DNA from: Nitrosarchaeum sp.
Lineage (GTDB): Archaea > Thermoproteota > Nitrososphaeria > Nitrososphaerales > Nitrosopumilaceae
Reading direction: 5' to 3'
DNA length: 41,580 bases
NCBI GenBank assembly: GCA_003569705.1
Contig: BGOU01000009.1
Coordinates: 1-41,580 of the forward strand
The notes under the pieces are model-generated. The model searched no databases. It was not told the origin of the DNA and worked only from the letters and a program-made list of their open reading frames with translations. Positions within the stretch are counted from its first letter, which is position 1. Every line of letters begins with the position of its first letter. A program made the translations under genes and the position numbers. Shown here in pieces: positions 1 to 41,580 of the stretch.

Positions 1-27
1 AAAATTATTGGATTTAAATGTTTGAAA

Positions 28-649
28 TTATCCCCAGTCTAGTTTTTTTGATTTAATTTTTCTTACAGAACCAGCCAGGATTCCAATCGTAATTCCAAGA
101 TTATAAAGAAGATACAAAAAAACCTCAAAGCACTGGGAGTCAAATCAGTGAATCTACTAAGACCAGTTAACAATAAAATAAGAAAGCTGAAAAAGAAAAC
201 AAAGATTTTGGCAACACCGTGAATATGAGTAAATTTTAGCAGTACGAATGTCATAATGGTCACAGAAATTGCAAGTACTGCCAAAAATCCGGCATTCATT
301 CCAAATACAAGAAAAATCAAAGATGCAAATTCTACGGGATTGCTAGTTTGAAAGAGATTAGAAATATCAATTTTTTCAGGAGATGCAAAACGAGGTACAC
401 TCAAAATTGCATTTACAAGAAACAAGAAAAATAAAGATACTGAAACGGTTTTTTACATGATTCTGCCAAACGTGGAAAACGTAAAAGTATCGCTCTGCCC
501 AAAACAATTCCTTGGAAAATCCCCAATTCCAAATGCACTTAAAATTGCAATTGCTGAAAATGCAGGATCTTGAAAGACTCCAACTAAAAATGAAAATTAA
601 AGCCATACTTGAAAATCATCTCAGTTACAATATTAGTTGCTAGATACAT
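28..649 (-). pseudogene. Frameshifted multi-pass membrane protein
   Basis: The reading frame is broken in several places. From an ATG at 649 (MYLATNIV) one frame closes early. A second frame gives a segment starting FLVGVFQDPAFS and hits a TAA just before KTVSVSLFFLFLV. It then runs through three hydrophobic stretches (EFASLIFLVFGMNAGFLAVL, TIMTFVLLKF, VFFFSFLILLLTGL). A last shift near the T-run at about 112-118 gives a natural membrane-protein end, LYLLYNLGITIGILAGSVRK, stopping at 28. Joined, this is about 205 residues with at least four membrane segments. I do not recognise the family. It is either a decayed gene or one intact gene with base-run errors. Confidence 0.5.
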
Positions 650-862
650 GGTTTTGGCAAAATTAGCAAAATAGTTTCATCAAAGACAAAAATCTAAAAA
701 ACAGATGGATAAAACAAGAGTAAATTTAATAAATTCATCGCAGAAGAGGCGATCTATGCAAAAGATCATGATTTTATTTGATTAATTGGGATACTAATTT
801 TTACAACAAATTATGCATATTCGCAAGAACCGAGTCTTGCCACATTTCAAGAGACAGCGCAA

Positions 863-1936
863 GTGATAATTGATAAAAACATATCACAAAACGTAACAGC
901 TTCAATTACTCTACAAAGTACAAACATACAAGAGATAAAAATTTCTGCCGAATTGGAGCAAAAAATTAGAGAAAACAATAGAATAACAGCCATAGTTTTG
1001 ACAAATCAGAATCAATGTGTTTTAGGCGTACTTGATGAATCATGTATTATCATAAATGTTGCAAGGGATACCGCAGATACGAATTTTCCAGCAATTCAAA
1101 ATTCTACAAAAAAGATTGCAGAATCATTCATTGATGAACTAAATCAGACATTTGATACTAATGCAAAGTTTCATTCCACATTTATTCAAACTAATGATGC
1201 GATGAGTAAAGCGCTTGACACGTCAGGATCAATTTCAGGTAAAGGTACAATATCTGCAGTGTATACAATGCCTATGGAAGATACAGAATCCATGTATGAA
1301 AAAATCTCAGCATTATTACTCTCAAAAACCATTAGAGAGTCTGGAGGGTTTTACGACATAGCAAAGAATCTATCTAAAGAAGAAAAATCAAAGATGACAT
1401 TTTCAATCATACCATTAGAAAAGAAATCATTACTACAATTGAAATTATCAGTCGATTACCCGAACAGGGCTTCATCAGTTAATGAAGTTAGTCCATTAGA
1501 ATTTCTAAAAGCAGATGAATTGAAAAGATCAGATTATTTCTCAACTGGATTTTATCCATTAAATTCAATATTGCAAGTGGTGGTATTATCTCCAGAATCC
1601 ACCAATATCTCAGATGTGAGAGGAAGTATTGTTCCCACTCAGATAGTAGATGGTGAAAAAATTCCAAAAGAAATTACAAAACAAGGATGGGTTTTTGATC
1701 CAGAACAGGGAAAGAGAGTTCAAGGAAAATATATTTTTGGTGAGAAACAATCAATAAACAAAGATGAGTTAATTTTTTCATTGGGCGGTAGTGAGTCACT
1801 AGCACCCAAAAAAATTGAAACGTATTTTGATGAGTCAACTATTATCGTAATAATTATTACAGTTGTAGCAATTGCAGCAGCAATATTTTATCTCAAAGGA
1901 TATAAAAAAACAGACGAAACCAAACTATACAAGTAA
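863..1936 (+). CDS. Secreted protein anchored by a C-terminal membrane segment
   Basis: This is a long open frame of 357 residues from a GTG, of unknown family. Residues 328-346 form one hydrophobic helix (IVIIITVVAIAAAIFYLKG) followed by a short Lys-rich tail, so the bulk probably lies outside the cell. The GTG start is likely artificial. The same frame stays open upstream through IFTTNYAYSQEPSL, and a one-base shift near 777-787 joins it to an ATG at 756 (MQKIMILF). Together these make a signal peptide ending in AYS-Q. The gene converges on arginine decarboxylase and overlaps its end by 12 bases. I know no named domain in it. Confidence 0.75.
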   Translation: MIIDKNISQNVTASITLQSTNIQEIKISAELEQKIRENNRITAIVLTNQNQCVLGVLDESCIIINVARDTADTNFPAIQNSTKKIAESFIDELNQTFDTNAKFHSTFIQTNDAMSKALDTSGSISGKGTISAVYTMPMEDTESMYEKISALLLSKTIRESGGFYDIAKNLSKEEKSKMTFSIIPLEKKSLLQLKLSVDYPNRASSVNEVSPLEFLKADELKRSDYFSTGFYPLNSILQVVVLSPESTNISDVRGSIVPTQIVDGEKIPKEITKQGWVFDPEQGKRVQGKYIFGEKQSINKDELIFSLGGSESLAPKKIETYFDESTIIVIIITVVAIAAAIFYLKGYKKTDETKLYK

Positions 1937-2476
1937 AACAGCAGCTGCAAAGACAGTAGTCCACTTACCATCCTTATCGCCTTTTGCTGATTGAGTGATA
2001 TTTTGTGTTTTGTAAATTTGACCGGAGATTGTCCATTGTTGTCTTTTTTCATTCCAGTCTTTATCAATATCAAATGGAATGCCAAGGGATGATGCAAGCA
2101 TTTGTGCTGCAATGTCTTCAGCATAATCGCCTGACTGTTGTTCATTTTGGCCATATGATTCGTATTCTGAAAGATACCCATATCGATTCGTATCTTTTGG
2201 TCGTGCAATGCCAACTGAAGCAGAACATAATCTATGAGCCTCATTTGTTTGATTCTTTGAATAAATGGTAAACAAGATCTGTCCGGGCTGAATGAGTTTA
2301 AGACCCTCATTTCTAGAAATTAATTTTGCGTTTGGTGGAAATATACTTGAAATTAAAACAAGATTAGTGCCTGAAATTCCAGCATCTCTCAAGGCATATT
2401 CAAAACTCGTCAATCTATCTTCATGAACACCTTTACCATTTGTGAGGAATAATTTTTTGGCGATTAAATCTAACAA
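1925..2476 (-). CDS. pdaD: Pyruvoyl-dependent arginine decarboxylase
   Basis: The 183-residue product matches the small archaeal pyruvoyl-dependent arginine decarboxylases, which make agmatine, the first step of polyamine synthesis. In this family a precursor cleaves itself between two serines, and the second becomes the pyruvoyl cofactor. The expected site is visible as VLISSIFPP with Ser43-Ser44, preceded by the family's LTSFEYALRDAGI segment (residues 22-34). Conserved Glu/Gly-rich stretches follow (YESYGQNEQQSG). The start is a TTG and the length is normal for the family. It stands alone, with no other polyamine gene in the window. Confidence 0.9.
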   Translation of the reverse strand: MLDLIAKKLFLTNGKGVHEDRLTSFEYALRDAGISGTNLVLISSIFPPNAKLISRNEGLKLIQPGQILFTIYSKNQTNEAHRLCSASVGIARPKDTNRYGYLSEYESYGQNEQQSGDYAEDIAAQMLASSLGIPFDIDKDWNEKRQQWTISGQIYKTQNITQSAKGDKDGKWTTVFAAAVLLV

Positions 2477-2843
2477 TTCTTTTTTTATGAAATTGTTTTA
2501 TTATTTATACTTTGATTAAAAACCACAACGGGCATTTTCAAAAAAAATATGCGATCTGCACACCATGTTTTTTTATGTGGAATCTCAATGTGTTTTTTCA
2601 ATCACATAATTTTTGTCAAACATAATTGCAGATTCTATTTTTGAATGACATGTTGGTTGTTTTTAGGACAAAAATAAAGACGTGATTCTGGATACACTAA
2701 CGAATAAGGCTACTTTACAGTCACAATATAGAATTAACTCGATGGACAGGTCATTTCTCATACGTAACACTAGGGGTTTAGCCTATCAAGTCAAATGAAT
2801 ATTTAATGAGTTAGATTTTTTATAATGTATAACAGCATAGATT
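2477..2843. other. Intergenic region with promoter of the CPBP protease
   Basis: This is 367 AT-rich bases between divergent genes. The only signal I can support is a TATA-like stretch (ttttttataat, about 2816-2826) centred roughly 25 bases before the ATG at 2844, which would give a leaderless transcript. No ORF of note and no RNA fold is recognised in the rest. Confidence 0.4.
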
Positions 2844-3395
2844 ATGTTAGAAGATTTTTTCCAGTCAGAGATTTTCTTAATTGGATACTATATCCTAACC
2901 GTAGGAGCATCGCTTCTTCTCATTAAAGAAACTAAAAACAGAATTAAGGATCTAAAAATAGGAATTAGTTCAATAAAATATGCACCCATACCGTTTGGAA
3001 TTTTATTTGTATACATTATTTTTGCACATGATTTTGTCGAAACAATACCCATTTTAAATTGGAGTTGGCTTGGATACAACATTGCTTTTGGTCCATTTGC
3101 AGATCAGGGATTTTGGGGCATAATTCCTTTCATTCCATTGTTAGTGTACATGTTTATCCACATCAACTATGTAGAGGAATTGTATTTTAGAAAATCAAAA
3201 AAGATGGTAGTAGCATGGGCGTTTATCCATATTGCAATGGGGGTAAAAGTACACATGGCAATATTGTTGCTACCGATTGGATTTTTGTTCAAATACATTT
3301 ACGATAAAAAAGGAATCAATCATGCATACGCAATGCATTTTGCAACAAACATACTAGTTGTTATCGCTCTTTTTCTTTCTTTTATCATTACTTAA
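2844..3395 (+). CDS. CPBP-family intramembrane metalloprotease
   Basis: This is a 183-residue protein with about five or six membrane helices. It carries the CPBP (CAAX protease/Abi) signature in order: EELYFR (EExxxR), WAFIHIAMG (FxxxH) and HAYAMHFATN (HxxxN-type third motif). The glutamates and histidines in these motifs bind the catalytic metal in the membrane. Family members trim prenylated proteins, process peptides or act in immunity, and the substrate here cannot be told. The last 42 bases overlap the end of a small membrane protein gene on the other strand. A TATA-like box about 25 bases before the ATG suggests leaderless transcription. Confidence 0.75.
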   Translation: MLEDFFQSEIFLIGYYILTVGASLLLIKETKNRIKDLKIGISSIKYAPIPFGILFVYIIFAHDFVETIPILNWSWLGYNIAFGPFADQGFWGIIPFIPLLVYMFIHINYVEELYFRKSKKMVVAWAFIHIAMGVKVHMAILLLPIGFLFKYIYDKKGINHAYAMHFATNILVVIALFLSFIIT

Positions 3396-3584
3396 TTCGG
3401 GTTTTTGATTAAGGAAGATCCAGCCAAAAAATGTACCCAGAGCTAAATTTATGACTCCCATAAATGTAATCATCAGTGTTCCTTGAGGTGGTGCAATATA
3501 CAGACCAACGATAATCCCAACAATACCTGCCCCAAAAAACATCCCCATCATGATTTTAAGTCGTATTGGCTTGACGTATTTCAT
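3354..3584 (-). CDS. Small two-helix membrane protein
   Basis: The 76-residue protein has two hydrophobic helices (about residues 11-31 and 38-58) joined by a short loop, and a strongly basic tail (NDKRKKKSDNN). No family is recognised. It converges with the CPBP protease gene and shares 42 bases with it. The overlap weakens the case slightly, but the two clean helices and charged end fit a real small membrane protein rather than a shadow frame. Confidence 0.6.
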   Translation of the reverse strand: MKYVKPIRLKIMMGMFFGAGIVGIIVGLYIAPPQGTLMITFMGVINLALGTFFGWIFLNQKPELSNDKRKKKSDNN

Positions 3585-3776
3585 GGATGAATATTTACAG
3601 TTTCACAGTATTATAATCTGATAGGCAACATGCATCAAATAGAGAATAGGTATTTTTTAAAAATCAGAACGGATCTAAAAAAATAAAAACAGATCTTAGA
3701 CATACGTACCAAAGTTTTATTTGAAATACTTTATCGGGTAACACTTTAAAGATCCAAAATTTTTATTGGATTTTGT

Positions 3777-3851
3777 GCCAATATAGCTCAGCCTGGTTAG
3801 AGCATCAGATTTGTAATCTGAGGGTCGTGGGTTCGGATCCCATTATTGGCT
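3777..3851 (+). tRNA. tRNA-Thr (anticodon TGT)
   Basis: A full cloverleaf can be drawn. The acceptor arm GCCAATA pairs with TATTGGC. The D arm is GCTC/GAGC. The anticodon stem TCAGA/TCTGA holds the loop TTTGTAA (anticodon TGT, reading ACA). The T arm is GTGGG/CCCAT with loop TTCGGAT. There is no intron, and CCA is not encoded. A T-run follows directly and may end transcription. A TATA-like ctttaaag at 3744-3751 lies at the right distance upstream. Confidence 0.95.
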
Positions 3852-3913
3852 TTTTAAATTTATAAAAATAATTTCGAAAGAGTAAGAAAAAACGACGTTA
3901 AGCGTATTTTAGC

Positions 3914-4072
3914 CTAATATCTTCCTCTATTTTCAGTTCTTGGTTTTCTATGTTTTGGTAAACATTCTTTGCAGAAAACATCTCTACCTTCAATTGGTTG
4001 AAAAGGTACTTGTGATTCTTTTCCGCAATCAGAACATGTACATGGGTACAGTTTACGATCGTCTGCTGACAT
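3914..4072 (-). CDS. Single-domain CxxC-x17-CxxC zinc protein (52 aa)
   Basis: This short ORF lies inside a longer but meaningless frame. It reads MSADDRKLYPCTCSDCGKES and continues to a second pair, CKEC. The spacing CSDC-x17-CKEC, with the inner QVPFQPIEGR, matches the CxxC-x17-CxxC small domain and is clearly related to the two domains of the protein at 13714-14136. Four cysteines predict one zinc ion. The basic tail (KHRKPRTENRGRY) suggests nucleic-acid contact. It is divergent from the DsbA-like gene. The function is unknown. Confidence 0.8.
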   Translation of the reverse strand: MSADDRKLYPCTCSDCGKESQVPFQPIEGRDVFCKECLPKHRKPRTENRGRY

Positions 4073-4171
4073 TGTTTTGGATATTGTGATGGAATATAAG
4101 AACTATGAGAAATAAAAACAAGGCAAAATATGGCAATACGAATAAGTATGTTATAATTCAATCAAATCCAA

Positions 4172-4984
4172 ATGGATTCTGATGAAATAGAATCAAAGCA
4201 CAAAGAAAGCAATGGCGGAAAAATTTCCATTAAAAAATCAGTGTTTATGGCTTTAGTGATTTCAGTGATAGCATCTAGTCTAGTGGCAGTATTTTTTGCA
4301 GGTTCGTATATGAGTTTAAAATCAGATCAAATAACAAAATCGGAATTAACCGAGGCAATTGTAAAACTTGAATCAAAGATTTTGAAAAATCAGCAAGCAC
4401 CTACAGAACCTAACCTACAACCAATTAGTGTGTCAATGGATGACGATCCAATTAGAGGGGATCAAGATGCACCAATTACCATTGTAGAATTTTCAGATTT
4501 TCAATGTCCATATTGCGCTAGATTTCAAATTCAGACACTCCCATTAATTTTAGAACAATACGTAGATACAGGAAAAGTAAAATTCGTATTCAGAGATTTC
4601 CCAATACAAAACAGTCACCCTAATGCAATGCCAGCGGCTGTAGCATCAGAATGTGCGCATGAACAAGACAAGTATTGGCAATACCACGATACATTATTTG
4701 AAAATCAAGGAGTTTGGAATAAAGTAGAACTCACATCTGCAATTACAATCTTTAAAGAATTTGCAACAAAATTAGATTTGAATCAAGATCAATTCGATTC
4801 TTGTCTGGATTCAGGTAAATACATCAAAGAGATTAGCAATGATCTAAAAGATGGAAAGAGTTACGGAGTAACTGGAACACCGGGATTTTTCATAGGAAAT
4901 GAAGAAATTGGATTTGTAAAAATAAATGGAGCCCAACCTTTTGAAGCATTCAAGAGCATAATTGATTCTCAACTAAACACATGA
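4172..4984 (+). CDS. DsbA-like thiol-disulfide oxidoreductase, membrane anchored
   Basis: The 270-residue protein has one N-terminal membrane helix (about residues 24-46) after a Lys-rich segment. An extracellular thioredoxin-fold domain follows. The active site is FSDFQCPYCARF with Cys112 and Cys115, and the cis-proline loop is GVTGTPGFFIGN. The layout matches the DsbA/DsbG-type group (COG1651), which forms or rearranges disulfides in exported proteins. That fits an organism exporting many copper and cysteine proteins. It is monocistronic by its surroundings, with a leader-type DEAD-box gene 107 bases downstream. Confidence 0.9.
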   Translation: MDSDEIESKHKESNGGKISIKKSVFMALVISVIASSLVAVFFAGSYMSLKSDQITKSELTEAIVKLESKILKNQQAPTEPNLQPISVSMDDDPIRGDQDAPITIVEFSDFQCPYCARFQIQTLPLILEQYVDTGKVKFVFRDFPIQNSHPNAMPAAVASECAHEQDKYWQYHDTLFENQGVWNKVELTSAITIFKEFATKLDLNQDQFDSCLDSGKYIKEISNDLKDGKSYGVTGTPGFFIGNEEIGFVKINGAQPFEAFKSIIDSQLNT

Positions 4985-5000
4985 GAAATAAGAACAAGCG

Positions 5001-5090
5001 TTTATTAGACCTAAAAGAGGTTTATGGGTATCGGAATAATGACGAGTAGGCAATGAGCTTTTTCGTCATTGCTTAAGAGAAGAAAACAAA
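5001..5090 (+). promoter_or_regulatory. Promoter and structured leader of the DEAD-box gene
   Basis: A TATA-like tttattag at 5001-5008 predicts a transcript start near 5030 and a leader of about 60 bases. Within it aatgacga (5038-5045) pairs perfectly with tcgtcatt (5063-5070). A second pair, gcaatga (5050-5056) with tcattgc (5066-5072), uses the same 3' bases. The two hairpins therefore exclude each other. No strong Shine-Dalgarno sequence is seen before the ATG at 5091. The pairings are seen directly; a regulatory switch is inference. Confidence 0.45.
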
Positions 5091-6437
5091 ATGACAAAAT
5101 TTCAAGATTTAGGATTAAAAGATGAGTTACTGAAAGGAATTCATGAAATGGGATTTGCAGATGCATTTCCTATTCAAGAAGCAGTAATCCCAGTGTTACT
5201 TACAGGTAGAGATGTTGTAGGACAAGCACATACTGGTTCTGGTAAAACAGCAGCATTTGCTTTGGCTATGCTTCAAGAGATACAACCAAAAAAAGGCATC
5301 CAAGGTTTGATCATGGCCCCAACAAGAGAGCTTGCAATGCAAATTGCAGGAGAGATAAAGAAATTTGGCAAGTACACAGGAATTAGAGTAGCAACAGTGT
5401 ATGGAGGTCAGGGAATGGGCTTACAATTAGATGCACTACATAGAGGTGTAGAGATAGTAGTTGCAACACCTGGAAGATTAATTGATCATCTTAAACGTGG
5501 TTCAATAGAACTGGGGGATATTACCCACATTGTATTGGATGAGGCAGATACGATGTTAGACATGGGATTTATTGACGATATTCAGTTTATTTTAGATCTT
5601 GCCCCAGAAGACAGAGTAATGTCATTGTTTTCAGCAACAATGCCAACTACAATCCTCAGACTCTCTGAAGAGTATTTGAAAAATCCAAAACAATTTCTTC
5701 TTGACGCAGATGATCTTAGTGGAGAAGGAATAGACCAAGCATTTCTCGTAATTAAAGATAGAGACAAAATGAAATATCTTATTGATTTTATCAAACCAGT
5801 TAAAGGTCAAATCATAGTTTTCTGTTCTACAAAATACAGAACCCGAGATGTTGCTAAATTCTTACATCAAGAAAAATTCGATACCGTTGCAATAGAAGGA
5901 GACATGTCGCAAAGTAGGCGAGAGCAATCAATGTCAAAATTCAGAAATGGTAAGGTGGATATTCTTGTTGCAACAGATGTCGCTTCTAGAGGAATTGATG
6001 TGCCAAGAGTAGAATTAGTAGTCAACTATGATGTTCCAAATCAAGAAATGGTGTATTTCCATAGAATTGGAAGAACCGCAAGAGCAGGTGCAAAAGGAAG
6101 AGCAATCACACTAGTATCATACTCATCAGTAGGAGATTGGAATTTAGTTAAGCGTCAAATCAAAGTACCTTTAACAGACTTGAACAAAGAGATGGGAATA
6201 GAAATTTCAATTCCTGATCCTCTAAAAAGACAAGTTTCATCCAGAAGATATGGTGGTGGAAGTTCATCAAGATCTGGCGGATACTCCAGAGGTCGTTCTG
6301 GCGGATACGGAAGATCCGGTGGATATGGTGGAGGAGGTAGCAGTAGAGGAGATGCAAGAGATGACAGAAGCAGTGGAAGAAAAAAATACGGAGACCGTGG
6401 CGATAGAAATAGCTATGGTGGACGTAGCAGATGGTAA
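5091..6437 (+). CDS. DEAD-box ATP-dependent RNA helicase with Gly/Arg-rich tail
   Basis: The 448-residue protein has all the helicase motifs in order: a Q motif (FPIQEAVIP, Gln29), AHTGSGKT (46-53), PTRELAMQ, TPGRLIDHL, DEAD (150-153), SAT, VATDVASRGID and HRIGRTARAG. These are the two RecA-like domains of SF2 RNA helicases. From about residue 385 the chain becomes a low-complexity tail rich in Gly, Ser, Arg and Tyr (GGYSRGRSGGYGRSGGYGG), typical of RNA-binding RGG-type regions. In bacteria and archaea such helicases unwind structured RNA, often in the cold. The unusual leader upstream supports regulated expression. Confidence 0.95.
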   Translation: MTKFQDLGLKDELLKGIHEMGFADAFPIQEAVIPVLLTGRDVVGQAHTGSGKTAAFALAMLQEIQPKKGIQGLIMAPTRELAMQIAGEIKKFGKYTGIRVATVYGGQGMGLQLDALHRGVEIVVATPGRLIDHLKRGSIELGDITHIVLDEADTMLDMGFIDDIQFILDLAPEDRVMSLFSATMPTTILRLSEEYLKNPKQFLLDADDLSGEGIDQAFLVIKDRDKMKYLIDFIKPVKGQIIVFCSTKYRTRDVAKFLHQEKFDTVAIEGDMSQSRREQSMSKFRNGKVDILVATDVASRGIDVPRVELVVNYDVPNQEMVYFHRIGRTARAGAKGRAITLVSYSSVGDWNLVKRQIKVPLTDLNKEMGIEISIPDPLKRQVSSRRYGGGSSSRSGGYSRGRSGGYGRSGGYGGGGSSRGDARDDRSSGRKKYGDRGDRNSYGGRSRW

Positions 6438-6486
6438 TAGATGTAAAACTTAAAGACAAGTAACAAAACAAACATTTTGAGAAAAC

Positions 6487-6720
6487 ATGCATACAGGATT
6501 TATTTTATTAAATTGTGATCTTGGCGCAGAAGAGTATATTGTAGAAGAATTAAAACAAATGCCCAATATCAAAAACGCACATCTTACTTTTGGCGCATAT
6601 GATGTAATTGTAGAGGTAAATACAGAAAATCAGCAGGCGTTTGATAAGACAGTGGCGGGAATTAGAAAATTATCAAGGGTGGAAAGTACAATGACACTAA
6701 GTGTCATAAACTCCGAGTGA
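6487..6720 (+). CDS. Stand-alone Lrp/AsnC effector (RAM) domain protein
   Basis: This 77-residue protein contains only the alpha-beta ligand-binding half of Lrp/AsnC regulators (FILLNCDLGAEEYIVEELKQ, TFGAYDVIVEV). It has no helix-turn-helix. Such domain-only proteins assemble into oligomers that may bind amino acids or modulate full-length Lrp partners. It follows the helicase by 49 bases in the same direction. A close paralogue of 76 residues lies at 16794-17024. Confidence 0.85.
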   Translation: MHTGFILLNCDLGAEEYIVEELKQMPNIKNAHLTFGAYDVIVEVNTENQQAFDKTVAGIRKLSRVESTMTLSVINSE

Positions 6721-6829
6721 ACTAACAACACCTAAAGGATGTGGGTTTTCCCGCTTATATTTATAAAATACTCAGATAAAATAACTAACAGAATAATTGT
6801 TATAGGAGATAATTCAAATTTAATTCAAA

Positions 6830-7117
6830 ATGGAAAAAATAGATTATGAAGGAATTGTTTGGGCAATTAATCACAATAATCCAGAGCCATTAGTTGAACA
6901 TGCTCTGCATACATTAGAAATGCATGGAGTAAAAAAAGAAGACATCCAACTAACAGATGCTCCAGATAATGTCAAAGTTGGTGCAATCGTAGTTGAAATT
7001 TGGCCATACCATCTTGATGTTGGAAGAGTTAGAACCATACGTAATGAATCATTTATCAGCGGTACTGTTATGACGATTGAGCTAAAGCTAAATGACGAAG
7101 GCAACTATACCGATTAA
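6830..7117 (+). CDS. Conserved-looking hypothetical protein (95 aa)
   Basis: A compact soluble protein of 95 residues starts from a good ATG, with a TATA-like tatatttataaaata at about 6757-6771. It contains mixed alpha/beta-type sequence (VGAIVVEIWPYHLDVGRVRT) and ends acidic. I recognise no family. Its stop lies two bases before the TTG of the next gene, so the two are probably co-transcribed. Confidence 0.7.
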   Translation: MEKIDYEGIVWAINHNNPEPLVEHALHTLEMHGVKKEDIQLTDAPDNVKVGAIVVEIWPYHLDVGRVRTIRNESFISGTVMTIELKLNDEGNYTD

Positions 7118-7119
7118 TT

Positions 7120-7611
7120 TTGAAAAAATCAAAGAAACAAAATATCATCATTGCATCTGTTGCAATTATCATCATAGGTGCAATAGCAGGTTATAATTAT
7201 TCAGTAGATCAAACTAAACAAAAAGGACTCAGGTTTGGCAACGAACTTCAGCAAATTCAAGAGGATGTCAAGCAATTACAAACAGAATTTAATTCAAAAG
7301 TCATACAGTGGAAGGAGGGAGATTTGAGTCAAGAGGAATTATCAGAATATTCAAAAACTCATATTGAAAAACTGCAAAATGTGATTTTAAAATATGATGG
7401 TTTAATCCCACCAAAACAATTTACACCATCAGTGGAATTATTCAAGCTTTCAACACAGACGCAATTAGACAGCGATAAGGAATTCATAGAATGGATAAAA
7501 ACAAATGACACTTCTCACAAAATTAGATCAGATTCATTAATACAAGAATCATTTGAGTACGAAATGACTGCTTTAGGGGAATTTAATGCAGCAAAAGCAG
7601 GGTTAAGATAG
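7120..7611 (+). CDS. Membrane-anchored helical protein
   Basis: The 163-residue protein starts at TTG with MKKSKKQN, a basic segment, then one membrane helix (about residues 8-25). A long charged helical region follows (LQQIQEDVKQLQTEFNSKVI, then further helices). This suggests an extracellular coiled-coil-like domain held at the membrane. There is no recognised family. It directly follows the 95-residue gene at 6830-7117. Confidence 0.65.
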   Translation: MKKSKKQNIIIASVAIIIIGAIAGYNYSVDQTKQKGLRFGNELQQIQEDVKQLQTEFNSKVIQWKEGDLSQEELSEYSKTHIEKLQNVILKYDGLIPPKQFTPSVELFKLSTQTQLDSDKEFIEWIKTNDTSHKIRSDSLIQESFEYEMTALGEFNAAKAGLR

Positions 7612-7665
7612 ATAACAATCACCTAGTTGTAACAATGCTCTAGAACATAATCAATCCAGGTATGA

Positions 7666-8121
7666 TTATAATAAATTTAATTTTTGCAATAAATCCAAGA
7701 TAGGTGAGATTTCTTTTAGAATCTCTGTCTTGTCTAATGGTATGGGTTCTGAAAATTTAATTGGAAATGTGATTGTAAGCATGTCATTATCAGTGTGAGA
7801 TATTCTAATAGAATGAACAGTATTGTTGGTTTTTGTGATAAAATCTTTCCATTTTTTCAGATGCTCGCCAACACGATTTACGTGATTCTCTAATTCATCA
7901 ATATCAATATCCAAATCAGAATCAAATAATCCGAATTTAACAAGTGGAATCATGATAAGTCCTCCTGGAATTTTATCATGATTTTTTAGCATTTGTGAAA
8001 CAATATCTACAGCGTTTTCTTTTGGAAAGATATCACCATAATCAGGATCAAAATATCCAGCTACGAGTTTGTTAGAATCAAATATTCGGAAATATTCATC
8101 ATCTAAATCTAATTTCCACAA
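7666..8121 (-). CDS. Hypothetical acidic protein (151 aa)
   Basis: This is a soluble 151-residue protein from a TTG start, with no membrane segment and no motif I recognise. It is acidic in the middle (FDSDLDIDIDELEN) and ends in a Leu-rich helix (ISPILDLLQKLNLL). It stands alone between two genes on the other strand. The base composition matches its neighbours, so I call it real but unassigned. Confidence 0.65.
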   Translation of the reverse strand: MWKLDLDDEYFRIFDSNKLVAGYFDPDYGDIFPKENAVDIVSQMLKNHDKIPGGLIMIPLVKFGLFDSDLDIDIDELENHVNRVGEHLKKWKDFITKTNNTVHSIRISHTDNDMLTITFPIKFSEPIPLDKTEILKEISPILDLLQKLNLL

Positions 8122-8192
8122 TAACTAGGCAACAGAGCATGAATAAATAAAGAATTTACCAGAGTTAAATATCCAAGAAAAAGAAGAAAATC

Positions 8193-8495
8193 ATGGTAAT
8201 TTCCAAAGAAAACAAAGATTTCATTGATAGTTTGATTGATTACTACATTAGCGAATCAGAGTCATATAGGCAGATTGCAGAAAATTTTGTTCCAGAAGTA
8301 GAGTCAGTTGCAGATACAGCATTTGGAATTATTGTAGGGTGTGTGTATTCTGGATTTTTACAGGCTTACCAAAACCAACAACAAACACCGGGATTAGAAG
8401 ACATCAATGAATTCAATCGCATTCTAAAGAGCCGTGCACCATTAATCAAAAAATCTATTCTTGACCCCATCAGAGAGCAAGTAAAAGACGATTAA
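8193..8495 (+). CDS. Hypothetical protein (100 aa)
   Basis: This 100-residue protein is mostly helical, with a central hydrophobic stretch (ADTAFGIIVGCVYSGFLQAY, about residues 41-60) that could be one helix of a bundle or a weak membrane segment. Charged ends flank it. No family is recognised. An A-rich stretch (aagaaaaagaagaaaatc) precedes the ATG. Confidence 0.65.
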   Translation: MVISKENKDFIDSLIDYYISESESYRQIAENFVPEVESVADTAFGIIVGCVYSGFLQAYQNQQQTPGLEDINEFNRILKSRAPLIKKSILDPIREQVKDD

Positions 8496-8583
8496 AATAT
8501 TTTCAGAACAACTTTAGGATTACCAGTCAATCTGTTGCAAAAATATAGTTAAAGTTTAATTTGATTTCATAATATCAAAAGAC

Positions 8584-8676
8584 ATGAAAGTAGACGGAAG
8601 TAAAATCATCTTTGGTTTAGGAGTGGCATCTGCAGTAGTAATGGCAGTAATAGCACTCTATTTTTCAATACGTTGA
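8584..8676 (+). CDS. 30-residue membrane peptide, probably the N-terminus of the next ORF
   Basis: The ATG-to-TGA frame encodes MKVDGSKIIFGLGVASAVVM and ten more residues, forming one membrane helix. The next gene's frame is open upstream and overlaps this one. Removing one base in the T-run at about 8661-8665 fuses them as [20 protein letters not shown]. The likely truth is one protein of about 145 residues (8584-9025) with an N-terminal anchor. Confidence 0.5.
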   Translation: MKVDGSKIIFGLGVASAVVMAVIALYFSIR

Positions 8677-8704
8677 TAAATCAACAGGTACCATCAACAG
8701 CATA

Positions 8705-9025
8705 TTGTCAGCAACAGATGAATTCAAAATTACACAGATAATAGATAATGGTCAAATGGTACAATTGACATTAATTGAAAATGTGTCAACTGAACCAATA
8801 TCACAAAAACAGATGATTATTGATAATGTTTCAAAAAGACTAGATGCTGAGACAAAAGAACAAGTCATGCCATTATTGGAAGCAATTTTACAAGCACAAC
8901 CAACAATCAACATCAATAGCTATCAACAAACCCAAATCACAATTGCAATGCCAAGATCAAGATATGAAAATATGGGTAGACCACAAGTTGGAAATGTTAT
9001 TGGAATAAACATGAAAAAACTCTAA
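8705..9025 (+). CDS. Hypothetical protein, probably membrane-anchored through 8584-8676
   Basis: The frame gives 106 residues from a TTG. The sequence is hydrophilic with repeated polar beta-like stretches ([20 protein letters not shown]). The frame stays open before the TTG (VDKSTGTINSI), which supports joining it to the membrane peptide upstream by a single-base correction. No family is recognised. Its stop overlaps the end of the DUF255 gene on the other strand by four bases. Confidence 0.65.
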
Positions 9026-11073
9026 AGATGCGAATCTATCTCAGCAATAGAGTTTAGAGGTAACGAACAGGTAAAATCCTTACAAACAAAAACATTAGTT
9101 TTATCATCAAAAATTTTACCTACAAAAAATGGAAATCTTGCAAGATTGTTTAATTGAGTTTTATTGTTTATTGCCACCAAGATTGATTCAGGCAGGAATT
9201 TGCTAAAAAGAAACTTGCAAATTTCAGAATTTTCCGAGTTGATAATTGTGATTTCAGTAGGTTTTTGCAAATATGCGTAAATGGCATTTAGCAGATAGCC
9301 AAACCCAAAGGGGTTTTCTGCGGCAATTTGTGCCTGAGATTCCATGATTTGAGTTGCAATTTTTAGGAATTTTTCTTCCCGAGTTAGATGGAATAATCGA
9401 ATCATTACAAAACATGAAACAGAATTACCAGAGGGCAATGATAAATCATAGTTGCTCTTTGGTCGGATGATTAATTTTTCATGATTATCAGAAGTCATAA
9501 AAAAGCTGCTGCTTTCAGGATCCCAAAAGTGATCAACTAAATAATGTCCTAATTTTAAAGCCAAATCCAGATGTTTTGATTCAGGTTCAATCTCAAATAC
9601 ATCAAGCAGTGCATTTGCAAAGTAAGAATAATCTTCCAAGTATCCGTCTATTTTGGCAATATTATTTTTGTACGTTCGTAGTAATTTGTCATCATGTAGA
9701 AGGGTGGTTTCAATAAAAGATATGCATTTTTTTGCAGCATCCAAATATTTGGTTTCGCCAGTTACACGATACCCTTTAGCAAATGCTGTGATCATCAACG
9801 AGTTCCAAGATGTAAGAATCTTATCATCTAGTCCGGGAGCAACTCGTTTGGAGCGAACATTCAATAATTTTTCAGAACAACTGACAAGGATTTCTCTAAT
9901 TTTATCTTCAGACTTGCCAAAATGAAATGCGACTGCTGAGATGTTAATGTTGTTGCACAAAATACTGTTACCTTCCCAATTGCCACCATCAGTCACATCA
10001 TAGTATAGACAAAATAGATCAGCATCATCTCCAAGAAGTTCTTTTATTTCACTTTTTTTCCACACGTAGAATTTTCCTTCCACACCTTCTGAATCAGCAT
10101 CATATGCAGAAAAAAATCCGCCGTTATTTGACGTCATTTCTCGCAATACGTAATCTAGTGTTTTATGTAAAATTTCAAGATAGAAAGGATCTTTTGTAAT
10201 TTGATATGCTTCAGCATAATTTACAGGAATCAATGCATTATCATAAAGCATCTTTTCAAAGTGAGGAACTAACCACCTAGCATCTGTAGAATATCTATGA
10301 AATCCGCCACCAATTTGGTCAAATATGCCGCCTTTAGCCATTTTATTTAGAGTTTTAAGCGCAAATTCATTAAATTTTGAAAGCCCAGTAAGTTTTGCAT
10401 ATCTAAACAAAAACGACACATTAGCAGCGTTTGGAAATTTTGGCGCAGAGCCAAATCCACCATACGAGGAATCACCAAGTTGAAATAAATTCATAGCTGC
10501 CTCATCAAGAATACCTCTTTCCAATTTTGATGGAACTTTGATGGTCTCTGCTTTTTGCAATGCTCCAAGAAAATTATCAGCTGATTTTTCAATGTCTTTT
10601 GGTTTTTCTTTCCAAGCTTGTGCTAATTGCCTAGTGATACTTCCAAATCCAGGACGGCCGTAAGAATCCAAAACAGGAAAATAAGTGCCAACATAGAATG
10701 GCTTTTGATCAGGAGTTAGAAAAATACTCAAAGGCCAGCCGCCCTGCCCTGTTGCTATCTGGCAAACTTTTTGATAAATATCATCAATGTCAGGTCGTTC
10801 TTCTCTGTCAACTTTGATGTTTACAAAATGCTCGTTCATGAATTCTGCGACATCTTCATTTTCAAATGATTCGTGTGCCATGACATGACACCAATGACAA
10901 GCACTATACCCCACACTAAGAAAGATGGGCTTGTTTTCATCTTTTGCCTTTTTCAGAGATTCGTCATTCCAAGCATACCAATAAACTGGATTATGTGCAT
11001 GTTGAAGTAAATACGGACTGGTTTCATTTATCAAACTATTTTCATTTATCAAACTATTTTCTTTCATAATCAA
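9022..11073 (-). CDS. DUF255/thioredoxin-domain protein (YyaL/SSP411 family)
   Basis: The 683-residue protein begins with the family's hallmark [15 protein letters not shown] and a thioredoxin-like domain. A CHWC pair ([15 protein letters not shown]) is followed by [10 protein letters not shown] and [14 protein letters not shown]. The rest resembles an (alpha/alpha)6-barrel as in N-acylglucosamine 2-epimerases ([29 protein letters not shown]). The length is normal for the family, whose reaction is not firmly known. The start is ambiguous because the N-terminus holds a perfect 18-base tandem duplication; a start at the third residue (MKEN) is equally possible. Confidence 0.9.
11022..11057. repeat. 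Perfect 18-base tandem duplication in the DUF255 gene start
   Basis: The unit tttcatttatcaaactat occurs twice head to tail (11022-11039 and 11040-11057). On the coding strand it duplicates the six residues NSLINE near the N-terminus. The family normally has one such segment before SPYLLQH, so this looks like a recent slippage event that kept the frame. Confidence 0.85.
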
Positions 11074-11111
11074 ACACGTCTCTATTGGTATTTGTACCTA
11101 ATTGGCACAAA

Positions 11112-11348
11112 TTAGTAAAAAATTCCTTTACCTTCTTCTAGCTCATAAATTCGGATATTGATTTTGGCCAATAGTTTAACTTTAGATTTATGGGCTTTTT
11201 TGTCATGACTGTAATCTTTTTTCTCTACTAATTCTTGCAGCCGTTTTAATTGTTCTAGTGAAAGCTTTTTGAATTCATTTTTTGAGCTTGAAATAAGCTG
11301 AAGTAGGGTTATTCGTTCACGATCCTCAGCAGTGATATCTTTAGACAT
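11112..11348 (-). CDS. Small helical hypothetical protein (78 aa)
   Basis: This is a highly charged, Lys/Glu/Leu-rich, 78-residue, all-helical protein (KKLSLEQLKRLQELVEKKDY) with no cysteines or membrane segment. It is divergent from the alcohol dehydrogenase gene, with 74 bases between. The composition suggests a coiled-coil or nucleic-acid-associated protein, but no family is recognised. Confidence 0.65.
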   Translation of the reverse strand: MSKDITAEDRERITLLQLISSSKNEFKKLSLEQLKRLQELVEKKDYSHDKKAHKSKVKLLAKINIRIYELEEGKGIFY

Positions 11349-11422
11349 GTGTTGATGTGAAATTAGGCTCTTTATTTTTCTAATGAACGAATCTTAAAAT
11401 TTCGTGCTGAAAATAGACAAAT

Positions 11423-12454
11423 ATGAAAAAAATGCGAGCCATGGTACTATCGGAATGTGCCCTCATTGAGACCAATCCTTTAAAATTAACTGAAATTGAC
11501 AGACATGAAATCAAAAAACCAGATGAAATTTTATTAAAAATTGAAGCATGTGGAGTTTGTCACTCGCAACTTCATGGAATTGAGGGTGATTGGAAAGACA
11601 TTGGAATTCCACCTAGTCTACCTACAGTTCCAGGTCATGAGGTGGTGGGCAAAGTTGTTGAAATCGGCAACAATGTTACCAAATTCAAAATAGGAGACAG
11701 AGCAGGAATAACACCGTTACTTGAGGCTTGCAAAGTATGTCAATACTGCAAAGAAGGAAAAGAACAACTTTGTGAATCATCGGTAATTACCGGAGAGTCA
11801 CTCAAGGGAGGATATGCAGAATACATTACAGTGTCAGAAGATTTTGCAACAAAGATTCCGGAAAGCATGAAACCAGAATATGCTGCACCATTATTCTGTG
11901 CAGGAATTACAGCATACAAGGCAGTAAAAGCTGCAGAGCCGCATTTACACAAAAAAATCGGAATATTTGGAATTGGAGGAGTGGGTCACATGGCAGTACA
12001 GTTTGCAAAAATAGAAGGATGTGACGTCATTGCATTTTCACGTAGTAAAAATCATCTTGATGTTGCAAAGAGATTAGGAGCAATAGACACTATGACTTTT
12101 TCTGAAAATCAAGAATTTCTAGATGAGTTGAAAAAAAGACATGGGATGCTAGATGCCGCAATTGTTTTTGCTCCAGCAGACATAGTAACTGATGTTGCAA
12201 TCAAATCAGTAAAGAAAGGAGGATTAATTGTAATTGCAACAGTTGGTAAAAATCCAACATTTTTTGCATTTGAGGAAAAGACAATTCGTGGAACAGTGAT
12301 TGGTTCAACTAAAGACATGGAACAAGTCATCAAAATATGTAATGAGAAAAATGTCGTAGTCATCACAGAGACATATCCGTTAGAAAAAGCAAATGAGGTT
12401 CTCAAAAAACTAAAAGACTCTCAAATCCAAGCAAGAGCAGTATTGATACCATAG
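11423..12454 (+). CDS. Zinc-dependent alcohol dehydrogenase (MDR family)
   Basis: The 343-residue protein has the medium-chain dehydrogenase layout. The catalytic zinc site is CGVCHSQLHG with GHEVVGKV. The structural zinc lobe has four cysteines (CKVCQYCKEGKEQLC). A Rossmann domain with IFGIGGVGHMAVQFAK follows. It oxidises alcohols or reduces aldehydes with NAD(P). The closest groups are the AdhP/AdhA-like enzymes. The substrate in an autotrophic ammonia oxidiser is unclear. It is monocistronic. Confidence 0.92.
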   Translation: MKKMRAMVLSECALIETNPLKLTEIDRHEIKKPDEILLKIEACGVCHSQLHGIEGDWKDIGIPPSLPTVPGHEVVGKVVEIGNNVTKFKIGDRAGITPLLEACKVCQYCKEGKEQLCESSVITGESLKGGYAEYITVSEDFATKIPESMKPEYAAPLFCAGITAYKAVKAAEPHLHKKIGIFGIGGVGHMAVQFAKIEGCDVIAFSRSKNHLDVAKRLGAIDTMTFSENQEFLDELKKRHGMLDAAIVFAPADIVTDVAIKSVKKGGLIVIATVGKNPTFFAFEEKTIRGTVIGSTKDMEQVIKICNEKNVVVITETYPLEKANEVLKKLKDSQIQARAVLIP

Positions 12455-12608
12455 TCAAACCAAATAGTGGTCATGTGTTTCAGTAAAGACACCAGAAAAC
12501 ACGCTCAAACAAATAGTGTGTAAACCATCTATATAGATTAGTGATACACTATAGGATTACAGGAAAACATTACGATTTGATTATAGCATAACATTACAAA
12601 TAGAATAC

Positions 12609-12704
12609 ATGACAAACATACCAAAAATACTAGCCATAGATGATTCTATCGAAGGCGAGATGGAATACGACGATGACGGAATCTATTACGGGGAATCACC
12701 ATAG
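12609..12704 (+). CDS. Possible 31-residue acidic peptide
   Basis: A short ATG-TAG frame encodes MTNIPKILAIDDSIEGEMEY followed by a tail of Asp, Gly and Tyr. The first part resembles the opening strand and acidic pocket of a receiver domain (KILAIDDS), but nothing follows. A TATA-like ctatatagatt at 12528-12538 lies upstream. It could be a real small protein, a truncated receiver or chance. The support is limited to one clean short frame in a gene-free stretch. Confidence 0.35.
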   Translation: MTNIPKILAIDDSIEGEMEYDDDGIYYGESP

Positions 12705-13069
12705 ATTCTGTATATCGTGTTTTAGAAAAACAAATTTAAAATATTACTAAATTTAAAATTATATTATAAATCCATTTACATAATTCTACGATTTTCACAT
12801 CATGTTAAGAAATTTTCTTTGTATTTGATCATGATTCTCTTTATCATGTAAACTAATTTGAGAAATAAAAAATAATTCTATTTTCCTGGAATTAAATCCA
12901 AGAGGATACTAACAGTCAGGTATTTTCTAAAAACAATAGACTCTTCACATAATATGATAAATGAGTGAATTATGCATAAAGAATCATAATTCTAATCACC
13001 TAAATTTAGAATGAGTCAAGAACACAATATTGCAGATGTTATCCATTTGAAATTATATAACTAAAAAAA
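12705..13069. other. AT-rich intergenic region with an inverted repeat
   Basis: There is no gene in these 365 very AT-rich bases. Two copies of aaatttaaaat (12732-12742, 12749-12759) lie 17 bases apart. An 8-base perfect inverted repeat (gaattatg at 12967-12974, cataattc at 12985-12992) with a 10-base loop lies beyond the 3' end of the kinase gene and could end its transcript. Nothing else is supported. Confidence 0.4.
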
Positions 13070-13567
13070 TTACGTAATTCTCTGTATAGTATCAAATCCC
13101 TCATCAATTGTAGGTATGTCAAATGAATTAATTTGTTCAAGGAGTACCTCTTTTGGTATGAATTTTCCAGTTTTCTTTTCTCTGTTCTTTAATCTCTCAA
13201 ATATTGTGTTTTTCGGCAATTCAAAACTCACTGCAGATAATTCCAAGTGTTTTCCATTCTCCATTGCAAATGTCTTTAATTCACTAATTAGTGAAAATCT
13301 AACATTGCGTTTTAGGTGTGTTCTGTCTATCACAAAGTCTTTGTCATTTAAGATGCATTCATGTATTTTTTCAAAAAATTTTGTGGTAATATAGTCAAAT
13401 TTTTTTTTATTTTGAATATAGTCAAATGCCTCAGTGTATGAAATCCCCATGCTTTCTGCCAATTGTTCAATTATAGAATCAGTAGAACAGGCAATGTACT
13501 CCTTGTGAGAGTTAACCCATGTGGTTTTGCCAGAGCCTGAAACTCCAACCATAAGTATTCCTTTCAT
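13070..13567 (-). CDS. P-loop kinase of the AAA_33/polynucleotide-kinase type
   Basis: The 165-residue protein has Walker A (GVSGSGKTTW) within its first 18 residues. A conserved STDSI segment and a DRTHLKRNVR segment follow, as in small kinases related to polynucleotide kinase and zeta-toxin-like P-loop proteins. A lid-like basic region (ERLKNREKKTGKFIP) follows. It should transfer the gamma-phosphate of ATP to a small molecule or nucleic-acid end; the acceptor cannot be told. It stands alone, with a long AT-rich region downstream. Confidence 0.8.
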   Translation of the reverse strand: MKGILMVGVSGSGKTTWVNSHKEYIACSTDSIIEQLAESMGISYTEAFDYIQNKKKFDYITTKFFEKIHECILNDKDFVIDRTHLKRNVRFSLISELKTFAMENGKHLELSAVSFELPKNTIFERLKNREKKTGKFIPKEVLLEQINSFDIPTIDEGFDTIQRIT

Positions 13568-13713
13568 AGTTGAACATGGCTTTTGACAATTATTTGGGTA
13601 TAAACCAATACTATGAAATACAAAATCAGAGCAAAATTCATGTCAATTTTGATTTAAAAAACAATTTTACAATAGTTTAAGTACAACACGATTTCATCAG
13701 GTTTTAGAAAGAT

Positions 13714-14136
13714 ATGCCATTCGATAGAGACGATAGACCAAGAGAAATGTTCAAAGCAACATGCGGCGACTGTGGAAATGAATGTCAAATACCATTCAAG
13801 CCAAAAGACGACCGACCTGTTTATTGCAGAGAATGTTTCCAAAAACACAAGCCAGAACCACGTAGTGGTGGTGGCAGATTCGGAGGCGGTTCAAGCTATG
13901 GTAGAGGCTCTAGTGATAGAGGATCTAGTTATGGCAGAGGATCAAGCGATAGAGGTTCCAGTTATGGCAGAGGATCAGGCGACAGAGGTTCCAGGTTTAG
14001 CAGAGATGATAGACCAAGAGAAATGTTTACCGCAACATGTGGTGACTGTGGAAATGAATGTCAAATACCATTCAAGCCAAAAGACGAAAGACCTGTTTAT
14101 TGCAGAGAATGTTTCCAAAATCACAGACAAAATTAG
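13714..14136 (+). CDS. Twin CxxC-x17-CxxC zinc protein with SYGRG repeat linker
   Basis: The 140-residue protein contains two nearly identical zinc domains (residues about 15-45 and 107-137). Each has CGDC-x17-CREC, an extra Cys (NECQIPFKPKD) and RPVYC. They flank a low-complexity linker made of three copies of an 11-residue unit (GSSYGRGSSDR). The Gly/Ser/Arg/Tyr linker resembles the tail of the DEAD-box helicase at 5091-6437. The charged ends and zinc pairs suggest RNA or protein binding. No function is known to me. It is followed nine bases later by the YwbE-like gene. Confidence 0.85.
   Translation: MPFDRDDRPREMFKATCGDCGNECQIPFKPKDDRPVYCRECFQKHKPEPRSGGGRFGGGSSYGRGSSDRGSSYGRGSSDRGSSYGRGSGDRGSRFSRDDRPREMFTATCGDCGNECQIPFKPKDERPVYCRECFQNHRQN
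13732..14120 (+). repeat. 113-base direct repeat encoding the two zinc domains
   Basis: Bases 13732-13844 recur at 14008-14120 (offset 276) with about seven differences, or roughly 94% identity. The differences include several at synonymous sites. This points to recent internal duplication or gene conversion. Confidence 0.85.
13888..13986 (+). repeat. Three 33-base tandem repeats (linker)
   Basis: Three consecutive 33-base units (13888, 13921, 13954) each encode GSSYGRGSSDR or a one-residue variant. They lie exactly between the duplicated zinc domains and keep the frame. Confidence 0.85.
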
Positions 14137-14145
14137 TAAATCGTT

Positions 14146-14412
14146 TTGAGTAACTCTCAAAACTACGCAATTTTATCAAAACAAAGATTTAGAATCAGTC
14201 ATCAGTGCCAAACATCATTGGGTGCTATACCTTCAAGAGATAAAATAAAAATCGGAGTAACAGTGCAGATAGTGCAAAAACAAGATCAGCGTACAGGAAA
14301 TTTGACTGAGGGAATAGTAAAGAGAATTCTTACTTCAAGTAATGCTCATCCTCATGGAATTAAAGTTGAATTAGACAATGGAAAAATAGGGCGCGTTCAA
14401 AATATAATATAA
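14146..14412 (+). CDS. YwbE-like small protein
   Basis: The C-terminal 60 residues match the YwbE/DUF2196 family: VQIVQKQDQRTGNLTEGIVK, then HPHGIKVELDNGKIGRV. These small beta-barrel-like proteins are of unknown function. The family is usually about 65 residues, so the 88-residue frame from the TTG at 14146 is probably too long. A TTG near 14218 (LGAIPSRDKIKIG) fits better. It lies nine bases after the twin zinc protein and may be co-transcribed with it. Confidence 0.8.
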   Translation: MSNSQNYAILSKQRFRISHQCQTSLGAIPSRDKIKIGVTVQIVQKQDQRTGNLTEGIVKRILTSSNAHPHGIKVELDNGKIGRVQNII

Positions 14413-14511
14413 CTCACATAGATAAAGACAGATAATCAATCCATTAATTTTTGCATGATTGAATTGTAATTTGTTTACTGGCTTAAATAACAGGGCGATG
14501 AAATTTTTCTT

Positions 14512-14664
14512 ATGAACTGTAAACGGTGTCACCATACTGATGAAGCTCACATCCCATCAAAGGAGAACAAATCATTAATGAGAGTAGGCAAGTGTAAGAT
14601 TCCCAATTGCACGTGTCAGCAATATCTAGATCCAATTCAAAAGATAGACGAAGACCTAATGTAA
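14512..14664 (+). CDS. Small cysteine/histidine-rich protein (50 aa)
   Basis: This short ATG-TAA frame encodes MNCKRCHHTDEAHIPSKENK and then CKIPNCTCQQY. The CxxCHH and CxxxxCxC groups would bind one zinc ion. The charged remainder (KIDEDLM) ends the protein. Small zinc proteins of this style are common in these archaea. No family name is recognised. Confidence 0.7.
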   Translation: MNCKRCHHTDEAHIPSKENKSLMRVGKCKIPNCTCQQYLDPIQKIDEDLM

Positions 14665-14699
14665 CTATAATTATATATCAAATTCTTTTAAGAAATCAC

Positions 14700-14939
14700 A
14701 TGAACAAACATGCACCAGCTGACGAAATGAAAAAAGAACTAGATAACCTCCTATCAAAAATCAATGCAATGGAAATAATTGCGTCTGATGAATTTCAAAA
14801 AGGTTCAGTCAAAGTGTTAAGAGCACTAGTTGAGGGACAAATTCATTCAATTAATGAATTTGAGCATTTGAAAAAAGCTATAGATTTACTGACATTGGAG
14901 TTGTTCAATGTTCAAAATAAAATCAAGAATCAAGTCTAG
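14700..14939 (+). CDS. Small helical protein (79 aa)
   Basis: I chose the ATG at 14700 (MNKHAPADEMKKELDNLLSK) because a TATA-like attatatatc lies about 30 bases upstream and the longer frame would overlap the zinc peptide gene. The product is all-helical, with heptad-like Leu/Ile spacing (EHLKKAIDLLTLELFNVQNK), suggesting a coiled coil. It overlaps the end of the GIY-YIG-like gene by 17 bases. The function is unknown. Confidence 0.65.
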   Translation: MNKHAPADEMKKELDNLLSKINAMEIIASDEFQKGSVKVLRALVEGQIHSINEFEHLKKAIDLLTLELFNVQNKIKNQV

Positions 14940-15420
14940 TGTCACTCAAACCGCATTCAATGCAGCGAATAATTGTTGTATTTTCAAGCACTCTATAGAT
15001 TTTCATATCAGAGCCACAACAAGGGCATGGTGTTTTAGCAATATCTTGTGAATCTGATCTGGGGCGTATTTTGTATGCAGATTTTACATCATGTTTTATT
15101 TCTAGATTGCAAATTGGGTGATAACGAGTGATTATCTTATCTAAAATTTGTTTTCGCTCATCATTTCCGGATTCAAACAGGGGTAGAATTGCAATGTATA
15201 GTAATTTCTCAGAGCCAGATTGTTCAGTCCAACATTTGAAATTAGGATGATTGGTGAAAAACCCCTCATCGGTGGCATGTTCACAGTCACCAGCATAAAT
15301 TATGTTAAAAGAGTCTTTTTGACGAGACATTATCAAATAGACTACTTTTTCCATTGACGGTCCACACTCTTGAAGTTTAATTGGACCTAGAAACTCGTAT
15401 TGGAGAATTTGAATGCTCAA
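14923..15420 (-). CDS. GIY-YIG-like domain fused to a C-terminal zinc ribbon
   Basis: The N-terminal 110 residues follow the GIY-YIG nuclease pattern: VVYLIMSR, then NIIYAGDCEHATDEGF, and a closing ITRYHPICNLE. The catalytic Arg normally found after the second motif is not obvious. The C-terminus is a zinc ribbon (CPCCGSDMK and CIECGLSD). GIY-YIG enzymes cut DNA in repair and mobile elements, and this copy may have lost catalysis. The family assignment rests on pattern only and could be wrong; the zinc ribbon is clear. Confidence 0.55.
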   Translation of the reverse strand: MSIQILQYEFLGPIKLQECGPSMEKVVYLIMSRQKDSFNIIYAGDCEHATDEGFFTNHPNFKCWTEQSGSEKLLYIAILPLFESGNDERKQILDKIITRYHPICNLEIKHDVKSAYKIRPRSDSQDIAKTPCPCCGSDMKIYRVLENTTIIRCIECGLSDTRLDS

Positions 15421-15539
15421 TGAATACAGATTGTGTTACTGGCTTTTGTTTTTTTCTGGTATTATGTGAATAGTGCCAAGATTAGATCGTAATTTACTTC
15501 TTGAAAAGAATAAATTCAAGAGAATTAGATTTTGGTTGA

Positions 15540-15788
15540 ATGAAAGAACCTCACAATCATGCCCATGTGGGTTATGGTATGATCGTAGTTGCTGCAGGTC
15601 TTACAGCAATTGCTCTTGTTGCATTGGCAATCGGCTCAAATGTACTTTTTGGAGATAACATTCAGAGAGCAAATACCGCTCATTTCAAAGAATGCAAAGC
15701 AAATGATTTCAAAACTAAAGATTGTGAAAAATACTGGGACCGAATAAACACAGACATATCTGGAATTCACGTAGATTTAGGTAAATAA
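15540..15788 (+). CDS. Small membrane-anchored protein (82 aa)
   Basis: After a His-rich start (MKEPHNHAHVGYG) there is one membrane helix (about residues 13-36). A hydrophilic tail with two cysteines (HFKECKANDFKTKDCEKYW) follows, probably outside the cell and possibly a disulfide. No family is recognised. It converges with the membrane protein at 15794, five bases apart. Confidence 0.65.
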   Translation: MKEPHNHAHVGYGMIVVAAGLTAIALVALAIGSNVLFGDNIQRANTAHFKECKANDFKTKDCEKYWDRINTDISGIHVDLGK

Positions 15789-15793
15789 TAATT

Positions 15794-16483
15794 TCAATAT
15801 CCGTTTGCAAAATCTTCCATAGTGTTTAGATTTTTTGTCAATCGGTTCATCGCATAAAATGCGCCACCAACTATTCCTGCATGATAAAATGTGTACAAAA
15901 ATACAGCCGAAGATGTATGGTCAGATCTTGTAAAGCTGAGTATCAGCATTGTAAAGAAGACAAAAGTGCTGATGAATGTTATCAGTCTATCTAAAATACC
16001 TGCACCCATACCGACAATTCTTTTTGTTGCTCCTGCCATCAAGGCAATACTAGTAAGAATTAGAAATGTTGCACCCCCGTTTGCAGTAACATATTCAGTT
16101 AGCCAAGGCATCAAACCGTCTTCTAAAATATTAGATTGTGGTATTTCACTGCCGCCATTTAGTGCAAAGTTAACAGCTGCAAACATGCTACCTATTACAA
16201 AAAAGAATAAGAGAGTTTTGACAATGGATCTTTTCAAAGGACTACGTATTTCACTTGGCTTTACTGCACGTTCGGTAATTCTTACACCGTAAAGAAATCC
16301 TATTGCAGCGGTAGGGATAAACATGAGATTAATTAGAATTGGTGATTCTCGATTAATTGCGTCAATTTGAGGATAAAACACCAAAAACAAAAGTATGGCG
16401 ATAGATGCGGATGCTACAAACAATATCAGATTAAGATATGGGCGGTCACTTGACTCTGAGGCACTAGATTCCCAATTGTACAT
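15794..16483 (-). CDS. Polytopic membrane protein (229 aa)
   Basis: There are about six or seven hydrophobic segments (LNLILFVASASIAILLFLVF, ILINLMFIPTAAIGFLYGV, TLLFFFVIGSMFAAVNFAL, GGATFLILTSIALMAG, FISTFVFFTMLILSF, FYHAGIVGGAFYAM). Loops are short, and the N-terminus is Ser/Glu-rich. No transporter or enzyme signature is recognised. Confidence 0.75.
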   Translation of the reverse strand: MYNWESSASESSDRPYLNLILFVASASIAILLFLVFYPQIDAINRESPILINLMFIPTAAIGFLYGVRITERAVKPSEIRSPLKRSIVKTLLFFFVIGSMFAAVNFALNGGSEIPQSNILEDGLMPWLTEYVTANGGATFLILTSIALMAGATKRIVGMGAGILDRLITFISTFVFFTMLILSFTRSDHTSSAVFLYTFYHAGIVGGAFYAMNRLTKNLNTMEDFANGY

Positions 16484-16587
16484 TTTTAAGAATCAGAAAA
16501 AAATCATTAAAGATCAAGTCAAAAAATCATTTGGTCAAATGATCAATTCTCTTTACCCTTTTTACTAGTACCAGCCTAGAAAATACA

Positions 16588-16797
16588 ATGAGGGGCAAAA
16601 AAGCAGTCATACTCACAGGTATTGGCATTATGATTATTGGTGTAATTTTTCATCTTCAAGGAAAGTCAATGGTAGGACCAGAATCATCATTCATGTATTC
16701 AAATCCACAGTGGATTACATATGGAACTCAGATAGTTGTTTTGGGAGGTATTATTCTGGCAATAGGGATAGGTTTGAATTTTATCAAAAAAAGCTAG
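16588..16797 (+). CDS. Small two-helix membrane protein (69 aa)
   Basis: MRGKKAVILTG begins a first membrane helix (residues 5-24). A short extracellular loop (GPESSFMYSNPQW) and a second helix (about 45-65) ending KKS follow. The family is unknown. Its end overlaps the end of the Lrp-domain gene on the other strand by four bases. Confidence 0.65.
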   Translation: MRGKKAVILTGIGIMIIGVIFHLQGKSMVGPESSFMYSNPQWITYGTQIVVLGGIILAIGIGLNFIKKS

Positions 16798-17024
16798 TCA
16801 GTTACACGAAGGGTTATTGTGCTACGAATTTTGTCCAACTTTCTAATCTTGGATGAAATGATTCTAGTCATGTCTTCTGCAGTGTCAGTTTCAAATTTAG
16901 CAACAAGATCATAACTGCCATAAGTAATAATGCAATCTTTAATTTCTGGAATTTCTTTTAGTTGTGAATAAATTGAATGCTCTTCTCCTATTTCACAGCT
17001 AATCAACATGTATGCTTTTTCCAT
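16794..17024 (-). CDS. Stand-alone Lrp/AsnC effector (RAM) domain protein
   Basis: I chose the ATG at 17024 (MEKAYMLISCEIGEE), giving 76 residues, because it matches the length of the paralogue at 6487-6720. The longer frame from a TTG at 17096 would overlap truD and add a segment with no domain. Shared features are the first strand, LKEIPEIKDC, ITYGSYDLVAKF and KIRKLDKIRSTITLRV. It has no DNA-binding half. It lies downstream of truD, probably in the same transcript. Confidence 0.8.
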   Translation of the reverse strand: MEKAYMLISCEIGEEHSIYSQLKEIPEIKDCIITYGSYDLVAKFETDTAEDMTRIISSKIRKLDKIRSTITLRVTD

Positions 17025-17082
17025 TACAATCGCACTTTCTAAAATGGGCTGTAACTTAAAGACATCTGAGATATTTCCAATC

Positions 17083-18279
17083 TTAAAATCCTGCAAGAAT
17101 TGGATCTTCAGGTTTCATAATTTCACGCAACAGTATTGTGGCAAATGAACCTCTTGAAAGAGTAAACTCTGCAGTAGTATCTTTTGTGAAATAATCAGTA
17201 CATTGTATTGCAGCTTGTCTGAATCCTCCTTCGCTGCTAATTTCCTGCATTTCTTTAATGAAAAAATCTTTTGGTGCGATCTCTTCAGTTTCTAAAATTT
17301 TAGATATTTGAAAATCAAAACGGGTTTTTTTGTAATACGAGTATCCTACAAAAGGCAATGCAAGATGCTGATCCAGACCTTTAACATATTTTCCAATTAT
17401 CCCGTGAAAATCATAGCAAACATCACCTGCTTGTGCCTCAAAGAGATTTTCCCCGTCGGTAAATGCTGCACTTAGTGTATGATTGAAAAGAAAAGACTGG
17501 TATGCTTGAATGTAGAATCTTCTGAGAGGTAAGGGTATTGCATGAATTGCTTTTTGCTCATCATCATGTTCAATCATTTCTTGCAGTACGATTCTTTCAA
17601 TGTCCATTTGCGGTGGAACTTGGTCAAAATATTTTTGATAGTTTGATTTGTCAACGAGTTTTTCTCTGATCTCGGTATTTTCTTTAGAGTCATAAGGAGA
17701 TGTGAAAGAGACGACTAATTCTACTGCCTTTTTGAAATTACGCTGTAAAAGTGCCTTGCCAATAAGATGAGTAACGGGTCTTTTGGAGCCAAATCTTTGG
17801 TAACCATAAAAATTTAGAATTTTATCATACTCTGTAAAATCAGATAGGTTGCCAGTGGAATCAGAAATTTTTATTTTAAAATGATTGCCAATCATGTCTT
17901 TTTTGGATAGTGGTTTTTTTACAAACCCTATTTTTTCAAGAGAGTATTTTTCAGAAGCAAAATTGTCTATTGATTTACCTTTGTTATCAGAGCAGACAAA
18001 TTGTTCAGTTACTGCAGAAGCATCTTTTAGTCCAAGTGCTTTTAATCGAATTCCTGTTTTTCTAAAAATATCAGCAAGTGCATGGTTTGTATCTATTTTT
18101 TTCTTTTTTAATTTGTAAACAGCGTAACCGTCTTGTGGACTAATTGATTTTAATGATTTCTCAGATAGAACTTCAGTTACCTCAAAGTTCTCAGCTTCGG
18201 TTCTGATTCGTCCTCCAATTCCATTAAATTTTGTACTAAAAACAGAGATGCCTATTTGAGAATCTATTTTAGGTATCAC
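17083..18279 (-). CDS. truD: tRNA pseudouridine synthase D
   Basis: The 398-residue protein matches the TruD family, which isomerises U13 in tRNA. The catalytic Asp is in GLKDASAVTEQFV. The family blocks NHFKIKI and FYGYQRFGSKRPVTHLIGK follow, and near the end RQAAIQCTDY with LSRGSFATILLRE. The GTG start overlaps the stop of the beta-propeller gene by four bases (GTGA), so the two are translationally coupled. Confidence 0.93.
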   Translation of the reverse strand: MIPKIDSQIGISVFSTKFNGIGGRIRTEAENFEVTEVLSEKSLKSISPQDGYAVYKLKKKKIDTNHALADIFRKTGIRLKALGLKDASAVTEQFVCSDNKGKSIDNFASEKYSLEKIGFVKKPLSKKDMIGNHFKIKISDSTGNLSDFTEYDKILNFYGYQRFGSKRPVTHLIGKALLQRNFKKAVELVVSFTSPYDSKENTEIREKLVDKSNYQKYFDQVPPQMDIERIVLQEMIEHDDEQKAIHAIPLPLRRFYIQAYQSFLFNHTLSAAFTDGENLFEAQAGDVCYDFHGIIGKYVKGLDQHLALPFVGYSYYKKTRFDFQISKILETEEIAPKDFFIKEMQEISSEGGFRQAAIQCTDYFTKDTTAEFTLSRGSFATILLREIMKPEDPILAGF

Positions 18280-19850
18280 GGTAATATTGTCACTGTAACA
18301 AATTTACTTATTGAAACATCTTCAATTTGAGCTCCCAGCAATACCTTGTATTTTCCAGGAATTGCATCATCAGATGCAGAAATTGTTACATCTACAGGTT
18401 TAGCACCAGAATTCAATTGGAAAGGGACAGATACGCTTGAGGAGAGATTCAAAAAGTCGTGAGGATCTGATAAAATCAGAGACACATCAGACAAGTCTTG
18501 TTGCGGAGATATTGTAAATGACAAGTTCTTTGACTCGCCAGGTGAAAGTGAAATATCTTTAGAGTCAAGTTCAATTCCAAATGGAAGTGCAACAGAAGTG
18601 TCAACTACGCCGATGTTATTTTCCACCCATTCAGTAAACCAGACTTTGTCACCATGTATTGTAAAATCAAAGATTTGTGCCAGACCACAATTAGAATCAA
18701 CATCACAGTCACTCCAAGATGGATTTTTTGATGGAATCAGATATTCTACTAGTGATTCAGATTTCGGATTCAACACTGCAATGCTATTTGCAGTTTGTTC
18801 ATTGAAGACTAGATTACCATCAGAATTAGATTCAATCCAATAGGGTCTAGATATTGGAGATTTTATGACTCCAGTAGAGTTACCATATGTAGATAATTTT
18901 GGATCAGATGTAATGTATTGAGTAAATTGCTGTGTGCTAGGATCAAAACTAAAGATAGCAGAGCTTGATGTGTCTGCCAACCAAATCATGCCATCAGATA
19001 TGGCCATACCGTTTGGAGTAAGTAGTTCAAAAGGCAACTGGAATACTTGGATGTAATCAATTGAAGGGAGCGATTCGCCATTAACGTTGGCTATAGAGTT
19101 ACGATATCCTTCTTGATCAAATTTTACCAAAACTCCGCCTTGTTGGAAAAGCCAATTTGTATACCAGAGATTTTTATCATTATCAATTGCAAAAGCTCCA
19201 GTTACAGAGCCATTGACAGGAGAGGGGAGATTTAGATATCTCAAGTTATCATTAGTTTGAGTAGGATCTAAAAAGGTAATTTTGTTTCCAGTAAAATCAT
19301 TTATCACTATTTGTGAACCATCAACTTTCAATTTTTGTGGTAATGAATCACCTTCAGAAGGATAAGCTATTCGTTGATATTTTTGATCCTGTGTGGAGAA
19401 TCGCCATACAGAGTCATAAGATTCATCAGTATACCACAGTGAACCGTCAGGAGAATAATCAATTCCCCAAATCATAGAGCGACCATTTTTTGGCCATAAT
19501 TTATTATCAAATTCAGTGAATGATTCAGCAGTTGGATCAAATTTTGCTAATTTGCCAGTGTTTGTTTGTGCAAACCACACATTGCCATCATAGTCAGCAA
19601 CTATGGCCAAAGGATTTGTACATTCAGTTGGAATTCGGTATTCTTTGACAAATGGTGTTGATTTTGCATCTCCTGAACCGCAGAATTTTATACGTTGAGC
19701 ATCAGGGAAATTATCAGCCGGTGTACCAGTAGATGTTACTTCTGTATTTTCAGATTGTCTAGGAGTATTCTGAAGAAACACACTAGCACCCAAAGATGAT
19801 AACATTATTGTTCCAAAAAATGCAGCGAGAATTATTCCTTTTTTCTTCAC
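18276..19850 (-). CDS. Secreted Vgb-like beta-propeller protein
   Basis: The 524-residue protein begins with a membrane segment (about residues 5-26). Six or seven beta-propeller blades follow, recognisable by repeats such as DGNVWFAQTNTGKLAKFDP, DGSLWYTDESYDSVWRF and KNLWYTN. This is the streptogramin-lyase/NHL-type pattern. The last 100 residues (LDSKDISLSPGESKNLSFTI) look like an Ig-like domain. Lyase activity cannot be assumed; an extracellular binding role is equally likely. It overlaps truD by four bases. Confidence 0.8.
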   Translation of the reverse strand: MKKKGIILAAFFGTIMLSSLGASVFLQNTPRQSENTEVTSTGTPADNFPDAQRIKFCGSGDAKSTPFVKEYRIPTECTNPLAIVADYDGNVWFAQTNTGKLAKFDPTAESFTEFDNKLWPKNGRSMIWGIDYSPDGSLWYTDESYDSVWRFSTQDQKYQRIAYPSEGDSLPQKLKVDGSQIVINDFTGNKITFLDPTQTNDNLRYLNLPSPVNGSVTGAFAIDNDKNLWYTNWLFQQGGVLVKFDQEGYRNSIANVNGESLPSIDYIQVFQLPFELLTPNGMAISDGMIWLADTSSSAIFSFDPSTQQFTQYITSDPKLSTYGNSTGVIKSPISRPYWIESNSDGNLVFNEQTANSIAVLNPKSESLVEYLIPSKNPSWSDCDVDSNCGLAQIFDFTIHGDKVWFTEWVENNIGVVDTSVALPFGIELDSKDISLSPGESKNLSFTISPQQDLSDVSLILSDPHDFLNLSSSVSVPFQLNSGAKPVDVTISASDDAIPGKYKVLLGAQIEDVSISKFVTVTILP

Positions 19851-19903
19851 AATTTAAAAAATATCAAGCCAAGTTATATCTCATTCCAAGAATTAATGAA
19901 AAT

Positions 19904-20275
19904 CTAAAGCAGTTTCAAGTTGCCAGTTATTTTATCTATAAGATTTTCAGGAGCTGGGCCAATAGAAATACAAGTTATGGTACCAGGAGCAATTTGAGTA
20001 TGACCTGCATCTGTAACTTCAGACCATGGAAGGTCCAAATCAATTGCATGTCTTTTTACTTCTTGTAATTCTTTAATGCCTGAAACTTTGAGTACAATTT
20101 TCTCTTGGCCACCCCACCATTTAGTGAACCACTCAGGATGAGATTTTCGAACATGTTCAGCACCCAACACACAAGCATGGCCTACTTGTGCAGCAATCTT
20201 TCCTTTTCCCATCTCAAGGTCAGTTCGAATAATAATTACTTGTTTGATATCGCCCATAAAGATATCAAAAAACAT
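19904..20275 (-). CDS. pth2: Peptidyl-tRNA hydrolase, Pth2 type
   Basis: The 123-residue frame has the Pth2 core: KQVIIIRTDLEMGKGKIAAQ, VGHACVLGAE and TDAGHTQIAPGTITCISIGP. It frees tRNA from peptidyl-tRNAs that drop off the ribosome. The start may be the Met at residue 7 (MGDIKQV, position 20257), which leaves the usual length of about 117. It is divergent from the geranylgeranyl reductase gene. Confidence 0.93.
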   Translation of the reverse strand: MFFDIFMGDIKQVIIIRTDLEMGKGKIAAQVGHACVLGAEHVRKSHPEWFTKWWGGQEKIVLKVSGIKELQEVKRHAIDLDLPWSEVTDAGHTQIAPGTITCISIGPAPENLIDKITGNLKLL

Positions 20276-20315
20276 ACTTAATGAAAAACTTTTGAGTTAA
20301 ATAATTGACAAAGAA

Positions 20316-21461
20316 ATGAAATCCATGTACTCAGATGTAGTAATTGCTGGCGGAAGTGTTGCAGGATTAATCTGTGCAAGAGAAATTGCCAGTAATAATC
20401 ACAGTGTTCTTGTCATAGAGGAGGATTATGAGATTGGCACACCAGAGCACTGTGGAGGATTAGTAAGTACCGCAGGATTGGAAGAACTTGGGATAATTCC
20501 ATTTAGAAAAACTTTTGATCATCTAATAGAGACTGCAGAAATTCATGCACCAAATGGAAATAGTTTTTCCATAAATTCAAAGAAACAAAAAGTTGCAGAA
20601 ATTAGCAGAAGAGAATTAGATAAACAAATAGCACATCAGGCCCAAAAAAATGGGGCCACAATCAAAGTAAGAACTAGTTTTCAAGAAATGACAGACAAGG
20701 GAGTAAGAACAAGTGAAGGAGAAATTGAATGCAAGATTTTTGTTGATGCAAGAGGAGTGTCATCCCTCATACACAAAGACAGAACTGGAATTTTATCATC
20801 TGCTCAATACGAAATTTATGCAGATTGGATAAAGAAAGGAAAGGTAGAGGTATTTTTTGATCAAGAAAAGTATCCAGGATTTTTTGCATGGGTAATACCA
20901 TCTGGTGAAGGTAAAGGAAAGATAGGAGTTGCAGGAAAAGGAATCAATGTCGTAGAAGCAATAGAAAAATTTCTTGAGACGATGGGGAATTATTCAACAA
21001 TTAGGAAAATTTATGCACCCATTTGGATCAAAGGACCAATTGACAAATTTACCGACGGAAAAATAGTGATAATTGGAGACGCAGCAGGACAAGCAAAGCC
21101 AACTACTGCAGGAGGAATTTACTCTAGTGGGATGGGTGGGTTATACGCAGGACAAGCAATCTCAAAATTCCTAGAATCAAATGACATGTCAGATTTAGAA
21201 GAGTATCAAAAAAGATGGACAGAAAAATTTGGAAAAGAATTTGAAAAACAATCATTTGCAAGAAAAATTTTAGAAAGATTAGACAACAATACAATCAACA
21301 AATTATTTGAATCAGTAACACCTGAAATAACAAAAGAGATTTCAGAAAAAGATGATTTTGACTTTCATACAGGCTCCATAGTAAAATTACTTGGAATCAA
21401 AGGTTCGCTCAAAACGGCTCAAGCCATAATTGGCGGAGAATTTAAAAAACTTCTAAGTTGA
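20316..21461 (+). CDS. Geranylgeranyl reductase family FAD-dependent oxidoreductase
   Basis: The 381-residue flavoprotein has an N-terminal FAD-binding motif (DVVIAGGSVAGLICAREIA) and the GGR signature GTPEHCGGLVS. The second FAD block is KIVIIGDAAGQAKPTTAGGI. In archaea these enzymes saturate the geranylgeranyl chains of membrane lipids, and here that probably supports crenarchaeol synthesis. Related enzymes reduce other prenyl chains. It precedes the zinc ribbon/aEF-1beta/Cdc48 cluster by 28 bases. Confidence 0.87.
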   Translation: MKSMYSDVVIAGGSVAGLICAREIASNNHSVLVIEEDYEIGTPEHCGGLVSTAGLEELGIIPFRKTFDHLIETAEIHAPNGNSFSINSKKQKVAEISRRELDKQIAHQAQKNGATIKVRTSFQEMTDKGVRTSEGEIECKIFVDARGVSSLIHKDRTGILSSAQYEIYADWIKKGKVEVFFDQEKYPGFFAWVIPSGEGKGKIGVAGKGINVVEAIEKFLETMGNYSTIRKIYAPIWIKGPIDKFTDGKIVIIGDAAGQAKPTTAGGIYSSGMGGLYAGQAISKFLESNDMSDLEEYQKRWTEKFGKEFEKQSFARKILERLDNNTINKLFESVTPEITKEISEKDDFDFHTGSIVKLLGIKGSLKTAQAIIGGEFKKLLS

Positions 21462-21489
21462 AAACGTACAACTTCTAAGCAAGGTATAA

Positions 21490-21693
21490 ATGATGTTTGG
21501 AGAAAATCGTGGCATGTCATCTTCCATTTCATTGCCTGTATGCAGTTGTTGTCACAGACATATTATGCCTAATGATAAATGTGTAAAATTCAATTGCCCA
21601 AATTGCGGTGAGAAATTAATATGGAGATGTGAAAGTTGCAGAGAAGCCGCAAGAACATACACTTGTGATTTATGCAATTCGCAGGGACCTTAG
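21490..21693 (+). CDS. Four-CxxC zinc-ribbon protein (HVO_2753-like)
   Basis: The 67-residue frame carries four cysteine pairs: CSCC, CPNCGEKLIWRC, CESC and CDLCNSQGP. The order and the closing GP match the small archaeal zinc-finger family often located next to aEF-1beta, as here (three bases apart). It binds two zinc ions. The true start may be the Met at residue 9 (MSSSISLP). It probably acts with translation, by neighbourhood. Confidence 0.85.
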   Translation: MMFGENRGMSSSISLPVCSCCHRHIMPNDKCVKFNCPNCGEKLIWRCESCREAARTYTCDLCNSQGP

Positions 21694-21696
21694 AAA

Positions 21697-21978
21697 TTGG
21701 CTCAGTTACTATTAATTGCTAAAATTCTTCCAACCGGAATGGATGTTGATCTTGACAAGCTATCTGAAACCATCAAGGCATCATTAAAAGAAGGAATACA
21801 GATGAAAAGACACGCAAAAGAACCATTAGCGTTTGGAATTGAATTTCTTAAAGCGGAATTTGTGTTAGAAGATAAAGAAGGTCAGATGGATTCATTGGAA
21901 GATTCTGTTAAATCTGTTGAGGGTGTTAGTGAATTTGAAGTACTCAACATGAGCAGAATGTCAGTGGACATGAAATAG
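21697..21978 (+). CDS. Translation elongation factor aEF-1beta
   Basis: The 93-residue protein starts from TTG and matches archaeal EF-1beta, the GDP-GTP exchange factor for aEF-1alpha. It has the fold [20 protein letters not shown], then [17 protein letters not shown] and a closing [20 protein letters not shown]. The order zinc ribbon-aEF-1beta-Cdc48 is tightly packed and likely one operon. Confidence 0.92.
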
Positions 21979-21987
21979 GTTAGTTTC

Positions 21988-24156
21988 TTGGTACGCAAAG
22001 ATGAGCCTTTGCAGATGCGAGTTGGAGAAGCTAAACAAAGAGATGTTGGTAAAAAACGTGCCAGAATTGGACCAGATGCCATGGATCAACTCAAAGTCAC
22101 ACCAGGAGATATTATCGAAGTTATGGGGTCAAGAACCAGCTGTGCAGTTGTTTGGCCAGCAGATGAAGATGAAAAATCTTCAGATATAATGAGAATTGAT
22201 GGACAGACAAGAAAAAATGTCGGAGCATCATTAAATGACATTGTAAAAATAAGAAAAGCCACATCAAAAATTGCAAAATCAGTTGTACTAATACCAGTTA
22301 ATGATTCTGTAACAGTCGATAAAGAGTTTACAGATTTTGTAAAAAACAGATTGAAAGGATTACCAATTGTTCATGGAGATGAAATTTCTGTAATGATTTT
22401 AGGAAACTCGATGGACTTTAAGATTAGCAAGACAACGCCAAAGTTCATAGTAAAAATCGACAGAGCCACGAATCTCACAATCTCAACAGATGCATTAGGT
22501 GATAGAAAACCTAGAGTGACTTATGAGGAAGTGGGAGGTCTTGGACACGAAATAAAAGCAATGCGAGAAATTGTAGAATTACCATTAAAGCATCCAGAAT
22601 TATTTGTAAGATTAGGAGTAGAGCCACATAGTGGAATTTTACTTTACGGTCCTCCAGGTTGTGGTAAGACATTGATTGCAAAAGTTCTTGCAAGTGAATC
22701 AGAGGCACACATGTTTTCAATTAACGGTCCAGAAATAATGAACAAGTATTATGGTGAAACAGAAGCAAAGCTAAGAGACATCTTCAAGGAAGCAAAAGAC
22801 AATTCACCAAGTATAATATTCATTGATGAGATTGATGCCATTGCTCCAAAAAGAGAGGAAGCTTATGGAGATGTAGAAAAAAGAGTTGTTGCTCAATTGT
22901 TGGCTTTAATGGATGGTCTAAATGATAGAGGAAACGTAATTGTTCTTGGAGCAACTAACAGACCTGAAAGTATCGATCCTGCCCTTAGAAGACCAGGAAG
23001 ATTTGACAGAGAGTTTGAGATATCAGTTCCAAACGAAGAGGGCAGATTAGAAATTCTTTTCATACACACTAGAGGAATGCCTGTTGCAGATGATGTGGAC
23101 CTTAAAGAGTTGGCATCAGAATTACACGGATACACTGGTGCTGATATCAAATCACTTTGCAGAGAAGCCGCGTTAAAATCAATTCGACGTTATCTACCTG
23201 AGATAGATCTTGAAACTGAAAAAATATCATCCGAAGTATTACAGTCAATGCAAATAAAATCAATCGACTTTTACGATGCGATGCACGATGTGGTACCTAC
23301 GGCAATGAGGGAGTTTTACGTAGAAAGGCCAAAGGTTTGGTGGCAAGACGTTGGAGGATTGGAAGATATCAAAAAGTCATTAACAGATAACCTAATTGTT
23401 GCCATGAAAGAGCCAACCAAATTTACTAAAATGGGAATCAAACCTCCAAAGGGTGCGCTAATCTATGGACCGCCGGGTTGTGGTAAAACTCTCATTGCAA
23501 GAGCACTTGCCACTGAAACTGGAGCCAACATGATTTTGGTTAAAGGTCCAGAGATTCTTTCAAAGTGGATTGGTGAATCAGAAAAAGCAGTCAGAGAAAT
23601 TTTCAGAAAGGCAAGAACATCATCACCATGTGTTGTGATTTTTGATGAACTCGATTCACTTGCACGCTACAAATCAGGAGAAGGCGGAGTGGGGGAGACG
23701 GTTCTTAGTCAACTATTAACGGAGATTGAAGAAGGAACATCATCACGAGTAGTCGTAATAGGAATTACAAATAGACCAGACATATTAGATAACTCACTAC
23801 TCAGAACAGGAAGACTAGATCTAGTACTGTATGTTCCACCACCAGATGACAAAGGCAGGTTAGAAATTATCAAGATACTAACAAAGAAGATGCCATTGGC
23901 AAGTGATGTCAAACTAGAAGAAATTGCAGTTACAACTCAAAATTACACAGGGGCAGATTTGGCAGCACTATGTAGAGAAGCTGCAGTTCAAGCAATGCGA
24001 AACAATGCCGTAAAAATTACCAGTTTGGACTTTGCAAACGGCATGAAGCAAATAAAGCCATCAATTACCAAAGATGTGGATCAGTGGTATAACACAATAA
24101 GAGAAAGTATATCTAACGTGGTACCCAAATCAGGAGATAAATCATTTTACGGATAA
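21988..24156 (+). CDS. cdc48: Cdc48/VCP-type AAA+ ATPase
   Basis: The 722-residue protein has an N-domain (double-psi barrel, residues 1-180) and two AAA+ modules. Walker A GPPGCGKT is at 221-228 and again at 494-501. Walker B motifs are IIFIDEID and VVIFDELD, and arginine fingers lie in RRPGRFDRE and the matching second-module segment. It unfolds tagged proteins with ATP. The protein ends SFYG: the last three residues, Phe-Tyr-Gly, fit the hydrophobic-Tyr-X tail that docks onto the 20S proteasome. The start is a TTG, nine bases after aEF-1beta. Confidence 0.95.
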   Translation: MVRKDEPLQMRVGEAKQRDVGKKRARIGPDAMDQLKVTPGDIIEVMGSRTSCAVVWPADEDEKSSDIMRIDGQTRKNVGASLNDIVKIRKATSKIAKSVVLIPVNDSVTVDKEFTDFVKNRLKGLPIVHGDEISVMILGNSMDFKISKTTPKFIVKIDRATNLTISTDALGDRKPRVTYEEVGGLGHEIKAMREIVELPLKHPELFVRLGVEPHSGILLYGPPGCGKTLIAKVLASESEAHMFSINGPEIMNKYYGETEAKLRDIFKEAKDNSPSIIFIDEIDAIAPKREEAYGDVEKRVVAQLLALMDGLNDRGNVIVLGATNRPESIDPALRRPGRFDREFEISVPNEEGRLEILFIHTRGMPVADDVDLKELASELHGYTGADIKSLCREAALKSIRRYLPEIDLETEKISSEVLQSMQIKSIDFYDAMHDVVPTAMREFYVERPKVWWQDVGGLEDIKKSLTDNLIVAMKEPTKFTKMGIKPPKGALIYGPPGCGKTLIARALATETGANMILVKGPEILSKWIGESEKAVREIFRKARTSSPCVVIFDELDSLARYKSGEGGVGETVLSQLLTEIEEGTSSRVVVIGITNRPDILDNSLLRTGRLDLVLYVPPPDDKGRLEIIKILTKKMPLASDVKLEEIAVTTQNYTGADLAALCREAAVQAMRNNAVKITSLDFANGMKQIKPSITKDVDQWYNTIRESISNVVPKSGDKSFYG

Positions 24157-24158
24157 AA

Positions 24159-24455
24159 ATGGCAATACCACTGAAAAATATAATGCATGAAAAAATCAAG
24201 GAAGTAAATTCCCTCACAGATGTAGAGTTGTACAAAGCTCTCACAAAAGATGGGACAATTATTCCAGAGGGAAAATTCAATAAATTACTGCTGGATTTAG
24301 AAATTTTGGGATTGATTAAAGTTGCATGGATGACAAAAGATACACGCAGGATAGAAGCAGTCGTAATAAAAGAAGAGATAGACATAGTTGATGAACAAAA
24401 TCAGGAAATGATGGAAAAAGACTATGAAGCTAGCTTTCCGGGTTTTGAAAAATAA
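24159..24455 (+). CDS. Small winged-helix-like protein behind cdc48
   Basis: This 98-residue protein begins two bases after the cdc48 stop, so it is almost certainly in the same operon. The core (VELYKALTKDGTIIPEGKFN, then LLLDLEILGLIKVAWMTKDT, then RRIEAVVI) has the helix-helix-helix-strand look of a winged helix. The tail is acidic. It could be a DNA- or protein-binding partner of Cdc48. The fold is inferred, not matched. Confidence 0.6.
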   Translation: MAIPLKNIMHEKIKEVNSLTDVELYKALTKDGTIIPEGKFNKLLLDLEILGLIKVAWMTKDTRRIEAVVIKEEIDIVDEQNQEMMEKDYEASFPGFEK

Positions 24456-24463
24456 TTATATTT

Positions 24464-25372
24464 CTAAAATAACGGGAAATGAAATGCAGCATCTAATGCA
24501 ACTGCGACAAAAATTATTGTAAGATACGGCGCAGTTACTTTGTATGCTTTCCATGCAAATTCAGATGTTGGATTCTTTGTGAGTTTGTAATGATACAACA
24601 ACATCAATCCGCCTGAAACTATAGCGATTATAGTGTAAACAATTCCCATACCAAATGCAGAAAGTATCAAAGAGTATGGAAATAAAATCAAAGTATTCCC
24701 CAAAATGTATTTTGATGTTCTTTGCATTCCAATTACAACTGGGAGCATTGGAATTTTGGCTTGTGCATATTCATCTTTAATTTTCATTGCAAGACACCAA
24801 AAGTGCGATGGCGTCCATACAAATACCAAAAATCCTACTAAAAATCCCAATAAATCCATACTGCCAGTTGCAGCTGACCAACCTGCCCAAGCTGCAGCAC
24901 TGCCAGCAATACCGCCAATCACAATATTTGATGTGTGTATTCGTTTAAGCCACACTGTGTATATTATGACGTATGAAAATATTCCCAACGCAATAAAAAA
25001 TGCAGATACAGCGTTTAGTGCAAAATATCCATAAATTACAGAAATACAACTTACAGCCAACCCATAAATCAAAACATGTGATGATTTCATTCTGCCAGAA
25101 GGTATTGGCCTGGTACTAGTTCGCGTCATTTTTGGATCAATGTCTTTGTCATAATAGTGATTCAGAGCACTAGAGCCAGCAGAAGCCAGTGCGCCTGCAA
25201 TAATGATGTGCAGATATGCCAAATAATCCAAGTGTGGGGTACCAGGAACTAGTTTACTTGCTGCATACATTGATGTCACAGCGGTAATTACCAATAAAAC
25301 AACAATTCGTGGTTTGGATATTTCCATTATTTCCTTAGAGCCCAATCTTACTATATGCAAATCAGAAGCCAT
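24464..25372 (-). CDS. ctaB: Protoheme IX farnesyltransferase (haem o synthase)
   Basis: The 302-residue UbiA-type prenyltransferase has about nine membrane helices. The first Asp-rich site is seen as NHYYDKDIDPKMTRTSTRPI, binding farnesyl diphosphate through Mg2+. A second motif near KIKDEYAQAKIPMLPVV follows. It adds the farnesyl chain to haem b for terminal oxidases. It is divergent from the cupredoxin membrane protein, which fits a respiratory role for both. Confidence 0.92.
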   Translation of the reverse strand: MASDLHIVRLGSKEIMEISKPRIVVLLVITAVTSMYAASKLVPGTPHLDYLAYLHIIIAGALASAGSSALNHYYDKDIDPKMTRTSTRPIPSGRMKSSHVLIYGLAVSCISVIYGYFALNAVSAFFIALGIFSYVIIYTVWLKRIHTSNIVIGGIAGSAAAWAGWSAATGSMDLLGFLVGFLVFVWTPSHFWCLAMKIKDEYAQAKIPMLPVVIGMQRTSKYILGNTLILFPYSLILSAFGMGIVYTIIAIVSGGLMLLYHYKLTKNPTSEFAWKAYKVTAPYLTIIFVAVALDAAFHFPLF

Positions 25373-25445
25373 TTAATTTAATCGGCTTTAATGATCCATG
25401 TTATTTCAAAAGGAATAAGTATCTCAGCCCTAACAGCTAGCTTGA

Positions 25446-26536
25446 ATGAGTAATTGGGACCTCATGATGCCAGGCATGGGATTGACAGCTATAGGTTTAA
25501 CGGGTGTAACAATAGCGTATTCTGGAATAGCTCATACGTTTGTAGATGGAATGCATGCACTAACAGGTCTTACCATGTTTATTGGACTAATCTTTCTATC
25601 AGCAGGTATTTTGGATGGCGGTGTCTCAACTAGTAACAGAGCCAAAGCAACTACTCTGGTAATCATTGCAATTGCATTAGGATTTGGAACATTTGCACTA
25701 ACAATGAATTCATCAAACTATACAATTACACTAGCAGGACTCTTGATGGCAGTTGCATTTCCATCAATAATCATAGCATATCTTGCAATGAAGATGCCAC
25801 AGTATGTCAAACCAATAGGAGTGATCGTAATACTTGCAAGTGCAACAGGAATTATCATGTGGTTTGCATTTGGATTAGTAAGTCCAGATACTTACATGAT
25901 CAATGAACCAATTGTAGAGGATGAACCTGCAAAGGAGATTCAATCTACAAGTCCAATATTTGCAATTACAATTTTAGAAAATTCATCCATACAGGGAAAT
26001 CCAGATTATGAACCAGATGTAGCACATGTTCCAAAAGGAAACATCGTAGAATGGACAAATGCAGATACAGTTGCACATACTGTAACTAGTTCAGTGGATT
26101 ATGGTGATACATTTAATTCAAACATGATCAATGCGGGTGAAAAGTTCGCACTAGATACAAGTAAACTAGCAACTGGTGAATATGAATACATGTGTGTAGT
26201 TCATCCATGGATGACATCATTGTTAGTAATAGAAGAACCAAAAGAGGATGTCAAAGTAGTGATTCCGCAAGGTGCAGGAACTCAACAGATGGGACAAATT
26301 TATTTTGATCCTGAAGTGATTCGTGTACCAGTTGGAACCACAGTTGTTTGGGAAAACACAGACAATACAATACATACAGTAACTTCAGGTGGTCCAGAAG
26401 GAGGAGCAAATGGATCATTTGATTCAGACATGATTGCTGCAGGTGATCATTCAAGTTTACATTTAATGCTCCAGGAAAAGAGGACTACTTTTGCATGGTA
26501 CATCCCTGGATGATAGGTTCTGTCGAAATAGAATAG
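25446..26536 (+). CDS. Membrane protein with two C-terminal plastocyanin-like domains
   Basis: The N-terminal 160 residues form about five membrane helices. They are followed by two copper-binding cupredoxin domains (about 170-262 and 270-360). Type 1 copper ligands are visible in the first domain (ADTVAHTVTSS and YEYMCVVHPWM). In the second, TIHTVTSGG and the expected CMVHPWM appear only after adding one base near 26448; the uncorrected frame ends early at 26513 with a garbled tail. With the correction the stop is TAG at 26536. Such proteins carry electrons in ammonia-oxidising archaea, and the divergent haem o synthase supports a link to the terminal oxidase. Confidence 0.85.
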
Positions 26537-26538
26537 GT

Positions 26539-26940
26539 TTGCAAAAAATCATCATATCGGAATCTCAAAAAAAAATCCTTGCAGATCATGCAGTTAATGA
26601 AAAACCAAATGAGTCATGTGCAATATTATTTGGCACGATAGACGGTCAAAAAACCAAAGTAAAAGAGATATTTCTAACAAAAAACATTGACGAGTCTCCA
26701 GTTAACTTTACAATTTCAAACGAGCAATTAATCAAATGCTACAAAACTGCAGAAGAGAGAGAGATGGAAGTTGTGGGCATTTTTCATTCACATCCAAATT
26801 CAGAGGCATATCCATCAGATACGGATAAAAAATTCATGGACAGCAATCCGGTGGTATGGGTAATTTATTCAGGGATATCAAATGATTTCAAAGCATACGT
26901 GCTTGAATCAAATATTTTAGAAGTTTTAATTGAAACGTGA
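26539..26940 (+). CDS. JAMM/MPN+ metalloprotease
   Basis: I chose the TTG at 26539, two bases after the corrected stop of the cupredoxin gene; the longer frame would start inside it. The 133 residues have the JAMM zinc site HSHPNSEAYPSDTD (H-x-H-x10-D) and an upstream glutamate in NESCAILFG. Archaeal JAMM enzymes remove ubiquitin-like SAMP modifiers or act in sulfur transfer. No modifier gene lies nearby, so the substrate is open. Confidence 0.88.
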   Translation: MQKIIISESQKKILADHAVNEKPNESCAILFGTIDGQKTKVKEIFLTKNIDESPVNFTISNEQLIKCYKTAEEREMEVVGIFHSHPNSEAYPSDTDKKFMDSNPVVWVIYSGISNDFKAYVLESNILEVLIET

Positions 26941-27008
26941 TTGTTCCCAATCATAAAGGGTAAATTTCATAATTTTATTTAAATCCACATAGTATTTTTA
27001 TATCATAA

Positions 27009-27032
27009 TATACTAGTATATACTAGAGTATA
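27009..27032. promoter_or_regulatory. Two overlapping palindromes, likely TA operator
   Basis: tatactagtata (27009-27020) is a perfect palindrome. It shares its last two bases with tatactagagtata (27019-27032), which has the same six-base arms around a two-base spacer. They lie between a TATA-like stretch (ttttatat, about 26996-27003) and the ATG at 27035, overlapping the expected transcript start. This is the usual place for antitoxin autorepression. Confidence 0.7.
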
Positions 27033-27034
27033 CC

Positions 27035-27268
27035 ATGGAACAAAGCACAATTAAGCTTTCTAAAAAGATCAAAAATGATCTTAAAAAACAAATGAATCAC
27101 CAAGGAGAAACATATGAAATGGTAATTGCAAGGTTGCTAAAAATAAGTTATGAAGATGACACACTAAGTAAGGCAACAATCAAAAACATAGAAGAAGGAA
27201 TTGCAGACATTAAAGCAGGACGCACATACACAACAGAGCAAGTAAAAAAGAGACTAGGACTAAAATGA
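27035..27268 (+). CDS. Antitoxin of a RelBE-type pair
   Basis: This 77-residue protein has an N-terminal beta-helix-helix pattern (STIKLSKKIKNDLKKQ) typical of ribbon-helix-helix DNA-binding antitoxins. A helical, toxin-wrapping tail (IKNIEEGIADIKAGRTYTTE) follows. It starts beside the palindromes at 27009-27032 and is one base ahead of the toxin gene. I infer that it neutralises the toxin and represses its own promoter. Confidence 0.8.
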   Translation: MEQSTIKLSKKIKNDLKKQMNHQGETYEMVIARLLKISYEDDTLSKATIKNIEEGIADIKAGRTYTTEQVKKRLGLK

Positions 27269-27269
27269 G

Positions 27270-27524
27270 ATGCCATGGCAAGTTGTGTGGTCTGAGAAAT
27301 CTGTAAAGCAGTTAGAAAAAATAGACAAGAAAGATGCACAAAAAATTTATGATTCGGTACTAGAGTGTGTTGAAGAACCATTCAGAGTCGTAATTAGATT
27401 GGCCAATTCACCATTTTACAGAATGCGAGTAGGAAAATACAGAGTTATTTTAGATTTACAACAAAACAAGATGATAATCTTTGTTATCGAATCTGATCAT
27501 AGGGGTCAAATTTACAAAAAATAA
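27270..27524 (+). CDS. RelE/ParE-superfamily toxin
   Basis: The 84-residue protein has the RelE/ParE fold pattern: VVWSEKSVKQLEKIDKKDAQ, then ANSPFYRMRVGKYRVILDLQ and VIESDHRGQIYKK. In RelE toxins the Arg/Lys residues near YRMRVGKYR and the closing basic segment contact mRNA on the ribosome. Whether this one cleaves mRNA or acts on gyrase is unknown. It follows its antitoxin by one base. Confidence 0.88.
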   Translation: MPWQVVWSEKSVKQLEKIDKKDAQKIYDSVLECVEEPFRVVIRLANSPFYRMRVGKYRVILDLQQNKMIIFVIESDHRGQIYKK

Positions 27525-27792
27525 TTCAATAAACATAATTCAAGATTAATTAAAATCAAGATGTTGAATTAACACCTTGTAAAAAACACTCAAGATATTA
27601 GTACAGCCAACTCCAATAATGACCAAAAATGGATTATTGGATATTGGAATATTTACCGGTTTTGCGGATTTTTTCTTGATGGTGCATAAAAAACGGCATT
27701 TGGAATGCCAAATACATAATAAAAATTCCAAAAAATATCGCCTCACATCACAAGAATCTTTGAATTAAATACCCCTTTTTTCAAATAGAACT

Positions 27793-28050
27793 ATGGAAAT
27801 TCACGTATACGACACCTATGTCAAAGCTAGTGATGGTCATACCATGCACTTTGATGTAATTACTGGTGAGAAAAATCACGACAAAGCCATAGCATATGGT
27901 AAAGAGTGGTTAAAATCAGTTGGTGAGGCAAGTGCAGCAATGACAACCAATGAATGTCAATTCTGTCATTCACAAGGTGCACCAACGCCTGTTGAACAGG
28001 CAATTAAGGAAAAAGGCTATTTCATTCAAAAGATGGAAGGCTGTCCTTAA
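27793..28050 (+). CDS. DUF2024 family protein
   Basis: The 85-residue protein matches DUF2024: VYDTYVKASDGHTMHFDVIT at the start, then the family's ECQFCHSQ and the ending KGYFIQKMEGCP. The two CxxC-type residues and His suggest metal binding. The function of the family is unknown to me. It sits alone between the toxin-antitoxin pair and the H+-PPase. Confidence 0.88.
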   Translation: MEIHVYDTYVKASDGHTMHFDVITGEKNHDKAIAYGKEWLKSVGEASAAMTTNECQFCHSQGAPTPVEQAIKEKGYFIQKMEGCP

Positions 28051-28113
28051 ACATTTTTTCCTTTTTTAATTATTTTGATCTATATTTTTTAGGTCAGTTA
28101 CTTTCTGTAAAGT

Positions 28114-28296
28114 ATGACTGAACAAAAATATTCAAAATGGACAGTGGAAGGAGATAAAAAAACAAAATGGATTTGCGGTTGTTTTCAAACAGCGGATGAT
28201 TATTTTAAATTCTGTAAAAAACACAATGACATTTTGAAAAAAGCTATTCAAACACAAATAGATGAATTGGATTTGACTTTGGTAGTAGAAGACTAG
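28114..28296 (+). CDS. Small hypothetical protein (60 aa)
   Basis: This is a short hydrophilic, aromatic-rich protein (YSKWTVEGDKKTKWICGCFQ) with three Cys in the first half and an acidic tail. It follows the DUF2024 gene in the same direction, and its last four bases overlap the end of the H+-PPase gene. No family is recognised. Confidence 0.6.
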   Translation: MTEQKYSKWTVEGDKKTKWICGCFQTADDYFKFCKKHNDILKKAIQTQIDELDLTLVVED

Positions 28297-30332
28297 AGTG
28301 CAAGCAGTGCAATAAACACAGATACAAAGACTATAGCAATTGTGTTTAGTAATTTGATTACAGTGTTTAATGCAGGACCAGCTGTGTCTTTGTAAGGATC
28401 ACCAATAATATCACCAACAACTGCTACTTTGTGTAATTCAGTTCCTTTCTCTCCACGCATCTCAACTAGTTTCTTTGCATTATCCCATGCACCACCAGTG
28501 TTTGCCAAGTGGTATGCCAGTGGAAGTCCAGTGACAACTGCACCCATCAACAAACCGGCAACAGCAGTTGGTCCCAAAAGAATTCCCAAGACAATTGGGG
28601 AAATAATTACAATTATTGCAGGTTTCCAAAGTTCCTTAATTGATGCAGCAGTTGCAATATCCACACATTTTGCATAATCAGGTTTTGATGTTCCTGCGAG
28701 AATTCCAGAATCAGATTTGAATTGTCTTCTTACCTCATCCACCATTTTTCCTGCGGCACGAGATACACCGTCGATGAGTTGGCCAGTAATAATAAACGGT
28801 AACAGTCCGCCAACGAGTAATCCTACAATGACAGTTACATTTGTTAAACTATAATTCAAATCCAAAACTCCTGCAAAGATATGTGCGGCTTCAAATTGGA
28901 ATGCCTGTATCATGGCAAGTGCAGCCAGTCCGGCGCTTGCAATAGCGAATCCTTTGGTTACAGCTTTTGTAGTGTTGCCTACTGCATCAATTTCGTCAGT
29001 GACTTTTCTGTTTGCTTCACCCATTCCAGTCATCTCGACAATTCCACCTGCATTATCTGCAATTGGTCCAAATGCATCAATACTAAGAACAATTCCCGCA
29101 AGACTAAGCATAGCCATTGCAGTTAATGAAGTTCCAAAGATTCCATACAATATTGGGTCTGCGCCTTCAGGTGCGGCATTTGAAGCAATGCTAAATGAGA
29201 CAATAATTGCAATAATTAACGCAATCATAAATGGTCCAGTTGATTGCATTCCTTTGATAATTCCCATCAATGTAAGTGATGCATATCCCCATTTTGCAGA
29301 GTCAACAATGTCTTTGACTGGTTTGTATTTGTAATTTGTATATCTATCAGTGATTTTTTGAATTACAGGGACAAGAATCACACCAACTACAGTTGTTCCA
29401 AACAATGCATATGCAGTTATTGTTTGTCCAATGAAATAATATGTAAATATAAAATTCAAAATAATTGCAATAGTAGCAGAGACATAAAATGACACATTCA
29501 GGGGCTTCATAACATCTGTGAGATTTTTAGAACGAACTATGACAATGCCGATAATTGATGCAATCATTCCAGATGTTCCAATTAGAATTGGGTACATGAA
29601 AATTTCAGGAGCGCCAATAAGTGCAGCAATAAGCAATGAAGCCAATATAGTAACAATGTAAGATTCGTAAACATCAGAACCCATTCCTGCAGCATCACCC
29701 ACATTATCACCTACGTTATCGGCAATTGTTGCAGGGTTTCTAGGATCATCTTCAGGAATATTGACTTCAACTTTTCCTACCAAGTCTGCACCCATATCTG
29801 CAGCCTTTGTAAAAATTCCACCACCGATTCTTATGAATAATGCAATTAGACTTGCGCCAATGCCAACACCTGCAATTGTAATTGGATTAGGATAAACCAT
29901 GTAGAGTCCAGTAATTGCCAAGAGTGCCATTGCTGGAACTGCCAGTCCAACAGTTGCTCCGCCTCTAAAGGCCATAACAAATGTCTTGCCCAGTCCACTG
30001 CCACTCAGATGAGCTGCCCTCACTGCTGCCTTGACAGTAATTTTTAATGAAATCAGTCCTGCAACTGCAGAAAGTGTTGCACCTACTGCAAATGCCACGC
30101 CGTTTGAAAATCCAATAAAGTAACCAATAATGATTGAAAGTGCTATAGCGATTGGAATTATTAATTTCATCTCTCTTTTGAGAAATGCTGCTGCTCCAAT
30201 TTTGACGGCGTTTGAAATCTCCATCATCTCTTTAGTGCCTGAAGGTTGTTTTGTAATCCAACTGACAATAATCATAGCAACAATAAAAGAAGCAATGCCA
30301 GCCCCGATGGGCAGAATTTGTGGAATATCCAT
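28293..30332 (-). CDS. hppA: Membrane-bound H+-translocating pyrophosphatase
   Basis: The 679-residue protein has about 16 membrane helices and the pyrophosphate site seen as DPRNPATIADNVGDNVGDAA. Hydrolysis of PPi pumps protons out. The segment GNTTKAVTKGFAIAS has Lys where potassium-dependent enzymes have Ala (GNTTAA), so this should be the potassium-independent class. In a slow-growing chemolithotroph it recovers energy from PPi made in biosynthesis. Confidence 0.95.
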   Translation of the reverse strand: MDIPQILPIGAGIASFIVAMIIVSWITKQPSGTKEMMEISNAVKIGAAAFLKREMKLIIPIAIALSIIIGYFIGFSNGVAFAVGATLSAVAGLISLKITVKAAVRAAHLSGSGLGKTFVMAFRGGATVGLAVPAMALLAITGLYMVYPNPITIAGVGIGASLIALFIRIGGGIFTKAADMGADLVGKVEVNIPEDDPRNPATIADNVGDNVGDAAGMGSDVYESYIVTILASLLIAALIGAPEIFMYPILIGTSGMIASIIGIVIVRSKNLTDVMKPLNVSFYVSATIAIILNFIFTYYFIGQTITAYALFGTTVVGVILVPVIQKITDRYTNYKYKPVKDIVDSAKWGYASLTLMGIIKGMQSTGPFMIALIIAIIVSFSIASNAAPEGADPILYGIFGTSLTAMAMLSLAGIVLSIDAFGPIADNAGGIVEMTGMGEANRKVTDEIDAVGNTTKAVTKGFAIASAGLAALAMIQAFQFEAAHIFAGVLDLNYSLTNVTVIVGLLVGGLLPFIITGQLIDGVSRAAGKMVDEVRRQFKSDSGILAGTSKPDYAKCVDIATAASIKELWKPAIIVIISPIVLGILLGPTAVAGLLMGAVVTGLPLAYHLANTGGAWDNAKKLVEMRGEKGTELHKVAVVGDIIGDPYKDTAGPALNTVIKLLNTIAIVFVSVFIALLAL

Positions 30333-30380
30333 ACTATAATTGGCTTGCCTGAGACTAGGAAATATAAATCATTGAGGGAT

Positions 30381-30743
30381 TTAATTTCTTTTTTGATATG
30401 GCAAAAACGTTTTTCCGCGTAGTCCTTGTCTTACCAGCTTGTTGAATCGTTTACCATGTGCAAGATACGGAAATCTCATGTGTATTAATTCATGGACCAG
30501 AGTATTTTCCAAAGTCTTTTCATCCGGAATTTTTCGGATATTAATGAAAATCAGATTATGTTGCAAATATGAAACACCATAATACTTGTAAGCAGATGTT
30601 CTCCTGCCTTCAGTCATCTCTTTTGGCATGTCAAGTACTTCTTTGGTAGTTAGTAGAATTTTGGGTTCGGATATAGAGAAACGATTTGAATAGACACCAA
30701 TTTTTTCCAATATCTGCAATTTTAGTTCAGGATCTAACTTCAC
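30381..30743 (-). CDS. SprT-like zinc metalloprotease domain protein
   Basis: The 120-residue protein carries HELIH (LVHELIHMRFPYLAHGKRFN), a gluzincin active site with a third His in the AHGKRF segment. This pattern is shared with SprT/Wss1-type proteases that degrade DNA-crosslinked proteins. The start is GTG. It is divergent from the multicopper oxidase; the shared 218-base region contains repeats. No zinc ribbon is attached, so it is a minimal version. Confidence 0.75.
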   Translation of the reverse strand: MKLDPELKLQILEKIGVYSNRFSISEPKILLTTKEVLDMPKEMTEGRRTSAYKYYGVSYLQHNLIFINIRKIPDEKTLENTLVHELIHMRFPYLAHGKRFNKLVRQGLRGKTFLPYQKRN

Positions 30744-30745
30744 AT

Positions 30746-30827
30746 TGTTTTGTGATATAATCTACGTTTATCCTGAAATGTCAATTCTTGCATTAGAATT
30801 GGTGTATAATGTTTTGTGTGATAATCT
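30746..30827. promoter_or_regulatory. Direct repeats flanking an inverted repeat
   Basis: tgttttgtgatataatct (30746-30763) and tgttttgtgtgataatct (30810-30827) match at 16 of 18 positions. Between them lies a 7-base perfect inverted repeat (caattct at 30782-30788, agaattg at 30795-30801). The region lies between the SprT-like and multicopper oxidase genes, next to the start of the former. This is likely a protein-binding site. Confidence 0.4.
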
Positions 30828-30961
30828 GAGTTGTTGTTGATAAACAGAGTGTGTTTTATTTCATTGATATGTTACATTAACAGTGTCATTTATACGCCAT
30901 CTTCAATTTTTATCTGCAAATTGAGTTCATTGTTTAAATTAGTCCATAAAACACACGCACC

Positions 30962-32248
30962 ATGAACGTGTGGGTTCAAGTAATTATTGTATCACTATTA
31001 GTTTTGATTTTAGGGGTTTTGGTTTTGATATACATACAAAATTTTTCTTCCAATATGGATATGGATGTGAAGAGTGATGTTCAAACAATATCAGTAGACG
31101 TAAAAGAGTTCAAATTCACTCCGTCTGAAATCCAGATAAAGCCAGGAAAGGTAAAGTTTGTAGTAACAAATAGCGGAGTGGGTCCACACGAGTTTTTGGT
31201 TTACGAATCAGGTAAGATGACATCACCTATTGTCGCCATTAAAAATATTGCAAGTGGCCAAACAAAGGAAAGCGATGTAGTGGAGATGGAAGCAGAAATT
31301 TATGAGATGGGATGTCATCTTCCAGGCCACTTTGAGGCAGGGATGAAAGGCAGTATTACGGTAGGCGCTTCCGCTAGCCAATCTTCAGAGAAAGTAATGA
31401 GTTATGAGGAAATGGACAAAGCCCATGAAGCAGTGATGAAAGCATTTCCTGCAAAAACAGAGGGAATTGGTGGACAAATAATAGAGCCAACGATTGTCGA
31501 TGGAGTAAAAGTCTTTGAACTTACTGCAAAGCCGATAAAATGGGAAGTTTCTCCTGGCAAATTTGTTGACTCTTATGCATACAATGGACAAGTTCCAGGT
31601 CCTGAAATACGTGTCAAACAAGGAGACAAAGTAAAGGTCGTTCTGAAAAATGAGATTCCAGAATCAACTAGCATACACTTTCATGGTGTGGATCTTCCAT
31701 TTTCACAAGACGGTGTACCATTTATCAGTCAGCCACCAGTGCATCCTGGTGAAACATACGTATACGAATTTACCATTGTAGATGTCCCAGGGACATTCAT
31801 GTATCACTCACATCACAATGCAGAGCAGCAAGTTGACAAAGGTCTCTTTGGCACATTTATTGTAGAAGGCAAGAAAGACTGGGACGTAGAATACACGTTG
31901 GTTACAGGTGATGGAACACATGGTTTCACACTAAACGGGAAAGGATTTCCTGCAACCGCACCAATTGTTGTAAAGAAAGATCAGAGAGTTCTTGTAAGAA
32001 TATTAAATGATGGTCAGATGTTGCATCCTATGCACCTTCACGGATTTGACTTTCAGGTAGTAGCGCAAGACGGCAAGCCCGTAACACCATACATACGAGA
32101 TACATTGACTGTTGCCCCTGGTGAACGCTATGACATACTATTCACTGCATCAAAAGAAGGAGCATGGCCTTTCCATTGCCACGTCTTATCACATGTTGAA
32201 TCAGATCATGGGATGCACGGAATGGTTACAGCAGTTATAGTGCAATAG
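30962..32248 (+). CDS. Multicopper oxidase with an extra N-terminal cupredoxin domain
   Basis: The 428-residue exported protein begins with a membrane anchor (residues 5-27). A cupredoxin domain with type 1 ligands follows (GPHEFLVYE and MGCHLPGHFEAGMKG), then two multicopper oxidase domains. Domain 1 has IHFHG and MYHSHHNAEQQ, with Ser where a type 1 Cys would be. Domain 2 has HPMHLHG and FHCHVLSHVESDHGMHGM with the type 1 Cys. Two type 1 sites and one trinuclear cluster are therefore expected. Ammonia-oxidising archaea have many such enzymes. Because domain 1 lacks the type 1 Cys, it is not a canonical NirK. A TATA-like gtttaaatt about 25 bases upstream suggests a leaderless transcript. Confidence 0.9.
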   Translation: MNVWVQVIIVSLLVLILGVLVLIYIQNFSSNMDMDVKSDVQTISVDVKEFKFTPSEIQIKPGKVKFVVTNSGVGPHEFLVYESGKMTSPIVAIKNIASGQTKESDVVEMEAEIYEMGCHLPGHFEAGMKGSITVGASASQSSEKVMSYEEMDKAHEAVMKAFPAKTEGIGGQIIEPTIVDGVKVFELTAKPIKWEVSPGKFVDSYAYNGQVPGPEIRVKQGDKVKVVLKNEIPESTSIHFHGVDLPFSQDGVPFISQPPVHPGETYVYEFTIVDVPGTFMYHSHHNAEQQVDKGLFGTFIVEGKKDWDVEYTLVTGDGTHGFTLNGKGFPATAPIVVKKDQRVLVRILNDGQMLHPMHLHGFDFQVVAQDGKPVTPYIRDTLTVAPGERYDILFTASKEGAWPFHCHVLSHVESDHGMHGMVTAVIVQ

Positions 32249-32389
32249 AGAGAATATCTTTAGAATATTCAAAATTGATAACATAATATTATTAGAAAAA
32301 ATTCAAAATTATTTTGTGTGAATTAATAGGGTCAGAATATTATGTAGTGTAATCACAAATCATACAGCCACCGTCTCATCATACCCCGA

Positions 32390-32887
32390 TTATTCCATTA
32401 AATCAAGTAACCTTTGTGTTTTATTTCTAATTTCTGTAGTTACTTTGACTATAACTAGCCCTTCGTTTGGCTGACCATACATAACTATAGAATTTTCAGG
32501 AGCATGAATGCACACTGGAATTACCAAAAGGTCTTCCTCCCCTGTAACAGTTAACCTTACAGGTGTTTTTGAAACAAATGCTTTTTTGATTGAATCAATA
32601 CTTTGAAGAGTAATCTCTGCTGCTGGATTATCACAGATTAGTTCAGTGTATGTATGGTTATTTTTTGCAGGTTCACGCTTTACTCTTTTTTCCTGATTGT
32701 CAATAATTTGCAATGAAGGAATCAAGCCAAAATCAATCATTTTTTCAGTTGTTCTATCACCAACTGTAATCAAATAGGAATTTTCTTGCAGGTGTTTTTG
32801 TATGTTTGATTTGTTTGCCTGGCTTTCAGGAATTAAATCACCCAGTGGAGTTTTAAATTTGCCTCTAAGGGAATTTGGTAATTTCAC
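32390..32887 (-). CDS. GTP-dependent dephospho-CoA kinase
   Basis: The 165-residue protein matches the archaeal DUF359 family, now known as GTP-dependent dephospho-CoA kinase, the last step of CoA synthesis. Family blocks seen are ITVGDRTTEKMIDFGLIPSL, IIDNQEKR, NPAAEIT and GEEDLLVIPVCI followed by YGQPNEGLV. It ends the mrp transcript on the minus strand, nine bases after the mrp stop. Confidence 0.88.
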   Translation of the reverse strand: MKLPNSLRGKFKTPLGDLIPESQANKSNIQKHLQENSYLITVGDRTTEKMIDFGLIPSLQIIDNQEKRVKREPAKNNHTYTELICDNPAAEITLQSIDSIKKAFVSKTPVRLTVTGEEDLLVIPVCIHAPENSIVMYGQPNEGLVIVKVTTEIRNKTQRLLDLME

Positions 32888-32896
32888 AGGAATCGC

Positions 32897-34009
32897 TTAG
32901 TTGGTTTGTGGAGAATCATCTGCAGGTTTATTCTCAGATTCAGATTTCATTTCTTCTTGCATCTTTGCTGCAAGAATGCTACATTGAGCTGCAATATTTT
33001 TTGCACTTGATCTAAATGCGATGGCACTTGGAGAATCAGGATTTGTAATTATTATCGGCTTGCCTAAATCAGAGCCTGCCATAATTCCAGAGTTTAATGG
33101 AATCTCACCGAGGAAAGGAATTTTAAATTGCTCACTGATTTTTCTTGCGCCGCCTTCACCAAAGATGTAGTGTTTTTCATTACATGTAGGACAAATAAAA
33201 TAACTCATGTTTTCTACAACACCTAAAATTGGGACATTTAATTTTTCAAACATTCCAATTGCCTTTACTGCAACATTACTTGCTACATCTTGTGGAGTTG
33301 TGACTACCAAAATTCCAGTAATAGGAATTGTTTGTGCAAGTGTCAATGGAATATCACCAGTTCCTGGTGGAAGATCCACAATAAGATAATCCAAATCAGA
33401 CCAATTAGTGTCAACTAAAAATTGTTTTAAAATTCCAGAAATTATTGGACCTCTGTAAATTGCCGCCTGGTGTGATTGCTCTGCAAAAAAACCAAATGAA
33501 ACTACTTGTAATCCATGAGATTTTGCTGGTTGTAATTTGTTATTTTCTACATCCATGTAAGCACTTTTCATTCCAAGCATTAGCGGAATACTAGGACCGT
33601 AGATATCTGCATCAAGTAAGCCGACTTTGGCGCCAGCTTGCGATAAAGCCAAAGCTAAATTCAAAGAGACAGTTGATTTTCCTACACCGCCTTTACCACT
33701 TGCAACGCCAATAATGTTTTTGACAGTTGCCATTGAAGTGTCTGCCTCAAGTGAACGGCCTTCCATTACTTTAGCAGTTACTTTCATATCAAAATTTTTG
33801 AGTTCTTTGAGTTCACCGATTGCCTTTCTCACATCGTCTTCAATTTCCACATTAAAGGGACATGCAGGAGTGGTAAGCTCCAAAGTAAATTTTAGATTTC
33901 CATCATTAAGCTCAAGGTCTTTAATCATCCCCATAGATACAATGTCTTTTTTTAGATCAGGATCAATCACAGTACTTAGTTTTTCAAGAACTTGATCAAT
34001 TCCAACCAT
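32897..34009 (-). CDS. Mrp/NBP35-type Fe-S cluster carrier ATPase
   Basis: The 370-residue protein has an N-terminal DUF59/MIP18-like domain (residues 1-90) and a ParA-type P-loop ATPase. GVASGKGGVGKSTVSLNLAL is the deviant Walker A. DLPPGTGDIPLTLAQ and the metal-binding pair CPTCNEKH follow. Such proteins hold and hand over 4Fe-4S clusters. Here the dephospho-CoA kinase gene follows in the same direction. Confidence 0.93.
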   Translation of the reverse strand: MVGIDQVLEKLSTVIDPDLKKDIVSMGMIKDLELNDGNLKFTLELTTPACPFNVEIEDDVRKAIGELKELKNFDMKVTAKVMEGRSLEADTSMATVKNIIGVASGKGGVGKSTVSLNLALALSQAGAKVGLLDADIYGPSIPLMLGMKSAYMDVENNKLQPAKSHGLQVVSFGFFAEQSHQAAIYRGPIISGILKQFLVDTNWSDLDYLIVDLPPGTGDIPLTLAQTIPITGILVVTTPQDVASNVAVKAIGMFEKLNVPILGVVENMSYFICPTCNEKHYIFGEGGARKISEQFKIPFLGEIPLNSGIMAGSDLGKPIIITNPDSPSAIAFRSSAKNIAAQCSILAAKMQEEMKSESENKPADDSPQTN

Positions 34010-34154
34010 TGGGTGAAAAAGTCATTTTACTTTATTTAAACATAGGTCAGAGAGTTAAAAAAACATCAATTATTTGCAAAATACACAAAATATTACTCAA
34101 AGTAAGCGTGAATTACCCAAAGATTCATAAATTCAAAATCGAGAAAAAATACAG

Positions 34155-34739
34155 TTGTTTTCTATATCTACCCTAGTTGATGTTGTAAGGATTCCACCCA
34201 GCTTGTTTGGAACCGCAATCAAAAAGGCAGCAACAAACATTCTCAAAGACAAGTACGAGAGCATGATTAATGCAGAATTGGGATACATCATTATGATTTT
34301 AGATGCCAAAGTTGACGAAATGGGAAAGATGATTGCCGGAGACGGTGGAACGTTTCACAAAGTCGAATTTGAGGCATTGACATTTTATCCAAAACTCCAA
34401 GAAATTGTTCAAGGAGAAATTGTGGACATTACAGACTTTGGTGCATTTGTAAGAATCGGACCAACTGATGCATTACTACATTTATCACAAGTCATGGATG
34501 ACTATTTGAAAAGTGATGTAAAGTCTGGAATGATTTTAGCTAATCAAAGTGGCAGAACATTAAAAGTCGGCTCAACTCTTCGAGCAAGAATTACCGCAGT
34601 ATCATTAGGCAAAGCAGCTGCAATGGGAAAAATTGGAATCACATGCAGACAGCCATTCCTTGGTGCAGATGCTTGGATTGAAGAAGAGATCAAAAAATCT
34701 AGCTCTGATTCAAAAGAAGCTAAAGTAGAGGCAAGTTAA
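34155..34739 (+). CDS. rpo7: DNA-directed RNA polymerase subunit Rpo7 (E')
   Basis: The 194-residue subunit starts from TTG. The N-terminal RNP-like domain (LVDVVRIPPSLFG, LGYIIMILDAKVDEMG) is followed by an S1/OB domain (GEIVDITDFGAFVRIGPTDA). With Rpo4 it forms the polymerase stalk that binds emerging RNA. The stop lies directly before the ATG of spt4, so they form one transcript. Confidence 0.95.
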   Translation: MFSISTLVDVVRIPPSLFGTAIKKAATNILKDKYESMINAELGYIIMILDAKVDEMGKMIAGDGGTFHKVEFEALTFYPKLQEIVQGEIVDITDFGAFVRIGPTDALLHLSQVMDDYLKSDVKSGMILANQSGRTLKVGSTLRARITAVSLGKAAAMGKIGITCRQPFLGADAWIEEEIKKSSSDSKEAKVEAS

Positions 34740-34928
34740 ATGGCACGCGAAATGGCTTGTAGAAAATGCAAGTGTGTAACTATAGGAAAAGTATGTCCAG
34801 TTTGTAAATCATCAGACTTGACACCAGATTGGTCTGGAATTGTACTAGTTGTTGATCCAACAAATTCCCAAGTTTCAAAAATATTGGGAATAAAACAAAA
34901 AGGCAAGTACGCAATCAAGGTAACGTAA
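34740..34928 (+). CDS. spt4: Transcription elongation factor Spt4 (RpoE'')
   Basis: The 62-residue zinc-ribbon protein has CRKCKC near the start and CPVCKSSDLTPDWSG after it, as in archaeal Spt4, the partner of Spt5. It increases polymerase processivity. It begins immediately after the rpo7 stop, the usual archaeal arrangement. Confidence 0.94.
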   Translation: MAREMACRKCKCVTIGKVCPVCKSSDLTPDWSGIVLVVDPTNSQVSKILGIKQKGKYAIKVT

Positions 34929-34968
34929 ATTTCTAAATCTTTAAAATCACAAACACAATATCACAGTA

Positions 34969-35787
34969 TTGTCATTTAATGCTAAAAAACAATTAATTGA
35001 ATTTTTATCTGAGGATATTGGCAAGGGCGACATTACAAGTGCGCTCTTACCAAAAAGAAACATTACTGCCAGAATAATATCAAGAGAAGAGGCAATCATT
35101 GCAGGAGTGAGACATGCAAAAGAAATTTTCAAATTAAAAGGATGCAATGTATTAATTGTAAAAAAAGACGGCAGCAAGATAAAACCAAATCAGACAATAA
35201 TGACCATAACTGGGGATGCCGGAAAAATTCTAACATGTGAGAGAACTGCATTGAATTTACTCACAAGAATGAGCGGTATTGCGACTCAGACGGATTATTT
35301 GGTGAGAAAAATATCAAACAAAAAAACCAAACTGTACGCAACTAGAAAGACTGCTCCAGGTCTGAGATATTTTGACAAAGAGGCAGTAGAGATTGGCGGT
35401 GGAAAAAAACACCGATTAAAACTAGATGAGATGGTTATGATCAAAGACAATCACATTGCAGTAAATGGCTCACTGTTATCTTTGATAAAAAGTGCGAAAA
35501 GAAAATATAAAAAATTTGAAGTTGAGGTTGAAAATACAGCAGATGCAGTATTGGCTGCAAAGGAAGGTGCGACAATAATTATGCTGGATAATTTTTCCCC
35601 AGAACAAATTAGAAAAACAATTCAGGTTCTTAAAGATCAGAAATTACGAAATAAAGTATTACTAGAGGCATCAGGTGGAATCAATTCAAAAAATATCGCA
35701 AAATACGGCAGTACTGGTGTGGATATTATCTCAGTAGGCAGTATCACTAATTCAGTCAAAGGAATTGACATGAGTTTAGAGATATAG
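34969..35787 (+). CDS. nadC: Nicotinate-nucleotide diphosphorylase (carboxylating)
   Basis: The 272-residue enzyme converts quinolinate and PRPP to nicotinate mononucleotide in NAD synthesis. Family blocks are SEDIGKGDITSALLP, ALNLLTRMSGIAT, YATRKTAPGLRYFDKEAVEI, GGKKHRLKLDEMVMIKDNHI and LEASGGIN with VDIISVGSIT. The start is TTG, 40 bases after spt4 on the same strand, possibly the same transcript. nadA and nadX lie just downstream on the other strand. Confidence 0.95.
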   Translation: MSFNAKKQLIEFLSEDIGKGDITSALLPKRNITARIISREEAIIAGVRHAKEIFKLKGCNVLIVKKDGSKIKPNQTIMTITGDAGKILTCERTALNLLTRMSGIATQTDYLVRKISNKKTKLYATRKTAPGLRYFDKEAVEIGGGKKHRLKLDEMVMIKDNHIAVNGSLLSLIKSAKRKYKKFEVEVENTADAVLAAKEGATIIMLDNFSPEQIRKTIQVLKDQKLRNKVLLEASGGINSKNIAKYGSTGVDIISVGSITNSVKGIDMSLEI

Positions 35788-35788
35788 A

Positions 35789-36187
35789 TTATTTTGCAGA
35801 TTCAATTTTTAATAGTAATTCAGATACGGCTTTATTTTTTGGATCAATTTCTCTAATTTTTGCACAGCACTGAATTGCCTGCTTGTGTTCGCCAAGATGG
35901 TAGTGAGAATTTGCCTTTAAAATCAACACATCAGCATCAAAAGTGGCAATCTCCAGAGCTTTTTCAAAATATGAAATGGCAGATTTGTATTTGCTTTTCA
36001 TATAGTATATTCCGCCAACAATAAACAAAACGTCATTTTCGTGAGGAATTTTTTGTAAAATCTCGGTGCCTATTTTCAAAGCGGCATCGTACTGTTTTTG
36101 CTTTACCAGTTTTCGTAGTTCTTTCTTTTTTTGACTAGTTTGTTTTCTTTCAGAGTCTTTAGGATTTTTACCAAACAAGCCGACCAA
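35789..36187 (-). CDS. TPR-repeat protein (132 aa)
   Basis: Behind a basic N-terminus (SERKQTSQKKKELRKLVKQK) lie three 34-residue TPR units (about 34-67, 68-101, 102-130), e.g. VLFIVGGIYYMKSKYKSAIS and LILKANSHYHLGEHKQAIQC. It is a small protein-protein interaction module. It converges with nadC one base apart and follows nadA on the minus strand. Confidence 0.83.
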   Translation of the reverse strand: MVGLFGKNPKDSERKQTSQKKKELRKLVKQKQYDAALKIGTEILQKIPHENDVLFIVGGIYYMKSKYKSAISYFEKALEIATFDADVLILKANSHYHLGEHKQAIQCCAKIREIDPKNKAVSELLLKIESAK

Positions 36188-36245
36188 ATCACATCACACC
36201 AAGATCATCCAAATAATATGATTAGCAAAGAAAATTAGGCTCAGA

Positions 36246-37205
36246 TTAGCTAATTGCAAGCATTCGCTCTATTGCCAAGCGGGCCTTGTCTGCGATTTTT
36301 TTTGGCACGGTAACTACATTTTTTTCTTGTACCAGTGCATCATAGACTTTTTTCAGTGTGATCATTTTCATGTATTGGCATTCTGCTTTTTCTGATGCAG
36401 GAATGAATGTCTTGCCTGGATTTTGCTGTCTCATTTTGTATAAAATTCCAGTTTCAGTTGCAACAACAAAGTTCTTTGATTTTGAATCATGCACGTGATT
36501 AAGCATTCCTTCTGTAGAAAGAATGGAAACTTTTCTGTCATCAAAACTTCCTGCTGCAACATCATACATAATTGGAGTGGTGCAGCTGCATTCAGGATGT
36601 ATTACAAATTCAGCATCTTTGAGCGAGTCTAATTTTTTTCTTATATCTTCTGCTGTGATACCTGCATGAACGTGGCATTCCCCTGCCCATATGAACATGT
36701 TTTTTCGTCCGGTAACTTTGGCAACATAAGAGCCCAAAAACATATCAGGTAAGAATAAAATTTCTTTATCCTCTGGAATTGCTTTAACTACATTTACTGC
36801 ATTTGCTGAAGTGCAACAATAATCTAATTCAGATTTTATTTCTGCAGTTGTATTTACATAGCCAACTGTGATAGCATCCGGATGCTGTGTCTTCCAGTTT
36901 CTCAACTCTTCAACAGTGATTGAATCAGATAAAGAACATCCTGCTTGCAAATCAGGAATCAGTACTCTTTTTTCAGGACAGATAATTGCAGCAGTCTCTG
37001 CCATAAAGTGCACACCACAAAACAGAATTGTCTTTTGAGGAACTTTGGCAGCTTGTCTTGATAATCCTAAAGAGTCTCCGGTAAAATCTGCAACATCTTG
37101 AACGTCTGGAATTTGATAATTATGTGCCAAGATAACTACGTCTTTTTCTTTTTTCAGACGAAGAATTTCATTTTTGAGGCTCATTTCTTGGACTAGCATT
37201 TGCAA
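36246..37205 (-). CDS. nadA: Quinolinate synthase
   Basis: The 319-residue enzyme condenses iminoaspartate with dihydroxyacetone phosphate to quinolinate. It has the family's three 4Fe-4S cysteine sites: LFCGVHFMAETA, DYCCTSANAV and HPECSCTTPIMYD, with FVATETGILYKM near the end. The start may be the Met at residue 3. It lies 87 bases after nadX on the same strand. Confidence 0.95.
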   Translation of the reverse strand: MQMLVQEMSLKNEILRLKKEKDVVILAHNYQIPDVQDVADFTGDSLGLSRQAAKVPQKTILFCGVHFMAETAAIICPEKRVLIPDLQAGCSLSDSITVEELRNWKTQHPDAITVGYVNTTAEIKSELDYCCTSANAVNVVKAIPEDKEILFLPDMFLGSYVAKVTGRKNMFIWAGECHVHAGITAEDIRKKLDSLKDAEFVIHPECSCTTPIMYDVAAGSFDDRKVSILSTEGMLNHVHDSKSKNFVVATETGILYKMRQQNPGKTFIPASEKAECQYMKMITLKKVYDALVQEKNVVTVPKKIADKARLAIERMLAIS

Positions 37206-37292
37206 ACACTCTAGCCCTCAATAGTGATTTAAAGAAACAGATCTAGTCCGGATTAATCTAAAAAACAGGCAATTACGGCAATTCTTGCCATA

Positions 37293-38111
37293 TCATGTGC
37301 CAACGGAAATACCGCTGGAGCAATATTTGCGTAGAGTTTCAATTGCAGATAAAATTGCCAGCTTGCTAGTTTTCGGATTGGTCTCATCTGGAACGTTCTC
37401 TATGGATAAAGTCATTTTTCCAAATTTTCCTTGTGCCACAATATTATGAGTATTTTTTGTAGTGTTTGGGTCTGCGACAATTTTTACCATAGTTTTTTCA
37501 CTTCCGATTCCAGCTAGACTGAGCAATGCTGCAACATTGATGTTTGCAGGAAATAATGAAACTGCATCTTTGGCTTTACCTTCAAAGATAGTTGTGAGTT
37601 TGTCTATTTTGTCCAAATCAATATCTGATGTCTCAAAGAATTTTGCACCTTTAAGTGATCTTGGATGTTTAGTGGTAGTTAGAGTTACAGAATCTAATTG
37701 GTCATGAACTGATTTGATTGCATCAAGTCCTGCAATTGCACCTGATGGCAAATAGATCGTCTTATGAAAATGCTCACATGCTTCAGATAAAATATCATAA
37801 ATGGATTCATCAAGTAATGCACCCACACTCATGATCATCAAGTCTCTTTTGTTTTGCAAAACACTGTGAGCTACATTTCTAACTGCTTCTTGTGATGCAG
37901 CTTCAACTATGATATCAACTGGGTGTGATGATAAGAGATGTGGATTTTCAACAATTTCAGGTTTATTTTTTAATTTTTGCACCAGTGCAATGGATGCATC
38001 TTTTGAAGAATCATATACGTGAGTCAAGACGCCAGGTATTTTTCCCGAATCAATTGCCAGTGCAATTTGAGTTCCAATGGCACCGCAGCCTAATAGTCCA
38101 ATTTTTTTCAA
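37293..38111 (-). CDS. nadX: L-aspartate dehydrogenase
   Basis: The 272-residue enzyme has a Rossmann start (KKIGLLGCGAIGTQIALAI) and the family block EAASQEAVR, then SGAIAGLDAI and the active-site HPRSLKGAKFFE. It makes iminoaspartate from aspartate for NadA, replacing the L-aspartate oxidase NadB. With nadA next and nadC nearby the de novo NAD route from aspartate to nicotinate mononucleotide is complete here. Confidence 0.92.
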   Translation of the reverse strand: MKKIGLLGCGAIGTQIALAIDSGKIPGVLTHVYDSSKDASIALVQKLKNKPEIVENPHLLSSHPVDIIVEAASQEAVRNVAHSVLQNKRDLMIMSVGALLDESIYDILSEACEHFHKTIYLPSGAIAGLDAIKSVHDQLDSVTLTTTKHPRSLKGAKFFETSDIDLDKIDKLTTIFEGKAKDAVSLFPANINVAALLSLAGIGSEKTMVKIVADPNTTKNTHNIVAQGKFGKMTLSIENVPDETNPKTSKLAILSAIETLRKYCSSGISVGT

Positions 38112-38167
38112 TAATTCACTAAATTTTGTATTGACTTAAGGATTTATTCTCTGCTTAATTTTTTTGA

Positions 38168-38521
38168 TTAATTTTCTTCAAATACATATGATACTGAATG
38201 TAAAATATCATCCATGTTAAACGGCTTTGAAATGTATGCCAAAGCTCCAATTTTGATACAATTTTCGATGAGTTCCATGTCATAGTGTGCAGTAATCATG
38301 ATAACTTTGGCATCTGGATTAATCTTCATAATCTGAATCAAAGTTTCCATGCCGTCTTTTTTTGGCATTGCTATGTCAAGGAATAACACATCAGGTTTAC
38401 AGAGTTGAATTTTTCCAGCGTATCAATACCATCAACTGCTTCTGATATTACTTGATGCTTGGCCTATCTCCAACATCTCCTTTAAGGTATTCCTTACTAA
38501 TTCCGAATCATCTGCAATCAT
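38168..38521 (-). pseudogene. CheY-like response regulator with two frame shifts
   Basis: A single receiver domain is split over three frames. From ATG at 38521 it reads MIADDSELVRNTLKEMLEIG. One extra base in ggccaag shifts to KHQVISEAVDGIDTLEKF, and one missing base in ttcaactc shifts to KPDVLFLDIAMPKKDGMETL. The phospho-acceptor Asp (FLDIAMP) and the conserved Lys (YISKPFN) are present. Corrected, it is a normal receiver of about 117 residues. Both changes are in two-base runs of C, so sequencing error is more likely than decay. Confidence 0.75.
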
Positions 38522-38578
38522 TATTCGTGCCAGATTGATTTCTAATAGTTACACATTACTTAAGATTTTTTAAAAGAT

Positions 38579-38810
38579 ATGAATGATCAGAAGGACTACC
38601 CACAAATCTCATGGTCAATGTATGCCCGAAAGAATCAGGGATTAAATCAAGAGGGATATTGAGACATATGAAGAAGGAATAGAACTAGAAACATGATCAA
38701 ATAAATCTACATGTAATCAGCCAAGACATGAACTAAAAGTATCTAGAATAAACCTAGATAATGGTAAGACAGGGCAGACGTTAGTAAAACAAAAAGAGTT
38801 TATCGCTTAA
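38579..38810 (+). pseudogene. Possible degraded short coding region
   Basis: Frame one gives MNDQKDYPQISWSMYARKNQ and seven more residues, then a stop at 38660. The next frame continues as RDIETYEEGIELET, stops, and reads on as open sequence to TAA 38808-38810. The helical, charged look across frames suggests a remnant or a frameshifted small gene, but no family is recognised. The rest of 38522-38913 holds only AT-rich sequence. Confidence 0.25.
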
Positions 38811-38913
38811 TTAGTTTAATTTTATTTGACATTATTTTCAATGACGAAGTGGTATCATTGTTTATTTGGCAGATGATTTTGGAAGGGAAAAAAGTTTAAA
38901 AAAAATAAAAAAA

Positions 38914-39267
38914 TTATGGGGACAAACCTATACCACTGACACGTTTATCCCATGCATCTACCATTGGATTTTGTCTTTGTTCAAGTTCTGTCAAATATCC
39001 GTTTATTTCACCTGCTGGAATGTAAAATGTTGCAGAAACGGTGCTCCCTACATTTGCATCACAGTTTGGAACAACGACTGAACGTCCAAGGCTTGATTCA
39101 CCTACACAACCATAATCAGTTACTGCAATCACTACTACATCTTCAGTTACTAGAGTTGGAACTATGTTCCAAGGAGTTATTGTGAAAACTAGTGTCACTG
39201 AAACTGCAACAGCGATAATCAACACGAATTTTAGCTGTGGTGTTTTTTTGTCTGTTATTTGTTGCAT
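38914..39267 (-). CDS. Membrane-anchored exported protein (117 aa)
   Basis: After a polar start (MQQITDKKTPQLK) there is one membrane helix (about residues 14-33). An extracellular part with two cysteines (DYGCVGESS and VVPNCDAN), probably a disulfide, and a short tail containing YIPAGEINGYLTELEQRQN follow. No family is recognised. It stands alone. Confidence 0.7.
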   Translation of the reverse strand: MQQITDKKTPQLKFVLIIAVAVSVTLVFTITPWNIVPTLVTEDVVVIAVTDYGCVGESSLGRSVVVPNCDANVGSTVSATFYIPAGEINGYLTELEQRQNPMVDAWDKRVSGIGLSP

Positions 39268-39442
39268 TTTTGCTCACCACTCTTTACATTTTATTTCTTA
39301 TAAGCTAGTGTCAATTTTATTACTAGTGCTAATTTTGATGGATTAGAAATATCATTCAGGTAATAATACCAAGTTTACGTTTATCAGTTAATTAATTCTA
39401 GTACAGTGAGCCAAAAAGTGATGCTCTAGTGGGTTTTCAGAT

Positions 39443-39658
39443 TTACAACAATTCAAGAAATTCTTTCTTTGTTAAACCACAATCAGAGATAATTTGCAAT
39501 AACAATCCTTTACCAAGTTCGCTTTTTCTTGGAATGGATGTCCATAATCCTTGTCCATTCTCAACTATAATATGACTTCCAGATTGTCTTGTTGCATAGA
39601 ATCCTTGTTTCTTTAGTGTCTTTAGAACCTCTTTCCAACCAATTATTGGAAGGCTCAA
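39443..39658 (-). CDS. hicA: HicA-family toxin
   Basis: The 71-residue protein has the HicA double-stranded-RNA-binding-like fold: LPIIGWKEVLKTLKKQGFYA, then the catalytic His in RQSGSHIIV and PRKSELGKGLLLQII. HicA cleaves mRNA. I chose the TTG at 39658 because it overlaps the hicB stop by four bases and gives the usual length; the longer frame upstream is hicB read out of frame. It is fully intact although its antitoxin gene reads as broken. Confidence 0.85.
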   Translation of the reverse strand: MSLPIIGWKEVLKTLKKQGFYATRQSGSHIIVENGQGLWTSIPRKSELGKGLLLQIISDCGLTKKEFLELL

Positions 39659-39858
39659 ATTGAAACTGTCACTAAATTGGAAGATAATTTCTTTTTGCTT
39701 TCTAAATACGATTTGGAGATTTTGATAGCTTTTTTGTATCTTCGATTGCTTCTGCTTTGTATTTCCTTGACCTCTAGCTTGAGGGATTTCAAACACCGTC
39801 CCATATAGAATGATCCATCTTTTTTTAGTAAAATGTTATAGTCTCTTTTTTCACTCAT
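39655..39858 (-). pseudogene. hicB: HicB-type antitoxin, frameshifted
   Basis: The start MSEKRDYNILLKKDGSFYMG fits the HicB partial RNase-H fold. Then the useful frame moves three times: FEIPQARGQGNT in the second, AEAIEDTKK in the third, and KAIKISKSYLESKKK back in the first. Joined, it is a normal HicB opening domain of about 65-70 residues. Three single-base changes in about 60 bases suggest either errors or real decay. The nominal frame happens to stay open to 39655. Confidence 0.75.
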
Positions 39859-39923
39859 GTTATCATATAGAATTTTCAGTATATAAAATTAGGTACAAAT
39901 GATTTTCTGACATGCTCTTAGCC

Positions 39924-40478
39924 CTAAAGAGTATGGATCTTTCTCATCTTCGTTTTGCAAATTATTCCAACAAAGGATATCCCCAGAATAATAATTGAAA
40001 ATGCTCCAAATTCAGGAATGACATGCGTTCCAATAATTTCAATATTTTTTGTGTCTTTAGGGATTATCATTCCCAATGCATATTGATCAGGAAATTTAGT
40101 GAGTTCGTATTTTGTATCTACACCATCAATTACAACTCTGTATTGCGCATTTTCTGCAGAAATTACCTCAAAGGGCAATCGTAGCCATAATGCGTTATTT
40201 GCCGGAACACTCGCCATGGTGATTTCAAGGGATTTTCTTTCTGGATTGATATTCATTGTAGATAGTTTTGGCAATTCGTCTTTCTTGTTTACATCAACTT
40301 CAAAGCTTCCCTGATACCCATAATAGATATCATATGTTTTTTCATCTACTTTTAATTGGTATTTTTCAGACGAGAGTTGTGCAATGTCCAAAGGCTGTGC
40401 AAATACATCAAAAACATGACTAGAGGCAACACCAATCAGAATCAATGCCACAACTGCAAATGCTAAAAGTATCTTCAA
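39924..40478 (-). CDS. Exported protein with PEFG-type C-terminal sorting signal
   Basis: The 184-residue protein has a signal peptide (MKILLAFAVVALILIGVASS, cleavage near VFAQ) and a beta-rich body. Near the end VIPEFG is followed by a membrane helix (AFSIIILGISFVGIIC) and a basic tail (KTKMRKIHTL). This three-part ending is the PEFG-CTERM signal known in Nitrososphaerota, thought to be processed by an archaeosortase. The body has no recognised domain. Confidence 0.85.
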   Translation of the reverse strand: MKILLAFAVVALILIGVASSHVFDVFAQPLDIAQLSSEKYQLKVDEKTYDIYYGYQGSFEVDVNKKDELPKLSTMNINPERKSLEITMASVPANNALWLRLPFEVISAENAQYRVVIDGVDTKYELTKFPDQYALGMIIPKDTKNIEIIGTHVIPEFGAFSIIILGISFVGIICKTKMRKIHTL

Positions 40479-40609
40479 ATTATTTCAAGATTAATTTCAG
40501 ATTAGGGGATATAATTAATTGCCAGATATTCATAGTTGATAATTTGTTTTTGGCATGAAAAGTATGATTCATCATCAATCTATTTAAGATTAAAAATTAA
40601 AATAAAACT

Positions 40610-41580
40610 GTGAATTTTGATTTAAAAATAGGGTATCATTTGGAATTGTATTATTTTTGGTTTTGTCTTTGGCATTATTTTTGGCAAATCCAGTAAATGC
40701 TGATGCAGATTCACCAAAAAAACAGATGAAGCGAGGAGTCGCATCAGAGGATATCACTTGCAAAGCAGGTTTTAGTTTGATGATAAGAAACAATGGATTT
40801 CCAGCATGTGTAAAATCCATGACTGCTGAAAAATTAGAAAAAACAGGGCTAGGAAAAATAATAGTTGTAAAAATGAAATTCAGAAAAGAAATTCAGAAGA
40901 GATTCAAATAGTTCCAGCATCATCTGGAAGTATAATTAATTTTTACATTACAGATGATGACTTGAATTTGGCTCATAGTGGAATAGAAACAGTATCAACT
41001 GCAGGACTGTTGGAATTTACAATCAATGGAGTTACAATCAATGGACCTTCAAGTATGATTGAGACAGGACCAGATACGGGAAAATTCTATGTGAAATTAC
41101 AATTACCAGATAAGGTTAATGGCAAACCTTTGAGTCAAAACGATATTGTTTTGATGAAATATTTGGATGCATCAGATAGATCAGGAGACAAACAAGTATT
41201 GGTAAAATCAGTTCCATTGGAAAAATCATTTGCAAAAGTGCAGACTGTTGGTGGTGGTTCTAGAATTGGACATGACTTTACTGTCAGAATTTACGAGCCA
41301 GATGCAAATTTAGATTCTCAAGATGTAGATAGGATATCTCTGAGTCAATTAGAGTACAGAGGGGAAGGTGGAATCAGAACAACACTTGCAAATCCTAGAT
41401 TTAGTGCAAACTCTGGAAATCTAATTGAAACAGGACCAAACACCAGTACCTTTGAGGTAAAAATAGAAATTCCTAGGGAGATAGATGGGAAACGGTAGAC
41501 ATTGGAGACTGGTATGAAATCAGATACATCGACAGATCAACACCTTCAGGTACAAATGAGAAAATAATTTTGAAAGGAAA
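40610..41580 (+). pseudogene. Repeat-domain surface protein, frameshifted and cut by the window end
   Basis: Starting at GTG 40610, adding one A near 40624-40628 yields a signal peptide (MNFDLKNRVSFGIVLFLVLS, ending VNADADS). A CKAGFSLMIRNNGFPACVKS segment follows. Adding one A near 40855-40859 joins it to IVPASSGSIINFYITDDDLN, and one more A near 41489 lets it run off the end. Two tandem Ig-like domains of about 100 residues share the pattern IETGP-T--F-VK---P, as in large thaumarchaeal surface and S-layer-type proteins. The uncorrected pieces are 40657-40911 and 40962-41498. Confidence 0.7.

Follow-up and report, generated by a model that had tools for sequence, protein, structure and literature searches.

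A conserved leader RNA with two mutually exclusive folds precedes the DEAD-box helicase gene of Nitrosopumilaceae

Why should the short leader of an archaeal DEAD-box RNA helicase gene contain two hairpins that compete for the same bases? The question arises from a 41,580-nt stretch of the genome of an ammonia-oxidising archaeon, Nitrosarchaeum sp. (assembly GCA_003569705.1, contig BGOU01000009.1), hereafter the window, for which an initial annotation made from the sequence alone had described two such hairpins and guessed at a temperature- or helicase-sensing RNA switch. Nitrosopumilaceae are among the most abundant marine archaea, and to our knowledge almost no leader-RNA regulation has been described in them; a literature search found none for this helicase gene. 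Judged from comparison with relatives, the leader is a conserved RNA element absent from the Rfam 15 catalogue. Very probably it controls the helicase gene as a switch, and it is present nearly family-wide in one copy per genome.

The gene behind the leader had been called a DEAD-box helicase gene, and profile searches agreed, placing it nearest to CshA. Its product matched the Pfam domains DEAD (1.1e-50) and Helicase_C (1.2e-32), its best NCBIfam match was CshA, below the cut-off of the CshA family, and its tail was rich in Gly, Arg, and Ser. Directly 3' of the gene, positions 6487-6720 of the window encode a short stand-alone protein with an Lrp/AsnC ligand-binding domain.

Both hairpin stems were found at the positions previously reported, competing with each other, and both were longer than described (Table 1). 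The stem 1 core (AATGACGA/TCGTCATT, 5038-5045/5063-5070) is perfect and reaches 9 bp with the wobble pair G5046-U5062. The stem 2 core (GCAATGA/TCATTGC, 5050-5056/5066-5072) is likewise perfect and is extended by G5049-U5073, A5048-U5074, and U5047-A5075 to 10 bp, including one G-U pair. The picture of two competing stems was therefore right, but it had overlooked an inner stem, P2, formed within the stem 1 fold by 5048-5051 and 5057-5060. Since positions 5066-5070 are needed by stem 1 and stem 2 alike, the two stems cannot coexist. A pseudoknot holding both stems was rejected, because the abutting 5' arms and overlapping 3' arms leave no linker, and this arrangement makes the folds mutually exclusive. 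The leader can be read as a series of repeated blocks (AAUGA, CGAG, UAGGC, AAUGA, GCUUU, UUCG, UCAUU, and GCUUA). In fold 1, AAUGA, CGAG, and the UAGGC core pair with the blocks after the loop; in fold 2, UAGGC-AAUGA pairs with UCAUU-GCUUA. The predicted transcript start near 5030 is indirectly supported by the spacing between the TATA box and stem 1 and by the onset of conservation at about this position, which would place the start upstream of stem 1 and not downstream of 5045. The Shine-Dalgarno-like stretch forms a best anti-SD duplex of -3.1 kcal/mol that ends at -7.

Table 1 Features of the helicase gene and its leader in the window
Feature	Position	Strand	Basis or remark
Promoter: BRE-like AACAAGCG and TATA box TTTATTAG	4993-5008 (TATA 5001-5008)	+	Kept family-wide
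Inferred transcript start zone (~5030)	5028-5034	+	TATA spacing; conservation onset after variable spacer
Stem 1, 5' arm AAUGACGAG	5038-5046	+	Folding, covariation, independent RNAalifold
Stem 1, 3' arm UUCGUCAUU	5062-5070	+	Folding, covariation, RNAalifold
Inner stem P2, loop AAUGA (5052-5056)	5048-5051/5057-5060	+	MFE; part of stem 1 fold
Stem 2, 5' arm UAGGCAAUGA	5047-5056	+	Counts, swap test, tree tests
Stem 2, 3' arm UCAUUGCUUA	5066-5075	+	Counts, swap test, tree tests; 5066-5070 common with stem 1
Purine-rich, weak Shine-Dalgarno-like stretch AGAGAAGAA	5076-5084	+	Outside both stems; abuts stem 2
DEAD-box RNA helicase gene (448 aa; CshA-like core, RGG/Gly-Ser-rich tail)	5091-6437	+	Pfam, NCBIfam

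Positions 5001-5090 folded at -22.4 kcal/mol (z = -3.35), and one of 200 shuffles was equally stable. The chance occurrence of competing stems was estimated from the window and from shuffled sequences. Among 20,000 dinucleotide-shuffled versions of the 61-nt leader, 8 contained competing perfect stems of 8 and 7 bp. Such pairs also occur at three other sites of the 41.6-kb window (3631-3711, 12961-13021, and 27591-27671), which are AT-rich and probably due to chance, so that by itself the number of such pairs is no more than mildly unusual. The case for a functional element rests on comparative evidence drawn from related sequences.

For this comparison, the upstream regions of helicase orthologues were collected, giving 164 leaders (151 distinct, with 110 distinct cores) from about 18 genera of a single family, placed as Nitrosopumilaceae by close matches that include Nitrosarchaeum, Nitrosopumilus, and Nitrosotenuis (leaders are numbered L and genera g below). 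Each leader had the same order of a TATA-like box, a variable spacer, the conserved element, and then the helicase start codon. Most leaders had 35-40 nt between TATA and stem 1, a few genera had 32-34 nt, and 6-8 nt separated stem 1 from the inferred 5' end. Stem 1 of at least 6 bp was present in 109 of the 110 distinct cores. The position between the promoter and this one gene stayed fixed despite changes of neighbours: at two loci (L022 and L270) the upstream DsbA-like gene was not found, and the leader was still with the helicase. In leaders of g15 and g16 (e.g., L225 and L200), the helicase starts with TTG and retains an MTKF-like N-terminus, and in g16 an AGG or AGGA lies immediately 3' of stem 2.

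A covariance model of the element matched the genome of the window once (E = 8.5e-17), and no further credible copy was found there (next E = 3.2). Across the class, the model detected the element in 127 of 296 genomes, and the matches listed were all from Nitrosopumilaceae. No Rfam 15 family reached its threshold on the leader, and our literature search found no description of this leader element. The element is a new RNA family that would work like known two-state leaders.

Compensatory changes in the upstream regions of relatives, proposed earlier as the check on both stems, were found in each of them, with strong support for stem 1 and moderate support for stem 2. In an alignment of 49 sequences, 98% of cells in the main helix of stem 1 were paired, and both-sided changes occurred at five of its seven pairs, a result matched by none of 500 shuffles. 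RNAalifold recovered stem 1 unguided. On the helicase-gene tree, pairing exceeded an independent-column null (p < 0.0005), and p was 0.003 when a lineage that lost stem 1 was included. For the inner stem P2, cognate arms beat swapped arms in 396 of 400 draws.

One-sided changes in stem 1 were nearly all of the G-U type and rarely of the A-C type, which argues for an RNA on the + strand and not a DNA site. This bears on a further explanation, in which the sequence serves as an operator on the DNA, made of repeated half-sites, or contains a short regulatory upstream ORF beginning with an AUG at 5039. AATGA does occur twice as a direct and once as an inverted repeat, and the reading frame AUGACGAGUAGGCAAUGA is present in the window. 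However, the G-U-tolerant, strand-asymmetric changes and the variable repeat spacing favour RNA over an operator, and the start codon of the upstream ORF is not conserved, as the AUG is missing in L106, L163, and g15, where stem 1 is kept. We consider both variants highly improbable.

For stem 2, 87% of cells were paired, compared with 21-52% in slid versions. Its covariation score was reached by 21 of 500 shuffles and its number of both-sided pairs by 8 of 500. In 398 of 400 draws, pairing was better between arms of one genome than between arms exchanged across genera. Most negative controls of this swap test fell near half, but the combination of the promoter spacer with a stem 2 arm scored 377 of 400, so that the test alone is not decisive for stem 2. 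Under a tree-aware null, p was 0.035, and 0.007 with one more divergent genome. Substitutions in the stem 2 core preserved pairing in 45 cases and broke it in 12. These in-register counts come from the covariation and tree analyses and not from a helix finder that overstated stem 2 by picking up stem 1 bases, as happened in g13 and a few other cases. Two other pairings were discarded after the same swap test: sequestration of the start codon by the shared arm, where cognate sequences did better in only 25 of 400 draws, and a helix between the U-run and the purine stretch, where 254 of 400 gave no signal.

Individual lineages showed how the two stems have changed. In the clade of L104, L106, and L141, C5067T was matched by a G-to-A change in both competing 5' arms. 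In genus g21 (L194, L191, and L192), L194 retained both stems with many paired changes; in the sister species L191 and L192, stem 1 is lost and an 8-bp stem 2 remains, still in register after changes in its two arms. The two outer pairs of stem 2 were frequently unpaired, and the stem was gone or reduced in most of g13, in g15, and in part of g7, so that the switch is not universal. By eye, a downstream GACAGA in six leaders of g13 (L237-L239, L241, L245, and L246) is complementary to UCUGUC, the 3' arm of stem 1, and in most of g13 this motif may have replaced stem 2 as the competitor of stem 1. Overall, the comparison gives stem 2 moderate support.

The main rival to a switch is that the hairpin of stem 1 and the inner stem matters by itself, as a 5'-terminal structure that stabilises the mRNA against decay from the 5' end or aids initiation, and that the complementarity of stem 2 is a by-product of the repeats, AAUGA and GCUU each occurring twice. 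Consistent with this, stem 1 is far better supported, nearly universal, and close to the inferred 5' end, it outlasts the loss of stem 2 in g13 and g15, and fold 1 is by far the more stable. However, a 10-bp stem 2 in most genera, the swap test, the concerted triple change, and L191 and L192 with stem 2 and without stem 1 would be left unexplained, and we regard a role for the hairpin alone as rather doubtful.

Computed energies favoured fold 1 by a median of 4.0 kcal/mol at 37 °C, 5.4 kcal/mol at 20 °C, and 6.3 kcal/mol at 5 °C over 85 leaders. At 37 °C, 75 of the 85 leaders gave fold 1 an advantage of 1 kcal/mol or more, which grew in the cold; the remaining 10 had a difference below 1 kcal/mol or favoured fold 2. 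With fold 2 about 4 kcal/mol less stable in a typical leader by this calculation, it may rarely form. In the leader of the window, fold 1 was also computed to be the first to form as the RNA is transcribed, and going directly from it to fold 2 meant crossing a barrier that rose from 18 kcal/mol at 37 °C to 28 kcal/mol at 5 °C.

These values speak against the temperature-sensing switch suggested by the initial annotation, in which temperature alone would shift the balance as in an RNA thermometer or cold switch. Such a role would suit the reports that cold-shock DEAD-box proteins occur in all Nitrosopumilales genomes compared (PMC8397731) and that archaeal deaD genes are listed as cold-induced in papers cited in PMC9800685. 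However, computed energies showed no crossover between 5 and 37 °C in the leader of the window or in almost all leaders, fold 1 being favoured and more so in the cold. Together with the very high barrier, this makes a pure thermometer distinctly unlikely, and any use of fold 2 would need a remodeller.

Binding of a protein or small molecule to one fold, for example at the conserved AAUGA loop or the U-rich internal loop, could also set the balance, either as autogenous binding or as a riboswitch. The loop and its flanks are conserved beyond pairing, and such leaders usually act by alternative pairing. However, the 47-nt element has no multi-helix pocket, the loop varies in some clades (CACUAU, UUCG, and GGUGA), and the helicase gene is not metabolic; we think such a ligand unlikely.

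We tentatively favour a cis-acting regulatory RNA with two exclusive folds that the helicase remodels in feedback on its own gene, a reading that we take seriously and place short of probable. Autoregulation of the helicase through the leader is our best guess, and we infer the ON fold, the remodeller, and the feedback as follows. Fold 1, arising first during RNA synthesis and normally the more stable, would expose the start codon together with most of 5076-5090 and be the translation-permissive default. Fold 2 would pair GCUUA right up to the ribosome-binding stretch and be less permissive; that stretch itself is not inside stem 2, and a lowering of translation by fold 2 is guessed. Because unaided conversion from fold 1 to fold 2 would be too slow, a remodeller would be needed, and the helicase itself is the simplest candidate, since the 9-bp stem 1 suits the size of duplex unwound by DEAD-box proteins. 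Proteins of this kind typically open duplexes of about that length. When helicase is plentiful, the leader would pass into fold 2 and expression would fall; when helicase is busy, as in cold or RNA stress, fold 1 would persist and expression would rise. Sensing of helicase activity fits a high barrier and a single copy always linked to the same gene. A stronger version, a family-wide archaeal switch that reports free helicase because its barrier is readily crossed only by the product of the gene, seems somewhat unlikely; if true, the messenger would gauge the unoccupied helicase of the cell. At 60 nt, the element is a small and concrete model in which to study the sensing of cold or RNA misfolding by archaea and the question of whether helicases gauge their own activity on their own messenger.

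Related behaviour is known from other systems. The cyanobacterial helicase CrhR of Synechocystis regulates its own expression (PMC3485376). It too is a DEAD-box RNA helicase, under post-transcriptional control that is partly self-dependent and linked to cold; unlike here, the evidence is expression data, and the organism belongs to another domain of life. Two mutually exclusive hairpins also characterise bistable RNAs, whose refolding is very slow in the cold and accelerated by chaperones (PMC8565331). That case concerns a model RNA and a bacterial ATP-independent chaperone, whereas here the downstream gene encodes an ATP-dependent remodeller. Among archaea, the deaD genes of Methanococcoides burtonii and Thermococcus kodakarensis are cold-regulated according to Lim 2000 and Nagaoka 2013, as cited in PMC9800685. 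The likeness lies in the archaeal DEAD-box helicase gene, and the cold induction is theirs. The leader is probably involved in that regulation as well.

Outside the family, the helicase leaders of Nitrososphaeraceae (L271-L286) gave no match to the covariance model. They contain a different conserved nested hairpin, with an outer ACAAAAG/CUUUUGU around ACGGCGGA/UCUUCCGU. Structured leaders before the helicase may predate the Nitrosopumilaceae element, which we regard as a lead because single-leader fold z-scores outside Nitrosopumilaceae were modest. Several of the Nitrososphaeraceae leaders also offer their 3' arm an alternative partner, a downstream AAAGUGA that may be a ribosome-binding site. 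Long imperfect hairpins of unrelated sequence were also seen just 5' of the helicase gene in other families of the order (L287, L290-L293, and L295).
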